A DNA stretch of 64,000 bases from Bryobacteraceae bacterium. GTDB taxonomy: Bacteria > Acidobacteriota > Terriglobia > Bryobacterales > Bryobacteraceae. Where the stretch lies: contig JABAQT010000019.1 of assembly GCA_019187195.1 (NCBI GenBank), positions 61,783-125,782 on the forward strand, read 5' to 3'. Position numbers and translations under genes: made by a program. Below the pieces are notes generated by a model. That model saw nothing but the letters and a program-made list of their open reading frames with translations. It made no database searches and was not told the DNA's origin. Position 1 is the first letter of the stretch, and each line of letters begins with the position of its first letter. Below, in pieces: positions 1 through 64,000 of the stretch.

Positions 1-3000
1 TTCAAACCCAACTGCACGGTGCGTGCCTCCCGTGCGGAGAGAATCCGCCCGAAGGAGGGAGTTCCCATATTCGTTCCCGGGTTGTTGAGATTGACATGGT
101 TGAAGGCGTTGAACAACTCACCCCTGAACTGTAGCGCATGCCGTTCGAACAACTGGAAGTTGCGGGCGATGCCGAGATTCCATTGCTGCGTTCCCGGCCC
201 GATGACGATATTGCGGCCGGCGTTGCCGAACGTGTAGAGAGCCGGCAGTTCGAAACAATCGGTGTCGAACCAGCGATCGCGGTCTCCCGCTCCCGCAAGG
301 GAACCATCGCAAGTCCGGTTGGGCCGCGTGGCCAATCCAACGTTGGCGCGGTCGCCCGGGGCGATGATCGTCATCGGACGGCCCGACTCGAACACCGTGG
401 TGCCGCTCAACTGCCAGCCCCGCGCCACCTGGCTCATCACTCCGCTGGTGAGCCACGGCCGCCCCGGACCGAACGGGAGTTGAAACACATAGGCCGTCGA
501 GAAGCGATGCCGGACGTGAACGTCCGACAGGGAACGGTCGCGGTTGAGATTGGCGGGATCGATGGTGCCGCCGCTCTGCTCGTCGCCGGAGAGGTCGAGC
601 GAGGAGGAATACGTGTAAGTGGCGAGCAGGGAGAGGCCGGATGAGAAACTACGCTCGAAGCGTGTCTGCAGACCGTTGTAGTTGCTGGTGGAATCCGCCT
701 GTATATAGCGGGTGACGGGGCCGAACTGCGGCAACGGGCGGCGCGCCTGAATCGCGCCCGGACCCGGGGCTGGTATGTTGAGTTGCATCTGCCGCAGCAT
801 CTTCAAGGCATGATTGCCGACGTAGCCTATCTCGAACACCATGCTTTTGCCGATCCCGCGCTGCACGCTCAGCGACCACGTCTGCACGTACCCTGTCCTG
901 CGGTCCTGCTGGTACGCGTTGGGAGAAATGGCTCCTCCCGCCTGGAGGTTGTTCAGCGGAAACGCGTCTTCCACATGCAGCGGGCTGCTCAGGCTGGAAA
1001 AGAAAACCTGGGAGACCACCAGAGGCGGGTTGATCGCCAGTTCGTCCATCCCGAGCACCTTGGGCTCGGAGTAGAAGATCCCATAGCCCCCGCGAACTAC
1101 AGTCCGGTTCACCGGCCGCCACGCAAAGCCGAACCGGGGCGCGAAGTTGTTCTTGTCGAAGGCCACGAGGGGCGCGCCGGGAGTCAGAGTGCGAAACGAA
1201 CCCGGCGGCGTGAAATCGAAGATCGGAATGCGTCCGTACGGCTCGGTCAACGGGTAGTTCAACTCGTAACGAACACCCAGGTTCAGCGTGAGCTTCGGGG
1301 CGACGGACCAGTTGTCCATGACGAAGCCGTGCAATCGCGTCTCAAGAAGATCGACAGAGATCGGATTCGTCGTAATGGTGGTGGACTGCGGGAGCCCCAG
1401 GAAGAAGTCGGGCATCGCCTGGCCGGTGCCGCCGGCGTTCCCCGGCGCGAAACTGATGCGTCCGGCGGTATTGGACGTGCGGAAGCGCGCCGACCTTGTG
1501 CGAAGGAAATCCACGCCGGTCTTGAGCATGTGGCGTCCGCGGAGCGCGGTCAGGGAGACAGCCCCCTGGTAGTTTTCATCCGGCTGGATCAACGGCGAGC
1601 CTTCAGGTTGATCTCCCACCGGAGTCAGGCCGGTCACCGCGAAGTACGGAATGCCGTTTTCCGGAGAACCCGGTTTAGCGCTGGAGGGGATGATCATGTT
1701 CAACTCCCGCCTCACATCGTACTGGTTGTCGCTCGAGTTGCGCGGCGTCGCCTGAAGAAGAAACAGCCGGTTCCACGAGATCCGGGCATCGATGAATGTG
1801 GTGGGCGTGAAGGTGTGGGTGTCCGAGATCGCCGCATTCTGGGCGCGCGTGTTTCTCAGGCGGCTGAAGTCCCGGATCGTCGCCGGGGTGGGCAGATCGT
1901 GCTGCTGCTGGTACACGTAGCGCGCCGAGAAGCGGTTGCGGTCGCTGAAAACGTGGTCGAACTTGGCTATCACGTTTTCCGAATCCAAAGGCACTGGCGA
2001 CACGATCCGGTAGTTGATCGCGCCGGCCTGGTTGGGCAGAGGATAAAAGTCGAGCACTTTGCGCATCGTCGGCGAGAACCGCGAGACGGGAATGCGGTTG
2101 CCTGGAAAGGGAAGCCGGGTCGACGGGTCCAGGAACGCCGGAATCGGCCGCCCGGCGCCATCCAGCCTGAAGTCTCCCTCCCTCCACGCATCGAGCGGCA
2201 CGTTTCCCTGCAGGATTCTCGCCTGGCGCTGGCGGTAACCTTGATAGGACACCATGAAGAATGTCCTGTTCCTGATGATCGGACCCGCTCCGACGCCTCC
2301 GAACTGGTTCTGACGGAGCACCGGCTTCTGCGAGGTCGCGAATGCGTTGCGGGCGTCGAGTTTGTCGTTGCGGAAAAACTCCCAGAGGGCGCCGTGGAAC
2401 TGGTTGGTTCCGGAGCGGAGGCTGTAATCGATGTGCGCCCCGCCGAAGCCGCCGAACTCGGCCGAGTAGTTGCCTGTCCGCACCTTGAATTCGCTCACCG
2501 CGTCGACCACGGGAACGAAGCCCGGATAGTTGTACAGGCCGAGATTGATGTTGGCGCCGTCGACCGAGTACTGGTTGGTGGATGGGCGCATTCCGTTCGC
2601 CGAAACAGCCACTCCGCCCGTAAAAACGCCGGACACGGTGTTGTTAATGTTGTTGGTGCTGGTGGTCATGCCCGCGCCGAGCAGCGCGAGTTGCGTGATG
2701 TTGCGGCCCGATAGCGGCAACTCCGTGATGGCGCGCGATTCGACCACCTGGCCGAGTGTGGCGTCTTCGGTGATCACGATCGGGGCGTTTGCCGTCACTG
2801 TTATGGACTGCTGCACATCGCCGATCTCGAAGTGGATGTCGACGCGCGCCGACTGCTGGATCTGGACCTGCACTTCGGGGATCCGCACCCGCTTGAAGCC
2901 GGCCTTTTCAGCCTCCACACTGTAGCGTCCCGCCGGAAGAGACGGCGCGAGATAGTTCCCGGCTTCGTTCGAGACCGCCTTGTGCTCGATTCCGGTGTCG

Positions 3001-3155
3001 AGATTGCGGACTTGGACTTCCGCCCCGGCTACGACCGCTCCGGCGCTGTCGGTGACGCGTCCGATAACCGCGCCGCGATTTTCCTGGGCCATGAGAGCCG
3101 CGGGGGCGGCGATCAAAAGGAGGAAGAGATGAAAACGGCTGGGGAAGGGTGCCAT
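1..3155 (-). CDS. TonB-dependent receptor with carboxypeptidase-regulatory N-domain (3' end outside window)
   Basis: Outer-membrane receptor of the Acidobacteria 'Oar-like' type, expected to import oligosaccharides or other large ligands. Reading the minus strand from the ATG at 3155 gives a signal peptide (MAPFPSRFHLFLLLIAAPAA), a CarboxypepD_reg beta-sandwich (GAVIGRVTDSAGAVV; later YSVEAEKAGFKR), then a plug-like region with ELPLSGRNITQL and VDGANINLGLYN, and beta-barrel sequence to the window edge. About 1,050 codons are present and the stop lies beyond position 1, so the gene is partial. AAGGAG about 10 nt upstream of the ATG supports the start. It is divergent from the dehydratase-sulfatase-regulator unit and has its own copy of the TGGTCAGACCA-like operator, so it is probably the uptake receptor of this locus. 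The ligand is not determinable from sequence. Confidence 0.9.
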   Translation of the reverse strand, partial: MAPFPSRFHLFLLLIAAPAALMAQENRGAVIGRVTDSAGAVVAGAEVQVRNLDTGIEHKAVSNEAGNYLAPSLPAGRYSVEAEKAGFKRVRIPEVQVQIQQSARVDIHFEIGDVQQSITVTANAPIVITEDATLGQVVESRAITELPLSGRNITQLALLGAGMTTSTNNINNTVSGVFTGGVAVSANGMRPSTNQYSVDGANINLGLYNYPGFVPVVDAVSEFKVRTGNYSAEFGGFGGAHIDYSLRSGTNQFHGALWEFFRNDKLDARNAFATSQKPVLRQNQFGGVGAGPIIRNRTFFMVSYQGYRQRQARILQGNVPLDAWREGDFRLDGAGRPIPAFLDPSTRLPFPGNRIPVSRFSPTMRKVLDFYPLPNQAGAINYRIVSPVPLDSENVIAKFDHVFSDRNRFSARYVYQQQHDLPTPATIRDFSRLRNTRAQNAAISDTHTFTPTTFIDARISWNRLFLLQATPRNSSDNQYDVRRELNMIIPSSAKPGSPENGIPYFAVTGLTPVGDQPEGSPLIQPDENYQGAVSLTALRGRHMLKTGVDFLRTRSARFRTSNTAGRISFAPGNAGGTGQAMPDFFLGLPQSTTITTNPISVDLLETRLHGFVMDNWSVAPKLTLNLGVRYELNYPLTEPYGRIPIFDFTPPGSFRTLTPGAPLVAFDKNNFAPRFGFAWRPVNRTVVRGGYGIFYSEPKVLGMDELAINPPLVVSQVFFSSLSSPLHVEDAFPLNNLQAGGAISPNAYQQDRRTGYVQTWSLSVQRGIGKSMVFEIGYVGNHALKMLRQMQLNIPAPGPGAIQARRPLPQFGPVTRYIQADSTSNYNGLQTRFERSFSSGLSLLATYTYSSSLDLSGDEQSGGTIDPANLNRDRSLSDVHVRHRFSTAYVFQLPFGPGRPWLTSGVMSQVARGWQLSGTTVFESGRPMTIIAPGDRANVGLATRPNRTCDGSLAGAGDRDRWFDTDCFELPALYTFGNAGRNIVIGPGTQQWNLGIARNFQLFERHALQFRGELFNAFNHVNLNNPGTNMGTPSFGRILSAREARTVQLGL

Positions 3156-3184
3156 ATGCAGTGCGCTCCTTAATTGGCCTAATC

Positions 3185-3220
3185 AGGTCAGACCAAAATC
3201 AGCACGATGTTATCACGCAA
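3185..3220 (-). promoter_or_regulatory. Promoter and operator A of the TonB receptor
   Basis: On the minus strand a -35-like TTGCGT (3220-3215) and a -10-like TTTGGT (3197-3192) are 17 nt apart. The -10 overlaps the odd palindrome GGTCTGACC (3194-3186). The same arrangement occurs at three other promoters in the first 11 kb. Binding by the GntR-LacI regulator at 6066-7190 is inference. Confidence 0.5.
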
Positions 3221-3249
3221 TCCGGCATGATGCAAGCATTGATTCAGGC

Positions 3250-3287
3250 TTGACACAACGAATTGCGCGCGTTATGGTCAGATCTGA
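3250..3287 (+). promoter_or_regulatory. Promoter and operator B of the dehydratase operon
   Basis: TTGACA (3250-3255), 17-nt spacer, TATGGT (3273-3278). The -10 leads into TGGTCAGATCT, whose left half matches the other operators; the right half is diverged. A perfect 10-nt palindrome TCAGATCTGA (3278-3287) sits at the predicted start of transcription. The leader to the ATG at 3295 would be only about 10 nt. Confidence 0.55.
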
Positions 3288-3294
3288 TAAGGCC

Positions 3295-4491
3295 ATGAAA
3301 ATCGTCGATCTGAAGGTTACCGCCGTGACCATCCCCATGGAGGCGCCGCTCCGCTGGAGCATGGGCGTGGAGACCGGCACCACCCGGGCGATCATCGAGG
3401 TCCTGACCGATGATGGAATCACCGGGATCGGAGAAACTTACGGCGGCAACGGCGTCGAACACGCAATTGCCATCGCGCGCCCCTTCGTGCTCGGGCTGGA
3501 TCCATTCGAGACCGGAGTTCTGCGGCACCGCCTCGGCGTCTTCTGTATCGGATACGAAACGGCTGTCCCCGCCGTTGTCAGAGCCGGCATCGAAATGGCG
3601 TGCCTCGATGCGGCTGGAAAGGCGCTCGGACGGCCCGTCTACTCCCTGCTCGGCGGTAAGGTGCGCGACCGGGTCGAGACCGCCGCATACCTGTTCTACC
3701 GCTACCGCTCGCCTTCGGGGGCCGGCGGAGAGTGCTGCCCTCGTTCGTTGCTCGATCGTGCCGAAGAACTGGTGGCCCGGCACGGTTTTCGAGTGCTCAA
3801 ACTGAAAGGCGGCGTGCTTCCGCCTCAGGTGGAACTCGAGACGGTTCGTCTGCTCAAGAGCCGTTTTCCGGAGAGTCCGCTGCGGTGGGATCCCAACGCC
3901 GCCTGGTCCGTCGAGACCTCGATCCGGGTGGGGAGGCGGTTGCGAGACGAGAACCTCGAACTCGAATACCTGGAAGACCCGACGGCCAATCTGGAGGGCA
4001 TGAGCCAGGTCAGCCAGGCGATTCGCATACCACTGGCGACCAACATGTGCCTGGTCTCGCCCGAGCAACTCGCGCCGGGCATCCGCATGCGCAGCGTCGA
4101 CATCATTCTGGCCGATATCCACTTCTGGGGCGGGTTCCGCGAAAACCAGCGCATGATCGCGGTGTGCGATGCCTTTCAACTCGGCGTGGGGATGCACAGC
4201 GACCGCGAACTGGGAATTTCGACCGCCGCCATGTTGCATCTCGCGGCCGCCTCGCCCACCATGAAGTACGCTATTGACAGCCACTATCACGATCAGTGCG
4301 ACGACGTGATCACGGAACCCTTCCGCTATCAGGACGGGCACTTCGCCGTGCCGGACGGTCCCGGGTTGGGAGTGGAGATCGATCGCGACAAGCTCGACCG
4401 TTATCACCGCCTCTACCTGGAAGCGGGGCAGGTGAATGAGTTTTATGACCCGGAGCGGCCGGATTGGGTTCCGGCGCTGCCGATTTTCTAA
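3295..4491 (+). CDS. Enolase-superfamily acid-sugar dehydratase (glucarate-dehydratase-like)
   Basis: Predicted cytoplasmic enzyme that removes water from an aldonate or aldarate to give a 2-keto-3-deoxy acid. The 398-residue protein has the N-terminal capping domain followed by the barrel with the general-base motif KLKGG (K169, K171), metal ligands in RWDPN (D199), YLEDP (E227) and LADIHFWGG (D274), and a catalytic-type MHSD (H301). KLKGG plus LATNMC and MHS.ELGIS resemble the glucarate dehydratase subgroup more than canonical L-fuconate dehydratase (inferred from memory of the family). The ATG at 3295 was chosen because upstream in-frame starts fall inside the promoter. First gene of an operon with the sulfatase (10-nt gap). 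The context (fucosidase, RhaT-type symporter, SDR) points to a deoxy-hexonate-type substrate, unproven. Confidence 0.85.
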   Translation: MKIVDLKVTAVTIPMEAPLRWSMGVETGTTRAIIEVLTDDGITGIGETYGGNGVEHAIAIARPFVLGLDPFETGVLRHRLGVFCIGYETAVPAVVRAGIEMACLDAAGKALGRPVYSLLGGKVRDRVETAAYLFYRYRSPSGAGGECCPRSLLDRAEELVARHGFRVLKLKGGVLPPQVELETVRLLKSRFPESPLRWDPNAAWSVETSIRVGRRLRDENLELEYLEDPTANLEGMSQVSQAIRIPLATNMCLVSPEQLAPGIRMRSVDIILADIHFWGGFRENQRMIAVCDAFQLGVGMHSDRELGISTAAMLHLAAASPTMKYAIDSHYHDQCDDVITEPFRYQDGHFAVPDGPGLGVEIDRDKLDRYHRLYLEAGQVNEFYDPERPDWVPALPIF

Positions 4492-4501
4492 GGGAGCGAT
4501 T

Positions 4502-6007
4502 ATGCAGCGACGAACGTTCCTCGCGGCGGCCGCCGCACCGGCGTTATTCCCACAGGCCCGTAAGCTTTCACGCAGGCCGAACATTCTCATCCTGCTCGCG
4601 GACCAGCACAGCCCGCGCGTGCTCGGATGCTACGGCGATCCGGTGGTGCGGACTCCCAATCTCGATGCGCTCGCCGCGCGCGGCGTTGTCATGGAACAGA
4701 CCTACTGCCAGGCGCCCGTGTGCGTTCCATCCCGTATGAGCTTGCTGACGGGACGGCATCCCTCGGAAAACCGGGTATGGTCGAATGCGGACCTTCTGCC
4801 CTCGGACACGCCGACCTTCGCCCACGCGCTTGGAGCGGCCGGCTACCGCACGGCCCTGATCGGGCGCATGCACTTCAACGGCCCCGACCAACTGCATGGG
4901 TTTCAGAAGCGTCTGGTCGGCCTCATCATGCCTCCGTATCCGGATGGAACGGCGCCTCTGCCGCCGGACCTGCTGCCCGGAGCCACCAACTCTTCCAAAG
5001 CCTCGGTGACGATCGCCGGACCAGGGAGCACAAACTACACCGTCTACGACGAGGACGTCACGCGGGCGACTATCGAATATCTCCGGCAGTCGGCCTCCTC
5101 CGGCCAGCCGTTCTGCGCCGTCAGCGGTTTCGTTCTGCCTCACTCGCCCTACATTTGTCCCGAGCGCGAGTGGAACTACTACTACGGCCGCGTGACCCTT
5201 CCCGAGGTTCCGCCAGGCTACTTCGAGCGGCTTCATCCCGTTGTCAAGGCCTGGCGCCGGAACCGAGGGGTGGAGGATATCTCTCCGGAGGAGGCCCGCC
5301 GTGCCCGCGCCGGCTATTACGGCCTGGTCAGCGTCCTGGATGAACGCGCCGGACGAATCCTGCGGACGCTGCGGGAGACCGGCCTCGACGAGAACACCGT
5401 CGTGATCTACACCAGCGACCATGGGGAAATGGCGGGCGAGAACGGGATGTGGTGGAAGTTCAATTTCTACGAGAGCTCGGTCCGTGTGCCAATGATCATT
5501 TCGTGGCCCGCGCGATTCCAGCCGGCACGCCGGATTCGCCGGGTCGCCAGCCTGATCGACCTCGCGCCGACACTCTGCGATCTTGCCGGAGCGCCGCCCA
5601 TGCGCACTTCCGGACGAAGTCTCCTGCCTCTGCTCGAAGGCAAGCCGGACGGACGGCCGGACGAGGCCTTCAGCGAACTCGCTCCCATGAGGGACATTCC
5701 CTCCACAAGAATGTTGCGAAGCGGTAAGTGGAAACTGGTCCACTACGATGGCATGCGGCCGCAACTCTTCGACCTCGACGCGGATCCGCATGAGTTCGTG
5801 GACCTCGCCGAGCGTCCCGAACAGGCAGCGGTCCGTGACAGGCTGACGGCCCGTGTCCTTGAGGGATGGTCGGCGGAAACGATCCTGACCGAGATGAAGC
5901 GCCGCGCGCCGGACCAGCAGTTGCTGCGGAAGTGGGCCGTCGAGACCCATCCGCATGTCGACCAGCTCTGGAAATCGCCTCCCGGCTCCAACTGGTATCG
6001 AAAGTAG
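4502..6007 (+). CDS. Exported sulfatase (formylglycine-dependent)
   Basis: A 501-residue type I sulfatase that would hydrolyse a sulfate ester on a sugar. The N-terminus MQRRTFLAAAAAPALF is a Tat-like signal, so it probably acts in the periplasm. The sulfatase core begins at PNILILLADQHS (metal site) and carries the CVPSR formylglycine motif (C74), followed by LLTGRHP. Further family features are YTSDHGEMAGENGMWWKF and a C-terminal LFDLDADPHEFVDLA segment. The ATG at 4502 with upstream AGGGAG is preferred over an upstream start inside the preceding gene. It sits between the dehydratase and the regulator, so desulfation is probably part of the same pathway. A formylglycine-generating enzyme is not seen in the window. 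Confidence 0.92.
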   Translation: MQRRTFLAAAAAPALFPQARKLSRRPNILILLADQHSPRVLGCYGDPVVRTPNLDALAARGVVMEQTYCQAPVCVPSRMSLLTGRHPSENRVWSNADLLPSDTPTFAHALGAAGYRTALIGRMHFNGPDQLHGFQKRLVGLIMPPYPDGTAPLPPDLLPGATNSSKASVTIAGPGSTNYTVYDEDVTRATIEYLRQSASSGQPFCAVSGFVLPHSPYICPEREWNYYYGRVTLPEVPPGYFERLHPVVKAWRRNRGVEDISPEEARRARAGYYGLVSVLDERAGRILRTLRETGLDENTVVIYTSDHGEMAGENGMWWKFNFYESSVRVPMIISWPARFQPARRIRRVASLIDLAPTLCDLAGAPPMRTSGRSLLPLLEGKPDGRPDEAFSELAPMRDIPSTRMLRSGKWKLVHYDGMRPQLFDLDADPHEFVDLAERPEQAAVRDRLTARVLEGWSAETILTEMKRRAPDQQLLRKWAVETHPHVDQLWKSPPGSNWYRK

Positions 6008-6065
6008 CCCCGTGGCCGCATGGTAAAAAGATTGGTGGGGCTTTGGACGGGCGAAAACAATCCAC

Positions 6066-7190
6066 ATGGCGAAGGTCGTAAAGGGTGACAGTGCAACTCC
6101 GGTAAAGCAGCAACTCAGACTGCTGCTGCTCGAGGAGATTCAGGCCGGCTCGTACAAGGCCGGTCAGAAGATTCCGTCGGAGCGCGATCTTGCCATGCGC
6201 TACAGGGCGTCGCGCGCCTCCGTCCGGGAAGCCCTCGGGGATCTCATTGCGGAGGGCGTTCTGATGCGGACCGGCGCGCGGGGCACGTTTGTCGCGCAGC
6301 CTCGCGCGGCCCGGCCCAAACCATCCGGACCTCACCGTCAAATCGGCTTCTGGATCAGCGATCAGATCTTCCACTTCGTGCAATCGGGCTACAACCTGAT
6401 CCTGACGGGTGTGGACGAGGTGGCCCGCCAGCGCGGCTTCAGCGTCCGTTTCCATGCCGTGAACGAGCAGAAGCGGTCGATCGATCTGCTCTTCGGCGAA
6501 CGGTCGGATGCGGCGCTCCTGTCGGGAAACATCGTCGCCGGAGGCGTCCCTCGAGACGTGATGGACCGTCTTCGGGATCTCGGCTCACCGCTGGCGATCG
6601 TCGACACGCTCCTCTCAAGCTACGACGATGCGGTCGACAGTGTACGCATCGATTACGCCTCCGGCACGCGCCAGGCCGTCGAGCACCTGGTGCGGCTCGG
6701 ACACCGGGAGATCGGGTTCGTTGGATTTCCGGGGTCGCAGAAATACGAGGGCTTCTGGATGGCCCTCGAAGAGTTCGGAATTCCATTCCTTCCACGTTTC
6801 GTGCATTTCCTGGACATGCCGGACCTGGCGCCGGGGATCCTGGCCGGCTTCCAGGCGGCCAATCGAATGCTGGCGGCGAACCGCCTTCCGACCGCCATCG
6901 TCGCCATCAACGATCAATTGGCGGTCGGGATCGTGGAAGCGCTCTCCATCGCCGGTTACAAGGCTCCCGACGACGTCAGCGTGGTCGGCTTTGACGACCT
7001 CGGACAGGGACAAATCCAGATGACCACCGTGCGGGTGGATCTCGCCGGGGTAGGAAGAATAGCCGCCGAAACGCTGCTCTCGCGGCTCGATCATCCCGAG
7101 ATGGCGCCCAGGCGCGTCATCGTGCCGGTCGAACTGATCCGGAGAGCTTCGACCACCGCGCCGCGGACGGCCGCCACGGTCAGCTCCTAG
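6066..7190 (+). CDS. GntR-type winged-helix / LacI-type sensor transcriptional regulator
   Basis: 374-residue regulator with the domain plan of Bacillus AraR: an N-terminal GntR winged helix (residues about 10-75, including KIPSERDLAMRY and RASVREALGDLIAEGV) joined to a LacI/periplasmic-binding-protein-like sugar sensor (GHREIGFVGFPGS, AIVAINDQLAVGIVEAL, DDVSVVGFDDLG). It likely binds a sugar and releases DNA. The recognition helix belongs to the GntR class, whose operators often have a T-GT-n-AC-A pattern; the TGGTCAGACCA palindromes around this locus fit. It follows the sulfatase after 58 nt and is probably co-transcribed. Its 3' end overlaps the convergent mutarotase gene by 11 bp. Confidence 0.88.
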   Translation: MAKVVKGDSATPVKQQLRLLLLEEIQAGSYKAGQKIPSERDLAMRYRASRASVREALGDLIAEGVLMRTGARGTFVAQPRAARPKPSGPHRQIGFWISDQIFHFVQSGYNLILTGVDEVARQRGFSVRFHAVNEQKRSIDLLFGERSDAALLSGNIVAGGVPRDVMDRLRDLGSPLAIVDTLLSSYDDAVDSVRIDYASGTRQAVEHLVRLGHREIGFVGFPGSQKYEGFWMALEEFGIPFLPRFVHFLDMPDLAPGILAGFQAANRMLAANRLPTAIVAINDQLAVGIVEALSIAGYKAPDDVSVVGFDDLGQGQIQMTTVRVDLAGVGRIAAETLLSRLDHPEMAPRRVIVPVELIRRASTTAPRTAATVSS

Positions 7191-8247
7191 TCCGAAACGC
7201 TCCTCCCCATGTGACCGATTCCACCGGATGGCTGGCGGGCCGGACGCTGCATTCCAGCGCTGTCGCGAGGCTCTCCCCTGCCTTCAACGTGGCGGCCGCC
7301 GCCTGATCCGCAAGCCGTCCGGGCATACAATTGAACGGTTCGACTCCGAGGTTGTAGGCGCGGCCGTAGAACGGATATCCGCGATTGCCTCCGTAGGATT
7401 GCCAGAGCCAGAGATAGGGAAAAACGCGCGCGTCCCAGACCAGCCCCACCGCCAATTGCAGCCGCGGATTCCGGACCGCGCACCATGCGTCCGCCAACTC
7501 GCCGCACACCAGAACGTCCTCACTGCCGGCTTCCGGTTCCGGAACCATGTCCATTCGAAGCGGGTCCCCGGACTGGCCGCTCAGATACGGATATCTTCCG
7601 CGCGAACCGCTCGCGAAGCGATGAGGCGAATCGCCGCCGGGCCCCGCCTGTTCGATCGCGCACGACGGCATTTCGATCGTGCAGCCCGCTTCGAGGAAGG
7701 GCGGCCCGAAGACCGGGTGATGGCCCCACCCGAAGGGCAGGTCGATGCGTCCGAGGTTCACAACCTCTTCCTCGAACCGAAGCACCGGGGATTCGGATTC
7801 GAGCGACATGCGGCGAACCAGGCGAAACGGCGTCCTCTGCGTTTCCACCGTGAACTCCAGAGCCGTTCGCGCGGGAGTGTCCTCGGCCACGCGTACATCC
7901 CACGGCAGCAGGGCTGTTTCGCCGTGCTGCCCCAGCGGAGCCCCTTCGATGGTTGTGGCCGGTCCGGCGGAGGGGAAGATCTCCTGCCATCCGCCGGGAT
8001 AATAGTCGAGGAACGCCCCCTCCGGCCGCGCCACGCTCGGCACGTACTCACCGGGCAGCAATGCCTGCGGCGCGCGCCACAGCAAGTCGAGGTCGCGCGG
8101 CTTGTACCGCAACTCGACCAGATCGGCGCCTTTCGAGGCGAGCACGCCGATCCGCAGCAGTTCGTTCTCGAGCACAATCAACCGGTGGCCTCGCCATAGG
8201 AACTCATCGGTGCGGCATTGGTGATTTCTATTTCCGTAACGCTTCAT
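7180..8247 (-). CDS. Aldose 1-epimerase-like (mutarotase-fold) protein
   Basis: 355-residue cytoplasmic protein with galactose-mutarotase-like features: an N-terminal segment typical of the fold (ENELLRIGVLASKGADLVEL), YYPGGWQEIFPSAGP, WGHHPVFGPPF with the paired histidines, and a C-terminal LGVEPFNC holding a glutamate in the usual place for the catalytic base. It would interconvert alpha and beta anomers of the imported sugar or act on a sugar acid; DUF4432-type relatives are poorly characterised. It is the third gene of the minus-strand unit SDR, RhaT-like symporter, epimerase, 24 nt behind the symporter gene. No signal peptide is visible. Confidence 0.8.
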   Translation of the reverse strand: MKRYGNRNHQCRTDEFLWRGHRLIVLENELLRIGVLASKGADLVELRYKPRDLDLLWRAPQALLPGEYVPSVARPEGAFLDYYPGGWQEIFPSAGPATTIEGAPLGQHGETALLPWDVRVAEDTPARTALEFTVETQRTPFRLVRRMSLESESPVLRFEEEVVNLGRIDLPFGWGHHPVFGPPFLEAGCTIEMPSCAIEQAGPGGDSPHRFASGSRGRYPYLSGQSGDPLRMDMVPEPEAGSEDVLVCGELADAWCAVRNPRLQLAVGLVWDARVFPYLWLWQSYGGNRGYPFYGRAYNLGVEPFNCMPGRLADQAAAATLKAGESLATALECSVRPASHPVESVTWGGAFRTRS

Positions 8248-8271
8248 CTTCGCTCTTTTCGAGGGGGGTTC

Positions 8272-9273
8272 TCATCGCGCCGCTCCCATCAGCGCCATGA
8301 ACAGCACCTGGACACCGATTCCGGCGGCCATCAGCATGACGGCGCGCCGCGGCGCTCCGCGCCATTCGCCGGAAATCCAGCCCCAGAACGCGCTGGCGAG
8401 CACGATTCCCGACATGTAGATGGGCCATCCGACCGCCGTGCCCAGGGGGCCGAGGTTCCGCGCGGCGGCGCCGTAGAGCACCGTGCCGGAAATCCACATC
8501 GCTCCCATCAGCAGGGACAAGGCGAGATTGCGGATGGGGTAGACACGCGTAAACTGCGGCCAGGAGCGCTTGATGGAAAGTTCCCGCAGGCACCACAGCA
8601 GGCTGGGAAGCGAGCCCGCGCTCACCGCTACCGCCCAAACCGCGTTCGACGCGTTGAAACTCGAGGATCCGAGCCTCTCGGCGACACTGCTGATTCTGCT
8701 TCCGTAGGTCAGCGCGACATTCAGTAGGGTGGAAAGCACCCCCGCGAGAAAGCACAACAGGATGGCCTTTCTCGCCTGGCTTCCCTGAGCCACCGGCGAG
8801 GACGTCTCCCGGAGCGCTCCCGCCCGGGAGCAAAGGAACACGCCCGCGAGCAACCCCGCGTTGGCCAGCAACAGCGTCGCTCCCTCGCGAGTGGCCAGCC
8901 TCGCCGGTTCCACCAGGAGCACACCGGCGATCGATCCCACCGCGATCGACGACCCCATGAGAATTCCGTTGGACAAAGCGAGACCGATGACGGTGACCGT
9001 GTAGCCACTCAACACGACGGCTATGCCCCATCCAAATCCGAACAGGGCTGTGAGTCCGACGGCGCTCCGGCCCGAGGCGCGGTACACGCCGGCCAGGTCG
9101 GGCACAGTCAGAAGAGCGGCCGCCCAGGGCGAGAGGAGGTAGGCGCAGAGCGCATACGGCAGCCACAGGGCCTCGAACTTCCATCCTCGAATAAGCTTCA
9201 TGGGCGCGAGCACGCTGCCGCTCAGTATCGCGGCCGCGGCGACGAGAGGGATTCCAATTCCGGAGTCTCCCAT
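8272..9273 (-). CDS. RhaT-family sugar/proton symporter
   Basis: 333-residue membrane protein with about ten predicted helices of the drug/metabolite superfamily. The N-terminal region (LSGSVLAPMKLIRGWKFEA followed by LLSPWAAALLTVPDL) resembles E. coli RhaT in order and spacing, and FGFGWGIAVVLSGYTV corresponds to its GAMWGIGNINYG segment. E. coli RhaT imports L-rhamnose or L-lyxose with a proton. Here, next to a GH29 fucosidase, an L-fucose-like or other 6-deoxy sugar is plausible. The ATG at 9273 lies 4 nt after the SDR stop codon; the longer upstream reading frame runs into the SDR gene and is rejected. The product probably sits in the inner membrane. Confidence 0.82.
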   Translation of the reverse strand: MGDSGIGIPLVAAAAILSGSVLAPMKLIRGWKFEALWLPYALCAYLLSPWAAALLTVPDLAGVYRASGRSAVGLTALFGFGWGIAVVLSGYTVTVIGLALSNGILMGSSIAVGSIAGVLLVEPARLATREGATLLLANAGLLAGVFLCSRAGALRETSSPVAQGSQARKAILLCFLAGVLSTLLNVALTYGSRISSVAERLGSSSFNASNAVWAVAVSAGSLPSLLWCLRELSIKRSWPQFTRVYPIRNLALSLLMGAMWISGTVLYGAAARNLGPLGTAVGWPIYMSGIVLASAFWGWISGEWRGAPRRAVMLMAAGIGVQVLFMALMGAAR

Positions 9274-9277
9274 GGCG

Positions 9278-10045
9278 TCAGTAGTGGATCCAGCCGCCGT
9301 CGACGTTGAGCGTCTGTCCGGTGATCGCCCCTCCGAGACCCGACGCCAGAAACAGCGCGACGTTGGCGACGTCATCGGGCATGATGCGGCGTTTCAGGCA
9401 TTGGAGCGGGATTACCGCGTTGGCCTCCTCCACCGTGGCGACCTGCTTTTCCGACTCGGTCCTGATTGCTCCCGGGCTGATGCAGTTGACCCGGATGCCG
9501 TGCCGCCCCACCTCCCGCGCCAGCACCCTGGTTAGCCCGATGATTCCACCCTTGGCCGAGACGTAATGAGCCAGCCGCTCCATCCCCAGAAAGAACGTTA
9601 CCGAGGAAATGTTGACGATCGCGCCCGCGCCCTGCCGCACCATGTGCGGGAGCACCAGCCGGCTGCAGAGGAAGACGCTCTTCAGGTTGACGGCGAGAAC
9701 ATCGTCCCATTCGGTTTCAGACATTTCGAGAAAGGGCCGCCGTGGATACGCTCCAGCGTTGTTGACCAGTACGTCGATCCGGCCGAAGGCGCCGATCGAA
9801 GCATCCACGGCGGCGGCAAGAGCGGCGGGATCCCGGACATCGGCGGTTTCCGCGCGCGCCGTTCCTCCATCGGCCGCGATGGCCGCGGCCACACGGGCCG
9901 CGCCGTCACCGTCGCGGTCGAGCAGGACGACTTTCGCGCCGTGACGGGCGAATGTGATCGCGATGGATTCGCCGATGCCGGCGGCGGCGCCCGTGACCAG
10001 AGCGGCTTGTCCGTCAAGGAGGTGCGAAGTGGATGGAAGCGTCAT
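9278..10045 (-). CDS. Short-chain dehydrogenase/reductase
   Basis: 255-residue classical SDR: cofactor loop TGAAAGIG (residues about 18-25), DVRD, NNAGA, catalytic serine in NISSVTF, YVSAK (Tyr-x3-Lys), and ISPGAIRTES. The acidic residue in LLDRDGD after strand 2 suggests NAD preference. First gene of the minus-strand unit with the symporter and epimerase. In oxidative deoxy-sugar pathways SDRs act either as sugar 1-dehydrogenase or as 2-keto-3-deoxy-aldonate dehydrogenase; the sequence does not decide between them. The predicted leader is very short (about 9 nt) and a good ribosome binding site is lacking. Confidence 0.88.
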   Translation of the reverse strand: MTLPSTSHLLDGQAALVTGAAAGIGESIAITFARHGAKVVLLDRDGDGAARVAAAIAADGGTARAETADVRDPAALAAAVDASIGAFGRIDVLVNNAGAYPRRPFLEMSETEWDDVLAVNLKSVFLCSRLVLPHMVRQGAGAIVNISSVTFFLGMERLAHYVSAKGGIIGLTRVLAREVGRHGIRVNCISPGAIRTESEKQVATVEEANAVIPLQCLKRRIMPDDVANVALFLASGLGGAITGQTLNVDGGWIHY

Positions 10046-10053
10046 GTCCGATG

Positions 10054-10089
10054 TGGTCTGACCATATCATGAAGAATGCCACCGGTCAA
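10054..10089 (-). promoter_or_regulatory. Promoter and operator C of the SDR-symporter-epimerase unit
   Basis: On the minus strand TTGACC (10089-10084), 17-nt spacer, TATGGT (10066-10061). The -10 is embedded in the perfect odd palindrome TGGTCTGACCA (10054-10064), extended to near-symmetry over 10050-10068. It is the best copy of the shared operator. Confidence 0.6.
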
Positions 10090-10092
10090 GAC

Positions 10093-10129
10093 TTGACTGG
10101 GGTATTGACGCTCTGATATGGTCAGACCG
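10093..10129 (+). promoter_or_regulatory. Promoter and operator D of the alpha-L-fucosidase gene
   Basis: TTGACT (10093-10098), 18-nt spacer, TATGGT (10117-10122). The -10 overlaps TGGTCAGACCG (10119-10129). Together with site C it makes a symmetrical divergent control region: two operators 55 nt apart centre to centre, each over a -10 hexamer of the same sequence. Confidence 0.6.
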
Positions 10130-10147
10130 CGACCCGCGTGGGAGATC

Positions 10148-11509
10148 ATGAAACGAATTCTTTCCAGTCTGATTTGTCTGGCGCTTTGCGGCGCGGCCGC
10201 CGCGCAGCAGGATGCGAAGACGCGGCTGAAGCAGCGCCTCGAGTGGTTTCAGGACCAGCGCTTTGGCCTCTTTCTTCACTGGGGCGCCTACAGCCAGATG
10301 GGCTGGTTCGAATCCTGGCCTCTCGTATGGGCGGACCGCAAATGGTCAAACCCTTCCATTCAGACCCGGGAACAGATGGTGGAGTTCCGGAAAACTTACT
10401 TTGCCCTGAACCGGACGTTCAACCCAACGGCGTTTGATCCCGCCGATTGGGCCAAGGCCGCCAAGCGAGCGGGCATGAAGTACGTCGTCTTCACCACGAA
10501 GCATCACGACGGCTTCAGCATGTTCGACACGCGGATGACTGACTACCGCGTCACCGCTCCGGACTGCCCCTTCAGCAAGAACCCCCGCGCGAACATCGCC
10601 AGGGAGGTGTTCGACGCATTTCGCAAGGAAGGGTTCGGGATCGGCGCGTACTTCTCCAAATCGGACTGGCACTCCCCATACTATTGGAATCCGGATACGT
10701 TCGCCGAAGATCGCAATCCGAACTACGACACACTCGCCCAGCCCGAACGGTGGGCGAAGTTTGTCTCCTTTGTCCACGGCCAAATCAGGGAACTGATGAC
10801 AGGTTATGGCAGGATCGACATCCTGTGGCTGGATGGAGGGCAGGTGAGGCCGCCGAAGCAGGACATTCAGATGGACAAGCTCGCCGCCATGGCACGCGGT
10901 TTTCAGCCGGACCTCATCATGGTGAACCGTAATGCGCGCGACAACTACGAGGATTATCGCACCCCTGAGCAGGAAGTTCCCGATAAGCCGCTCGGCTATG
11001 TTTGGGAAAGCTGCATTACGATGGGGAAACAGTGGTCCTACAAGCCGGACGACCAGTACAAGACGGCGCGCGAGCTGATTCATCTGCTGGTGAACGTTGT
11101 CTCCAAGGGCGGTAATCTGCTGCTGAACATCGGTCCGGGACCTGACGGACGCCTGCCGGCGGCAGCGCTCTCGCGGTTGGAGGAGATCGGTGATTGGATG
11201 GCGGTGAACGCCGAGGCCATTCATGGCACACGTCCGATTGCGCCCTATAAGACCGGCCAGGTGGCGTTCACCCGCAAGGGGAAGACGGTGTACGCAATCT
11301 ACATGGCCGCGGAGGGAGAATCCGGTCTGCCTTCACGGATTGAACTATCCGGGTTAACGCTTGCTCCGGGCACGCCCGTCAGGCTGCTCGGCTCCGATAG
11401 GACGTTGCGATCCGGAAGGGATGGCGAAACCTCCGTCATCGAGGTTCCGCAAGGGCTGCGGAGATCGGCCCCCGGCAAGTACGCGTGGGTTTTCCGCTTC
11501 ACAATATAG
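10148..11509 (+). CDS. Alpha-L-fucosidase, GH29
   Basis: 453-residue secreted glycoside hydrolase that would release alpha-linked L-fucose from glycans. Signal peptide MKRILSSLICLALCGAAAAQ, then GH29 landmarks: RFGLFLHWGAYS, VVFTTKHHDGFSMF (KHHDGF 118-123), and DILWLDGG with D229 in the position of the nucleophile, then GGNLLLNIGPGPDG and a C-terminal beta-domain. The ATG at 10148 has GGGAG a few bases upstream; the longer frame starting at 10118 begins inside the operator. The gene is single, transcribed divergently from the SDR unit and controlled by operator D. It supplies the strongest substrate clue for the whole 1-11.5 kb locus. Confidence 0.92.
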   Translation: MKRILSSLICLALCGAAAAQQDAKTRLKQRLEWFQDQRFGLFLHWGAYSQMGWFESWPLVWADRKWSNPSIQTREQMVEFRKTYFALNRTFNPTAFDPADWAKAAKRAGMKYVVFTTKHHDGFSMFDTRMTDYRVTAPDCPFSKNPRANIAREVFDAFRKEGFGIGAYFSKSDWHSPYYWNPDTFAEDRNPNYDTLAQPERWAKFVSFVHGQIRELMTGYGRIDILWLDGGQVRPPKQDIQMDKLAAMARGFQPDLIMVNRNARDNYEDYRTPEQEVPDKPLGYVWESCITMGKQWSYKPDDQYKTARELIHLLVNVVSKGGNLLLNIGPGPDGRLPAAALSRLEEIGDWMAVNAEAIHGTRPIAPYKTGQVAFTRKGKTVYAIYMAAEGESGLPSRIELSGLTLAPGTPVRLLGSDRTLRSGRDGETSVIEVPQGLRRSAPGKYAWVFRFTI

Positions 11510-11781
11510 ACTGTTCGGGCCGAATCGCCGTCCCGCTCCGCTATCCCGGTGAAGGCGCATCCGTGCTTCCCGTTTGTCCGGATTCATCAAGAGTGTGGGC
11601 AATACCGGACAGGATAGTCTTTTGAACTGTTGCAAATACATGAGTTGTCATCCTGCGCCCGGACCGCCACCCTCTGCCGATCCGTGGGAAAATGGTAGCG
11701 CTCAGTGGTCAGCTAACGGCGAGGGACGTCAAAGCCTCGCAATGTCCGAGAGAGATCCTGTTTGTGAGGAGAAGTCTCAAG

Positions 11782-14700
11782 ATGAATCAAATTGATAAAT
11801 TGCAGACCGCCGTCCGCCGGCTTACGTTCGCCATCCTTTTTATGGCCTGCGTGGCTTTGGCTCAGATCATCTCCAGTTCGATTGTCGGTCAGGTGAGTGA
11901 TCCGAGCGGCGCGGGCGTGCCGGAAGCGCAAATCACAGTGACCAACGAAGGCACGGGAATCAGCGTTAGAGCAAAAGCCGATGCCTCCGGAACCTACTCA
12001 GTGCCCAACCTTCAACCTGGCGTCTACACCGTAACCGTGTCAAAAGAGGGTTTCCAGAGCACCCGCACTACCGGTGTACAGGTGCTCGCTTCCCAGTCAG
12101 TTCGCGTGAACACCGGATTGCGGGTTGGCGAGGTGCAGCAGAGCGTCACCGTCAGCGGTGAAGCCGCGCTTGTCAAGACCGAAAGCCCCACCATCGGCGG
12201 AACCATTACCCCCCGTCAGATGACGGAACTTCCGCTGGCGCTCCAGTCCATCGACGCCTTGATGGCTCTTGTGCCCGGAGCCCAGGTATCGGGTTCCAGC
12301 CCCCAGACCGGCGGCGGCACCCATTGGGGTTCGTTTAACTTCACCATCAATGGTACGCAGGCCAACGATTTCGGCAACGGCGCCGGAGCGTATTCCTACG
12401 GCATGGGCATGGTCAGTCTCCCACCGGTCCAGTCCATGCAGGAATTCAAGGTCGAGGCCTACAACACGAATGCCGAATTCCGGCAATTGGGCACCATCAC
12501 CATAGTGACCAAGTCCGGCGCCAACGACTTTCACGGCGACGCCTATGAGTTGAATCAGAATAAATCGCTGAACGCCAACACGTTCATCAACAATGCCACC
12601 GGCAGGCCGCGGTCGCCCTTCGTCCGCAACCAGTTCGGAGTGAACATCGGCGGGCCTATCAAGAAGAACAAGGCATTTTTCTTCTTCGATTATGCCGGCC
12701 TGCGGAACCGCACCTACACTTCGCCGCAGCTAACCATTCCCGGCATGGCCATGCGGGATGGCGATTTCGGCGCGTTGTGCCCCACCTTCAGCGCGAGCGG
12801 AGAATGCATCGACTCGAAAGGAACCCAGTTATACAACCCGTGGACAGGCAGTCCCTTCCCCTTTAACAAGATCCCCTCGAATATGATCACCTCGCAGGCC
12901 CGGGAATTGAACAAGTTCCTGCCGCCGCCCACACAGGCGGTGAACAGCGGGGGCGTTCCGGGAGCGGGTGTGAACTTCATTGGCTTGAACGCAGCCGCGC
13001 AGTCGATGAACGCGATAGACTTGCGGATCGACTACAACATCTCCGATAAAGATCAGGTTTACGGCGTATATACGCGCAACATCGGCGATCCGTTCGGAGT
13101 GCAGCAGAATTACCCCTCCACCTACGGCCAGGCGTCGAACTTCGGCTACAAGACGTTTGGCTACAGCCTGGTGGAAACGCACACCTTCAGCCCCACGTTG
13201 CTGAATGATTTCCGCTTTGCCTGGTTCGATCATCCCAACATCCGGACCGGTATGAACCTCGATTTCGATCCCACCACCCTATTCCCCCAGTTGACCAAGA
13301 GCCCCAACCGTGGACTTCCGACGATGAGCATGGCCGGCTACACCGGCATGTTCTACGACTATGGGAAGGGATACTACTCACACGCCTTCGACCTGGAGTG
13401 GACCGACAACATCACCTGGGTGAAGGGAAAGCACACCTTGAAGTTCGGCGCCCAGACCACAACATATAAGAGCTACGGCCCGAACCCCAACGCGCCTTTG
13501 GGAACATTCAGCTTCAATGGCCAATGGACGGGGAACAAGGGGTGGCCGGGTCAACCCACATCCCAAGGCAACGCTTACGCCGACTTCCTCCTGGGGGCGG
13601 TGAACCAATCGGTGACCGGTCTCGCGGGAGTCTTTTCGGGCGTGTATTGGAACTGGGACACGGAAGCCTATGCCCAGGACACCTGGCAGGCGCGGAAGAA
13701 CCTGACATTGTACTTCGGCCTTCGCTACATGTACCAGACGCCCTGGAACTGGCAGAACGGCTATTCCACCTATTGGGATCCGGGAACAAACCGCCTGGCG
13801 CTGCCGCAGGATTCCGACACACCCGTTTTCCCTCCGGTGGGCGCGTCCCTGCCGATGTTCAACGCCTATAACTTCACCACCACCAAGGCGCTGGGAATTC
13901 CGGCCCGCTATATGATTGGAGACAAGAACAACTGGGGCCCCCGCATCGGGTTCGCCTACCGCCCGTTCAACGACTCGAAGACCGTGTTCCGCGGCGGCTA
14001 CGGCGTTTACTATAACTTCAACCCCGCCTATGTGGGCTCGCGTGATGACGTGTTGAGTCCTCCGTGGGTGGGAGGACTCGGGGGCTTTGCCGGGTCGAAC
14101 TACGTCACGCGCCTCCCCGGCAAGCCGGCCACTCCCTTCGTACCCGACATTACCTTCGCCAATCCCTTCCCCTCATCGTTGCAGACGGTGGCCGGCGCAT
14201 CCCCGAACCCGACCATCTACGCCATGCAGCGGGATTTCAAGAACGCCGCCATCCAGCAGTGGAACGCCACGCTCGAACATCAGTTCAATTCCGATTGGGC
14301 GGTGCGCGCCACTTATGCCGGCAGCCAGTCGCACCATCTCCAGTGGTTCTTCGGCGACATCAATGTTCCACGCACTCAGACGCCGAACGTCACCATCCAG
14401 AATCAGCGGCCCTATCAGCCTTGGGCGGGTATCCTCGCAACGCGCAGCGGCGCGTCCCAGAACTTCAACCAGTTGCAGTTGGGCGTAACCCGGCGCTTCA
14501 GCAAGGGCCTTCTGTTCCAACTCGAGTACGCCTGGACGCGCAGCCTGGACAACCTGGAAGCCGTCGGCGCGCCGCAGAATCCCAATTTCCCCGGGCTGGA
14601 CTATGGCAACAGCACCGGCATCCGCAGACACAGCCTTGTTTTCAACTACCTGTATGAACTGCCATTCGGACGCGGCAGACAGTTCCTCAGCGGCATGAAC

Positions 14701-15204
14701 AAGGTCGCCGACGCGGTGATCGGTGGATGGCAACTCTCGGGAATCACCACCTATGTCACCGGACCTCCGTTTTCGGTCACCTTCGCGGTTCCTTCCAACT
14801 ATGTGGGCTGGTGGGGCGGACGCGCCGACCGTATCGCGGGTTCGGATGCCTACTCGGGACAGGGCAGCGGACATGACATCATCAGCGGTGTGCCGTGGTT
14901 CAACCCCGGCGCATTCGCGCCGCCCACGCCTTGGACCTGGGGCAACGGGGCTCGTAATTCGCTGTTCGGCCCGGGATCGGGAAACTGGGACATCAGCTTC
15001 GCGAAGAACTTTCCCATTCGCGAGCGTTTCCGGCTCCAGTTGAGAACCGATCTCCTGAACGGGTTCAATCACTTCAATCTTGGCGGGCCGACCGCTTCGA
15101 TTGCGGATACACGGGATGGCGGTCTGCCGAACGTGAACAGCGGTAAGATCCTTGGCGGCAGCGGCAGCCGGGTCGTCCAGGTGGGCGCCCGCCTGTTCTT
15201 CTAG
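11782..15204 (+). CDS. TonB-dependent receptor with carboxypeptidase-regulatory N-domain
   Basis: Complete 1,140-residue outer-membrane receptor. An N-terminal hydrophobic segment (LTFAILFMACVALAQ) is followed by a CarboxypepD_reg domain (SSIVGQVSDPSGAGVPEAQI, GVYTVTVSKEGFQSTRT), a plug-like region (TITIVTKSGANDFHGDAYEL), GPIKKNKAFFFFDYAGLRNR and a long beta-barrel ending in the aromatic VVQVGARLFF expected for barrel assembly. The ATG at 11782 has GAGGAGA about 9 nt upstream. The 272 bases before it contain no other gene that I can support and no clear promoter. The stop codon interlocks with that of the convergent sulfatase. Ligand unknown; pairing with the sulfatase suggests a sulfated glycan. 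Confidence 0.92.
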   Translation: MNQIDKLQTAVRRLTFAILFMACVALAQIISSSIVGQVSDPSGAGVPEAQITVTNEGTGISVRAKADASGTYSVPNLQPGVYTVTVSKEGFQSTRTTGVQVLASQSVRVNTGLRVGEVQQSVTVSGEAALVKTESPTIGGTITPRQMTELPLALQSIDALMALVPGAQVSGSSPQTGGGTHWGSFNFTINGTQANDFGNGAGAYSYGMGMVSLPPVQSMQEFKVEAYNTNAEFRQLGTITIVTKSGANDFHGDAYELNQNKSLNANTFINNATGRPRSPFVRNQFGVNIGGPIKKNKAFFFFDYAGLRNRTYTSPQLTIPGMAMRDGDFGALCPTFSASGECIDSKGTQLYNPWTGSPFPFNKIPSNMITSQARELNKFLPPPTQAVNSGGVPGAGVNFIGLNAAAQSMNAIDLRIDYNISDKDQVYGVYTRNIGDPFGVQQNYPSTYGQASNFGYKTFGYSLVETHTFSPTLLNDFRFAWFDHPNIRTGMNLDFDPTTLFPQLTKSPNRGLPTMSMAGYTGMFYDYGKGYYSHAFDLEWTDNITWVKGKHTLKFGAQTTTYKSYGPNPNAPLGTFSFNGQWTGNKGWPGQPTSQGNAYADFLLGAVNQSVTGLAGVFSGVYWNWDTEAYAQDTWQARKNLTLYFGLRYMYQTPWNWQNGYSTYWDPGTNRLALPQDSDTPVFPPVGASLPMFNAYNFTTTKALGIPARYMIGDKNNWGPRIGFAYRPFNDSKTVFRGGYGVYYNFNPAYVGSRDDVLSPPWVGGLGGFAGSNYVTRLPGKPATPFVPDITFANPFPSSLQTVAGASPNPTIYAMQRDFKNAAIQQWNATLEHQFNSDWAVRATYAGSQSHHLQWFFGDINVPRTQTPNVTIQNQRPYQPWAGILATRSGASQNFNQLQLGVTRRFSKGLLFQLEYAWTRSLDNLEAVGAPQNPNFPGLDYGNSTGIRRHSLVFNYLYELPFGRGRQFLSGMNKVADAVIGGWQLSGITTYVTGPPFSVTFAVPSNYVGWWGGRADRIAGSDAYSGQGSGHDIISGVPWFNPGAFAPPTPWTWGNGARNSLFGPGSGNWDISFAKNFPIRERFRLQLRTDLLNGFNHFNLGGPTASIADTRDGGLPNVNSGKILGGSGSRVVQVGARLFF

Positions 15205-16766
15205 TCACGCTTCCTGGGGGGCGGCGCCTTTACGTATGACGACTCCTTCGGTTGTTCATTCGCAAACTGGTCGTCGTCCCTCATGTCCTTCTTGAGGCGG
15301 TAGAGTTCCTGCTTCAACGCGGCTACTGTCTTCCGCGCCGCAGGCTCGTTATAGATGTTGTGCATCTCATGTGGGTCCGCTATTAGGTCGTAGCATTCCC
15401 ACTGATCCTTTTTCCAGTAGTAGATCAGTTTGTGCGTCGCGGTGCGAATCCCATAATGCGCCCGCGTGTTGTGATCCCCCGGATCGTGATAGTAGCGGTA
15501 ATACATCGCGCGCCGCCAATCCCGCGGTGTTTTCCCTTTCCAGACCGGGAGAAAACTGCGCCCCTGCATATCCCGCGGAACCGGCTGGCCGGCCAAGTCA
15601 AGGAACGTCGGCGCAAAGTCACAGTTGATTCCGATCGCGGACGACGTGCTCCCCGGCCGGATCACGCCCGGCCAGCGAACCAGAAACGGCATCCGCAGGC
15701 TCTCCTCGTACATGAAGCGCTTGTCGTACAATCCGTGTTCGCCGAGGAAGAAACCCTGGTCGCTCGTGTAGATCACAACCGTGTTGTCCCTTAGTCCGCT
15801 CGAATCGAGCCAGTCGAGCAGCCGGCCCACGTTGTCATCCACGCTCTGCACGCAGGCCAGGTAGTCCTGCATGTAGCGCTGGTACTTCCAGTCCTCGAGT
15901 TCCTTGCCCCGCAACGTCTTCTTCACCCCGTCAATCTCTGTCTCCACTTCCATCGGCTTCACGCCCAGCCACCGGGTCAGTTCCGCTCCGGAAAGTCCCG
16001 GCGGCGGCTGCAACTTGAGGTCGCGCCGCGTCAGGTCATGGAAGACCGACTGCTTCTGCTCGCGCAGCGCGTCGGTCCTGCCGGAATAGTCGTCCCGCAA
16101 ATTGGCCGGCTCGGGGATGTGTTTGTGCTCGAACATTTTCCGGTGCTTCTCATCGGGCGTCCACTCCCGGTGCGGAGCCTTGTGGTGCGACATCATGAAA
16201 AACGGCTTGTCCTTCGGACGGCGCTTCAACGTGTCGATGGTGATGTCCGTGATGACATCCGTGGCATAGCCTTTGTAGGTCTCCGAGCCATCCTTGTCGT
16301 ACAGGACCGGGTTGTTGTAGACGCCCTGCCCCGGAAGGATGTTCCAATAGTCAAAACCCGTCGGATCGCTTCCCAGGTGCCATTTCCCGACGATCGCCGT
16401 ATAGTAACCGGCCGTCCGCAGCATCTTCGCCACCGTGGGCTGCGATCCGTCGAAACGGTTGAAAACCGGAACGCCGTTCAGATGGCTGTACTTGCCCGTG
16501 AGAATGGTGGCGCGGCTCGGGGTGCAGATCGAATTGGTCGCGAACACCCGGTCCATGCGCATCCCTTCGGCGGCGATCCGGTCGAAGTTCGGCGTCCGGT
16601 TCACCTTGCTGCCGTAGCAACTGATCGCCTGGGACGAGTGATCGTCCGTCATGATGAACAGGATGTTCGGCCTTGCCGCTCCTGCCGCCCCAAACGCAAG
16701 CCCGGAAAGCGGGCCGCAGGCTAACGGGGAGAGCGCAAGCATCCTCCGCCGGGAGATAGGTTCCAT
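15201..16766 (-). CDS. Exported sulfatase (formylglycine-dependent)
   Basis: 521-residue type I sulfatase. The Tat-like N-terminus SRRRMLALSPLACGPLSGLA leads into PNILFIMTDDHSSQ (D41, D42 metal ligands), NSICTPSRATILTGKYSH with the formylglycine cysteine C81, VGKWHLG, SHHKAPHREW, and YTSDQGFFLGEHGLYDKRF. These are the arylsulfatase/iduronate-2-sulfatase-type core motifs. The C-terminus includes YDLIADPHEMHNIYNEP. The ATG at 16766 is preferred because it precedes the twin-arginine signal. It lies 43 nt behind the DUF4159 gene on the same strand, so may be co-transcribed with it. It shares little beyond the core motifs with the sulfatase at 4502-6007, so probably has a different substrate. Confidence 0.92.
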   Translation of the reverse strand: MEPISRRRMLALSPLACGPLSGLAFGAAGAARPNILFIMTDDHSSQAISCYGSKVNRTPNFDRIAAEGMRMDRVFATNSICTPSRATILTGKYSHLNGVPVFNRFDGSQPTVAKMLRTAGYYTAIVGKWHLGSDPTGFDYWNILPGQGVYNNPVLYDKDGSETYKGYATDVITDITIDTLKRRPKDKPFFMMSHHKAPHREWTPDEKHRKMFEHKHIPEPANLRDDYSGRTDALREQKQSVFHDLTRRDLKLQPPPGLSGAELTRWLGVKPMEVETEIDGVKKTLRGKELEDWKYQRYMQDYLACVQSVDDNVGRLLDWLDSSGLRDNTVVIYTSDQGFFLGEHGLYDKRFMYEESLRMPFLVRWPGVIRPGSTSSAIGINCDFAPTFLDLAGQPVPRDMQGRSFLPVWKGKTPRDWRRAMYYRYYHDPGDHNTRAHYGIRTATHKLIYYWKKDQWECYDLIADPHEMHNIYNEPAARKTVAALKQELYRLKKDMRDDDQFANEQPKESSYVKAPPPRKRD

Positions 16767-16809
16767 AACGCATCTCATGATACACGCTTCCATCGAGTCA
16801 AGCCGCGTT

Positions 16810-17637
16810 TCAGTGGCTCATCGCGTACATGATGTAGTTCACCGCGATGCGGATTCCCAATCCTGAAAACCTCTCCGGATAGTTCGGGTCATCCGCCCAC
16901 TCCCAGGAATCGCCCAGATCCATGTTGTGGCAGATAGCCACCATCAGCCGTCCGCGGTCGTCGTAGATGCCGCGCCAGTGCGGCTCCACTCCGTCGTATT
17001 CGTAGACGCGGCCTGTGTAGAGATACTGCACCCCCGGCACCTGGAACCGTTTGTCCAGGTCATACAGAACGTGAAAGATCGGGTCGCTGTTGGGGATGTC
17101 GACAATGGGCCGGTCGGGAAAGACGCGGCGCATGCTGTTCACGAAGATCTCCCATTCCCAGGAGCCGTGAAAGTCATCGCACAGGAAGAAGCCGCCGCGC
17201 AGCAGGTAGTCGCGCATCTTGGCGGCCTGCTGATCGGTCAGGTTCCAATGTCCCACTTCCACGCCGTATAGAAACGGCCAGTTGTACACATCGTCGCCGT
17301 CTTCGAGATTCACCGGCTGCTCGACCGATCGCGCGTGAATGCGTGTCAGCCGCCTCAGCGCCTGCACGATGTGCCGGTCCGAGCGCGGATAGTCCGTGGT
17401 CCAGTCCGAGACACCCTCGCGCCAATTCCCCCCGAAGCGCCCGCGCCGCCCGCCGCCCATCGGCGGATACATCAGGCGGGCGAATACCCATTCCGTTTTC
17501 TCCGCGTAGTCCTTCGGGAGCGGAAAGATTTCGTATTCCCAGCCGGGATATTCGCGGAATGGCTTCTGGAGCGCCTGTGCCGCGGTGAACAGCGTGATCA
17601 GAACGCCCGCTGAAAGAAGAACTGGTCTCAAGCGCAT
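16810..17637 (-). CDS. Secreted DUF4159-domain protein
   Basis: 275-residue protein with a signal peptide (LRPVLLSAGVLITLFTAAQA). The rest matches the DUF4159 pattern: EWVFARLMYPP, DWTTDYPRSDRHIVQALRRL, DDVYNWPFLYGVEVGHW, LRGGFFLCDDFHGSWEWEIF, ISO-type core IPNSDPIFHVLYDL, and GRLMVAICHNMDLGDSWEWAD. In other bacteria DUF4159 has a flavodoxin/glutamine-amidotransferase-like fold and often accompanies gliding or membrane-associated MoxR-type gene sets; its function is unknown. Here it stands between a DsbA-like gene and a sulfatase on the same strand (gaps 38 and 43 nt) without MoxR or VWA neighbours. Confidence 0.85.
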   Translation of the reverse strand: MRLRPVLLSAGVLITLFTAAQALQKPFREYPGWEYEIFPLPKDYAEKTEWVFARLMYPPMGGGRRGRFGGNWREGVSDWTTDYPRSDRHIVQALRRLTRIHARSVEQPVNLEDGDDVYNWPFLYGVEVGHWNLTDQQAAKMRDYLLRGGFFLCDDFHGSWEWEIFVNSMRRVFPDRPIVDIPNSDPIFHVLYDLDKRFQVPGVQYLYTGRVYEYDGVEPHWRGIYDDRGRLMVAICHNMDLGDSWEWADDPNYPERFSGLGIRIAVNYIMYAMSH

Positions 17638-17675
17638 GGGTCAGTGCCCTGGCACCTATGCAAAGGCTAGCACGG

Positions 17676-18569
17676 CTAACGCGCTTGCGCCTGAAGCGTT
17701 TTTTTCAGCTCCTCCTCGAGAATCGGCTTCAGTTGCGCCGGGTCCATCGCGCCTCTGTACTGGCGCCCGTTGATGAAAAACGTGGGCGTGCCCTGCACTC
17801 CGGCGCTCACTCCTTCCCTTACATCCTTGCGCACCTGTGGTTTGTACTTCCCGCTGTCGAGCTCGCCGTTGAATTTCGCCAGGTCGAGCCCCAGTTCCCT
17901 GGCCCACACGCTAAGCTTCGCGCGCGATATCTCCCGAGGGGCGGCGAACATCTTATCGTGCATCTCCCAGAACTTCCCCTGGGCATGCGCCGCCAGAGCG
18001 CCCTCGGCCGCGATCGCCGCCTGTGAATGCTCATCGAGCGGAAACTGCTTGTACACCAGCCTCGCATCCTTCGGGAACATGCCAAGCAGCGTGTACACAT
18101 TCTTCGCGGCGGTGCGGCAATAGGGGCATTGGAAATCGGAGAACTCGACGATCGTGATCCGGGCGTTGGCCGGACCACGCGACGGCGCGCCATCGAGGGA
18201 AAGCTTCACCGGTTCGCCAAACAGATTCGCCCGCCGCGCCCGCGCCAGTTCCGAATCCCTGAGCGCCGCCCGGATTTGAGCGCTGCTCTTGCCGGCCTTC
18301 AACTGCTGCACAGCGACCGAAGCGAGGGCGCGGCTGTCACCGCAACCTGGATCCTTGACGCGGCATTCGGCCACACGCATACCACAGTTGCAGGTGCAGC
18401 CCTCCTCGCGCAGGATCTTCATCAGTTCCGCCTTTTGCGCGACGCTCAGGCCCGATGTGTCGAGCGCGGGCAAAGCCGTCACCTTCCGCCAGTCCTGAGC
18501 AGGGGGCGCTTGCGCGCGAAGAAAGCATCCGGCAAGGAGAAACACACCGGCACCGAGCACAAGGTTCAT
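17676..18569 (-). CDS. DsbA-family thioredoxin-fold protein with N-terminal cysteine-rich module
   Basis: 297-residue exported thiol-disulfide oxidoreductase. The N-terminus has a hydrophobic signal with a possible lipobox (LLAGC, C15). Residues about 45-105 form an additional module with cysteines C58, C60, C62, C69 and C76 (GCTCNCGMRVAECRVKDPGC), reminiscent of the cysteine motif and helical bundle of CcmH-type proteins. The DsbA-like domain follows: FSDFQCPYC with active-site CPYC at 148-151, a helical insert, and GTPTFFING containing the cis-proline. Possible role: oxidising or isomerising disulfides in secreted enzymes, or delivering electrons to a metal site. First gene of a possible three-gene unit with DUF4159 and the sulfatase. 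Confidence 0.88.
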   Translation of the reverse strand: MNLVLGAGVFLLAGCFLRAQAPPAQDWRKVTALPALDTSGLSVAQKAELMKILREEGCTCNCGMRVAECRVKDPGCGDSRALASVAVQQLKAGKSSAQIRAALRDSELARARRANLFGEPVKLSLDGAPSRGPANARITIVEFSDFQCPYCRTAAKNVYTLLGMFPKDARLVYKQFPLDEHSQAAIAAEGALAAHAQGKFWEMHDKMFAAPREISRAKLSVWARELGLDLAKFNGELDSGKYKPQVRKDVREGVSAGVQGTPTFFINGRQYRGAMDPAQLKPILEEELKKTLQAQAR

Positions 18570-18606
18570 TCACACCATTATCCCCTATTGCGGTAAGGTT
18601 CAACAT

Positions 18607-19524
18607 ATGTACAATCCACTGACGCGGCGCGCTGCTCTTCCGCTCCTCGCCACACCCGCGTTCTCCGCCGGGCGTCCCAAGGGGCTCCTTATCGACACCC
18701 ACATTCACCTCTTCGACCCGAAACGCTTTCCCTATCACGCCAACGCGGTTTACAAACCGCCGCCGGCTCCTCTCGATGCCTACGCCCGTTTCGTCGCCGA
18801 AGCCAGGCTCGACCACACCATCATCGTCCACCCCGAACCCTACCAGGACGACCACAGCTACCTTGAATACTGCTTCGCCCACGAGCCCTCCCCCGGCTAC
18901 TTCAAGGGAACCTGCCTGTTCGACCCCATCGATCCTCGTACTCCGGCGCGCATGGCCGAACTCACGCGGCGCAACCCGAAACGCATCGTTGCCTTGCGAA
19001 TCCACATCAACCGTCCTCCCGGGCAGCCGCCCACGACATCCGGAGCCATTCGCGACCGCGACCTGCGCCATCCGCAAATGAAGAAGACCTGGCAGGCGGC
19101 TCGCGAACTCGGGTTGGGCATCCAGATGCATTTCATTCCCTGCTGGGCGCCTCAGATCGGTGAACTTGTGAAACAGTTTCCGGGCATGCCGGTAATTCTC
19201 GATCACCTGGCGCGCTCGGGACAGGGCACGCCGGCGGAGTATCTGGAAGTGCTGAAACTCGCCAGGGCGGGCCGGGTCTACATGAAATTTTCCGCCGTGC
19301 GCTACTCCTCGAAACAAGAGTTTCCTTACCGGGATGTACAGCCGCTCGTGCGCCGCACCTTCGATGCTTTCGGCGCGGATCGCATGATCTGGGGCGGGCT
19401 TGGCGCCAACATGGAAAATTTCCACAAAGCCGTGCAGGTCTTCGACGAGATGTTTGCCTTCGCCTCGGAAGGGGACCGCGCGAAGATTCGCGGCCTGACC
19501 GCGGCGAAGCTGTTCTCCTTCTGA
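18607..19524 (+). CDS. Amidohydrolase-family (COG3618-like) metal-dependent hydrolase, probably exported
   Basis: 305-residue TIM-barrel hydrolase. After a twin-arginine-like leader (TRRAALPLLATPAFSAG) it begins with IDTHIHLFDP (H32, H34 as metal ligands). Further barrel motifs are FKGTCLFDPIDP, VALRIHINRPP, IQMHFIPCWAP, MPVILDHLARSG (His on a later strand) and DRMIWGGLGANMENF. The family includes lactonases for L-fucono- and L-rhamnono-lactone as well as decarboxylases. A lactonase role would fit the oxidative sugar pathway encoded at 3-11 kb, but the apparent export signal and the distance argue for caution. It is divergent from the DsbA-like gene (37 nt between start codons). Confidence 0.8.
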   Translation: MYNPLTRRAALPLLATPAFSAGRPKGLLIDTHIHLFDPKRFPYHANAVYKPPPAPLDAYARFVAEARLDHTIIVHPEPYQDDHSYLEYCFAHEPSPGYFKGTCLFDPIDPRTPARMAELTRRNPKRIVALRIHINRPPGQPPTTSGAIRDRDLRHPQMKKTWQAARELGLGIQMHFIPCWAPQIGELVKQFPGMPVILDHLARSGQGTPAEYLEVLKLARAGRVYMKFSAVRYSSKQEFPYRDVQPLVRRTFDAFGADRMIWGGLGANMENFHKAVQVFDEMFAFASEGDRAKIRGLTAAKLFSF

Positions 19525-19560
19525 CGGCCGTCAGATTGCAACAACCGCCGCGAGTGGCGG
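19521..19560 (+). terminator. Possible tandem hairpins after the amidohydrolase gene
   Basis: CTGACGGCCGTCAG (19521-19534) is a perfect palindrome that includes the TGA stop codon. It is followed by a second hairpin, CCGCC (19545-19549) pairing with GGCGG (19556-19560). No T-run follows, so an intrinsic terminator is uncertain. Confidence 0.3.
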
Positions 19561-19646
19561 CGCGCCGCTCTCCGCATTCCCCGTACCTTGCAGGATCCTT
19601 TTTGCCCGAACCTTTCGCGTATCTGGTCAGGAGCGCTAACCAGCAA

Positions 19647-20135
19647 ATGCGGACTCGAACATATCTCTTCCTACTTCTATGGGGTGGGCCGGCTGCATGG
19701 AGCGGCGAAACGCCGAAAGAACTGATCGGCGACTGGAAAATGAGCCGGGGAACCGGTTCATCCTACCGCGATGCGCGTACGGGGTCCTACACCCCGCCGG
19801 ATATCAACAGCTTTGTGTATCGCATCGAGCCGAATGGCGCCTTCCAGCACCTGGCCATGCTGTCTTCCTCCCTGGGCAACTGCACGATGCAAATCCTAGG
19901 CTACGAAATCGGAGCGCTGACCGTCGAGGGAACGAAGCTGACCTTCGAGGACCAGGGAGCCACCATCACCAGTAAAGACACCTGCCGCAGGGAATGGAAC
20001 TACCAGAAGGCGGGACGGCTCAGCAAGCAGTCCTATGTCTGGCGCGTCGAGCATGACAACATGGGAACCGCGCTGATCCTGCGCTGGCCGGACGGCAAGG
20101 AAGACCGCTACTACAAAGCGAAGCCCGGGCGGTAG
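19647..20135 (+). CDS. Small secreted lipocalin-like protein of unknown function
   Basis: 162 residues. A signal peptide (TYLFLLLWGGPAAWSG) is followed by ELIGDWKMSRGTG, whose GxW motif at the start of a predicted all-beta domain is typical of lipocalin-like folds. Strand-like segments with a single conserved-looking cysteine pair region (LGNCTMQILGYEIG; SKDTCRREWNYQ) may form a disulfide. The ATG at 19647 has AGGAG about 13 nt upstream; the longer frame from 19536 starts in non-coding sequence. No partner gene is evident: it lies between the amidohydrolase and the convergent FGGY kinase. I do not recognise a specific family. Confidence 0.7.
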   Translation: MRTRTYLFLLLWGGPAAWSGETPKELIGDWKMSRGTGSSYRDARTGSYTPPDINSFVYRIEPNGAFQHLAMLSSSLGNCTMQILGYEIGALTVEGTKLTFEDQGATITSKDTCRREWNYQKAGRLSKQSYVWRVEHDNMGTALILRWPDGKEDRYYKAKPGR

Positions 20136-20157
20136 CGGCCGCGAGGCCCGCCGGGCT
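20122..20157. terminator. Possible bidirectional hairpin between convergent genes
   Basis: AGCCCGG (20122-20128, inside the last codons of the small secreted protein) pairs perfectly with CCGGGCT (20151-20157), 6 bases before the end of the convergent kinase gene. There is no clear T-run. Weak evidence only. Confidence 0.3.
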
Positions 20158-20162
20158 GGATT

Positions 20163-21560
20163 TCAGTGCCCACTCGTATGCAGGGGAAAGCGGCGGTAGA
20201 GATCCGCCGCTGTCTCACGATGCGTGGCGTCGGGAGCGAGTGTCTCCGCGGCGAACCATTCGCTCCAATCCGCCTCGCCTCCCCACGCGAGCATGGCCGC
20301 GCCGCGCAGGCTGGCCTCGGTGTCGTTCATGATCCGGAGGGGGCGTTGCAGGATATCGGCGCGCAACTGGTTCCAGAAGGCGTTACGCGCCGCGCCGCCC
20401 GCGAGAACGACGTGCGCAACCCCCCGTCCCTGTTCGGCGGTCTCGATGACGAGGCGCTCGTGGAGGGCGACTCCCTGCAAAACGGCGTGGACCAGATCGG
20501 CGGCGGTATGCTCCGCGCGGAGGCCTTCGAAGGAGGCGGTCAGGGTGTGATCCCAATACGGGGCCCGCTCACCCCGCAGGTAGGGACGGAAAAGAATCGG
20601 GCTGAGCGAGACGCGGGAGGGCAACAGCGCCAGAGTCTCCTCGACGCTCCTGCCCAGAATGGCGGCAATCCAGGTGAGACAACTACCCCCCGCCTGAGTG
20701 GGGCCGTAATGAAGGCTGAGGTCCGGAACCTCCATCACCTCGGGCGGGACATAGTAGAGGCCGCGCGGGGCCGCCGAACCATGGCGGCTGACGCCGGCGA
20801 TCTCCGACGTGCCGGTGAGAACAAAGCCGCGATTGCCGCTGTGCATGGCGCCGGTGGCGAGGATAGCCGCCATGGCATCGGACCAGCCGGCGGTGACCGG
20901 AACGCCGTCACTGCTGCCGGTCACGAAGCCCATCGAATGCACGGGCGGGCAGATCGAGCGCTGCTTTCCAAGCGCCGCCATCCAATCCGGGTGCATCTCG
21001 CCGGAGTCGAGGTTTGCGATGCCCTTGGCGCACCAGCGGTCGGTGGCCATGCGGCCGGTCATCACCGAGGCGACGTAATCCTTGGGTTGCATCACCCACC
21101 GTGTTTCCCGCCACAGCGCGGCGTTGTTCTGTTTCACCCAGAGGAGTTTCGCCGGAGTGGAAGCGGCGCTGACGGGAAGATCCATCCCGAACCACGCCTG
21201 GCGGGTATCTGGAGGAATCGAGGCGAGCCAGGAGGCTTGTTCGGCCGCGCGGCTATCCTGCCAAATGATCGCCGGGCCGATGGCGCGGCCCTCCGAATCG
21301 ACGAAGACCAGAGTCGGGGTTTGCGTGCTGAATCCAATGGCGCGGATAGTGTGGCCGCGGGAGCGGAGCCGGCGATGAATCTCAGCGGCGGCTCTGACGT
21401 AGTCCTCCGGGTCCTGCTCGACGAAATGAGGCGCGGGGGTATGGAGCGGGTATTCGATGGCCTCGGTGGCGAGGCGCTCGCCGCGCCGCGTATAAAGCGC
21501 TCCCTTGCAGGAACTGGTGCCGAGGTCGAGAACAAGAACGCAATCGGGTGATTGGGCCAC
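20163..21560 (-). CDS. FGGY-family carbohydrate kinase
   Basis: 465-residue cytoplasmic kinase that would phosphorylate a pentulose, hexulose or polyol. The N-terminal phosphate loop VLDLGTSSCKGALY, the substrate-domain segment IGFSTQTPTLVFVD, GWSDAMAAILATG, YLRGERAPYWD, and the C-terminal GGAARNAFWNQLRADIL (FGGY signature region) place it nearest xylulokinase-type members. Substrate specificity is not evident. The start is taken as GTG at 21560: no ATG, GTG or TTG codon lies between it and sequence overlapping the divergent propeller gene, and the FGGY fold begins 8 residues later. It is not in an operon with sugar-isomerase or aldolase genes here. Confidence 0.85.
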   Translation of the reverse strand: MAQSPDCVLVLDLGTSSCKGALYTRRGERLATEAIEYPLHTPAPHFVEQDPEDYVRAAAEIHRRLRSRGHTIRAIGFSTQTPTLVFVDSEGRAIGPAIIWQDSRAAEQASWLASIPPDTRQAWFGMDLPVSAASTPAKLLWVKQNNAALWRETRWVMQPKDYVASVMTGRMATDRWCAKGIANLDSGEMHPDWMAALGKQRSICPPVHSMGFVTGSSDGVPVTAGWSDAMAAILATGAMHSGNRGFVLTGTSEIAGVSRHGSAAPRGLYYVPPEVMEVPDLSLHYGPTQAGGSCLTWIAAILGRSVEETLALLPSRVSLSPILFRPYLRGERAPYWDHTLTASFEGLRAEHTAADLVHAVLQGVALHERLVIETAEQGRGVAHVVLAGGAARNAFWNQLRADILQRPLRIMNDTEASLRGAAMLAWGGEADWSEWFAAETLAPDATHRETAADLYRRFPLHTSGH

Positions 21561-21626
21561 TCGAGACAGGATCGCAGATCCTCGGGCCGTTGGACTGGTA
21601 TCCTGACGTTCGGTAGGATATTCAAC

Positions 21627-23159
21627 ATGTTTTCCCGCAGTCTCCATGCTCTCCTCCTGTGCTCGCTCGGCCTGGCCGCGGCGGATTGGCTCACCTTCGG
21701 CGGTGATCCCTCGCGCAGCGGCTGGCAGAAGGATGAAGAGACGCTCAACGTCTCGAACGTGAAGGATCTGAAGATCGAGTGGCAGCTCAAACTGGACAAT
21801 CAGCCGAAGGAAATGTACTCGCTTACAGTGCCTGTCAGCATGAACCCGGTGATCACGCCGAGGGGCTTCAAGGAACTGCTGTTCGTCGCCGGGACTTCCG
21901 ACGAACTGTTTGCGATAGACGCGGACAGCGGAAAGATATTCTGGAAGAAAAAATTCACGGTTGTGGGCGAAAGCAAGCAGAAGCCGCACTGGCTGTGCCC
22001 CGTGGCGCTGAATGCGACGCCGGTGATCGACAAGAAGTCGCGCACGGTGTACGTCGTAAGCAGTGACGGCTACCTGCACTCGCTGAACGTGGTGAACGGC
22101 GAGGACAACGCGCCGCCGAAGGCCTTTGTGCCCCCGTTCTCGAAGCCGTACAGCCTGAACCTTTATCAGGGGATGTTGTTCGCGGCGACAGGCCAGGGGT
22201 GCGGGGGAGCGAAGAACGGCGTCTTCGCAATGGACCTGAACAAGCCGGACCGTCCGGTGACCGAGTTCCGCTCTACTACGACGGGCGGAGCGGGAATCTG
22301 GGGGCGCGCCGGAGTGGCGATCGGCTCGAACGGACGCGTCTACGCGGAGACCGGCGATGGCCCCTACGATGTCGCCGCGGGCAAGTTCGCCGATACGTTC
22401 CTGGCGCTCGATGCGAAGACCATGAAGCTGGCGGATTACTACACGCCGGCCAACCGCGCCTGGATCACGAAGAAGGATCTCGATATGGGGTGCATCAGCC
22501 CCGTCTTCTTCAAGTACGGCAAGTGGGACCTGCTGGCGGGCGGCGGCAAGGAAGGGGTGCTGTTCCTGCTGGATGCCAATTCGCTCGGCGGCGCCGACCA
22601 CCGCACGCCCCTGTACCGCAGCAAACTGATCACGAACGAAGACGTGGATTTCGCGGGGCGTGGATTCTGGGGGGCCATCTCCACATGGGAGGACAAGGAT
22701 GGGACCCGCTGGCTCTACCTGCCGGCTTATGGACCGCCCGCGAGCACGGCGCCCAAGTTCGCGCACTCCTACGGTGAGACGCCGAACGGAAGCATTATGG
22801 CGTTCAAGGTCGAAGAGGTGAACGGCAAGCCTGAGCCGGTGGCGGTGTGGAACTCAGTGGACATGAAGATGCCGGAGCCCGTGGTGATCGCCAACGGCGT
22901 CGTGTTCGCGCTGTCGAACGGAGAGTACGTGCGGCAGGTGGACGAGAGCGGACGCATCCTGACCTCCGCGGACCGGATCGCGAAGAAGACGCACGCCACG
23001 CTGTACGCGCTCGATGCGAAAACGGGCAAGGTGCTCTATTCGAGCGGCAATCAGCTTAACAGCTGGGGACATTTCAGCGGACTGTCACTCGCTAACGGAC
23101 GGGTGTACGTGGTGACCTACGATTCGACGGTGCACGCGTTCAGCCTTGGGCAGCAGTAA
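21627..23159 (+). CDS. Secreted PQQ-like beta-propeller protein
   Basis: 510 residues. Signal peptide (MFSRSLHALLLCSLGLAAA) followed by a quinoprotein-type propeller: DWLTFGGDPSRSGWQ, LFAIDADSGKIFWKKKF, FAMDLNKPDRPVTEF, LFLLDANSLGGADHRTP, LYALDAKTGKVLYSSG and RVYVVTYDSTVHAFSL are successive blade motifs. It lacks an obvious cytochrome c domain. Whether it binds PQQ cannot be told; many acidobacterial members are structural propellers or part of BamB-like or dehydrogenase families. The ATG at 21627 follows TAGGAT. The last 20 bp overlap the convergent metH gene. Confidence 0.85.
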   Translation: MFSRSLHALLLCSLGLAAADWLTFGGDPSRSGWQKDEETLNVSNVKDLKIEWQLKLDNQPKEMYSLTVPVSMNPVITPRGFKELLFVAGTSDELFAIDADSGKIFWKKKFTVVGESKQKPHWLCPVALNATPVIDKKSRTVYVVSSDGYLHSLNVVNGEDNAPPKAFVPPFSKPYSLNLYQGMLFAATGQGCGGAKNGVFAMDLNKPDRPVTEFRSTTTGGAGIWGRAGVAIGSNGRVYAETGDGPYDVAAGKFADTFLALDAKTMKLADYYTPANRAWITKKDLDMGCISPVFFKYGKWDLLAGGGKEGVLFLLDANSLGGADHRTPLYRSKLITNEDVDFAGRGFWGAISTWEDKDGTRWLYLPAYGPPASTAPKFAHSYGETPNGSIMAFKVEEVNGKPEPVAVWNSVDMKMPEPVVIANGVVFALSNGEYVRQVDESGRILTSADRIAKKTHATLYALDAKTGKVLYSSGNQLNSWGHFSGLSLANGRVYVVTYDSTVHAFSLGQQ

Positions 23160-26100
23160 CCTCGGGCGCCTCTTGCCTGGTTTCCCCGGCCGTGAAGTAG
23201 ACGCAATCGGGGTGATGGAAGACGAGGGCGGAAGTGCTGGCTTCGGGCTCCATCATGAAGCCATCCGTTAGAATGACGCCGATCTCTTCGGGACGCAGCA
23301 GACGGAACAGGCCGGCCTGGTCCTCGAGATTGGGACAGGCGGGGTATCCGAACGCGTAGCGCTTTCCCCGGTAGCGGGAAGTGAACCGCTCCTGCATGGT
23401 CATCGTGGGCGGGTCGGGCAGGCCCCAATCCTCGCGCAGGCGGCGGTGGAGGTATTCGGCGGTGGCTTCGGCGGTTTCGATGGCCAGCGCCTGCAAGGCA
23501 TGGGAGTAGAAATACTCGCCCGCGTTCTTGGCTTCTTCGTAGCGCTTGCGAATGCCTTCGCCGGCTGTGACAACGAACAGCGCGATGTGATCGCGCGCCG
23601 ATTCTCCGGCATCGAGGACATAATCGCTGAGGCACAGGCCATCCGATTTAGCCTGCCGCCCGAATTGGAACGTCTGGATGGGGCTTTCACCGCCCCGGGC
23701 GAAGAGATGGATCGAGTTGCCTTCACGTTCGGCTTCGAAGAACTGCCATACGGCGCGAACCTTCATGAATTCCGCGGCATGCTTCTTGACCTCCTCCACC
23801 TGGTGGAAGAGGTCCAGTGCTTTGGGGTCACGTTCATGCAGGTTCTTCTCGAAGTTGCCCTTGTAGCCAAGGTGCTTGCCGTAGAGCATGTAGGGGTTGA
23901 TATAGCTCCAGATTTCGGCCAGATTAGGAAAGTCGCGAACGCGGCGGTCCGTGTAGGGGACGGCGGGGATGGGGATATCCGTGCGGACTTTCGGGCTGCG
24001 TTGTTCGGAGTACGGAACGGCGGCGGGTTCGGGAGCCTGCATGTCGATGCCGCCCCCGGCGGCGGTGTGCGCGCGCAGCGCGGCTTCGCGCGTGGCCGGG
24101 TCCATGATCTCATTCATGACGCGAAGCCCCGTCATGGCGTCCTTGGCGTAGAACGTCGGAGCCGTGTAGGCGGGGGCGATGCGCGTCCTGGTGAACTTAT
24201 CGGAGAGAGCGGCCCCGCCAACGAGAAGTGGAACGCCGATGCCGGCGTCGCGCAGGTCCGATCCGGTGACGGCCATCTGCTGGGCGCTCTTGACAAGCAG
24301 GCCGGATAGTCCGATGGCGTCGGGCTTGTGCTCCTGGTAGGCGCGGATGAGGTCTTCCGGGGGAATCTTGATGCCCAGATTCACGACGGTGTAGCCGTTG
24401 TTGGCAAGGATGATCTCGACAAGGTTCTTGCCGATGTCGTGGACATCGCCCTTGACGGTTGCGAGAATGATCTTGCCGCGCGTCGTCGAGCCGGACTTCT
24501 GCATGAATTGCTCAAGATAGGCCACGGCGGCCTTCATCGCTTCGGCCGATTGCAGCACCTCGGCGACAATCAGTTCATTGTTGTTGAACAGGCGGCCGAC
24601 CTCGGTCATGCCGGCCATGAGGGGGCCATTGATGATGTCGAGCGGCGCGGAAGGTTCGGCCAGTTTACGGTCGAGGTCGGCGATAAGGCCGTCCTTCGAG
24701 CCTTCGACGATGTAGTTGGCGAGACGCTCGTCAAGCGGAAGATCGGCGGCTTTCGTCCTCGATCTTGCCGCAGCGCCGCGAAAGTGTTCGGTGATGGCGG
24801 CGATGTGGAACTGGTTGATTGCCGCTTTCTGCTCGCGCGATTGCTCTCGCCAGTCTTCGGGCGAGGTCTGGATCAGATCGGCGTCCTTATGGCCGTCGGG
24901 GACCGTTTCGGGTGGGGTGTTGAAGAGGAGATGCTCCGCCAGGCGGCGCTCCTCGATCGGAATCGAGGCGAAACGCTCGAGCTTTTCGGCGTTGACAATG
25001 GCGAGATCGAGCCCGGCCTTGGTGCAGTAGTAGAGGAAGACGGAGTTCACGACTTCGCGCGCCGAGGCGGGCAGGCCGAAACTGATGTTCGAGATGCCGA
25101 GGACCGTCTTGACGTAAGGAATGTTCTCTTTGATGAGACGCACCGCTTCGATAGTCTCGACGGCTCCGCCGATGTAGTTCTCATCGCCGGTCGCGCAGGG
25201 GAAGACAAGCGGATCAATGATGATGTCCTCGGCGGGGATGCCGTATTTTTCCGTGAGCAGTTCCACGGAGCGACGGGCGATGGCGAGTTTGCGCTCGCGC
25301 GTGAAGGCCTGGGCCTGCACAGGGTCCTCGTCGATCGTGCCGCAGACGAGAGCCGCGCCGTAGGAGCGCGCGATGGGGCACAGACGCTCGAATTTTTCCT
25401 CCCCGTCCTCGAGGTTCACCGAGTTGATGATGCTCTTGCCCTGGCAGTAGGTGAGGGACAACTCGACCGCGTTCGGGTCGGTGGTGTCGATCATCACCGG
25501 CGCTTTGATCTTACGGATGAGCTGATCGTAAAAAAACGGAATATCCCGTATCTCGTCGCGGTCCGAGGACTGCAAACAGACATCGGCGATGTGCGCGCCG
25601 TTGCGGACCTGGCGGCGGGCGATTTCGGTGGCCTCTTCCCACTTCTCGGCGGCGATCAGATTCTTGAAGGCGCGGGAGCCGATAACGTTGGTGCGCTCGC
25701 CGACAATCAGCGGGCGGTTGGAATCCTCGGCTTCCACCAGCTCGATGCCGGAATACCAGGCGCGGCGCGCCGGCGGCTTTATGGGACGCGGACGCTTTCC
25801 GGTCACCATCCGCGCGAGCTGCGCGATGTGGGCCGGCGTGGTGCCGCAGCATCCGCCCACCATATTGAGCCAGCCGTGATCGGCGAAGCGCTCAAGCTGC
25901 GCGGCGAGCGTTTGCGGCGTTTCGCCGTACTTGCCCTCGACATCTGGAAGGCCCGCATTGGGGTAGCAGGAGATGCGGGTCGAGGACATGGCGTCGAGGG
26001 TGCGAATGTGATCCGTCATGAACTCCGGACCGGTGGCGCAGTTGAGTCCGACCGAGAGCAGACCGGCGTGTGCTACGGAGGCGTAGAGGGCGTCGACGGT

Positions 26101-26733
26101 CTGGCCGGCGAGCATGGTTCCGTTCAATTCGATCGTGCCGGAAACCATGGTGGGAATACGGATGCCCATTTCCCGGCCGAGCTGGTCGACGCCGAGTAGC
26201 GCGGCTTTGATGTTCCGCGTGTCCTGAGCGGTTTCGATCAGCAGGATGTCGGCGCCGCCCTCCCAGAGGGCCTTGGCTTGGGCGTGGAAGCCGTCCCGGA
26301 GTTGCCGGAAGGTGACTCCGCCGGTGACGGTGATGGCCTTGGTGGTGGGCCCCATCGAGCCCGCGACGAAACGCGGGCGCTGGGGGGTTGACAACTCATC
26401 GGCAATCCGCCGCGCGAGGCGGGCGGCGGTGAAGTTGACCTCGTGGCAGCGGTCCTCGATGCCGAACTCGGCGAGCGTGACGGGATGGCCGCCGAAGGAG
26501 TTGGTTTCGACAATGTCCGCGCCGGCCTCGAAGTAGGCACGGTGAATGTCCGCGATCCATTCGGGATGAGTGAACAGAAGGTTTTCCGAGCAGTTCTCAA
26601 AACGCGGGCCGCCCCAATCCTCGACAGTGGGGCTGCGTTGCTGGAGCATCGTGCCCATGGCGCCGTCGAGAACGAGGATGCGCGTGGCGAGGGCGTCGTG
26701 GAGGGCCTGAATGCGAAATGAACTGGGATCCAT
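23140..26733 (-). CDS. metH: Cobalamin-dependent methionine synthase
   Basis: 1,197-residue multidomain enzyme that transfers a methyl group from 5-methyltetrahydrofolate to homocysteine via B12. Domains in order: homocysteine/zinc barrel (LDGAMGTMLQQRS; zinc cysteines in GLNCATG and GGCCGTTPAHI), pterin-binding barrel (IVGERTNVIGSRAFKNLI, DVCLQSSDRDE), cobalamin cap and Rossmann domains (KGDVHDIGKNLVEI with the axial histidine; GLSGLLVKSAQQM), and the C-terminal S-adenosylmethionine reactivation domain (YAFGYPACPNLEDQ). All four modules are present, so the protein looks complete and self-reactivating. Last gene of a minus-strand run with hemL 41 nt upstream; there is no room for a cobalamin riboswitch in that gap. 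Confidence 0.97.
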   Translation of the reverse strand: MDPSSFRIQALHDALATRILVLDGAMGTMLQQRSPTVEDWGGPRFENCSENLLFTHPEWIADIHRAYFEAGADIVETNSFGGHPVTLAEFGIEDRCHEVNFTAARLARRIADELSTPQRPRFVAGSMGPTTKAITVTGGVTFRQLRDGFHAQAKALWEGGADILLIETAQDTRNIKAALLGVDQLGREMGIRIPTMVSGTIELNGTMLAGQTVDALYASVAHAGLLSVGLNCATGPEFMTDHIRTLDAMSSTRISCYPNAGLPDVEGKYGETPQTLAAQLERFADHGWLNMVGGCCGTTPAHIAQLARMVTGKRPRPIKPPARRAWYSGIELVEAEDSNRPLIVGERTNVIGSRAFKNLIAAEKWEEATEIARRQVRNGAHIADVCLQSSDRDEIRDIPFFYDQLIRKIKAPVMIDTTDPNAVELSLTYCQGKSIINSVNLEDGEEKFERLCPIARSYGAALVCGTIDEDPVQAQAFTRERKLAIARRSVELLTEKYGIPAEDIIIDPLVFPCATGDENYIGGAVETIEAVRLIKENIPYVKTVLGISNISFGLPASAREVVNSVFLYYCTKAGLDLAIVNAEKLERFASIPIEERRLAEHLLFNTPPETVPDGHKDADLIQTSPEDWREQSREQKAAINQFHIAAITEHFRGAAARSRTKAADLPLDERLANYIVEGSKDGLIADLDRKLAEPSAPLDIINGPLMAGMTEVGRLFNNNELIVAEVLQSAEAMKAAVAYLEQFMQKSGSTTRGKIILATVKGDVHDIGKNLVEIILANNGYTVVNLGIKIPPEDLIRAYQEHKPDAIGLSGLLVKSAQQMAVTGSDLRDAGIGVPLLVGGAALSDKFTRTRIAPAYTAPTFYAKDAMTGLRVMNEIMDPATREAALRAHTAAGGGIDMQAPEPAAVPYSEQRSPKVRTDIPIPAVPYTDRRVRDFPNLAEIWSYINPYMLYGKHLGYKGNFEKNLHERDPKALDLFHQVEEVKKHAAEFMKVRAVWQFFEAEREGNSIHLFARGGESPIQTFQFGRQAKSDGLCLSDYVLDAGESARDHIALFVVTAGEGIRKRYEEAKNAGEYFYSHALQALAIETAEATAEYLHRRLREDWGLPDPPTMTMQERFTSRYRGKRYAFGYPACPNLEDQAGLFRLLRPEEIGVILTDGFMMEPEASTSALVFHHPDCVYFTAGETRQEAPEVTAAQG

Positions 26734-26774
26734 GGGGTTACTCTATTTTCCCATGGCGCGGCGGTCCCGCATTC

Positions 26775-28040
26775 CTACGTCTGTTCGAAAAAGGCGCGCA
26801 TGGCGCCCGCCGTGTGGGCGATATCTTCTTCGGAATGCGAAGCGGAAAGGAACGCCGCCTCGAATTGGGAGGGAGCGAGGTAGACCCCATGCTCGAGCAT
26901 CCAATGGAAGAACTTCGCGTAGCGGGCGGTGTCGGACTCCTTGGCCGTGTCCCAACCGGTGACGGGGCCCCCGGTGAAGAACAGGGTGAACATCGACCCG
27001 GCCCGATTGACGGTAACCCCCGCTGGCGGATTGGCGCACAGAGCGGCGGCGCGGGCCTCGAGTTGAGCGTAGATTTCCGGGTGCGCCTTGAGATGGCGCA
27101 GCATGGCGAGGCCCGCCGCGACGGCCATGGGATTTCCCGATAGCGTTCCGGCCTGGTAGATGGGGCCTGCCGGGGCGATGCGCGACATGATGTCGGCGCG
27201 GCCGCCATACGCCGCAATGGGCAAGCCGCCCCCGATCACTTTTCCGAAAGTGCTCAGGTCGGGGCGGATGCCATGGATTGATTGCGCGCCGCCGAACGCC
27301 ACGCGAAACCCGGTCATAACCTCATCGAAGATGAGCAGCGCGCCGTGCCGGGCGGTGATGTCGCGCAGCGCCTGCAAATACCCGGCGAGGGGCGGCACGC
27401 ATCCCATGTTTCCGGCTATGGGCTCGATGATGACGGCGGCGATCTGGTGGCCGTGTCTTGCGAAGGCCTCCTCGACGGCGGAGATGCTGTTGAAGGGGAG
27501 GGCGATGGTGGTGGCGGCGAAGGCGGCCGGGACGCCGACGGTATCCGTGATCGCCAGCGTGGCCATTCCGGATCCGGCTTTGACCAGCAGGCTATCGACA
27601 TGGCCGTGATAGCAGCCTTCGAACTTTATGGTGAGATCGCGGCCGGTGAACCCGCGCGCCGCGCGCAGGGCGCTCATGGTGGCTTCGGTGCCCGAGTTGA
27701 CCAGGCGCGTCATTTCCATCGAAGGGACGGCCTCGCGGATCAGTTCGGCCAACTCCACCTCGCCTTCGGTGGGCGCGCCGAAACTGGTGCCGGTTTCCAG
27801 CACGCCGCGCAGGGCTTCGATGACATCCGGGAAGCGATGGCCGAGCAGCAGCGGCCCCCAGGAGCCGACGTAGTCGATGTAGCTGTTGCCGTCTTCATCA
27901 ACAATGCGGGAACCGTCTCCGCGGCGGATGAAACGCGGAACGCCGCCCACCGAACGGAAGGCGCGCACGGGAGAATTCACACCCCCGGGGATGGATCTCT
28001 TCGAGCGTTCAAAGAGGGATTCCGAGCGGGCCGTCTTCAT
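26775..28040 (-). CDS. hemL: Glutamate-1-semialdehyde 2,1-aminomutase
   Basis: 421-residue PLP enzyme that converts glutamate-1-semialdehyde to 5-aminolevulinate, the C5 route to tetrapyrroles. Characteristic HemL segments: [13 protein letters not shown] near the N-terminus, [50 protein letters not shown], and [18 protein letters not shown] with the Schiff-base lysine K267. The start codon overlaps the preceding flavoprotein stop (ATGA), so the two are translationally linked. The product supplies precursor for haem and, potentially, cobalamin used by the MetH encoded downstream. Other hem genes are not in the window. Confidence 0.97.
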
Positions 28041-29218
28041 GCGCGTTGACCGCCGGGCAGGATGCGTTGGACGAAAAAGCTCATGAGAATTTCATGCAGG
28101 GTGCCGTTCAGGTTCTCGAGTAATCTCCCCCGCAGTGTGAGATAGGGCTGCGTGCCCGCGAACATGTCCTGCATCAGGTCGAGGAAGCGCGGGCTGCGCC
28201 TCATGAATTCAACCATCCGCGTGGGAACCGCGCGGAAGAGGAACCTGCCGAGAAAAACGCGCCGGGCGATGCTGGCGCCGAAAGCGAGATCCTCGGCGAA
28301 ATCGTGGGCGAGGACCCGCCGGTAGGCGGCGCCGAGTTCGGAAACCGGGCGCCGGTCCTCGATGATGGCTTCAGCGGCGAGGTCAGCCGAGCGCATGGCA
28401 TAGTACAGACCTTCACCAGTGATGGGGTCGACCAGACCCCCGGCGTCGCCGACCGCCATCCAGCCGTCGCCCGAAATGCGATTGTTGCGCCATGCCGGAG
28501 ATTCGAGCGACGGCAGCAGGTGGCTGTAAAAACTCGCCTTGGCGTAGTCGATCTCCTTGCCGCGCATGTACTGTTCGAGCCGGGCACGCAACTGCTGGGC
28601 GGTTTCGCCCTTGCCGCAGATGCCGACCGAGAGATGGCCGCATCGGGGGAAAACCCAGATATAGCCCTCGAGCTGAGGTAGAAACTGGATGTCGATGTGG
28701 GTTTGCGAGGCGGGCACGTAATAGCCGAGAGCGATCATCGTATCGGCCGGCCGCAACTGCGTGCCGACGTCGCGCAAAGGGTTGCGCGCCCCCGTGGCGA
28801 CAATACAATAGTCCGCGTCGAGATCGCCGTGCCGCGTGCGGAGACGCCACCGGTTTTCCTGGCGCGTGAGCGAAAGAACGCGCTCCTTTTCGATCAGCGC
28901 TCCGGAACGCCGGGCTCTCTCGAGCAGCATGCTGTTGAGGTCGTAGCGCGAATAGATCAACAATGGCTGGCGCAGGGTCATGCGCGCCGCCCCGGCCCTT
29001 GGGGCCGCCACCCAGGTGTCCGTTACGATGTGCTTTGGCGTGTCGTTGTTGAGCAGGAACGGATAGCGCTCATAAGCCTTGTAGGTGAGACCGCCGCCAC
29101 AAGGCTTTTCCCAGGCAAGCTTCTCGTCGAGGACGATGGTTTCAAGGCCCGCGCGGGCGAGTTTCTCGGCTGCGAAAGCTCCCGCGGGGCCACCGCCAAG
29201 CACGGCGACTTTTCTCAT
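28037..29218 (-). CDS. Geranylgeranyl reductase-family FAD-dependent oxidoreductase
   Basis: 393-residue flavoprotein. The N-terminal dinucleotide fold ([19 protein letters not shown]), the [17 protein letters not shown] segment typical of the family, [15 protein letters not shown] and the second FAD motif [24 protein letters not shown] are all present. Relatives saturate isoprenoid chains of quinones, archaeal-type lipids or chlorophyll; in a heterotrophic acidobacterium menaquinone side-chain reduction is a reasonable guess. The ATG at 29218 overlaps the upstream lipoprotein stop codon (ATGA); the longer frame begins inside that lipoprotein gene. The C-terminus has hydrophobic/basic residues that could associate with the membrane. 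Confidence 0.88.
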
Positions 29219-29649
29219 TTTTTCGCCTCGGGCGTGGGCGGGTGGCCGGGGGGGAGAGTTTGCGAACCCGTCATTCCAGGCATTCCAGTCATGCCCGGCA
29301 TCCCGGTCATGCCGTGACCCGCTCCGCCGCCGTGTTCCGAAGATCCGGACTTGCCCTGAACCGACCACTTGCCGTTCTTCTGCACCAGCGTGTAGTTCAT
29401 GGTCATCGAGTTGGCATTATCCGTGGCGCCTTTAGCTCGAAAGACCACGGTGGCGTCGGCCTCGTTGCCACGAAAGGCGACCGAGGTGACACTGATGTCC
29501 ATGCTCTTGACATCCAGGCCCGCGCGTGACTGGAGATATTCCATCAATCCCTGCTGGACAGCCTCTCTGCTTTGCGCGGGTTTGCCGCAACCCACCAGGA
29601 GAGCAGCCGCGAGCGCGGCAACAAATAACGGCTTGTAACGGATCGGCAC
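29215..29649 (-). CDS. Small lipoprotein with Gly-Met-rich tail
   Basis: About 144 residues. Translation from the GTG at 29649 gives a short basic start, a hydrophobic stretch and a lipobox LVGC (C21), so it is probably a lipoprotein. The body (VKSMDISVTSVAFRGNEADA, MNYTLVQKNGKWSVQG) resembles DUF4878/NTF2-like domains that measure or stabilise envelope components. The C-terminus carries a short repeat, GMTGMPGMTGMPGMTG, preceded by a His-Gly stretch; Met- and His-rich tails can bind copper, which is only a suggestion here. No ATG is available near the lipoprotein signal. It heads the run with the flavoprotein, hemL and metH. Confidence 0.7.
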   Translation of the reverse strand: MPIRYKPLFVAALAAALLVGCGKPAQSREAVQQGLMEYLQSRAGLDVKSMDISVTSVAFRGNEADATVVFRAKGATDNANSMTMNYTLVQKNGKWSVQGKSGSSEHGGGAGHGMTGMPGMTGMPGMTGSQTLPPGHPPTPEAKK

Positions 29650-29661
29650 CCTTCGATTATA
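29650..29661 (-). promoter_or_regulatory. Perfect -10 hexamer just upstream of a GTG start
   Basis: TATAAT (minus strand, 29661-29656) is separated from the GTG start codon at 29649 by 6 nt, so transcription may begin at or next to the start codon (leaderless mRNA). No convincing -35 hexamer is seen at the usual distance. Confidence 0.35.
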
Positions 29662-29717
29662 CCGATTGATAGTAGCGGCAACTCCGGCGGAGAGCGGAGA
29701 GTAAACTGGGAGAGTAC

Positions 29718-30629
29718 ATGACATTGCTGGGCCTTTTCCTCGCGGCCTTGGCGGGAGTGTGCCACGCTGAGACGCCGCCAAACTTGCGTGACCGCCTGCT
29801 GCGCCTGGCTGAGGAAGCCGAGGCGTTCGGCCAGATGGCGCCGGAGATCATCGGCCAGGAGCATCTCGAGCAGGTGGCCGCTCAGCCATTGCCGCGGTTT
29901 CAGATTCGGGGCGCCAGACAGGAGATCCCTTACAAGACGAGGTCGATCGATTCGGAATACGGCTTTGCGCGGTTCTCATCGGACGGGCAAAACCTGCACG
30001 AAGTGCGGCAGGTGCTGGCCGTGGACGGGCGGCAGGTCAAGGCCCCGGGAAAGCTCCGGGAGACGCTATCGATGGGCCTGCACACCGATACGGATAAGTT
30101 GAAGAAGAAGATGCTCAAGGAATTTGAGAGCTATGGCTTGCGCGAGGCGGCGACCGACTTCGGCCAATTGATTCTGCTGTTCACAAAGAGGCAGTTGGAC
30201 AACTACACGTTTGCACCGCTGAGCGGCCGGTTTCTCGGCCCCGACAAGGTTATGGTTGTTTCCTTCGAGCAGAAGGATGGGGATACGGCGATGACGGTGT
30301 TCGAAGGGCGGCAGGTGGTGCGGCACAGGCTGAAAGGTGAGGTGTGGTTGCGGGAAACGGACGGACTGCCGCTGCGGATCACTCTGAACTTCAATCAGGC
30401 GGAGAAGAATTTCACGCTGGTCAGGAACGCATCCGTGGACTACGCGCCCAGCGCTTACGGCGTCCTGCTGCCGGCGGCGCTCGTCTACTCCGAGTCGGTG
30501 GCCGGGCATCTGCTGGTGGAGAACCGGTTCCGCTACAGCGACTATAAGAAATTCGGGGCAAGCTCTGAATTGAAGTTCACCGTGGACGATTCCCTGCTGA
30601 ATGAGAATCCTCCGAAAGAGAAGAAGTGA
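29718..30629 (+). CDS. Secreted protein of unknown function
   Basis: 303 residues with a clear signal peptide (MTLLGLFLAALAGVCHA). The mature protein starts with a helical region (LRDRLLRLAEEAEAFG, EHLEQVAAQPLP) followed by a predicted beta-rich domain (YGFARFSSDGQNLHEVRQVL; VMVVSFEQKDGDTAMTVFEG; GEVWLRETDGLPLRITL). The alternation of strands and the outward-facing tail resemble lipoprotein-localisation-like folds, but I do not recognise a named family. GGGAG precedes the ATG. Its stop codon overlaps the GTG start of the next gene (GTGA), so the two are one transcription unit. Confidence 0.75.
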   Translation: MTLLGLFLAALAGVCHAETPPNLRDRLLRLAEEAEAFGQMAPEIIGQEHLEQVAAQPLPRFQIRGARQEIPYKTRSIDSEYGFARFSSDGQNLHEVRQVLAVDGRQVKAPGKLRETLSMGLHTDTDKLKKKMLKEFESYGLREAATDFGQLILLFTKRQLDNYTFAPLSGRFLGPDKVMVVSFEQKDGDTAMTVFEGRQVVRHRLKGEVWLRETDGLPLRITLNFNQAEKNFTLVRNASVDYAPSAYGVLLPAALVYSESVAGHLLVENRFRYSDYKKFGASSELKFTVDDSLLNENPPKEKK

Positions 30630-31258
30630 TTCCTCCAGTCATCTATCTGCATGGGTTTGCCAGCGGTCCGGGGTCGAAGAAGGCGCGGTACTTCGCCCGC
30701 CGGTTTGCTGAGATGGGAGTCACTGTTGAAGTGCCGGACCTGGCCGCGGGGAACTTCGAGACTCTCACCATAACAGGGCAACTTCACGTGATCGAGCGTG
30801 TGGCGGCCGGCCGCGGCGTGGTGTTGATGGGATCGAGCCTCGGCGGCTATCTGGCGGCGCTGTACGCGGCCCGGCATCCGGAGACGGAGCGAATTGTGCT
30901 GATGGCGCCGGGGTTCGGATTCGCGCGCCGGTGGCCGGAAACGCTGGGCGCCGGGACCATGGCGGAGTGGCGGCGGACGGGCTGGCTGCCGGTGTTTCAT
31001 TACGGGGAGAAGGCGCAGCGGCGTGTCGGCTATGCGCTGATCTCTGATGGAGCCCAATACGAGGAGTATCCGCCGGTGACGCAGCCCTGCCTCATCTATC
31101 ACGGCCGGCGGGATGACGTGGTGCCGGTGGAAGCTTCCATTGAATTCGCCGCCGGCAAGGCGAACGTAGACTTGCGTGTTGAGGATTCGGATCACGAACT
31201 GCTGGACGTTTTGGATGTGATGTGGGAGGGAGTGCGGCGCTTCGTGACCGGGCTATAA
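30626..31258 (+). CDS. YqiA/YcfP-like alpha/beta-hydrolase
   Basis: 210-residue cytoplasmic serine hydrolase. Landmarks: IYLHGFASGPGSKKARYFA (the HGF oxyanion segment of the YqiA type), VVLMGSSLGGYLAALYAARH with the nucleophile serine in GSSLGG, LIYHGRRDDVVPVEAS with the acidic residue, and the C-terminal SDHELLD histidine. The triad is therefore complete. Substrate unknown; family members are small esterases. The GTG start overlaps the upstream stop codon (GTGA), implying coupled translation with the secreted protein before it. Confidence 0.85.
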   Translation: MIPPVIYLHGFASGPGSKKARYFARRFAEMGVTVEVPDLAAGNFETLTITGQLHVIERVAAGRGVVLMGSSLGGYLAALYAARHPETERIVLMAPGFGFARRWPETLGAGTMAEWRRTGWLPVFHYGEKAQRRVGYALISDGAQYEEYPPVTQPCLIYHGRRDDVVPVEASIEFAAGKANVDLRVEDSDHELLDVLDVMWEGVRRFVTGL

Positions 31259-31266
31259 AGCTGACC

Positions 31267-32100
31267 CTACTCGACGCGGAACGTGTATTTCCCTTCGAAT
31301 TTCTGATTTCCAGTGAGATCTCTCACTACCAGCAGAATGGGATATTCCCCCGTGGGGAGTCCTTCCAGGCGCAGGTTCAAAACGCCGGCGATGAAACGTT
31401 TCGGATAGAAAGAGCGCTCCTCGGTTTCAGCGGCCTTCGGTTCTTCATAAAGCAGCTTGCCCGAGGGGCGATAGACGGAGATTCCATATTCGACGTGGAT
31501 GCTGTTGCCCTCTCCGAAGCGGTAGCCGGTCATCTCGAAGCGCGCCCATAGCTGGTCCCCGGGGCGGTAGGCGGGGACGGCGAGGGGAGTTTCATCGGCT
31601 TCCGAACGGAGGAAGCGGAAGTTGCGGACGGTGAGCGTTTCGGAAGGTTCGACGGCCTTGCCGCGAATGGAGAATGGGAACTCCGCGGCGGCTGTCTGCC
31701 CGCTCAGCCGGTCCTTCACTTCGACGCGTACGCGGCAGTGGCCGCAGAGGGCCGAATAGGGAGTTGCGAACTGGTAGCGGATGATGGGCTTCCAATCCTT
31801 GTCTTCCGGAGCGATGTCCGCCTCCATGGACTTGGTTTCGGGCTTCGCCAGCGCAACATTCTGATCATCGAGCGCTTCCACCTTCCATTCAATGCCCATG
31901 GTCTCCTTTTCGCTCGCTTTGTAACCAGCTACACGGCAACTGAAGAAGAGAGTTTCGCCGGCCAGGTAGTACGGGTTCGCCGCCATGGGCGGCCCGCCCT
32001 CGAACTGATGAAAAGCCGGTGAGACGATGGCCAGTTTCGGCGTCTGCGCTCCCAGCAGAATGGGGAGCAGAAGACACGGAAATAGGACCGCCGGTTTCAC
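31267..32100 (-). CDS. Secreted beta-rich protein of unknown function
   Basis: 277 residues. Signal peptide (MKPAVLFPCLLLPILLGAQ) and then two Ig-like, all-beta halves: YYLAGETLFFSCRVAGYK and AYRPGDQLWARFEMTGYRFG are internally similar, each introducing a strand with a hydrophobic-aromatic pattern, so the protein looks like a tandem duplication. A CGHC pair occurs in the first half. The GTG start overlaps the stop codon of the upstream DUF4352-like gene (GTGA), so they are co-expressed. It may bind or stabilise that partner at the envelope. No named family recognised. Confidence 0.7.
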   Translation of the reverse strand: MKPAVLFPCLLLPILLGAQTPKLAIVSPAFHQFEGGPPMAANPYYLAGETLFFSCRVAGYKASEKETMGIEWKVEALDDQNVALAKPETKSMEADIAPEDKDWKPIIRYQFATPYSALCGHCRVRVEVKDRLSGQTAAAEFPFSIRGKAVEPSETLTVRNFRFLRSEADETPLAVPAYRPGDQLWARFEMTGYRFGEGNSIHVEYGISVYRPSGKLLYEEPKAAETEERSFYPKRFIAGVLNLRLEGLPTGEYPILLVVRDLTGNQKFEGKYTFRVE

Positions 32101-32669
32101 TGATTTGGCTTGACGGGCAGCGCCGGCGGCTCCGCCAGCACGGGATCGGACTCCATTTGCAACGGGATGTCGACGTAGGCGATGAGTTCGTTCTCGATGT
32201 CGGCGCCGTCCGTGATCTCCAGTTTGTAGCTGGCAAGAGGCGCATCGAAGAGAATAGCGCCGGTCTTTGTTTCCGAAGGGCCGACGATGCGCAGCAGGCC
32301 CATCCAGTTGGGAACTTCCTCGCCGGAATCGAGTTCGCGGTAGGAATTGCCGTTTTCGTCGTGGAGACTGAGCAGGGGGATAGCCACCTGGTCTCCGCCA
32401 TTGTTAGTGACGCTGAAATTGACCAATAGAAAACGGTGCTGCGGTATGCGCGCCGAAGCTCCTTGGCCGAGCGCGGTTTTCCAGCTTGCTTCGGTGAACA
32501 GATACACGAGTTTTCCGGCGCTGGCGCGCTCGCCCATGCGAAATGTCATGGCATTGCTGGCCTTGCTGCGCCCTTTGCACGACATGCCGGAAATGGCGGC
32601 GCCCGCAATGGAGAACAACACTCCAAGGAAATCGCGGCGCGCTTGAAGAGCCGATGACTTCTGTTTCAT
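32097..32669 (-). CDS. Tat-type lipoprotein, DUF4352-like
   Basis: 190 residues. The N-terminus has a twin-arginine element (RRDFLGVLFSIAGAAISG) followed by a cysteine (C31) suitable for lipidation. The body is an immunoglobulin-like domain of the DUF4352 pattern: RFLLVNFSVTNNGGDQVAIP, LHDENGNSYRELDSGE, GAILFDAPLASYKLEI. Such domains are commonly found on envelope lipoproteins with no enzymatic role. It is co-translated with the downstream secreted protein and divergent from the methyltransferase operon. Confidence 0.75.
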   Translation of the reverse strand: MKQKSSALQARRDFLGVLFSIAGAAISGMSCKGRSKASNAMTFRMGERASAGKLVYLFTEASWKTALGQGASARIPQHRFLLVNFSVTNNGGDQVAIPLLSLHDENGNSYRELDSGEEVPNWMGLLRIVGPSETKTGAILFDAPLASYKLEITDGADIENELIAYVDIPLQMESDPVLAEPPALPVKPNQ

Positions 32670-32708
32670 GCTGGAATCAATTGGATTATGATGCTTTTTC
32701 AAGGAAAG

Positions 32709-33404
32709 ATGCAAGGCTGGGGGACCCGGGGCCGGATGCTCGCGTGTCTCCTGATGCTGGTATGCGGCGTCCCGGCGCCCGCGCAGGAGCGTCATCCCGT
32801 CACCGGGCGGGAGATTGCCGGAGTGATGGGTTTCGGGGGCGCGCCGTGGCTTGAGAGAAGCGAACGGGAGCGGGAGGAGGCCCCGGAGAAGGCCCTCGAC
32901 GCCATTGGAATCACCCCGGGCATGAAGATTGCCGATATCGGCGCGGGCACAGGGTATTTTTCGCGCCGCATGGCGAAGCGGGCGGAACCGGGAGGCAAGG
33001 TGTTCGCCGTGGACATCCAGCCGCGCATGCTCGATGCGCTGCGGCGGAATGCCGAACGGGAGCGGATTACAAACATCGAGACGGTGTTGGGAAGGGAAGA
33101 CGACCCGCTGCTGCCCGCGCGCTCTCTCGATCTCGTGTTGATGGTGGACGTGTATCATGAACTGGCGCGCCCGCAAGGGATGCTGCGCAGGTTGCGCGAG
33201 GCTTTAAAACCGGATGGGCGAATGGTGCTGCTCGAATATCGCCGCGAGGATCCGGAAGTACCTATTAAAATCGATCACAAGATGACCATACAGCAGGCAA
33301 AAGCGGAAGTCGAGGCGGAGGGATTTACATTGCGGGAAGTGATTTCGGCGCTGCCGCGGCAGCACATCCTGATTTTTGTGCCGGGCGCGAGGCGGGTACA
33401 ATGA
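32709..33404 (+). CDS. Class I SAM-dependent methyltransferase with N-terminal signal-like segment
   Basis: Methyltransferase of about 231 residues. The Rossmann core has MKIADIGAGTGYFSRRMA (motif I), KVFAVDIQPRML (motif II), and LVLMVDVYHEL (motif IV), as in UbiE/Methyltransf_25/11. Before the core lies a signal-peptide-like stretch (MLACLLMLVCGVPAPAQ) with an AxA-like cleavage site. The ATG at 32709 is preceded by AAGGA; an in-frame ATG at 32688 is also possible and adds 7 residues. Export would be odd because S-adenosylmethionine is cytoplasmic, so the segment may instead be a membrane anchor. First gene of an operon with the PL22-like and DUF5060/DUF4038 genes (ATGA overlap). Confidence 0.85.
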   Translation: MQGWGTRGRMLACLLMLVCGVPAPAQERHPVTGREIAGVMGFGGAPWLERSEREREEAPEKALDAIGITPGMKIADIGAGTGYFSRRMAKRAEPGGKVFAVDIQPRMLDALRRNAERERITNIETVLGREDDPLLPARSLDLVLMVDVYHELARPQGMLRRLREALKPDGRMVLLEYRREDPEVPIKIDHKMTIQQAKAEVEAEGFTLREVISALPRQHILIFVPGARRVQ

Positions 33405-34513
33405 ACGCGCCGGGATCGGTGTCGCCCTCCGAACATTCGGTGTTCGAGGACCAGGCGACTCATGTCCGCGTTCACCAGATGACGTCGCATCCATCCATCA
33501 ATCACGCGACGTATTTCCTGCAAAGCTCATTCACCCCGGATGGCGAAACGCTGCTTTTTACCTCGTATCGCACGGGGACGGCGCAACTGTTCGAGGCGGG
33601 CTTTCCCGATGGCGGGATCCGCCAGTTGACGGGCGCGGGAGCGATCCATCCGTTTTCCGCGGCCATTCATCCGTCTGGCGAGCTGGTGTTTTTCGTGCGC
33701 GGCGGCGAGATTCTGGAATTGGACCGCGGAACGCTCAAGGAACGGGTGATCGTCTCGTTCGCGGATGCGCAACTGGGAGAATGTTCACCGGACCGCAAGG
33801 GAGAGTGGCTGACGGCGGCGATCAAACAGGGCAGCCAGAGCGGCATTGTCGCCGGACGTGTGGATGGCACGCGGTGGACGATGATCCCGTTCCCGCGCAC
33901 GGTAATCCATCCCCAGTTTCATCCGCTCGATCCGGAGTGGATCGAGTTTGCGGGCGATCCCGCGCCGCGCATGCATCGCGTGCGGCGTGATGGAACCGGA
34001 CTCGAGTGTCTTTACCAGCATGGCAATGATGAGTTCGTGGTGCATGAGACGTTTCTCGGCGATACCGGCGACCTGGTCTTTACCGTGTGGCCGAAAGCGC
34101 TCTGCCGCATGAATTGGGATACGCGCCGGATCACCACGATATCGGAGTTCAACGCCTGGCACATCACGCCGAATCGTGCCGGAACTCTGGTTCTGTGCGA
34201 TACGAACCATCCCGACGAAGGGCTGTTCCTGGTGAACGTGGACGGCGGCGGGCGGCGGCGCGTATGCCTCTCCGGAGCAAGCAATCAGGGTTCGCAATGG
34301 AAGACATCGCGCTACGCCTTGAAGGAGGATTTCGAACGCGCGCGCAGCGCGGCAAAGAGCGGCGCGCTCAGTTGGATGGAGGTGGCGGCGGATACGGTGT
34401 ATGGGCCGCAGTGGACCCATCCGCATCCTTCGTTTTCCCCGGACGAACGGCTTGTGGTGTTCGCCAGCGACCGCACCGGCCACCCGCAAGTGTACGTGGC
34501 GGAGACGCCATGA
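33401..34513 (+). CDS. Oligogalacturonide-lyase-like (PL22/TolB-type) beta-propeller protein
   Basis: 370 residues. No signal peptide is seen. Repeated WD/TolB-type blades: FTPDGETLLFTSYRTGTAQL, IHPSGELVFFVRGGEIL, SPDRKGEWLTAAIKQGS and FSPDERLVVFASDRTGHPQV. The HEP-type propeller arrangement and histidines in HPQFHPLDPEW and FNAWHITPNR are compatible with the cytoplasmic oligogalacturonate lyase family (PL22), which cleaves unsaturated di-galacturonides, but a specific substrate cannot be assigned. Start and stop codons overlap those of its neighbours by ATGA on both sides, so it is tightly coupled to the methyltransferase and the downstream glycosidase. Confidence 0.75.
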   Translation: MNAPGSVSPSEHSVFEDQATHVRVHQMTSHPSINHATYFLQSSFTPDGETLLFTSYRTGTAQLFEAGFPDGGIRQLTGAGAIHPFSAAIHPSGELVFFVRGGEILELDRGTLKERVIVSFADAQLGECSPDRKGEWLTAAIKQGSQSGIVAGRVDGTRWTMIPFPRTVIHPQFHPLDPEWIEFAGDPAPRMHRVRRDGTGLECLYQHGNDEFVVHETFLGDTGDLVFTVWPKALCRMNWDTRRITTISEFNAWHITPNRAGTLVLCDTNHPDEGLFLVNVDGGGRRRVCLSGASNQGSQWKTSRYALKEDFERARSAAKSGALSWMEVAADTVYGPQWTHPHPSFSPDERLVVFASDRTGHPQVYVAETP

Positions 34514-36000
34514 AGAATCTGACGCGGCGCTCGTTCGTCACGCTGGCGGCCGCCCCGGCGCTGGCGCAAGCGGCGGACCGGGTCGAGCGATGGGGCGTTT
34601 GGGAACTTGCCGTGAACGGGCCGGCGGAAGGAAACCCTTTCGTCGATGTTAGCTTCGGCGCGGTGTTCGCGGGCGGCGCGAGGCATATTGAAGTGGGTGG
34701 TTTCTATGACGGCGGCGGCGTCTACCGTCTGCGCTTCAGTCCGGACACGCAAGGGGAGTGGACCTATCAGACGCGGTCGAACCGGCCGGAGTTGAACGGA
34801 AAAACCGGGCGCTTCGTTTGCGCGGCGCCATCGAAGGTCAACCACGGCCCCGTCGTCGTGCGCAACCAGCATCACTTCGCTTACGCGGACGGGACGCCGT
34901 ATTTTCCGTTCGGCACCACCTGCTACGCCTGGACTCATCAAGGCGATGCGCTCGAGGAACAAACGCTGCGCACGCTGGCGGCGGCGCCGTTTAACAAGAT
35001 GCGCATGTGCATCTTTCCGAAGAGTTACGCGTACAACGTGAACGAGCCGGTGTACTATCCGTTTGCGCGCGACGCGGCGGGGAAATCCGGCTTCGCGCAT
35101 CCGAATCCGGAATTTTTCGCCCATATCGAACGGCGCATCACGGGATTGCAACGGTTGGGCATGGAAGCGGACCTGATTCTGTTTCACCCCTATGACCGGT
35201 GGGGCTACCAGGACATGGGCGCTGCCGCCGACGATCGCTACCTGCGATATGTCATCGCCCGGCTTGCGTCGTTCCGGAACGTCTGGTGGTCGATGGCGAA
35301 CGAGTACAACTTCCTGAAAAAGAAGACACGCGCCGATTGGGAGCGGCTGGCGGGCATTTTGAACGCGGAAGATCCCTACCGGCGGCTGGCGTCCATCCAC
35401 AACGGCGGCGAACTGGAGAACATGTACGATCACTCGAAGAGCTGGATCACGCACGTCAGTTTGCAAAGCAGCCAGCTCGACCAGGGAGCCGCCTTGCGCA
35501 ACCGGTTCGGCAAGCCGGTCCTCTACGACGAATGCAAGTATGAGGGCAATATTCCGAAGCGGTGGGGCGACATTTCGGCGCGGGAACTGGTGCGGCGGTT
35601 CTGGATGGGAACGGCGCAGGGCTGCTATGTAGGCCATGGCGAGACGTACATGGACCCCGAGGACGTGCTCTGGTGGTCGAAGGGCGGGGTGCTGCGCGGC
35701 GAGAGCCCGCGGCGCATCGGGTTCCTGCGGCGGATTCTCGAGGAGACGGCGGAGGAAGGATTCGCCCCCCTCGATTCTTACTATCCCTGTTCAGGCGTGC
35801 CGGGAAAATATTACCTCTATTACTTCGACGTGCATCAACCCGTGAGTTTCGCGCCGGACCTGCCCGCCGGCAAGTTTTCCGCGGAATTGATCGATCCCTG
35901 GGAGATGACGGTGTCCGTCCTGGGTCGCGATTTCGAGCGGGGGGCGGAGGTGAAACTGCCGGGGAGACCTCACCTGGCGCTGCGTGTGCGGCGCCTGTAG
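34510..36000 (+). CDS. Exported DUF5060/DUF4038-type glycoside hydrolase
   Basis: 496 residues with a twin-arginine signal (MKNLTRRSFVTLAAAPALAQ). The N-terminal beta-sandwich (DRVERWGVWELAVNGPAEGN; GVYRLRFSPDTQGEWTYQT) matches DUF5060, which leads into a TIM barrel of the DUF4038 / GH140-like type (FAYADGTPYFPFGTTCYAWT; NKMRMCIFPKSY; WWSMANEYNFLKKK with the acid/base-like glutamate; VLYDECKYEGNIP with the nucleophile-like glutamate) and a C-terminal DUF5605-like beta domain. Predicted to cleave glycosidic bonds in plant-type polysaccharides outside the cytoplasm. Translationally coupled to the PL22-like gene. The ATG at 34510 is preferred; the longer frame starts inside the neighbour. Confidence 0.82.
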   Translation: MKNLTRRSFVTLAAAPALAQAADRVERWGVWELAVNGPAEGNPFVDVSFGAVFAGGARHIEVGGFYDGGGVYRLRFSPDTQGEWTYQTRSNRPELNGKTGRFVCAAPSKVNHGPVVVRNQHHFAYADGTPYFPFGTTCYAWTHQGDALEEQTLRTLAAAPFNKMRMCIFPKSYAYNVNEPVYYPFARDAAGKSGFAHPNPEFFAHIERRITGLQRLGMEADLILFHPYDRWGYQDMGAAADDRYLRYVIARLASFRNVWWSMANEYNFLKKKTRADWERLAGILNAEDPYRRLASIHNGGELENMYDHSKSWITHVSLQSSQLDQGAALRNRFGKPVLYDECKYEGNIPKRWGDISARELVRRFWMGTAQGCYVGHGETYMDPEDVLWWSKGGVLRGESPRRIGFLRRILEETAEEGFAPLDSYYPCSGVPGKYYLYYFDVHQPVSFAPDLPAGKFSAELIDPWEMTVSVLGRDFERGAEVKLPGRPHLALRVRRL

Positions 36001-36003
36001 ACG

Positions 36004-37476
36004 CTATTCAAAGACCGTGTTCACGGGAAGTATCTTCACGCTGTCCTTACGGACATGGAGCGGAAGTTTTTCCACGATTTCGTCTTCCTCGAGAATCTCC
36101 TTGGGCTTCGGAGAGTTGTATTTCATGGGCGACCTGGCTTCGCTGAGAATGGCGTCGCGCAGCTTGCCGCAATTTTCGGCGATGACAACGATCTTCATGT
36201 TCTCCATGGGCAGATGCTTGCGAATGGCCCGGTTGACGTCGTCGCGGGTGAGCTTCGCCAGTGCGCTCTTGAGGTAGGTGTTGTAGTTCGGGATGCCGTA
36301 ATACTGGCTGTCAATGGCATAGCCGAGTTCGGCGCGCTTGGTTTTCGTGAGCAGGTTGACGTATTTCGAGAGAAAGGTCCGGGTCTGCTCGAAATCCTCC
36401 TCGGAAAGACCCTGCCGGTGGAAACGCTCGAGTTCGTGGATGGCCAGGCGCAGGGCAAAGTGCGCCGTTTCCGGTTTCACCGGCCGGATCCAGACCTGGA
36501 AGATCTGTTGCTTGCGGGCAAGGTTCGGATCGGGCTCGAACTGGTACATTCCCCGCGGGAAATATTCGATGTAGGCGTAGTCGCCGTAGTTGAGTCCCCT
36601 TTTTTCGCGCAGGCGGTCATAGAGGCGGCCGCCGCTCGAACGATGTTGTCCGAGCCAGCTCTTGGCCACGAGCAGCGGAACGAAGTCCGCGTCGCCGCGC
36701 CGCACATCGATGGGAAAGCCGAGTGAGATGGCGACCGAACGGGTTTGTTTTTCCACCATCACGAGTTCCCGGCCGTCGATGCGCTTCGGAGCCGGGAGCC
36801 TGAGTTTGTCCGCGGATCCCTTGAGCCTCGAAAAATCTTGTTGCAGGCGCGATGGGAAGTCCTTGGGATACCCGCCGGCGACGGCGATGGTGAGGTTCGA
36901 CGCGTTGTAGTGCGTGCGATAAAACTGCTTCAGATCGTCCATGGTGATGGAACGAATGGCGCTCACGCGGCCGATGTCATAGTGGCCGTAAGGATGGCCT
37001 GCATAGATCTCGTTATAGAGGACCTCCTTGCCGAGTTCTTCGTCATTGTTGCCGCGCAGGGAGACCTGGAGAAAATTGATGGCGCTGTCTTTGAGCCGGC
37101 GCAGATCGTCCTCCCGCCAGCCGGGATCGAGGACCATGTCACGAAAGATGCCGTAGAATTTTTCGAGGTTGTCGACGTGCGTTTCAGTCGAGAACGTCGT
37201 CATTTCCTTATCCACCTGGTCGTCGATATTGACGGCCATGGGAAAGAGGGCGTCGAGGATCTGCTGGTAGGTGAGGCGCCTCGATCCGGCCTCGGCAACC
37301 ATGGCCGCCGTAAGCGCGGCCAGCCCTTCCTTGCCTTTGGGATCCGAGGCCGCTCCGGTGCGGAACACCAGGCGAATGGTGACAAGCGGCGATTTGCCGG
37401 GCTGGGTAATCATCTGCCCGGCGAAGGATTGTGCGGCGGCGGACAAGACCATAAGGAACATCCAGCGGAATTTCAT
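36004..37476 (-). CDS. M16-family peptidase subunit lacking the zinc motif
   Basis: 490 residues with signal peptide (MKFRWMFLMVLSAAAQSFAG). The M16 fold is clear: PLVTIRLVFRTGAASDPKGK, TYQQILDALFPMAVNI, FYRTHYNASNLTIAVAGGYP and the substrate-binding RLREKRGLNYGDYAYIE. The usual inverted zinc motif HxxEH is absent at the expected place (KEGLAALTAAMVAEA), so this is the non-catalytic partner. Heterodimeric M16B peptidases pair such a subunit with an HxxEH-bearing one; the latter is encoded at 38787-40118. Between them lies the methylthiotransferase gene. The ATG at 37476 precedes the signal peptide. Confidence 0.88.
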   Translation of the reverse strand: MKFRWMFLMVLSAAAQSFAGQMITQPGKSPLVTIRLVFRTGAASDPKGKEGLAALTAAMVAEAGSRRLTYQQILDALFPMAVNIDDQVDKEMTTFSTETHVDNLEKFYGIFRDMVLDPGWREDDLRRLKDSAINFLQVSLRGNNDEELGKEVLYNEIYAGHPYGHYDIGRVSAIRSITMDDLKQFYRTHYNASNLTIAVAGGYPKDFPSRLQQDFSRLKGSADKLRLPAPKRIDGRELVMVEKQTRSVAISLGFPIDVRRGDADFVPLLVAKSWLGQHRSSGGRLYDRLREKRGLNYGDYAYIEYFPRGMYQFEPDPNLARKQQIFQVWIRPVKPETAHFALRLAIHELERFHRQGLSEEDFEQTRTFLSKYVNLLTKTKRAELGYAIDSQYYGIPNYNTYLKSALAKLTRDDVNRAIRKHLPMENMKIVVIAENCGKLRDAILSEARSPMKYNSPKPKEILEEDEIVEKLPLHVRKDSVKILPVNTVFE

Positions 37477-37483
37477 CGAAACC

Positions 37484-38785
37484 TCATAGCACGCGGAACG
37501 GAGACGCCTCGCGGACGCCGTGTTCGCTGACCGAGCCGATAGTGACATCGATCAACTGATTGGCGGGCCGGGGCCGGTTCAATTCAACCTTGATGTAGTT
37601 CTCGCTCATCGCCGTCCCGGGCTGATCGAGCGTGACCGCGGAAATCGTCGTCCCCACCAACCGGTTGCGGAAGGCGAGATTCTTCTCCGCGGCGAGTTCG
37701 CGGAGGATGCGCGTACGCTGCTTGCGCGCCGGCATGGGGACCTGGTCGTGCGCGGCGGCTTCCGTGCCGGGGCGCTCGGAATAAGTGAAAACGTGAAGAT
37801 AGGTGAAGGGCAGGCTCTCGATGAAGCGGCGGCTTTCTTCAAACTCCGCTTCGGTTTCGCCTGGAAAGCCGGTCATGACATCCGCTCCGATGGCGGCAAG
37901 CGGCATCCATTCACGGGCCTTCCGGATGCGATCCTCGTAGTGGCGCGGGCGGTACTTCCGGCGCATGCGTCTCAGCACCGAGCCGGAGCCGGATTGGAGG
38001 GGAGCGTGAACGTGCGAGGCGATCCTCGGGCTATCCGCGATCAGGCGCAGCAGGTCGTCGGAAAAGTCCATCGGCTCGACGGAGCTGAGCCGCAGCCGTT
38101 CGATGGGGGTTTCATCGAGAACGCGGCGCAGCAGGTCCGTGAAACGAAAACGGAAATCGAGATCGCGGCCCCAGCGGCCGAGATTGATGCCGCTCAGGAC
38201 TACTTCCCTGTAGCGCGTGGCGAGACCCCGGATCTGTTCCACCACGGCTTCGGGACGCGCGCTCCGGCTGCGTCCGCGAACCGAGGGAATGACGCAGAAC
38301 GAACAGCGGTTATTACAGCCGTCCTGAACCTTGAGGTTGGGACGCGAACGGTCTCCCGAGGCGTCCTCGACGGGGGCGGAGAGGAACTCCTGGTGCGAGA
38401 AGATGTCGCCTACGTGGATTTGGGAGTGGAAGGGCGCTCCGCCGTCTTCCTCCATGCCGATGAGTTCCGGAATCTGGATCTTATGCGAGTTGCCGATTAC
38501 CCAATGGACGCCGGGAAGAGCGGCGAGTTGTTCCGGGGCTCGCTGGGCGTAACATCCCGTGACAAGGATGCGGGCGCCGGGATTTTCGCGGTGGACGCGG
38601 CGCGTGACCTGCCGCATCTCATCATCGGCGGTAGCGGTGACCGTGCATGTGTTGAGGATGACCAGGTCCGCCCCGGCGGTTTCGCTTACGCTCTCGAGTC
38701 CCTGTTTGCGCAGCATTCCCTCGAGCGCCGCGCCGTCGGCCTGTGTCGCCCGGCATCCGAAGTTGTGGACGTGGAAGGTACGCAT
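37484..38785 (-). CDS. MtaB-like tRNA methylthiotransferase (radical SAM)
   Basis: 433-residue radical-SAM enzyme of the MiaB/MtaB group, which adds a methylthio group to modified A37 of tRNA (ms2t6A for MtaB-type). N-terminal UPF0004 domain with three cluster cysteines C11 (FGCRATQADG), C47 (NTCTV) and C78 (TGCYAQR); radical SAM triad C157, C161, C164 in DGCNNRCSFCVIP; then VVLSGINLGRWGRDL, LHAPLQSGSGSVLRRMRRKY, TDVMTGFPGET-type (ADVMTGFPGETEAEF) and a C-terminal TRAM-like region. HVHNFGCR rather than a TLGCK start is a family variation. It sits 1 nt after the catalytic M16 gene and 7 nt before the non-catalytic one. Confidence 0.92.
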   Translation of the reverse strand: MRTFHVHNFGCRATQADGAALEGMLRKQGLESVSETAGADLVILNTCTVTATADDEMRQVTRRVHRENPGARILVTGCYAQRAPEQLAALPGVHWVIGNSHKIQIPELIGMEEDGGAPFHSQIHVGDIFSHQEFLSAPVEDASGDRSRPNLKVQDGCNNRCSFCVIPSVRGRSRSARPEAVVEQIRGLATRYREVVLSGINLGRWGRDLDFRFRFTDLLRRVLDETPIERLRLSSVEPMDFSDDLLRLIADSPRIASHVHAPLQSGSGSVLRRMRRKYRPRHYEDRIRKAREWMPLAAIGADVMTGFPGETEAEFEESRRFIESLPFTYLHVFTYSERPGTEAAAHDQVPMPARKQRTRILRELAAEKNLAFRNRLVGTTISAVTLDQPGTAMSENYIKVELNRPRPANQLIDVTIGSVSEHGVREASPFRVL

Positions 38786-38786
38786 G

Positions 38787-40118
38787 CTACTGTTTCGTGG
38801 ACAGGGTGACGATGGTGCGTTCGTTTTCGGTGAAGTACTTCCTGGCGATGCGCTGAAGATCGGCCGGTGTAAGCGCGGCGTAGCGGTCGTAAAGCCGGTT
38901 GATGGTTTCCGGAGTGCGGCGCAGGGAGATGAAGTGCGCCAGCGTCATGGCGATGGCTTCGCTGTTGTCGAGCCGCAGGGCGAATGCATAGCGCAGATGC
39001 TGTTTCACCGCCTCCAGTTTGTCCATCGGGACGGGATTATCCTGGAACCCTTTCAGCGTGGCGAGGATCTGATCCCGGATCCTCGAAACATCGGCCTCCT
39101 TCTTGACGCGCGCGATAACCGTGAAGAGGTTCGGATCAAGATGGTCGAAGTTATCAAAGGCGAGGAAATCGGCGGTCTGATCCTCGATGACGAGTTTGCG
39201 GTAGAGATCCGAGTTTCGTGAAAATCCGAGCTGCCCGATGAGATCGAGCGCGGCGGAATCGGCTTCCGTGTCGGTGTAGGCGGAGTTGCGGAAAGCCACG
39301 CTGATCACAGGCAGAGTCGGGGAGGGCCAGTCCACATGATTTGTACGGGGACCGCTGTGCGCGGGCTCGGCCGGAATATCCACCTTGTAGCTGCCGCGCC
39401 GCCAGTTGCCCCAGTATTTCTCCACCATCGCGCGGACCGCGACGGGGGAGACGTCGCCGGTGACGATGATCGTCGTGTATTCGGGACGGTAGAAGCGGTT
39501 GAAAAAGACTTTGCTGTAGGCGTACTGGTTGGGCATGTCCTCGATGTCCTTCAGAAAGCCGATGGTCGTGTGCTTGTAGGTGTGCTTGTCGAAGGCCGTG
39601 TCGTAGAGGACCTCGTTCAGTTTCTCGAGCGGCTCGGCGCTCGACTTGTTGTACTCGCCGAGAACGGCGAGCGCCTCGGTGCGGAAGACATCCTCCGAAT
39701 AGGAGAGGTTCTCGAACCGGTCGGCTTCGATGCGCAACAACTCATCCAGATCCTCCTTCGAGAAGGTGGTGTGGTAAATGGTGCGGTCATCCCAGGTGGA
39801 CGCGTTCGAGGAGGCGCCCATGCGCTTCAGCCGCTGCTCGTACTCTTCGGGGGACATGTTCTTTGTGCCGCGAAACATGACGTGCTCGAAGAAGTGCGCG
39901 AATCCGCTCTTGCCCGGTTCAATCTCATTGCGCGATCCCGTCTGAACCACGATATAAACCGCCACCACGTTCGGGTAGTCGGTGGGCACGGTGATGAGGC
40001 GTAGGCCGTTCGAAAAATCGTGCTGATCGTAGGCGTACGGGAACGCCTTCTGTTGAGGGCCGGCGGCTTGAGCTAGCATGGAAATCCCCAATAGGGCGGT
40101 GCAGAGGGCAGGCAACAT
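38787..40118 (-). CDS. M16-family zinc peptidase, catalytic subunit
   Basis: 443 residues with signal peptide (MLPALCTALLGISMLAQAAG). Zinc motif HFFEH (H75-E78-H79) with the third ligand glutamate E155 in AVLGEYNKS, 76 residues further, the spacing of M16 peptidases. The partner-type sequences GSRNEIEPGKSGFAHFFEHV, MGASSNASTWDDRTIYHTTF and FFNRFYRPEYTTIIVTGDVS are typical. It is expected to degrade peptides in the periplasm together with the non-catalytic subunit at 36004-37476. First gene of a three-gene operon (M16, MtaB-like, M16 without zinc motif). Confidence 0.92.
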   Translation of the reverse strand: MLPALCTALLGISMLAQAAGPQQKAFPYAYDQHDFSNGLRLITVPTDYPNVVAVYIVVQTGSRNEIEPGKSGFAHFFEHVMFRGTKNMSPEEYEQRLKRMGASSNASTWDDRTIYHTTFSKEDLDELLRIEADRFENLSYSEDVFRTEALAVLGEYNKSSAEPLEKLNEVLYDTAFDKHTYKHTTIGFLKDIEDMPNQYAYSKVFFNRFYRPEYTTIIVTGDVSPVAVRAMVEKYWGNWRRGSYKVDIPAEPAHSGPRTNHVDWPSPTLPVISVAFRNSAYTDTEADSAALDLIGQLGFSRNSDLYRKLVIEDQTADFLAFDNFDHLDPNLFTVIARVKKEADVSRIRDQILATLKGFQDNPVPMDKLEAVKQHLRYAFALRLDNSEAIAMTLAHFISLRRTPETINRLYDRYAALTPADLQRIARKYFTENERTIVTLSTKQ

Positions 40119-40208
40119 GAGTTTCAGTGCTTACTCCTAGTTTCGCTCACATTGCAATAACGGTGTAACGGCGCGGTCCGGATCCCCCCGGGTTGCCTCG
40201 AAAAGCTT

Positions 40209-42440
40209 CTACTGCTTGCGCATCTCGTTCTGAATTTCGAGCAACGCCTGACGCCGGCCTGGCCCCGCCAACTCGCGTTCGAGATGGCGCAGGGCGGCCC
40301 CCACTACATCCCGGTGATGGAGTTTCGAGCCGATTTCCTCTTCCCCGGTGAGGCTGAGCCAGATCTCGTGCAGGCGGTCGAGATCCTCGGGCCACAGACG
40401 CGGAGGGTGAGGACCGAGATTCACATAGGAGGGCGGGCGGTCGGAACTGATGACCTCGAGGGAGAAGGCGTGGCGCGGTTCGGGCAGTTTCTCCCAGGCA
40501 AGGCCGATGCGCCGGGAGAGTTCCTCGCTGGTCATGCGCGCGGAAACGCCCGTGACAAGACGGGACGCCTGCAGTTTACTCGCCGTCTGCACCATGGCGT
40601 CGAAGGGGTCCACTCCGGGGACGACCAGCAGTTCGACGGGTTTGCCCTCCTTCTCGGCGAGTTCGACCACGCGCGTGAAGAGTTGCTTTTCATAGTCGCT
40701 GAAAAGCTGTTCGTCGCGGAGTCCGTACTCGGCGGCCCCCGTCGAGAGTTGGCGGACGGTCATCACCACGATGTCATAGCGGCGAAGATTGGTTTTTTCG
40801 AGCACTCTCTTGAGATGATCCATGCGGTGGAAGTCGCGGACCGCCACCAGAATGCATCCCGGACGCGCGTGAAGCACTTCCTTATCCACCTGCTCCTGAT
40901 GATCGAGATTGAACTCCTCGAGGGTCTTTTCCTTCATTCTCCGGTGATTGATCCGCTCGGAGATGAGAAAGACGACAAACAGCAGGGTGGTCAGGGTGAG
41001 CCCCGCATAGGTGGCAATCTGTTTGGTGAAGAGGTTGGCGATCGCCACCAGGAACAACGCCACCACCGTGGCGATCAGGCCGAGTGGCAGTTCACGGCCG
41101 CCGATGTGGAGGTTGAAAGGGGTCTTGTATTCCTGATCATGGCGTTGGAAACGGAGGGCGAGAACGCCCATGCCCTTCAGAAAGAAACTCCACACGACGC
41201 CGAAAGCATAGGCCTCGCCGAGAAGAATGAGATTGCCGCGGCTGGCGAGGATGGTGATGAGCTGGAGGATGGTGATGAGGTTGATGATGCGGTATGTCGT
41301 ACCGAAGCGGCGGTGCGGCTTGCGGAAAAGGTCGAGCAGGACGCCATCCTCGGCGACGCGGTTGAGCACGCCATTGGCTCCGATAATCGAAGTGTTGACG
41401 CCGCCGGAAAGAATCAGGATCCCCACGATGACCACGAAGATATGGAAGCCGAGTTTCAGCAGCGGCGGCCCGGCAAGGCTCATCGCCAGCCCGCCTATGA
41501 GATTGTCATAGTAGTTGGGGCGTACGTTATCCGGGATGATCATCACGGCGAAAAGCGAGACAAGCCCGGTGCTCAGAAGCGCGTAGCCGCAGACAAGGTT
41601 CGCGGTGATCTTCAGGTTGCGCAATTTCGGATAAGCGATCTCGCGATAGACCTGGGCAAGCGTCTCAAACCCGCTCAACGCCAGCAGGGAATGCCCGAAC
41701 GCGACAATGATGCCCACGAAGGCGATGTGCTCCCACATCGTCCCCTTCAGCCACCCGAGCGCGCCCTCGCCGAACTGGAGATTCTGAAACGTGGGCGCGG
41801 GAGGCAGTTGCCAGTTGTCCCGCAGCACCAGCGTGAGCGGACACCAGATCAGTAGCGCCACCACCATGACGGTCGTGATTTGCAGGATGCGCAGCGCCTT
41901 GCCGCTCGATTCGTGAATCCCCTTGATGTTCATCCACCAGAAATACCCGGTGACGGCGGCGGCAAAGAAAACCGAGAACAGCGCCGGGTCGATACGCATA
42001 TCCTGATGCAGCATTTCGCTGATTTCATTCAGCAGATGTCCCAGGTACTGGCCCGCGCTGACGGCGCTGATCGGACCCGTGAGAACGTAGTCCACGACAA
42101 GGGCGGAAACCGAGAGTTTCGCCATGGTGGGTCCGATGCTGTCGCGAACGACGACGTAGACGCCCCCGCGCACGAACATGCTGCAACTTTCCATGTACAC
42201 CGAGCGGACAGCGAAGCTGAACAGCATCACGCCCAGCACGAACCACGGGGCGGACTTGCCGATGGCCTGCTCCGCGATGCCGCCGACATAAAACATGGTC
42301 GAGGCAAGGTCGCCGAGGACAATCGCGGCGCCGCGCCAGAAGCTGATAAAACTGAGCGCCACCGTGGTGGCGATGACAACCTTCGTTGTGTTGGAGGAGG
42401 GCGATGCCGGATTGGCGGGTTGCCCTATTTCAGAAGACAT
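40209..42440 (-). CDS. APC-superfamily permease with long C-terminal soluble domain
   Basis: 743 residues. About twelve hydrophobic helices in residues 15-500 match the amino acid-polyamine-organocation fold: FISFWRGAAIVLGDLASTMF, GGVYVVVRDSIGPTMAKLSV, ISAVSAGQYLGHLLNE, ALSGFETLAQVYREI and GGVNTSIIGANGVLNRVAED. The remaining roughly 220 residues (from about 520) are soluble; segments CILVAVRDFHRMDHLKRVLE and YDIVVMTVRQLSTG look like a universal-stress-protein-like domain. Such tails may regulate transport or sense nucleotides. Substrate unknown. Isolated gene; the 90 bases to the M16 gene contain nothing that I recognise. Confidence 0.85.
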   Translation of the reverse strand: MSSEIGQPANPASPSSNTTKVVIATTVALSFISFWRGAAIVLGDLASTMFYVGGIAEQAIGKSAPWFVLGVMLFSFAVRSVYMESCSMFVRGGVYVVVRDSIGPTMAKLSVSALVVDYVLTGPISAVSAGQYLGHLLNEISEMLHQDMRIDPALFSVFFAAAVTGYFWWMNIKGIHESSGKALRILQITTVMVVALLIWCPLTLVLRDNWQLPPAPTFQNLQFGEGALGWLKGTMWEHIAFVGIIVAFGHSLLALSGFETLAQVYREIAYPKLRNLKITANLVCGYALLSTGLVSLFAVMIIPDNVRPNYYDNLIGGLAMSLAGPPLLKLGFHIFVVIVGILILSGGVNTSIIGANGVLNRVAEDGVLLDLFRKPHRRFGTTYRIINLITILQLITILASRGNLILLGEAYAFGVVWSFFLKGMGVLALRFQRHDQEYKTPFNLHIGGRELPLGLIATVVALFLVAIANLFTKQIATYAGLTLTTLLFVVFLISERINHRRMKEKTLEEFNLDHQEQVDKEVLHARPGCILVAVRDFHRMDHLKRVLEKTNLRRYDIVVMTVRQLSTGAAEYGLRDEQLFSDYEKQLFTRVVELAEKEGKPVELLVVPGVDPFDAMVQTASKLQASRLVTGVSARMTSEELSRRIGLAWEKLPEPRHAFSLEVISSDRPPSYVNLGPHPPRLWPEDLDRLHEIWLSLTGEEEIGSKLHHRDVVGAALRHLERELAGPGRRQALLEIQNEMRKQ

Positions 42441-42483
42441 TGCGGTAGGGTGGGCCTGACAAGATTATGTTACCTATAACGCT

Positions 42484-43884
42484 ATGAGCGAATCCACAAC
42501 CTCGCCGCCACGGCGCGAATACGCGGCCCGGGTTGTGGAGATCCTTCGCCGTCGCGGCTATAAGGCATGGTTCGCCGGCGGATGCGTGCGGGATGAGGTG
42601 TTGGGCATTCCGCCGAAAGATTATGATATCGCATCGAGCGCGACGCCTGAACAGGTTTTGGCGCTATTCCCGCGCGCGGAGAAAGTGGGTGCTCATTTCG
42701 GCGTCGTGCTCGTGAAGGAAGCGGAAAACTGCGTCGAAGTGGCCACTTTTCGTTCCGACCATGGCTACTCCGATGGCCGCCATCCCGATGCGGTGACGTT
42801 TGAGACGGACCCGCGCCTTGACGCGATTCGCCGCGATTTCACCATCAACGCGATGTTCCTTGATCCGTTCACCGGCGAAGTGCTGGACTTCACGGGCGGC
42901 CGCGACGACCTGCGCGCGGGAGTGGTTCGCGCCGTCGGCAATGCCGTTGAGCGCTTTCGCGAGGATCACTTGCGAATCCTGAGGGCGGCGCGGTTTGCGG
43001 CGCGGTTCGGATTTGCCATCGAGCCCGAAACCTACGCCGCCATGCGGAGCCAGGGATCTCTTCTGGACACCGTGTCCAGGGAGCGGGTGCGGGAGGAGTT
43101 GATCCGGATCCTTACCGAAGGCGGAGCCAGGCGCGGCCTCGAACTGCTTGACGGATGCGGGTTGCTCGAGCGGTTGCTGCCCGAGGTGAAAGCCTTCCAG
43201 GGTGTCGCCCAGCCGCCGGAATTCCATCCCGAGGGCGACGTGTGGACCCACGTCATGCTGATGCTCGACCTGATGGGCAAGGCCTCGCCCGCGCTGGCGC
43301 TTGGCGTCCTGCTGCATGACGTGGGCAAGCCGTCCACCTTTCGCGTGGCGGAAAGAATTCGTTTTGACGGCCACGTCGAGGTGGGCGTGGTGATGGCGCG
43401 GCGGATTCTCGAGAGGCTGAGATGCTCCGGAGAGCAGGTGGAGCGCGTGTGCGCGCTGGTGGAACATCACATGCGCTTCAGCCATGTGAAGCGCATGAAG
43501 CAAAGCACGCTGAAACGTTTCCTCCGCATGCCGCGCTTCGAGGACCATCTGGAGTTGCACCGCCTCGATTGCCTCTCGAGCCATCGCAACCTCGAGAGCT
43601 ATGAGTTTGCCCGCCACGCTTTCGAAAACATGCCCTCGGAGGCGCTGCGCCCGCCGCGCCTGCTGACGGGCGATGATCTCATTGCCGCCGGATACACGCC
43701 CGGCCCGTTGTTCAGGGAACTGCTGCGCGCCGTCGAGGACGCGCAACTCGAGGGCCGCGTCCACAGCCGTGAGGAGGCTCTGGACCTGGCGGCGTCGCTC
43801 ACACCTCGACGGCTGCCGCCTCCTTCGAATCAGCCCGGTGCAATGCGCGCAGACGGCGCCTCGCCACACGATCCCACCACATGA
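42484..43884 (+). CDS. CCA-adding/poly(A) polymerase-family tRNA nucleotidyltransferase with HD domain
   Basis: 466 residues. Class II nucleotidyltransferase head: WFAGGCVRDEVLGIPPKDYDIASSATP supplies the GGxVRD and DxD catalytic motifs, followed by RRDFTINAMF, GGRDDLRAGVVRAVG and RFREDHLRILRAARFAARFG. A C-terminal HD domain is visible in LGVLLHDVGKPSTF and VCALVEHHMRF. It adds or repairs the 3' CCA of tRNA. The HD domain suggests phosphohydrolase activity as in E. coli CCA. Its last 86 bases overlap the convergent PepSY gene in antisense. Confidence 0.9.
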   Translation: MSESTTSPPRREYAARVVEILRRRGYKAWFAGGCVRDEVLGIPPKDYDIASSATPEQVLALFPRAEKVGAHFGVVLVKEAENCVEVATFRSDHGYSDGRHPDAVTFETDPRLDAIRRDFTINAMFLDPFTGEVLDFTGGRDDLRAGVVRAVGNAVERFREDHLRILRAARFAARFGFAIEPETYAAMRSQGSLLDTVSRERVREELIRILTEGGARRGLELLDGCGLLERLLPEVKAFQGVAQPPEFHPEGDVWTHVMLMLDLMGKASPALALGVLLHDVGKPSTFRVAERIRFDGHVEVGVVMARRILERLRCSGEQVERVCALVEHHMRFSHVKRMKQSTLKRFLRMPRFEDHLELHRLDCLSSHRNLESYEFARHAFENMPSEALRPPRLLTGDDLIAAGYTPGPLFRELLRAVEDAQLEGRVHSREEALDLAASLTPRRLPPPSNQPGAMRADGASPHDPTT

Positions 43885-44980
43885 TGAATCCCGTGATGAA
43901 GAGCGTGGGGAAGAGAAGACCGGTCAGGGCGTAGAGAAGTTTCACCGGAAATCCACCGAAGTTGCCGATGTGGAGCGGTCCGATCCAGGCGACAATCTTG
44001 TCTCCCGTTGTATGGTCCGCGTAGCGATCCACGCGCAGCACCCGCGAGGTGTAGGGATCGAGCGTAATTGTCGTGGCGGTGCGGTAGGCAGGATCGCCAT
44101 CGCCGCGCTTGAGCACACGCACCGGACTATCGGGCGAGCCCGGAATGTTGATTCGCCAGACCGGCCCCCCTTCGGGGACAGCCTGATTGGCCGCGGCCAG
44201 CAGCGCGGCGATGGGGGCGCGCGGAGCGCCCGGCCGGCGCTCGATTCGCGGCGGGGGGGCTGGCTTGCTGAGCGGAAAATACCGTGCCACGGCGTCACTG
44301 TAAATCCGCGGCCATGTGAAGTAGGCCCCGCTGAAACTCACGATCACGATGGCCGCGAGTCCCCAGAAGCCGAGGCTGTGGTGAACATCCCAATTGAGAC
44401 GCTTCAAGCGCGCGCGGAAGTCGATGGTGAGACGGCGCCGCCAGAGTTTTCGGCCCGGCCACCAGATACAGATGCCTGTCAGCGCCAGCAGAACAAGCAG
44501 CAATCCGCCGATGCCGTTGAGGATGCGCCCGGTGCGCTTGAGGAAGAAATTGCTATGCAGCGTATCGAGCCAGCGCAGCGCCGCGCCGCCGGGAATCACT
44601 TCCGCCAGCGCCCGCGCAGTGTACGGATCGACAAAGACGTAGTGCATGAAATTACCCGTGAAGAAGGTAGCTTCGATGGCGCGCCCGGGTTCCCGTGGAA
44701 ACTCCAGGGTGAGGGTGCCCTTATGCCCACTGGTCCTGCGAACCGCCTCGATTATTTCCTCCGTGGACGCCTGGAGCGCGCCTCGAGGAGCGGGAACCTC
44801 ACGATACTGGTGAAGCGAGGATTCGACAATCTCCTCGCGGAAGACAAGGATCGCCCCACTGACGCCGATGGCGATCGCATAGAGCCCCACGAACATCCCC
44901 ACCCACAGATGGATCTGAAAGAGCCACTTTCGCGGAGCGAGCGTCCGCGGCTTGTTGACAGCGCGGTGGAGCAGGTTCAT
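43799..44980 (-). CDS. PepSY-associated transmembrane protein
   Basis: 393 residues. TM helices around WLFQIHLWVGMFVGLYAIAI (N-terminal), RILNGIGGLLLVLLALTGIC, LGFWGLAAIVIVSFSGAYF and LLYALTGLLFPTLFITGFI, with PepSY-type segments TLTLEFPREPGRA and RTATTITLDPYTSRVLRVDR in the periplasm between them. Paired histidines in the helices (HLWVG, DVHHSLGFW, GPLHIGNF) are the usual haem- or iron-related features of siderophore reductase-like PepSY_TM proteins. Likely role: inner-membrane reduction or transfer linked to iron uptake. The ATG at 44980 was chosen because it starts just before the first helix. A 45-codon membrane ORF lies 23 nt upstream. Confidence 0.85.
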   Translation of the reverse strand: MNLLHRAVNKPRTLAPRKWLFQIHLWVGMFVGLYAIAIGVSGAILVFREEIVESSLHQYREVPAPRGALQASTEEIIEAVRRTSGHKGTLTLEFPREPGRAIEATFFTGNFMHYVFVDPYTARALAEVIPGGAALRWLDTLHSNFFLKRTGRILNGIGGLLLVLLALTGICIWWPGRKLWRRRLTIDFRARLKRLNWDVHHSLGFWGLAAIVIVSFSGAYFTWPRIYSDAVARYFPLSKPAPPPRIERRPGAPRAPIAALLAAANQAVPEGGPVWRINIPGSPDSPVRVLKRGDGDPAYRTATTITLDPYTSRVLRVDRYADHTTGDKIVAWIGPLHIGNFGGFPVKLLYALTGLLFPTLFITGFIMWWDRVARRRLRALHRADSKEAAAVEV

Positions 44981-45003
44981 CAGGCTTCCACGTCTATCAC
45001 CTC

Positions 45004-45141
45004 TCAGGCGGGCTTGTAAAGGAAGATCATCACCAGAACCAGGGCGACAATCACGAAAATGACGGACGCGGAAAGTATTTCCAGAAAGACAACCCTGCGG
45101 CTGTCGGGATCCTGCCGTTGGTGCTGCGATACTACCGGCAT
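45004..45141 (-). CDS. 45-residue single-helix membrane protein
   Basis: Small ORF read on the minus strand from the ATG at 45141 to TGA at 45006-45004. The N-terminal half is polar and charged (MPVVSQHQRQDPDSRR); the C-terminal half is one long hydrophobic helix (VVFLEILSASVIFVIVALVL, then VMIFLYKPA). It lies 23 nt upstream of the PepSY-TM gene on the same strand, so is probably co-transcribed as a small accessory subunit, as is common for membrane electron-transfer complexes. TAAGG about 14 nt upstream of the ATG is a weak ribosome binding site. There is no homology evidence; support is the composition, the intact frame and the context. Confidence 0.6.
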   Translation of the reverse strand: MPVVSQHQRQDPDSRRVVFLEILSASVIFVIVALVLVMIFLYKPA

Positions 45142-45154
45142 GGATCAATGCTGT

Positions 45155-45176
45155 GCCTTAATAAAGGCGATGTCAA
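45155..45176 (-). promoter_or_regulatory. Possible promoter with near-palindromic operator for the PepSY unit
   Basis: TTGACA on the minus strand (45176-45171) lies 29 nt before the ATG at 45141. GCCTTAATAAAGGC (45155-45168) has 5-bp inverted arms (GCCTT/AAGGC) and follows the -35. A -10 is weak (CAGCAT, 17 nt from the -35). Confidence 0.3.
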
Positions 45177-45242
45177 GCGGCCTCCGTTCCCGTCGCGCCC
45201 ACCATGCCATCCCTATCGGTAGTAAACTAACGAAAAAGTTCC

Positions 45243-46964
45243 ATGCTGGGCCTCTGGGTAATACTTGCGCTATGCGGCTGTTGCGCCGCCGCTGTGAACA
45301 AGCCGGACCCGCGTCCCGACCCTAAGGCGATTTCCGTGCATCCGTTCACCGTGCAGCGGGGAACCGCGAAGACGGTGATCGTGCGTGGCAGCGGTTTGCA
45401 GGGAACAAATGGAGTGTTTGCAGGCGCCGCCCCTTTCCATATCGTGATCGAAGGCGTGGAGCCGGAGCCAAAGGACGAAGGCGGCCACAAAGGGCCGGTC
45501 GACCTCGTCCGGATGCGGGTCGAGGTGGCGGCGGATGCCAACCCCGGCCGCTACCCGTTTCGCCTCATCACATCGCACGGCGTCTCGAACGCGATCACGC
45601 TGTTTGTTAGCGAACTGCCGGTAACCGCCGAGCCGGAGGGTTCACACGATTCTCCCGATATGGCGGTTCCCGTCTCTCCAGGTCCCGTACTCTTTGCCGG
45701 ACGGTTGAGCCATCGCGGCGAGGCGGATTTCTACCGGTTCAAGGCAAAGGCCGGGGAGACGCTCACTTTCCAGGTCATCTCCGGACTGCCGCAGATTGCT
45801 GCCGGCGGCTCGGGGGCAACGGTTCCGAACTTCGACCCCTCACTCACCATCTATGAGGCGGGAACAAGCTGGTTCGACCCCTCGCGCCTGAAACGAATTG
45901 CGTACAACGACGAGCCGGCATGGGTTGTTGGCAAGCCCACCGATGCGTATCTGGTGCACCGCTTCCAGCAGGCGGGTGATTATCTGCTGAGGGTGGAAGC
46001 TTTCGCCGGGCAAGGCGGCCCCGATTACAGCTATCAGCTCAAGGTTGTGCCCGGGGAGAAGCCGGAGGACCTGCCGCCTGTTTCCCGCGCTACGGACGAC
46101 CGGGCTTTTACGCGCATCCTCGGGGCGGACCGCTTGAATGAGCTTGCCTCGCGCGGAGGCGATGCCGCGCAACATCCCTCCGTCGAAACCTACCGCGCCG
46201 CCGCCGCGCCGGCCGATGCCGCGCCTCTATTCAAACTGCCGGGGACCATTGTGGGAACAATCGAACGGCCGGGCGAGATTCAGAGGGCGCGCTTCCAACT
46301 GGACGGTCCGCGCGACATTGCGATCGAAGTGGAGACTCCCGCCGCTGCTCCTCCCTATTTCAACCCCGTGGTGCGGATGTTGAACACGGCTGGCGAGGAA
46401 GTGGCCACGAACGTGTTTGCCGGGAAGGGCGCATGCAGCGGCGCGTTGACGAAATCGCTGCAAGCCAAGACAATTGTTCCCGTCCGTGAGGCCGGCACGT
46501 ATACGATCGAGGTGCGCGATGTGACGGCGGATTTCGGCGGTCCGGATTTCCGCTATCGCGTGCAGGTGCGGCCGGCGATTCCCCATGCGGGCCGGATTGT
46601 CATGAGCGCCGATCATGTCAACCTGGCGCGGGGCGAGGCCACATCTCTCCGCGTGGTCTTTGATCGCGAGGAGGGTTATCTTGGCGGAATCGCTGTCTCG
46701 GCGGAAGCGCTTCCGCCCGGAGTTCAGGCGCTGGCGGGCGCGGATTTCGAGGCGGAAAAGGACCCGCCCTCATTCGCCGGCAAGAGGGAGCGCTACGAGC
46801 CGCGCACCGAACGAGCGGTAGTGGTGCTATCGGCCGCGAAGGATGCCGCTCCCACGCCGCGGCCTCAAGTAATCCGTCTTGTCGCGCGTCCGGTCTCCCG
46901 GGGCAAACTCGGACCGGTTCTGGCAACGAAGTCGATCCCTTTGATGGTGATTCCGGGACAGTGA
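45243..46964 (+). CDS. Secreted protein with bacterial pre-peptidase C-terminal (PPC-type) domains
   Basis: 573 residues with signal peptide (MLGLWVILALCGCCAAA). An N-terminal IPT/TIG-like segment (AISVHPFTVQRGTAKTVIVR) is followed by PPC-type beta-sandwich domains: GRLSHRGEADFYRFKAKAGE, GDYLLRVEAFAGQGGPDYSY and GTYTIEVRDVTADFGGPDF are the typical markers. Such proteins usually accompany DUF1549/DUF1553 and DUF1501 genes in Planctomycetes and Acidobacteria. Its TGA overlaps the GTG start of the DUF1549 gene (GTGA), so it is the first gene of that cassette. Probably a periplasmic binding or adhesion component. Confidence 0.85.
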   Translation: MLGLWVILALCGCCAAAVNKPDPRPDPKAISVHPFTVQRGTAKTVIVRGSGLQGTNGVFAGAAPFHIVIEGVEPEPKDEGGHKGPVDLVRMRVEVAADANPGRYPFRLITSHGVSNAITLFVSELPVTAEPEGSHDSPDMAVPVSPGPVLFAGRLSHRGEADFYRFKAKAGETLTFQVISGLPQIAAGGSGATVPNFDPSLTIYEAGTSWFDPSRLKRIAYNDEPAWVVGKPTDAYLVHRFQQAGDYLLRVEAFAGQGGPDYSYQLKVVPGEKPEDLPPVSRATDDRAFTRILGADRLNELASRGGDAAQHPSVETYRAAAAPADAAPLFKLPGTIVGTIERPGEIQRARFQLDGPRDIAIEVETPAAAPPYFNPVVRMLNTAGEEVATNVFAGKGACSGALTKSLQAKTIVPVREAGTYTIEVRDVTADFGGPDFRYRVQVRPAIPHAGRIVMSADHVNLARGEATSLRVVFDREEGYLGGIAVSAEALPPGVQALAGADFEAEKDPPSFAGKRERYEPRTERAVVVLSAAKDAAPTPRPQVIRLVARPVSRGKLGPVLATKSIPLMVIPGQ

Positions 46965-49453
46965 AACGCTTACTTACACTCCTCGTGCTTCCACTCGCCG
47001 GTACGGCGGGGGAGCGGTTCGTGTCGTTGAAGACAGTGCCCGCGGAGGTCGTCCTGAGCGGGCCTCGCGCGACGCAACAGTTTCTGGCTATCGCCACGGA
47101 TGCGTCGGGCATGGAGCGGGACGTGACGGCGGAGGCGCGGTGGGCGGTTTCCAATCCGGCGCTGGCGTCTCTCGACGGCGCGCGTCTCAAGGCGGCGGCG
47201 GATGGCCGCCTCACGGTGACCGCGGCGTACGCGGGCATGAAGGGGCAGTCGAACGTGCGCATGGAAGGAGCGCAAATCACGCGTCCGTTGAGTTTCACGC
47301 GCGAGATTACGGCCATCTTCACCAAGCACGGCTGCAACAGCACTGCCTGTCATGGAGGAGTGAAGGGCAGGGGCGGGTTCAAACTGTCGAACAACGCTCT
47401 CTATCCGAAGGATGACTACGAATGGATTATCAAGGGCGGCGGCTACCAGGTGCTCACCGACGAAGTGAAAGGCGAACGGATTCCGCGCATTGACCGGAAA
47501 CACCCGGAAAATAGCCTGCTGTTGCGTAAACCGTCGATGCAGGTGCCGCATGGAGGCGGCAAGCGCATCGGGGCGGATTCCGAGGATTACCGGACGATGG
47601 TCGAATGGATCCGCGCCGGGGCTCCCTATGGGGGCGGGCAGGGCGCGCAGCCGCAACTCGTGAACCTGACGGTCTACCCGGCGATGGCGGTGATGCCGGA
47701 TGGAGGGCGGCGCGGGCTGTTGGTGACAGCTCATTTCAACGATGGCCATATCGAGGATTTCACGCACCAGGTGCTGTATACCTCGAATGATGGCGACGTG
47801 GCGGCGGTGAACGCGGACGGGGTTATCACGGCGAAACGCAAAGGGGAAACCGCGATCCTTATTCGGGCGGCGGGGCAGGTGGCCAGCGCGGGCGTGGGCG
47901 TCATCGGCCCCGCTATCGCGGACTATCCCGCCGTGCCGCGCTCGAACTTCATCGATGACTATGTGTTCGCCAAGCTCAGGAAATTTCAGATCGTCCCTTC
48001 CGCGCTTTCATCGGATTCGGAATTCCTGCGCCGCGTGTGCCTCGATCTGGCCGGCGCGCTGCCGCCGCCCGAGCGCACGCGGCAGTTCCTGGCGAGCAGG
48101 GATCCGAATAAGAGAGAAAAAGTGGTGGACGCGCTCATCGCCTCGCCCGAGTTCACCGACTACTGGACGTTCCGCTTCGCGGACATCTTCCGCGTCTCCA
48201 TCTTCTCGAACGGACTGTCGTCGAAATTCAGCGAAGCCTATTGGGAGTGGATCCGCAACAACATCGAGACCAACCGCCCCTATGATGAGGTGGCGCGCGA
48301 GCGAATCTCGGCGCAAGGTTACAGCCCTGCCTCGCGTCATTTCCTTCCCTACAACCAGATTGGACCTCCCGGCGAAGTGATGGCCGAGGAGGTGCGTGTG
48401 TTCTTCGGACGGCGCCTCGATTGCGCCCAGTGCCACAACCATCCTTACGAGAACTGGAGCCAGGATCAGTTCTGGGGAATGGCCGCCTTCTTCTCGCGGC
48501 TGTTCAAGATGGGGCCGGTGGTGTTCGATCATCCAACCAACATGGACCTCAGTTCGAAGGATGTGGACGGAAAAATTGAACTGCTGCATCCGCGAACGAA
48601 AGCGGTAGTGAAGCCCGCGCTGCTCGATCATTCACCGTTCGAACTGGCGCCTGACGGAAACCCGAGGAAGGCGCTGGCGGCGTGGATGACGGCGCAACCG
48701 TACTTCGCCGAAGCCGCCGTGAACCGCATCTGGGGCCTGTTCTTCGCTCGCGGCATCGTGGAACCGGTGGACGATTTCCGCTCCACCAACCCTCCCACCC
48801 ATCCGGAGTTGCTGGCCGCGCTGGCAAAGGATTTTCGCGGCCATCATTACGATCTCCGCCATCTGATGAAGACCATCGTGATGTCGCGCACCTATCAGCT
48901 CTCCTACGTTCCGAACGGGTCCAATCGCGAGGATGTGGTTAACTACTCGCGTTCGCTGCCTCGCGCGCTCGATGCGGAAGTGCTGCTCGATGCGGTGGCG
49001 GATGTGACGGGCGTGCCGGAGACGTTCCCCACGGCTGTGACGGAGGGGTCCTCGGTGGGCCAGGCGCCGGTGGGGACGCGCGCCATTCAACTGCGGGATC
49101 CGGATACGTTTTTCTCGCGCTTCCTCGAGATCTACGGCCGGTCGAATCGCGGGGCGGTCCCGGAACGTGGCGGCAAGCCGAACCTCAGCCAGGCGCTGCA
49201 CATGCTGGCCGGCGATACCTATGCCGGCCGCCTCGAGGCGAAGAGCGGACGCCTGGCGCGGATGCTCGCCGCTGGAGCTTCGGACACGGAGATTATTGAC
49301 GAGTTCTACCTCGCCGCGCTATCGCGATTGCCGGCGCCCGGCGAGAGAGATGAAATTCTGAATATTCTTTCGCGCCGCGGCGGCCGGGAAGCCGCGCTGC
49401 GCGAATTTGTCTGGGCGTTGCTCAGTTCGCGCGAATTCGCGGAGAATCACTAG
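46961..49453 (+). CDS. Secreted Ig-like/DUF1549/DUF1553 cytochrome-type protein
   Basis: 830 residues with a short signal peptide (MKRLLTLLVLPLAGTAG). An N-terminal bacterial Ig-like segment (LKTVPAEVVLSGPRATQQFL) is followed by a haem-type region KHGCNSTACHGG (unusual CX4CH spacing), a second Ig-like segment, then DUF1549 (LRRVCLDLAGALPPPERTRQ; DCAQCHNHPYENW with canonical CXXCH) and DUF1553 (AVNRIWGLFFARGIVEPVDD; HLMKTIVMSRTYQLS; GKPNLSQALHMLAGDTYAGR). Function of the family is unknown; it is thought to be an envelope-associated c-type cytochrome. The GTG start overlaps the PPC gene stop, and the DUF1501 gene follows after 14 nt with a strong AAGGAGGAG. Confidence 0.92.
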   Translation: MKRLLTLLVLPLAGTAGERFVSLKTVPAEVVLSGPRATQQFLAIATDASGMERDVTAEARWAVSNPALASLDGARLKAAADGRLTVTAAYAGMKGQSNVRMEGAQITRPLSFTREITAIFTKHGCNSTACHGGVKGRGGFKLSNNALYPKDDYEWIIKGGGYQVLTDEVKGERIPRIDRKHPENSLLLRKPSMQVPHGGGKRIGADSEDYRTMVEWIRAGAPYGGGQGAQPQLVNLTVYPAMAVMPDGGRRGLLVTAHFNDGHIEDFTHQVLYTSNDGDVAAVNADGVITAKRKGETAILIRAAGQVASAGVGVIGPAIADYPAVPRSNFIDDYVFAKLRKFQIVPSALSSDSEFLRRVCLDLAGALPPPERTRQFLASRDPNKREKVVDALIASPEFTDYWTFRFADIFRVSIFSNGLSSKFSEAYWEWIRNNIETNRPYDEVARERISAQGYSPASRHFLPYNQIGPPGEVMAEEVRVFFGRRLDCAQCHNHPYENWSQDQFWGMAAFFSRLFKMGPVVFDHPTNMDLSSKDVDGKIELLHPRTKAVVKPALLDHSPFELAPDGNPRKALAAWMTAQPYFAEAAVNRIWGLFFARGIVEPVDDFRSTNPPTHPELLAALAKDFRGHHYDLRHLMKTIVMSRTYQLSYVPNGSNREDVVNYSRSLPRALDAEVLLDAVADVTGVPETFPTAVTEGSSVGQAPVGTRAIQLRDPDTFFSRFLEIYGRSNRGAVPERGGKPNLSQALHMLAGDTYAGRLEAKSGRLARMLAAGASDTEIIDEFYLAALSRLPAPGERDEILNILSRRGGREAALREFVWALLSSREFAENH

Positions 49454-49467
49454 ACCAAGGAGGAGAT

Positions 49468-50769
49468 ATGGGGCCACATCCAACTTCCCGCCGGGATTTC
49501 CTGAGCGCCGGGTCCGCCGGCTTGCTGGGATTGACGCTCAGCGGCTATCTGCGCGCCGCCGGCAAGGTTCCGGAAAAGGCGAAGGCGAACGCCGTGATCC
49601 TGTTCTGGCTCGAGGGCGGCCCCAGCCATATCGACACCTGGGATCCGAAGCCCAACAGCAACTTCAAACCGATCTCGACGAACGTGGCCGGAATCCGGAT
49701 CTCCGAACTGCTGCCGAAAATGGCCAGGCGCATGGATAAGTTCGCGCTGGTGCGCTCGATGCACACGCGCGGGACGGATCACCCGCAGGCCACGCACTAC
49801 GCCATCACCGGCCACGAGATCAATCCGGCGATGCAATTTCCGAGTTTTGGGTCGATCATCACGAAGGAGATGGGTCCGCGAAACGCCGTGCCTCCTTATG
49901 TGCTGGCTCCGAAGTGGGACCGCGCGCGGCAGTACGAGGACTATTTCCGCGCGGCCTTTCTCGGCGGGGAGTACGACCCGATGTGCATTCCGGATCCGAG
50001 CAAGCCCGGATTCGCGGTGACGGACCTGAGTTTACCGAAATCGGTATCGAGGATGGCCGTCGAAAGCCGGTCCGCGTTTCTCAACGTGGTCGATAAGCAC
50101 TACCGCGCCCTGAATGAAACCGCCGAGCACACCAACATGGATGCCTATGCCGCGCAGGCGTGGAAGATGATTCTTACGCCCGCCGTGAGGGACGCCTTCG
50201 ACCTTTCCAGGGAGCCGGAGAAGATGAAGGAGCGCTACGGCAGGGACTCCGTGGGGCAATCGTGCCTGCTGGCGCGGCGGTTGGTGGAAGCCGGAAGCCG
50301 GTTCGTGACCGCCGCCGGATATCACGCCAATTCCTGGGATACGCACAGCGACAACGACAAAGGCCACCGGGACCGGTTGGCCCCTCCCCTGGACCGCACC
50401 CTGACCGCCCTGGTGGAGGACCTGGACGAACGGGGTCTGCTGGATACGACGCTCGTTGTGGCAATGGGCGAGTTCGGACGCACACCCACCATCAACCCGA
50501 ATCTGGGGAGGGATCACTGGCCGAACTGCTGGTCGCTCGCGCTCGCGGGCGGGGGAATCAAAGGGGGCCAGGTAGTGGGATCGAGTGATGACCACGGCTA
50601 TAACGTGGCCGATCGCGTGGTTTCGATGGGCGATCTCTATGCCACCGTCTACAAGGCACTGGGGGTGGATTGGACGAAGGAGATCATGAGCCCCATCGGG
50701 CGGCCCATCAAGATCGCCAATTCCCTGGGTGACACCACGGGGGAGCCGGTTAAGGAACTGCTCGCTTAA
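49468..50769 (+). CDS. Tat-exported DUF1501 protein
   Basis: 433 residues with a twin-arginine signal (TSRRDFLSAGSAGLLGLTLS). Conserved DUF1501 segments: VILFWLEGGPSHIDTWDPKP, GIRISELLPKMARRMDKFAL, MHTRGTDHPQATHYAITGHE, and near the C-terminus VVAMGEFGRTPTINPNLGRD and GSSDDHGYNVADRV. The fold is alkaline-phosphatase/sulfatase-like, with metal-binding Asp and His residues visible (GGPSHID, SDDHG), but no function is established. It is the last gene of the PPC-DUF1549/1553-DUF1501 cassette. AAGGAGGAG 4-5 nt before the ATG is the strongest ribosome binding site seen in the window. Confidence 0.92.
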   Translation: MGPHPTSRRDFLSAGSAGLLGLTLSGYLRAAGKVPEKAKANAVILFWLEGGPSHIDTWDPKPNSNFKPISTNVAGIRISELLPKMARRMDKFALVRSMHTRGTDHPQATHYAITGHEINPAMQFPSFGSIITKEMGPRNAVPPYVLAPKWDRARQYEDYFRAAFLGGEYDPMCIPDPSKPGFAVTDLSLPKSVSRMAVESRSAFLNVVDKHYRALNETAEHTNMDAYAAQAWKMILTPAVRDAFDLSREPEKMKERYGRDSVGQSCLLARRLVEAGSRFVTAAGYHANSWDTHSDNDKGHRDRLAPPLDRTLTALVEDLDERGLLDTTLVVAMGEFGRTPTINPNLGRDHWPNCWSLALAGGGIKGGQVVGSSDDHGYNVADRVVSMGDLYATVYKALGVDWTKEIMSPIGRPIKIANSLGDTTGEPVKELLA

Positions 50770-50839
50770 TAAGGGCGGTCCGGCTCAAGCCGTCCATTGT
50801 TACTTTTCAGACAAAAAGATATTTCAATTCATTATTTCG

Positions 50840-50868
50840 TTGACCGCGTGACATTCCTGCCCTAGAAT
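50840..50868 (+). promoter_or_regulatory. Promoter of the third TonB receptor
   Basis: TTGACC (50840-50845) and TAGAAT (50863-50868) with a 17-nt spacer, about 14-20 nt before the receptor start. The surrounding sequence is AT-rich compared with the genes. This suggests that the receptor is transcribed independently of the DUF1501 gene. Confidence 0.55.
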
Positions 50869-50890
50869 TCCGCAGTGGGGTGTGTCTCAA

Positions 50891-53800
50891 ATGAACGGCC
50901 AGGCGAAACTTTTGTATCAATTAATCCTTACGTGGCTGGCCGGCGCCAGCCTCTTATTTGGACAGGCTCGCGACACCGCGTCCCTGTCCGGGACGGTAAC
51001 CGATGCCCAGGCCGCCGTGGCTCCGGGGGCGCAGGTCACCATAACTAACGTCGCCACGGGGTTGGTGCGCAGCGCCGCCGCGGACGACAATGGCAGATTC
51101 CTGTTTCCGCTGCTGCCGGTAGGCAGTTACAGCCTCGTGGTGGAACTGCCAGGGTTCCGTAAGTACGAACGCCTGGGCATCCTCTTACAGGCGAATGAGA
51201 ATATCCGGGTGGATCCCGTGCTGGAAGTGGGCAACGTGCAGGAAAAGGTGACAGTGGAGGCCATGGCTCTGGCTGTGGACACGCGCTCGGCGACGCTGAA
51301 CACCACCGTGGATTCGAAGCGCGTAGTGGATCTGCCACTGAACGGCCGTAATCCGGCGGACCTGGTGCTGCTGGCTCCCGGCGTAACCTCGTCGGCCGGC
51401 AACAACACCGGCAACACCGGCGACCAGTGGCGGCCTCATGGACAGAAACAGGTCGCCATCAACGGTTCCCGGAACAATAACCTGCGATATACACTCGACG
51501 GCGGGACCAACATGGATGACCTCGAGAACGAGAATATGGAATTCCCGTTTCCCGACGCCGTTCAGGAGTTCAGCGCCCAGACCAGCAACATGGGCGTGGA
51601 GCAGGGAGGCCAGTCGGGCGGCTCCCTGAACGTGGTAACCAAGTCGGGAACCAATGAACTGCACGGAAATGCTTTCTGGTTCGTCCGCAATACCGCTCTG
51701 AACGCCACCAACTTCTTCTCGCGCCAGCAGGACAAGCTGAAACGGAACCAGTTCGGCTTCACCCTGGGCGGTCCGTTTATCAAGAACAAGCTCTTCGGCT
51801 TCGTGGGTTATCAGAAGCTGATGATCCGGCAGGCGGCCGGCAACAGCCGCAACCAGACTCTGACGGCGGCGGAGCGGCGAGGCGACTTTTCAGGAAACTC
51901 GATCCACTTGTTCGACCCTCTGAATCCAGGCCAGCGATTCCCGAACAACACCATTCCGGCCTCCCGCTTTTCCAAGGCGGCGTTGAAACTGCTGACGTAT
52001 TCGCCGTTGCCCGAGGCCGACGGATTTGTATACTACACGATCGCCCAGCCGGACAACGGATTGCAGGGCATCGGCAAACTCGACTATGTGCTCAATGCCA
52101 AGCACAGCCTCGTTTTTCGCGTCCTCGAAAGCGACAGCAACCAGCCTTTCCACTCGCCGCCGGACAACATCCAGGCCGCGCGATATTCCGGCTATCAGGA
52201 CGGACGCAGCGCCACTCTGGGCCACACCTATGTCATGAACGCAACCACCGTGGTGCACACCCAGATAACCGGCGCTCACCAACTCGCGAACATCGCCACC
52301 GATTTCCCCATCACCATGGCCGATTTGGGGGTCAGCCTGACGCCCATGGGCAACCACATTGATATCTCGATGACCCAAAGCGGCGTGTCGTACAACCAGC
52401 CTTTGCACAGCATCCGGTTCGGCAGGGGCAGCATCGAGGTGCAGCATGATTGGAACAAGTCCAAGGGCAGCCACAATCTCGTGTGGGGCGTAAGCGCGGT
52501 ACGAAAACGCTTCAACAACCACACCCTTTACCACAGTTCGGGACAGTTTCAGTTCGACGGCCATGTCACCGGATATGGCGATCTGAGCGGCTTCGACCGG
52601 GCGGATTTCATGCTGGGCGGCTTTTCGTATTTCTCGCAGAACAGCGGCGAGTTCGAGGAGCGCCGCGGAACGCAAACAGGATGGTTCTTCGGTGACACAT
52701 GGAAAGCGCGCCCCGGCCTGACGCTGAACTTCGGAATCCGCTTCGAGCCTTACGGGCTGTTCGGCGACCTGTTGGACCGCAACCAGACTTTCGACCTGGC
52801 CGCCAACCGGGCGGGCATCCGCTCGAAGGTTTACAAGAACGCTCTTCCCGGGCTGTTCTACCATGGCGACGCGAAGCCGGCCGGATACGGCGGCGGCAGT
52901 ACGTTCGGCAAGTCGGTGACGGATCCGGACTACTGGAACAACTGGGCTCCGCGGTTCGGGTTTGCCTGGGATCCGTTCAAGGACGGCAGAACCAGCGTGC
53001 GCGGCGGTTACGCGATCTTCTACGACACTCCGCCGATCAACTCCCAGAACGACGCCAACAATGTGACGCCCTTCAGCTACAGCGTCGAGTATACCGACGG
53101 GTTGTTTGACAATCCGTTTCTGGGGCGTGAATCCCAGAACATCTTTCCCGTTCCGGCGAACAATCATGATGTGCCGTTTCCGACTCCGCTGTTCACCATG
53201 GTGCTGGACAAGAAGTTCATCACGTCCTACACGCAGAACTGGAGCCTGACGGTGGAGCGCGAAGTGCTCCCCAACACGCTCTTCCGGATCGGATACGTGG
53301 GAACGAAGGGCACGCACCTGTACGCGATGTGGGATCAGAACGCGCCTATTTACAACACGGCGCTGACGCTGTCACAGAACCGTGCCACGGTGGACGAGCG
53401 GCGTCCAATCAATAACTTTCAGACCATCAACAGGTGGATGCACGGTCTGAACTCCGGCTATAACGCGCTGCAGGTATCGGCGGACAAACGCTACAGCCGG
53501 GGATTCACGGTGAGCGCCATCTACACCTGGTCGCATAACCTCGATTACGTCTCCCGCCAGTCGTGGGGAGGCGCTTTCGGCATCAATAATCCCTCGAATT
53601 TCTTCTTCTCGCGCGGCAATTCGGATTATACGCGGCAGCACCGCTTCGTCACCAGTTTCGTGTGGGACCTGCCGGGCTTGCGGAGAGGATCGGTGGCGGA
53701 CGCGATACTCGGCAACTGGCGGTTGGGCGGCATTCTCACAATGCAAACCGGGAGGCCGTTCAGCGTGGGCGCAACCAACAACCCCATGGCCGGGGCGGGA

Positions 53801-54175
53801 TCGGCGCGCGCGGACCTTGTGGGGGCGGGTTATCCGGTGCTCGATCCGGGCCGTTCGAAGGGCGAGAAACTGGCGGCTTATTTCGACAAGGCGCGGTTCG
53901 TCAATCCCGCTCCCGGCACCTACGGCACTCTGGGGCGAAACACGATCTTCGGCCCCGGCTACGCCAACACGGATGTGTCGCTGATCAAAGGGTGGCGGCT
54001 GCCCGTCTTGCGCGAAGCCGGGCGGGTGGAATATCGCTTCGAGGCATTCAACCTGTTTAACGCGACCCATCTCGGTCTTCCGGTGACTGGAATGACGAAC
54101 CCCAACTTCGGAAAGATTCTATCGACCGACGGCGACCCCCGGATCCTTCAAATGGCGCTCAAGGTGTTCTGGTAA
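50891..54175 (+). CDS. TonB-dependent receptor with carboxypeptidase-regulatory N-domain
   Basis: About 1,094 residues. Signal-like hydrophobic N-terminus (LLYQLILTWLAGASLLFGQ), CarboxypepD_reg domain (ASLSGTVTDAQAAVAPGAQV; GSYSLVVELPGFRKYERL), plug-type sequence VVDLPLNGRNPADLVLLAPG and NLRYTLDGGTNMDDL, LNVVTKSGTNELHGNAFWFV, and a barrel ending in ILQMALKVFW. The GGGG at 50877-50880 fits the ATG at 50891 better than the GTG at 50882. Ligand unknown. It is flanked by the two cytochrome-type cassettes (DUF1549/1553/1501 upstream, DUF1592/1552 convergent downstream). Confidence 0.9.
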   Translation: MNGQAKLLYQLILTWLAGASLLFGQARDTASLSGTVTDAQAAVAPGAQVTITNVATGLVRSAAADDNGRFLFPLLPVGSYSLVVELPGFRKYERLGILLQANENIRVDPVLEVGNVQEKVTVEAMALAVDTRSATLNTTVDSKRVVDLPLNGRNPADLVLLAPGVTSSAGNNTGNTGDQWRPHGQKQVAINGSRNNNLRYTLDGGTNMDDLENENMEFPFPDAVQEFSAQTSNMGVEQGGQSGGSLNVVTKSGTNELHGNAFWFVRNTALNATNFFSRQQDKLKRNQFGFTLGGPFIKNKLFGFVGYQKLMIRQAAGNSRNQTLTAAERRGDFSGNSIHLFDPLNPGQRFPNNTIPASRFSKAALKLLTYSPLPEADGFVYYTIAQPDNGLQGIGKLDYVLNAKHSLVFRVLESDSNQPFHSPPDNIQAARYSGYQDGRSATLGHTYVMNATTVVHTQITGAHQLANIATDFPITMADLGVSLTPMGNHIDISMTQSGVSYNQPLHSIRFGRGSIEVQHDWNKSKGSHNLVWGVSAVRKRFNNHTLYHSSGQFQFDGHVTGYGDLSGFDRADFMLGGFSYFSQNSGEFEERRGTQTGWFFGDTWKARPGLTLNFGIRFEPYGLFGDLLDRNQTFDLAANRAGIRSKVYKNALPGLFYHGDAKPAGYGGGSTFGKSVTDPDYWNNWAPRFGFAWDPFKDGRTSVRGGYAIFYDTPPINSQNDANNVTPFSYSVEYTDGLFDNPFLGRESQNIFPVPANNHDVPFPTPLFTMVLDKKFITSYTQNWSLTVEREVLPNTLFRIGYVGTKGTHLYAMWDQNAPIYNTALTLSQNRATVDERRPINNFQTINRWMHGLNSGYNALQVSADKRYSRGFTVSAIYTWSHNLDYVSRQSWGGAFGINNPSNFFFSRGNSDYTRQHRFVTSFVWDLPGLRRGSVADAILGNWRLGGILTMQTGRPFSVGATNNPMAGAGSARADLVGAGYPVLDPGRSKGEKLAAYFDKARFVNPAPGTYGTLGRNTIFGPGYANTDVSLIKGWRLPVLREAGRVEYRFEAFNLFNATHLGLPVTGMTNPNFGKILSTDGDPRILQMALKVFW

Positions 54176-54193
54176 AGGGAGCGGGCCGGCCGC

Positions 54194-55546
54194 TCAGCCC
54201 AGATCCGACAGATACTCCAGTGTGCCGTCGCTATCGCCGATGCGATCCACGGTGACGCCCGCGCGGTCGAGCAGGGCCACGAACAGATTCGCCATGGGGG
54301 TCTCGGCGCGGTACTTGACGTGGCGTCCGGGCTTGAGCGCTCCGTTGCCTCCGCCTACCAGCAGGAGCGGAAGATCATTGTGGGTATGGCGGTTGCCGTC
54401 GGCGAGACCGCTGCCGTAGAGAATCATCGAGCTGTCGAGGAGCGAGCCATCGCCGTCGGGTGTGTTCTTCAGTTGCTCGATCCACACGGCGAACTGCTCG
54501 ACGTGGAAGCGATTAATCCGGCGCACTTTCTCGACCATCTCCGGGTTGTTGCGGTGATGAGTGAGGGGATGGTGGGCGTCGGAGATGCCGATCTCGCGGT
54601 AGGCGCGCGTGCTTCCCTCGCGGCCCATCATATGGGTGATGATGCGCGTGGCATCCATCCGGAAGGCCACGGTCATGAGATCGAACATGAGCTTCGAATG
54701 CTCGCGGTAGTCAAGCGGCGCGCCCCCGGGCTTGGGAAACGGCGGAGGCATTCTCCGCGCGTCCTTTTCGTTCGCCTCGATTCGCTTTTCGATCTCTCGC
54801 ACCGAATAGAGATACTCATCGAGTTTTCGCTTGTCGGTGGCGCCGAGGGTGGTCTGGAGCGATTGCGTCTGATCCACGACGGAATCGAGAATGCTCTTCC
54901 GCATCTCGCGCCGTATGGCGCGCGACTTCGCGTCTTCCTCGTCATCACCCGAGCCGAAGAGGCGCTCGAAGACGATGCGCGGATTGATTTCGGGTGGGAG
55001 CGGGGAATTCTCCGTGCGCCAGGCGAGGTTGTTCGAGTAGGCGCAGCTATAGCCGGAATCGCAGTTGCCCACGAGACGGCCGTCCTCGAGGCCGAGTTCC
55101 ATCGAGGCGAACCGGGTTGCGGCGCCGATCTTCTGAGCGGCCACCTGGTCGACGGAAACGCCGATGCTGATGTCGGCGCCGGCGGTCTTTCGCGGGTGCA
55201 TCCCCGTGAGGAAACTGGATGCCGCGCGGGCGTGGTCGCCCGGACCATCGCCGAGAGCCCGGCCGCCGTTCTGTGTAAGACCGGTCAACACCAGGGAGTG
55301 GGCGCGGTGCGCTTCCATGGGCTCCATCACGCTCTTCATCGAGAAGTCCGAGCCTTCCTCGCCGGGAATCCATTCGGACATGATAATGCCGTTTGGAACA
55401 TAGACAAACGCCATGCGCGTGGGGGACTTGGCGGCCCGCGCCGGAGCCGCCAAGGCGGGGATCATCGAGTCGAGCAGAGGCAACCCGACGGCCGCGCCGA
55501 GACCACGCAGGAACATTCTTCGATCAAGATGTTTGCCGGTAATCAT
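54194..55546 (-). CDS. Tat-exported DUF1552 protein
   Basis: 450 residues. Twin-arginine leader (LDRRMFLRGLGAAVGLPLLD) followed by DUF1552 hallmarks: MAFVYVPNGIIMSEWIPGEE, SLVLTGLTQNGGRALGDGPG, HARAASSFLTGMHPRKTAG, NPRIVFERLFG, RKLDEYLYSVREIEKRIEAN, and LDSSMILYGSGLADGNRHTH. Structurally analogous to DUF1501 (phosphatase-like); function unknown. The ATG at 55546 has AGAGGG about 10 nt upstream; the upstream TTG start would add 3 residues. It follows the DUF1592 gene by 34 nt on the same strand and is the last gene of that unit. Confidence 0.9.
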   Translation of the reverse strand: MITGKHLDRRMFLRGLGAAVGLPLLDSMIPALAAPARAAKSPTRMAFVYVPNGIIMSEWIPGEEGSDFSMKSVMEPMEAHRAHSLVLTGLTQNGGRALGDGPGDHARAASSFLTGMHPRKTAGADISIGVSVDQVAAQKIGAATRFASMELGLEDGRLVGNCDSGYSCAYSNNLAWRTENSPLPPEINPRIVFERLFGSGDDEEDAKSRAIRREMRKSILDSVVDQTQSLQTTLGATDKRKLDEYLYSVREIEKRIEANEKDARRMPPPFPKPGGAPLDYREHSKLMFDLMTVAFRMDATRIITHMMGREGSTRAYREIGISDAHHPLTHHRNNPEMVEKVRRINRFHVEQFAVWIEQLKNTPDGDGSLLDSSMILYGSGLADGNRHTHNDLPLLLVGGGNGALKPGRHVKYRAETPMANLFVALLDRAGVTVDRIGDSDGTLEYLSDLG

Positions 55547-55580
55547 TACAGTCAACCCTCTACAACGTGTACACAGCTTA

Positions 55581-57833
55581 TCACGATTTTCCCGCCGCTT
55601 CGCCGCGCCTCATCCGGAAGGGCGGACTCTTGACGATCTCGAGAACAAGCCTTGAGAAGCGATAATCGTCCGCGGCCAGGCGGCTCACGATCTGGCGCAC
55701 GAAGGTCCGGTCGCTCTTCTCGAGCCCCCGCCCAAGCGCGTAGGTGAGCATCTTCTCGGTGAGGCAGCGGGCGAAATCATCCTTGTTGGTGAGCAGAATC
55801 CGCTTGAGCTCGGCGGGCGTGGAAAACGTCTTGCCGCCAGGAAGGGCGCCGCTCGCGTCGACCGCGAAGTTGCCGTCTTTATCGCGCCAGGAGCCGATGG
55901 CGTCGTAGTTTTCGAGCCCAAAGCCGAGGGCATCCATCTTCAAGTGGCAGGCCGCGCACATCGGATTGGCGCGATGTTTTTCCATCTGCTGGCGAAGAGT
56001 TCCCGTGATGCCGACGCCGGAATCCTCGAGATTCGGCACATTCGGGGGTGGCGGAGGCGGCGGCGCGTTAAGAAAATTCTCGAGCAGGTACTTTCCGCGG
56101 ATAACGGGCGAAGTGCGCGTGGGATAACTGGAAACGGTGAGGACGCTGGCCATGGTGATGAGCCCGCCGCGCTGGGGTGTGCTCAATTCGACGCGCCGGA
56201 ACCCGCTGCCGGTGACGCCGGGAATTCCATAGTGCTTCGCCAGCCTCTCGTTGAGAAAAGTATAGTTCGCATCGATGAAATCGAGAATGCTGCGGTCCTC
56301 TTTCACGACCGATTCGAAAAACAGCATTGTCTCCGTTTTCATGGCGGCCCGCAGTTCGTTATCGAAGGCGGGAAATTTCTCGGGCGCGGGTTTGACTTCA
56401 TTGAGGTTGCGCAGTTCCAGCCACTGGCCCACGAAGTTGCTGGCGAAGGCTGAAAACCTGCCGTCGGCGAGCATGCGGCGAGTCTGCTGCTCGAGGATGG
56501 CGGGGTCGCGCAGGCGTCCCTTCGATGCGAGTTGGAACAGTTGCTCATCGGGCATGCTGCTCCAGAGGAAGTAGGAAAGGCGGGTGGCGAGTTCGAAGTC
56601 GTTGAGGGGGTGGGCCGCGGCGCCATTCGGGCCGGGATCCCGCTCGATGCGGAAGAGAAATTGCGGCGATATGAGAATCGCCTCGAGGGAATAGCGCAGC
56701 GCCGCCTCCGGCGCCTCTCCCTTCGAGCGGGCGAGCAGGGCGTATTTCAGGAATCTTTCGGTTTCGATCGCGGTGACCGGGCGGCGGAACGCGCGGCGCG
56801 CGAAATTCTCAACGATGCGCCGCATGCAGGCATCGTCATAGTTGCCTGGATATTCGCCGCAGATGAGGATGGTCTTGTGGCTGGGCGGAGGAGTGAACGG
56901 GGCCTGATTATAGGGACCGCGCACGTCCACATATTCGACCAGCGGACCTTTCTCGCCGGTGTACGGCGTGCCCGAGGGGTCCACGATGACGGCGCTCAGC
57001 TTATGAACGCCGGCCTTGGGCCGGATCGTGAAATCGTGCAGACGCGGCTTGTCTTCCAGCGTGAAGACCGGAGAGAGTTGCGGGGAGTCCTCATCCACCC
57101 GCGTTCGCAGTTGAAGGCCCTCCTCTTCCTTCGAGCGGCGGCCGGTGATTGCAACCCGGATTTCGTAGTCGCCCTCGACAGGGAAGGTGTGAGTCACCTC
57201 GATGGAGCCGGCCGGGCCGTCGTGTTTGACGCGGTCGGAGCGGTAGCGGTCCGAGATCACCTGATATTGCCGGGGCAGGGCGAGGGCCGCTTTCGCGACG
57301 CGGTGAGCGGCCGCCATGTACTGCTCCATCAAAGCAGGAGAGACGGAGAGCACATCGCCAATGTTGTCGAAGCCGTACCCGGAATCGTCCACGGGAAACT
57401 CGACCGCGGGATGAAGGTCCAGTCCCACCAGGTCGCGGATGGTGTTGTCGTATTCGGCGCGGTTCAGACGCCGGGCGGTTACCCGCCCCGGGTCGTGACC
57501 GCCGGCTCTGTCGTAGCGGTCATATTCCGCCTTCAGCCAACCGGTAAGAGCGGCCGTTTCGGCCGCGGAAGGACGCGGCATCCCTTTGGGAGGCATCTCG
57601 CCGTTGCGCAATTTCGCAACCACCTTGTCCCAGACTTCCTGGTCGGCAAGCACAAGATCCGCGTTCTGGAATTTCTCGAGGTTGAGGCCGCCGGCCCTCG
57701 CCTTTGCGCTGTGGCACATGGTGCAGTGCCGCTTGAGGAAAGGCTGGACATTCGTGCGGAAACCGGCGTTGTCCGCCGCGGGAAGGACCGCTCCAAAGAG
57801 AAGAACAGCGGCGGCAACCTGTATGAGTTTCAT
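55581..57833 (-). CDS. Secreted DUF1587/1592/1588/1585 cytochrome-type protein
   Basis: 750 residues. Signal peptide (MKLIQVAAAVLLFGAVLPA) and then a PSCyt-type N-terminus with RHCTMCHSAKARAGGL (CXXCH), DUF1587 (ARRLNRAEYDNTIRDLVGLD), DUF1595/1592 (FARRAFRRPVTAIETERFLK; ATRLSYFLWSSMPDEQLF; NFVGQWLELRNLN), DUF1588 (QRGGLITMASVLTVSSYPTR) with NPMCAACHLKMDALGFGLEN (second CXXCH), and DUF1585. A membrane-bound or periplasmic multi-domain cytochrome of unknown electron partner. Follows the GH31-like gene by 53 nt on the same strand. Confidence 0.92.
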   Translation of the reverse strand: MKLIQVAAAVLLFGAVLPAADNAGFRTNVQPFLKRHCTMCHSAKARAGGLNLEKFQNADLVLADQEVWDKVVAKLRNGEMPPKGMPRPSAAETAALTGWLKAEYDRYDRAGGHDPGRVTARRLNRAEYDNTIRDLVGLDLHPAVEFPVDDSGYGFDNIGDVLSVSPALMEQYMAAAHRVAKAALALPRQYQVISDRYRSDRVKHDGPAGSIEVTHTFPVEGDYEIRVAITGRRSKEEEGLQLRTRVDEDSPQLSPVFTLEDKPRLHDFTIRPKAGVHKLSAVIVDPSGTPYTGEKGPLVEYVDVRGPYNQAPFTPPPSHKTILICGEYPGNYDDACMRRIVENFARRAFRRPVTAIETERFLKYALLARSKGEAPEAALRYSLEAILISPQFLFRIERDPGPNGAAAHPLNDFELATRLSYFLWSSMPDEQLFQLASKGRLRDPAILEQQTRRMLADGRFSAFASNFVGQWLELRNLNEVKPAPEKFPAFDNELRAAMKTETMLFFESVVKEDRSILDFIDANYTFLNERLAKHYGIPGVTGSGFRRVELSTPQRGGLITMASVLTVSSYPTRTSPVIRGKYLLENFLNAPPPPPPPNVPNLEDSGVGITGTLRQQMEKHRANPMCAACHLKMDALGFGLENYDAIGSWRDKDGNFAVDASGALPGGKTFSTPAELKRILLTNKDDFARCLTEKMLTYALGRGLEKSDRTFVRQIVSRLAADDYRFSRLVLEIVKSPPFRMRRGEAAGKS

Positions 57834-57886
57834 CTTAGCCCGATGTGTTCAGAATATCAGAGCACACCTTTGCGCAGGCAGACCAC

Positions 57887-59521
57887 TCAGAATCGCAGGT
57901 TTACAATAATGTCTGAGCGAGCCGGCGCATGGATGCCGACGTGTACGGCGCGGTTGGCGGCATCGTAGCGCCACTGGCCGGGGCCGGCCGGCCCGTCCGC
58001 CTGTGTTTGCCGGAAGGGACCGCCTTCCACCTGCTCCACGGATTTCGGCTGGTCCATGTTGTGGACAACCCACTCGTAATCGCGGTCCACCTTGGATTCC
58101 ATCTCGAGGCGGTAGATATCGGCGGCGGGACCGGCGTGGGCCTGGGAGTAATCGATGGCGCCGGGCTCGTAGAGAAAGAACTCTCCCCCGCTTTTCGGAT
58201 AGTAGTGCAACTGCATCGGATCAGATTCCGATACGCCGCCGAGCGGGAGAATGGATCCGTTCTTCACGAAAACGATGACGCCGCCGGCGGGCGTGTCCAC
58301 GGTGACGGCCCGCCGGCCCTTCTCTTCTTTCCCGGTGTCCCAGTTGGTCCAGATGCCGAGCGGCAGGTAGACGCGCTTTTGCGGAGCGCCGTCACAGACG
58401 GGGGCGACCAGCAACTCATCGCCAAGCAGAAACGAATCGGTGTGTTCTCGCGCCTCGATATCATGCGGGTACTGGTGAAACATGGGATGAAGGATGGGAT
58501 ATCCGCGCGCGCGCGCCTCGTCGGCATAGGCGAGCAGGAAGTAATTGAGGCGTTTACGGAAGGCTCTGGTTCCGGCCACGATGTCCGCTTTACTGCCTTC
58601 GAAGGCGAGCGGCTGGGAGTCCTGAAATATGGGCGCGAGGGCGCCGAGATTCGCGGCGCGCCGGAAGACGTCGAGTTCCGCCCCCCTGTAGCGCGCAAGA
58701 TCGAACGCGGGCATGAGGATTCCGGAGAGGCTCGCGTGAACCAGGGCGCGCGCTTCGCCGCAAAGAAGATCCTGCCCGGTCTGGTCGAAGGCAGGCAATC
58801 GGGACGCCCCTCGCGGCAGGCGGGGACCGGGAATCATTTCGAGGTCGCGCGGCGCGGGGTCGGGGATGGGCCCGTCCACCTTGAGCCGCTCCTCCCAGAT
58901 TTCCTTGAGCGAAGGACCGAAGGCGAAGTAATATTCCAGCCGTTCCATGCCGCTGCCGGCAATCCGCACGCTGCCGCTTTTCGATTTCGCCATGTCGAAT
59001 TCGAATGCGCCGGGAGTCCCCATCCACAACGCATAGCCGCGCGTGCTGACGAAGAAGGGTGTTTCGGTTTTCAGGGCCAGGCCGCGGGCGCCGGCAACGG
59101 CTTGGGGTCTCGCTCCGAGGCCGAAGAATTCTTCGCCGGGATGAGCCGCCAGTTCGAGGAGCGAGCCGCCCCCGTGCACGCTCGCCGCCGTTTCGGAATA
59201 GAGGCCGATGCTCGAGGGCAACCGCACCGCCAGCAGGCCCTCGTGGCGGCTGACGTGGAGAATGAGGGCATCGGTTTCGAACCGCGCGCCGGCGGGGGTG
59301 GCCGACACGTCCACCTGAAGCACGCTGGCGGCTATTGGCCGGCGGGCGGGACCGGCAAGCCCGCGCCGCACGCGGAACGTCGATGGAGTGACAAACTCCA
59401 CCTCCATCTCCGGCCCCGCCTCCAGCTTCAGGTGAAATGTATTCTGCTTCCGTTCCCAAAAAACGGAGTGTTGCGCCTGGAGGCTCAAGGCCGCCAATGC
59501 CAACCAAACAAGACGAATCAC
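57887..59521 (-). CDS. Shortened GH31-like protein
   Basis: 544 residues with signal peptide (MIRLVWLALAALSLQA). The N-terminal GH31 beta-sandwich (EEFFGLGARPQ; FFVSTRGYALWMG; LEYYFAFGPSLKEIWE) and the C-terminal domains (DSFLLGDELLVAPVCDGAPQ; VYLPLGIWTNWDTGKE; NGSILPLG) are easy to follow. The intervening catalytic barrel is reduced to about 150 residues, versus roughly 300-350 normally. The region that should hold the nucleophile (DxxE type) is replaced by DLEMIPGPRLPRGASRL, and the GD of the acid/base region reads GE. This looks like an inactive or strongly altered family member. The GTG start overlaps the M24 gene stop. Confidence 0.8.
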   Translation of the reverse strand: MIRLVWLALAALSLQAQHSVFWERKQNTFHLKLEAGPEMEVEFVTPSTFRVRRGLAGPARRPIAASVLQVDVSATPAGARFETDALILHVSRHEGLLAVRLPSSIGLYSETAASVHGGGSLLELAAHPGEEFFGLGARPQAVAGARGLALKTETPFFVSTRGYALWMGTPGAFEFDMAKSKSGSVRIAGSGMERLEYYFAFGPSLKEIWEERLKVDGPIPDPAPRDLEMIPGPRLPRGASRLPAFDQTGQDLLCGEARALVHASLSGILMPAFDLARYRGAELDVFRRAANLGALAPIFQDSQPLAFEGSKADIVAGTRAFRKRLNYFLLAYADEARARGYPILHPMFHQYPHDIEAREHTDSFLLGDELLVAPVCDGAPQKRVYLPLGIWTNWDTGKEEKGRRAVTVDTPAGGVIVFVKNGSILPLGGVSESDPMQLHYYPKSGGEFFLYEPGAIDYSQAHAGPAADIYRLEMESKVDRDYEWVVHNMDQPKSVEQVEGGPFRQTQADGPAGPGQWRYDAANRAVHVGIHAPARSDIIVNLRF

Positions 59522-60690
59522 AGTTCTAATAACGCTTCCTGAATCTCACCGGTTACGATGGCCTCTTTCGCGCCGATGTAAACGTTCACTTCGGAGCGGA
59601 TGCCGAAATGCTCCAGGTAGACGCCGGGCTCGATGGAGAAGCAGATTTGGGGAATCAACTGCCGCGTATCGTGGCTCTCGAGGTTGTCCATGTTAGCCCC
59701 CGCCCCATGGACTTCGACGCCTATGGAATGCCCGGTGCGATGGACGAATGCGTCGCCGTAACCTTTATCGGTGATGAAGCCGCGCGCGACGTCGTCCACT
59801 TCGAAGCCGCGCAGGGTACGGCCCGCGGCGATGCCGTCCCTGATGAACTCCACCGCCGCGTCGCGGGCGCCCTTGACCACGGCGAAGACCTTCTGAATCC
59901 CGGCGGGGATATCGCGGCCGCAATACCCGGTCCAGGTGATGTCGTAGTAGACGGCGTCGGGCTGGGTGAGTTTGGCCCATAGATCAATCAGCACGACATC
60001 ACCGGAGCGGATGGCGGCGGCGCTGGCGGGTTCGGGTTCATAGTGGGGGTTCGACGCATTGGCATTCACCGCCACGATCGGGCCGTGATCGGTGAACAGC
60101 CCGTGGGAGGCGAAATATTCGCGCAGGAAACTGGCCACCTGGTATTCGTCGATCGGCGTGCCGCCGCGGATGGCTTCCGAGATCTTCTGGAAGGCGGCGC
60201 GGCGGGCGGCGTCGACGCGTCTTCCGGCTTCGACGTGCATATCGAATTGGGCTTCGCTCCAGCGGGCTTCGAAATACTGCACAAGGCCGGCGGAACTCAC
60301 CACCTCGATATCGAAGCCGCGCACGAGGTCGATCATTCCGCCGTCGACGAGGGAGATGTAGGGGATGGCGCATTCGGGCGACCACTGCATCGCCACCTTG
60401 CCTACTCCGGCGAGCATCTCGCGGAGACCGTCGCACATGCTCTGCCAGCTCGAATAGACCTGCCGCCGGCCGGGCAGGCCGTCAAGCATACCCGGCTCGA
60501 CGCGATGGACGAGGGCCAGCGGGTCGCCCACGGCGGGGATGAAGTAATACCAGCGGCGCGTGGGGGTGCGATGCGGGTCGAAGCGGAGGACGCGGTATGC
60601 GAGCGGATCACGCTGATGGTGGTCATAAAACAACCAGCCTGGAATTCCCTGCGCCCGCAGGGCGTCCTGTATCTCCGCGAGTGGAACCAT
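59518..60690 (-). CDS. M24-family metallopeptidase (Xaa-Pro aminopeptidase-like)
   Basis: 390 residues, no signal peptide. N-terminal creatinase-like domain (GIPGWLFYDHHQRDPLAYRV), then the pita-bread domain with metal ligands in SGDVVLIDLWAK (first Asp), AVYYDITWTGYC (second Asp), HRTGHSIGVEVHG (His), CFSIEPGVYL (Glu) and FGIRSEVNVYIG (Glu). It would remove N-terminal residues from Xaa-Pro peptides in the cytoplasm, consistent with the POT-type peptide importer encoded directly before it (the stop codon TAG abuts the ATG). Its stop overlaps the GTG of the GH31-like gene. Confidence 0.92.
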   Translation of the reverse strand: MVPLAEIQDALRAQGIPGWLFYDHHQRDPLAYRVLRFDPHRTPTRRWYYFIPAVGDPLALVHRVEPGMLDGLPGRRQVYSSWQSMCDGLREMLAGVGKVAMQWSPECAIPYISLVDGGMIDLVRGFDIEVVSSAGLVQYFEARWSEAQFDMHVEAGRRVDAARRAAFQKISEAIRGGTPIDEYQVASFLREYFASHGLFTDHGPIVAVNANASNPHYEPEPASAAAIRSGDVVLIDLWAKLTQPDAVYYDITWTGYCGRDIPAGIQKVFAVVKGARDAAVEFIRDGIAAGRTLRGFEVDDVARGFITDKGYGDAFVHRTGHSIGVEVHGAGANMDNLESHDTRQLIPQICFSIEPGVYLEHFGIRSEVNVYIGAKEAIVTGEIQEALLEL

Positions 60691-62190
60691 CTATCTCACT
60701 CCTCCCATGAGTTTCGTAATCGGCCTGGCAAAGACGGCAAGCAGGAGTCCGGCGATGATGGCAAACCCGCCGACGGCTCCGAACAAGGACGTAAGCGGCA
60801 GCGTGGTGTAGAGCCCGGCCATGCGCCCGCCGAGGTAGTTGCCAATGGAAATGGAGAGAAACCACACGCCCATCATGAGGCCGGCCACGCGCACGGGGGC
60901 GAGTTTGGTGATGGCGCTGAGACCCACCGGGCTGAGGCAGAGTTCGCCGAAGGTGTGGAGCAGGTAGGTGGCGGCTAGCCACAGCGGACTTACCTTGGCG
61001 CCCTTGGCCGCGAGGCCCGCCGGCACGATAAGGATCAGAAAGCCGAGGCCGACGAAGACCAGGCCCCAGGAGAACTTGGTTGGGCTCGATGGTTCACGGG
61101 AGCCCATCCTGATCCAGATCCAGGCGAATACCGGGGCGAGCGTCCAGATAAACAGCCCGTTCAGGGATTGCATCCACGCCGCGGGATACTCCCAACCGAG
61201 GATACGGTTGTCCGTGCTCTTGGCGGCGAAGATATTCAATGTGGAACCGGCCTGCTCGAAGACGGACCAGAAGAGGCAGGACGCGGCGAACAACACGCTG
61301 ATGACGATGAGCCGTTTGCGCTCCGTGGAATCCCAATCGCCGGCCGTGAACAGCCAGCCGAAGAATGCGATGGTGAGGAGGAGCAGAGCCGTCCCCCCGG
61401 CCTCATTGAGGCCCTTGGCGGTGATGTCGAGCATCCCCGTTGCGTCCGCGGCCATGGCGGCGATGAACAGGGCGGCGATGGCGGCGAGGCTTTTCAGGAG
61501 CACAGCCCTCTGCCGTGAATAATCTTCGGCGGAAGTCTTCACGGGATGCAGTCCGGCTTCGCCGAGGAAGCGGTAGCCGTAAAGATATTGCACGACACCC
61601 GCCACCATGCCGATTCCGGCCAAGGCCATTCCGGAGCGCCACCCGTAACTGCGCGCAACCAGGCCGCAGAAGATGGGCGCGAAGAATGCCCCCATGTTGA
61701 TCCCCATGTAAAAGATGGAGAAGCCGGCATCGCGGCGCGGATCGCCCTGGCGGTACAGTTGGCCGGCGATGGTGCTGATGTTGGGCTTGAGCAGGCCGGT
61801 GCCGGCAATGACCGTTACCAGGCCCGTGTAGAAGACCGCTTCGCCCGGCACGGCAAGCATCAGATATCCGGCGGCGATGATGATGCCGCCCATGAGGACG
61901 GACCGGCGCTGGCCGAGAATGCGATCGGCGATCCACCCGCCGGGCAGGCTCACCATGTAGACCATCGACGTGTAGAGACCGTAAATGGCGCTGGCCTTCA
62001 CCACATCGAATCCGAGGCCGCCGCCGGTGGTTTCCGCCGTCATGAAGAGGATGAGCAGGGAGCGCATGCCGTAGTAGCCCCAGCGCTCCCAGAACTCGGT
62101 GAAGAAGAGAGTCGAGAGTCCGAGCGGATGGCCGAAGAACCGGCGGTCTTCACCCGGCATATGCGATGCCGTGGACACGCCCGCGTTCAT
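60691..62190 (-). CDS. POT/PTR-family proton-dependent peptide transporter
   Basis: 499 residues with 12-14 predicted helices. Family motif FFTEFWERWGYYGMRSLLIL (ExxERxxYY type) near the N-terminus, GGWIADRILGQRRSVLMGG, FSIFYMGINMGAFFAPIFCG (the PTR2 signature region) and LCLSPVGLSAITKLAP in the C-terminal half. Imports di/tripeptides with protons across the inner membrane. The ATG at 62190 overlaps the ABC ATPase stop codon (ATGA). Peptides imported here may be processed by the adjacent M24 aminopeptidase. Confidence 0.93.
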   Translation of the reverse strand: MNAGVSTASHMPGEDRRFFGHPLGLSTLFFTEFWERWGYYGMRSLLILFMTAETTGGGLGFDVVKASAIYGLYTSMVYMVSLPGGWIADRILGQRRSVLMGGIIIAAGYLMLAVPGEAVFYTGLVTVIAGTGLLKPNISTIAGQLYRQGDPRRDAGFSIFYMGINMGAFFAPIFCGLVARSYGWRSGMALAGIGMVAGVVQYLYGYRFLGEAGLHPVKTSAEDYSRQRAVLLKSLAAIAALFIAAMAADATGMLDITAKGLNEAGGTALLLLTIAFFGWLFTAGDWDSTERKRLIVISVLFAASCLFWSVFEQAGSTLNIFAAKSTDNRILGWEYPAAWMQSLNGLFIWTLAPVFAWIWIRMGSREPSSPTKFSWGLVFVGLGFLILIVPAGLAAKGAKVSPLWLAATYLLHTFGELCLSPVGLSAITKLAPVRVAGLMMGVWFLSISIGNYLGGRMAGLYTTLPLTSLFGAVGGFAIIAGLLLAVFARPITKLMGGVR

Positions 62191-63395
62191 TTGCGTTCCT
62201 TCCGCCACTCGATTCTTGCCTGCAGATCCACCACTCCGGCGATCTCTTTCGGATCCACGACCGTGAACGATACCACATCATCGAGCCAGTCCTGGCTGTG
62301 GCCATCGGCATGCTGCATGGCCACGGTGAGCGTGTATTCGTGCCTGGCCAGCCAGCATTCGAAGCTGAAGTCCAATTCTAGCAACTCGCCTGGAGCGAAC
62401 TCGCCGAGCGAGACACGCTCGACGCGCGTGTTGGTGCCGTAGACGTCGATGCCGAGGCGGTTGCGGATGAGCAGGCCGGCGACTGGTTCGCGCGAGGCGG
62501 AATGGAACCGGGCCTGAAGGCGGATGGTGACGCGCTCGCCGCGCAATATGGCGGCGGCTGGATCTCCCGATGAATTCAGGATGCGAATATCCGTAATGCG
62601 GCTGGTTCCGTCGCCGTGGCGAAAACTGCCGCCGGGCGCGGAGGGCTCGCCGTTGGCGGGCAGTTGGGCGCGCTGCCGTTCGTGCACCAACCCGACATAC
62701 CGGTTGACAACGTCGCCCGGCGAGCCGGTGGCCTCCACCCGGCCGTTGAGGAGGAAGACAGCGCGATCGGAGAGCCGTTTCACGAGGCCGAGATCGTGGG
62801 AGACGAAGAGCGTGGTGACTTTGCGGGCTTTCAGCTCCTCGAACTTGCGGACGCAGCGGCTCGAGAAGATGGCGTCGCCCACGCTGAGGGCTTCATCGAC
62901 GATGAGTACGTCGGGTTCGACATGGATGGCGGTCGAGAAGGCAAGCCGCACGTACATCCCGCTCGAGTATTCCTTCACGGGGCGGTCAATGAATTCGCCG
63001 ATTTCGGCGAAGGCTTCAATCTTCGGGAAGGCGCGCTCCATCTCCTTGCGGGAGAGGCCCATGATCTCGCCGCTGAGGAAGACGTTCTCGCGGCCGGAAA
63101 ATTCGGGATTGAAGCCGGCGCCGAGTTCGAGCAGCGCCGCCACTCGTCCTTCGGCGCGGACGCGCCCGCTGGTGGGTTGGAGGATGCCGCTGACGATCTG
63201 GAGAAGGGTGCTTTTCCCCGATCCGTTCGGCCCCACGACGCTGACGATTTCACCGCGCCCGACGGCGAAACTGATGTCCTTGAGCGCCCAGAAATCGGTG
63301 TGGCGCTTGCGCGAGGCGGGGAGCGCTTCGATCAACCGGTCGAGGGGGCGGCGGTAGAGGCGGTAGACTTTCGAGACGTGCTGAATGAGAACCAC
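62187..63395 (-). CDS. Wzt-like ABC transporter ATPase with C-terminal glycan-binding domain
   Basis: 402 residues. N-terminal ATPase of the polysaccharide/teichoic-acid export class (DFWALKDISFAVGRGE): Walker A GPNGSGKST at 55-63, signature YSSGMYVRLAFSTAIH, Walker B DVLIVDEALSVGD, and SHDL switch. The last 150 residues form a beta-sandwich (SRITDIRILNSSGDPAAAIL; LELDFSFECWLARHEYTLTV) like the Wzt C-terminal domain, which binds the nonreducing end of O-antigen. The membrane partner (Wzm-type) is not next to it. A GTG start at 63395; the predicted promoter (63440-63411) supports it. First gene of a tightly packed minus-strand unit. Confidence 0.92.
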   Translation of the reverse strand: MVLIQHVSKVYRLYRRPLDRLIEALPASRKRHTDFWALKDISFAVGRGEIVSVVGPNGSGKSTLLQIVSGILQPTSGRVRAEGRVAALLELGAGFNPEFSGRENVFLSGEIMGLSRKEMERAFPKIEAFAEIGEFIDRPVKEYSSGMYVRLAFSTAIHVEPDVLIVDEALSVGDAIFSSRCVRKFEELKARKVTTLFVSHDLGLVKRLSDRAVFLLNGRVEATGSPGDVVNRYVGLVHERQRAQLPANGEPSAPGGSFRHGDGTSRITDIRILNSSGDPAAAILRGERVTIRLQARFHSASREPVAGLLIRNRLGIDVYGTNTRVERVSLGEFAPGELLELDFSFECWLARHEYTLTVAMQHADGHSQDWLDDVVSFTVVDPKEIAGVVDLQARIEWRKERK

Positions 63396-63410
63396 GGGGG
63401 CGAAGGTTTG

Positions 63411-63440
63411 ACTATAGCGTGAGGAGTCGCGGCGCTACAA
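63411..63440 (-). promoter_or_regulatory. Possible promoter of the ABC-POT-M24-GH31 unit
   Basis: On the minus strand TTGTAG (63440-63435), 18-nt spacer, TATAGT (63416-63411), 15 nt before the GTG start at 63395. Sequence match only. Confidence 0.4.
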
Positions 63441-63479
63441 CGGCCGCCGTAGTCGAGATATCGGCGAGTGCGCCGGAAG

Positions 63480-63640
63480 ATAGGGGCTACATTCAGTCCC
63501 CTGGTTCCGATGGAAGAATACCTCCGGACCCGCTGCGATCCCGATGGGGATTATCGTGGACTTCAGATGATGCTGATCGTCTGGTTTCACACGAGGATGT
63601 CCAAATCGGCCTGCCGGAGATCTTCGCCGCGAATCAATAG
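63480..63640 (+). pseudogene. Remnant of a Uma2-family (PF05685) nuclease-like gene
   Basis: In one frame the sequence reads SPLVPMEEYLRTRCDPDGDY (63495-63554), the usual N-terminus of Uma2 proteins (LVPxEEYLRTxxxPDxDYVDG). In another frame it ends with HEDVQIGLPEIFAANQ and TAG at 63638-63640, like a Uma2 C-terminus. The middle of about 150 residues, including the catalytic region, is missing and a frameshift joins the ends. The intact product would be about 190 residues. Matching is from memory of the family; no database search was made. Confidence 0.45.
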
Positions 63641-64000
63641 TCCTCAATTCGCAAAGTCGCCTGAGCGCGCTTCCAGGCGCGATCGAACTCGATCTTCACC
63701 CACATCGCATCCACGTCCCTCCCCTGAGCCTCGAGGGATTTCCATAACCCGAAAAGGGAGCGGCCATTGCGCGGGTTGCGGTCCAGGTCGTCCCGGAACA
63801 CGGCCTCGGCCTGTTTCGCGTCTCCACTGCGCAAGAGCGCGCCACCCAGCGACTCGCGTACGGGGTAATACCACGGCGGCGGCTCGTCATAGACCTGAGC
63901 ATCCTGCAACGCGACGGCCTTGCGCCAGTGGACAATCGCATCCCGGGAGCCTCGCGCCATCCTCGCGGCGAGCACCTCGCTGGCAAGCGAGAGCACGTCC
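63634..64000 (-). CDS. C-terminal part of a TPR-like protein (5' end outside window)
   Basis: About 120 codons, ending at TGA 63636-63634. The frame stays open to the window edge, so the start lies outside; the GTG at 63996 is only one possible internal start. Helical, alanine-rich segments with TPR spacing: ESLGGALLRSGDAKQAEAVF and DDLDRNPRNGRSLFGLWKSL, each about 34 residues apart. Likely a scaffold or secreted tetratricopeptide protein; function unknown. The stop codon overlaps the end of the Uma2-like remnant on the other strand. Confidence 0.7.
   Translation of the reverse strand, partial: DVLSLASEVLAARMARGSRDAIVHWRKAVALQDAQVYDEPPPWYYPVRESLGGALLRSGDAKQAEAVFRDDLDRNPRNGRSLFGLWKSLEAQGRDVDAMWVKIEFDRAWKRAQATLRIEDY

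Follow-up and report, generated by a model that had tools for sequence, protein, structure and literature searches.

This study examined a 64,000-nucleotide stretch of contig JABAQT010000019.1 from a Bryobacteraceae bacterium, hereafter the window, which carries a gene for a half-barrel protein derived from glycoside hydrolase family 31 (tGH31; Table 1). The gene is a single uninterrupted frame, and it lies in a tight operon, both as an earlier sequence-only reading of this DNA had stated: the stop of the upstream M24 metallopeptidase gene lies 4 bases inside the tGH31 start, and the genes for a POT-family symporter and a Wzt-like ATPase abut or overlap further upstream. The M24 peptidase has no obvious signal peptide. 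Its residues D236, D250, H321 and E354 are present in 59 of 59 loci and E367 in 58 of 59, these five being the metal ligands of the family.

Table 1 The tGH31 gene with its parts, its upstream neighbours, and proteins found behind M24 at other loci. Positions refer to the window unless a locus is named; residues are those of tGH31 unless another protein is meant.
Feature	Position	Strand	Remarks
Half-barrel GH31-derived protein (tGH31)	57887..59521	minus	544 aa, GTG start 59521, stop 57887
Probable signal peptide, residues 1-17	59471..59521	minus	hydropathy test
N-terminal beta-sandwich, residues 20-203	58913..59464	minus	galactose-mutarotase-like, PF13802 below cut-off
Barrel remnant and lead-in helix, residues 204-340	58502..58912	minus	stub of strand 1, strands/helices 6, 7, 8
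Junction of missing segment, residues 230-237	58811..58834	minus	alignment; exact edges uncertain
Proximal C-terminal domain, residues 341-428	58238..58501	minus	PF21365
Distal C-terminal beta-sandwich, residues 429-544	57890..58237	minus	model and structure overlay
Conserved patch, residues 439-484	58070..58207	minus	28-row alignment
M24 metallopeptidase	59518..60690	minus	metal ligands kept: D236, D250, H321, E354, E367
POT-family oligopeptide:H+ symporter	60691..62208	minus	TIGR00924 above cut-off
Wzt-like ABC transporter ATPase with Wzt_C domain	62187..63395	minus	domain match
PQQ-repeat proteins behind M24	L094 6462-8009, L097 3479-4963, L103 3465-5018		PF13360 E 4.8e-13 (L094)

With regard to the domain layout, the Pfam model PF21365 (Glyco_hydro_31_3rd) matches tGH31 at residues 340-425 (E 2.3e-20) and is matched by all 28 aligned half-barrel proteins. 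The N-terminal model PF13802 is sub-threshold in the window protein (E 0.011) and is matched at E ≤ 0.01 by 18 of the 28. Together with a structural overlay that begins at residue 20, these matches agree with the earlier description of the flanking domains as intact. The barrel model PF01055 gave no match to the window protein at E ≤ 0.1 and is matched at E ≤ 0.01 by just four of the 28 half-barrel proteins. A simple hydropathy test, for which start codons were picked by hand near the aligned start, found a hydrophobic N-terminus in 27 of these proteins, which supports the signal peptide that had been proposed; on this prediction, tGH31 is probably an exported protein.

The absence of half of the catalytic barrel, the main claim of the sequence-only reading, is borne out by an alignment of the 28 half-barrel proteins with 19 full-length GH31s of the phylum (47 rows), and amounts to approximately 220 residues. 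The interval from G202 to R322 measures 93-120 residues in the half-barrel proteins versus 310-354 in the full-length enzymes, and the missing segment, judged by length, is common to all 28. Against the full-length sequences, a small gap follows M229 and a long gap follows P236, the exact edges being uncertain. The remnant itself counts about 117 residues (224-340) instead of the roughly 150 first estimated, and the numbering of its strands (a stub of strand 1, then 6-8) follows GH31 topology.

The loss includes the catalytic residues. A WNDMNE segment is present in eight of eight listed full-length rows and absent from seven of seven listed half-barrel rows; its aspartate is described, in PMC1249566, as the catalytic nucleophile of GH27 and GH31, on strand 4. 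A profile match of tGH31 to the dextranase FjDex31A (E 5.6e-52 over the retained domains) ends at residue 265 of the dextranase and restarts at 529; the unmatched residues 266-528 contain D412, the residue mutated in entry 6jr8, if sequence and entry numbering agree. The nucleophile region had thus been correctly noted as missing. The acid/base motif had been read as a GD changed to GE, which proved to be a misalignment: WTGD, on strand 6, aligns with LPAF at residues 242-245, in a region that is variable across the 28 rows. The GE dipeptide (255-256) was rejected as a retained acid/base, since it sits about ten residues downstream, in the following predicted helix, at a position that reads GD, SD, AD and others in relatives. 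Alignment, tree and model support a deletion of about 220 residues that took out barrel strands 2-5 together with the catalytic machinery.

A structure prediction compared with GH31 enzymes, one of the checks suggested alongside these claims, gave a confident result. The AlphaFold2 model of tGH31, built with 28 sequences, has a mean pLDDT of 93.3 and a pTM of 0.90, the sole segment below pLDDT 50 being residues 13-18. Its best overlay is on 7f7q, the alpha-N-acetylgalactosaminidase of E. faecalis (VIA; Z 32.2, rmsd 3.3, 522 of 544 residues), and spans chain residues 62-878, which leaves about 295 enzyme residues without a counterpart; among the best 50 matches listed, overlays on GH31 enzymes reach Z 26.4-32.2. 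A model of the half-barrel segment in isolation predicts that it folds independently (pLDDT 89.2, pTM 0.82). In VIA it overlays 7f7r chain residues 276-618 (144 of 146 residues, Z 11.9, rmsd 3.6) and 5dl0 (142 of 146 residues, Z 12.9, rmsd 3.6), a Z of about 12 not being decisive for a helix-rich fragment. Its Foldseek E-values are weak, the best, to GH31 entries, being 0.016; in both lists the top entries are GH31 enzymes. The model predicts with high confidence a compact scaffold in which beta-sandwich domains are arranged around a half-barrel.

Within the same family, 117 of 200 genomes match tGH31 at E ≤ 0.001, and 74 of them carry a close relative (E ≤ 8.4e-38), a hand count from the match table, in which the next match elsewhere, at 3.9e-22, is a frame of full-length size. 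From these 74, 40 loci were read with their flanks, L004 was read as well, and the other 33 are known from the match table alone. The remaining 43 genomes match less strongly, for the most part in long frames like those of full-length GH31s, although one of them, G029, holds a half-barrel copy truncated at the end of its contig. In the genus of the window, all 11 sampled genomes have a close relative. The 28-row alignment comprises the window protein and 27 of 32 retrieved sequences; L002 (the window gene itself), L032 and L033 (duplicates of L003 and L004), L004 and L029 (ambiguous residues) were left out. A scan of genome contigs yielded two relatives at 83% identity, which correspond to L003 and L004. 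The aligned proteins are 34-83% identical to the window protein, and internal stops occur in none of them. Rough Nei-Gojobori estimates of dN/dS, at 0.10-0.23 in five tGH31 pairs, three of them sharing sequences, indicate that the tested pairs are under purifying selection; one pair of the neighbouring M24 genes gave 0.14.

In a 65-row tree built on the columns shared by half-barrel rows, with L126 and L130 left out of a set of 20 loci, one branch (SH-aLRT 100, no bootstrap) separates 29 half-barrel rows from 36 full-length GH31 rows, so that a single deletion event suffices. Among 396 genomes of the phylum, 82 have tGH31 profile matches at E ≤ 1e-20; at most three candidates were scored per genome, three genomes of the window's family are among those listed, and the 294 genomes without a match lie outside the list. 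Except for the window gene, the listed matches are longer frames or cover part of the profile only, and the same layout was not seen outside the family among the matches listed. One 557-aa frame (G355, L130) was rejected, as it matches profile positions 253-474 only and differs in layout from tGH31. In plasmid records, 161 match tGH31 and none has a single place covering 80% of the query; of the eight listed, one is unannotated and the others are annotated as GH31, alpha-glucosidase or TIM-barrel proteins.

There is good support for reading tGH31 as a GH31 derivative without catalytic function: the nucleophile segment is missing in all 28 proteins, the tested pairs point to purifying selection, and the family has conserved residues of its own. 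As the protein has been preserved since an ancient loss of the cutting residues, it very probably does something new. We consider it somewhat probable that tGH31, as a derivative of GH31, is exported and non-hydrolytic and has gained a new conserved site, with a putative ligand- or partner-binding role in a nutrient-uptake operon.

In 39 of 40 loci, the gene next upstream of tGH31 is M24, and in all 39 the tGH31 start nearest to the M24 stop lies -13 to +28 bases from it, a choice of start that favours small values. Further upstream, the 40 loci contain a POT gene in 24 cases, an SSS symporter gene in seven and a Wzt-like ATPase gene in 28; at least one of the three is found in 34, and neither POT nor SSS in nine. 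Three loci with no transporter or ATPase gene have little upstream sequence (L059, 4.4 kb; L064, 1.5 kb; L065, 2.8 kb), and three others (L061, L071, L072) have more than 7 kb upstream with no POT, SSS or Wzt-like ATPase gene. In the seven loci with an SSS sodium:solute symporter (L049, L051, L052, L056, L062, L066 and L070), it replaces POT; the L051 protein matches PF00474. No glycan-specific enzyme occurs among the conserved neighbours of tGH31.

Of the 200 genomes of the family, 189 have M24, and the core operon exists without tGH31 in 18 readable loci. These come from 20 M24 loci without a close tGH31 relative, picked by hand from the M24 matches and not at random, in which a profile search for a divergent tGH31 recovered only L102, at a contig end; L099, which ends 207 bases after M24, is unreadable. 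On an M24 tree of 59 loci, the presence of tGH31 changes at least seven times, which fits repeated loss; without L099 there are still seven changes, over 40 loci with and 18 without the gene. The operon is common without tGH31, so peptide uptake can do without this protein. In three of the 18 loci, the place behind M24 is taken by a PQQ-repeat protein (about 515 aa; Table 1) that is unrelated to tGH31. Two tGH31 copies are located away from M24, at L072 and L131. The latter (G086:C84, 2499-4055) is a second half-barrel copy of G086 inside an 813-aa open frame, with no M24, POT, SSS or Wzt-like match within its 8 kb.

These observations leave room for a reading in which tGH31 acts outside the cytoplasm in a separate role, with no functional link to peptide uptake. 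Its place after M24 would then stem from a single founding insertion together with vertical descent and translational coupling. Descent, and not function, may indeed account for the fixed place: the 18 readable loci retain the core operon in the absence of tGH31, with at least seven presence changes, the slot after M24 holds another protein in three of these, and the transporter varies (POT 24, SSS 7, neither found in 9 of 40). Nevertheless, 39 of 40 loci keep the M24 neighbour, with tGH31 starting in overlap with its stop or close behind it despite identities of 34-83%, and just two copies away from M24 were seen. We regard this reading as unlikely.

The half-barrel proteins have conserved residues that distinguish them from full-length GH31s. 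Across the 28 rows, 38 columns are invariant, and those within the conserved patch are H439, Y440, P442, E447, F449, E452, Q460, H462, A463, P465, R471, R480 and W484; E473 and E475 are each present in 25 of 28. At 28 positions, among them R53, H262, Y332, Q350, D368, E369, H439, Q460, H462, R471, E475 and W484, the residue is kept in 24-28 of the half-barrel rows and is found in 0-2 of the 19 full-length proteins. The invariant residues R53, Y332, E369, T392, H439, Y440 and F449 occur in none of the 19, while Q350, D368, P465 and R471 are shared with one and Q460, H462 and W484 with two. E447 (28 of 28) is shared with three, and E475 with none. Three residues of the patch, E452, E473 and R480, are also frequent in full-length GH31s (11, 7 and 10 of 19). 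At many columns of the distal domain, gaps occur in 4-7 of the 19 full-length rows, and the contrast there may therefore partly reflect weak alignment.

Many of the conserved positions fall on neighbouring predicted strands between residues 436 and 486. On the strands predicted at 457-466, 469-476 and 480-486 they are spaced two apart (460/462, 471/473/475 and 480/482/484), a spacing which suggests that the conserved residues of this region probably share one face of a sheet. Such a set of residues would not be expected in a decaying protein, and from its conservation we infer a new, putative binding site. The same polar residues could instead constitute a new active site, tGH31 then being a neofunctionalised enzyme. 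H439, E447, H462 and R471 are present in 28 of 28 rows and E475 in 25, against 0, 3, 2, 1 and 0 of 19 full-length rows, and the probable placement on one sheet face would suit such a site. However, no known catalytic arrangement was recognised, many full-length GH31s share the nearby E452, E473 and R480, and conserved sheet faces suit binding as well as catalysis. A new active site appears decidedly unlikely.

A third reading would be that of a split enzyme, in which another protein supplies the missing barrel half in trans and restores glycosidase activity. There is a precedent in the TIM-barrel glucanase EngU, which, according to PMC5725463, is thought to consist of two half-barrels whose co-expressed parts restore activity. 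In the window genome, which is 97.8% complete, searches with PF01055 and PF21365 revealed no other GH31: the PF21365 match is tGH31 itself, and the sole PF01055 match is a 712-aa GH36 protein. The acid/base motif, expected on the retained side, is lost as well, which makes this reading very improbable. The GH36 protein (L001, G000:C24, 520-2658) matches Melibiase at E 6.8e-56 and Glyco_hydro_36N. A pseudogene or assembly artefact is refuted for the window gene and has a negligible probability in spite of an in-frame stop in one of 74 copies (G067), given the 28 stop-free proteins, their dN/dS and their position as one group on the tree; an assembly deletion, which the sequence-only reading had named as a possible refutation, is excluded by the relatives in 74 of 200 genomes and the gap common to all 28 aligned copies.

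For the preferred reading, an exported and non-hydrolytic protein with a new site, we propose the following sequence. A GH31 glycosidase lost about 220 internal residues long ago and became a half-barrel protein; descent from GH31, loss of the catalytic half, conservation and the place beside M24 are established by the data above. The residues conserved in the family, many of them in the C-terminal domains, would form a new binding site. The protein would act as an extracytoplasmic scaffold or as a binding protein for a ligand or partner, and may hold or display a peptide, glycopeptide or sugar close to a POT or SSS importer; the M24 peptidase would then process the imported peptide in the cytoplasm. 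With regard to the ligand, tGH31 had been suggested to be a glycan-binding derivative. The derivative part of that suggestion stands. Glycan binding is a possibility, no more plausible than a partner that is a peptide, a glycopeptide or a protein, because the neighbours are M24, peptide or solute transporters and a Wzt-like ATPase. A more far-reaching version, in which a once-halved glycosidase, now exported, carries a new site on its C-terminal beta-sandwich, is translationally coupled to a dipeptidase and its importer, and represents a new class of extracytoplasmic receptor or enzyme for peptides or glycopeptides, is tentative and rather doubtful.

The tGH31 family shares its domain order and fold with GH31 hydrolases such as FjDex31A (6jr6), 7f7q and YicI (1we5), namely an N-terminal sandwich, barrel strands 6-8, and proximal and distal C-terminal domains. 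In contrast to these enzymes, it lacks about 220 residues of the barrel along with both the nucleophile and the acid/base, and has conserved residues of its own. It resembles dead glycosidases such as chitinase-like lectins in keeping a glycosidase fold for a presumed non-catalytic role. Such proteins typically retain a complete barrel and carry point substitutions at the active site, whereas tGH31 is unusual in that half of the barrel is gone. We recognised no description of a half-barrel GH31-derived family among the open-licence papers listed by our searches.

Barrels are often said to arise from half-barrels by duplication. The hypothesis that they evolved from half-barrels is mentioned in PMC1249566, and a barrel made of two half-barrels is described in PMC5725463. 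HisF and EngU/GH148, as described there, resemble tGH31 in using half a TIM barrel as a structural unit, but in those proteins two halves make up a full active barrel, whereas tGH31 has a single half between beta-sandwich domains. This natural family appears to have moved in the opposite direction, an entire enzyme barrel having given way to a half that was then kept. Its sequences provide a ready set for testing how a barrel can lose one half and still fold. The family also cautions that a protein annotated as "glycoside hydrolase family 31" solely from its C-terminal domain may not be an enzyme.

Downstream of tGH31, the minus strand of the window encodes a pair consisting of a cytochrome-c/DUF1592-1587-1588-1585 protein and a DUF1552 protein (54194-57833). 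The protein encoded at 50882-54175 (1097 aa) is an outer-membrane beta-barrel protein (PF25183) whose N-terminus carries a carboxypeptidase-regulatory-like domain.
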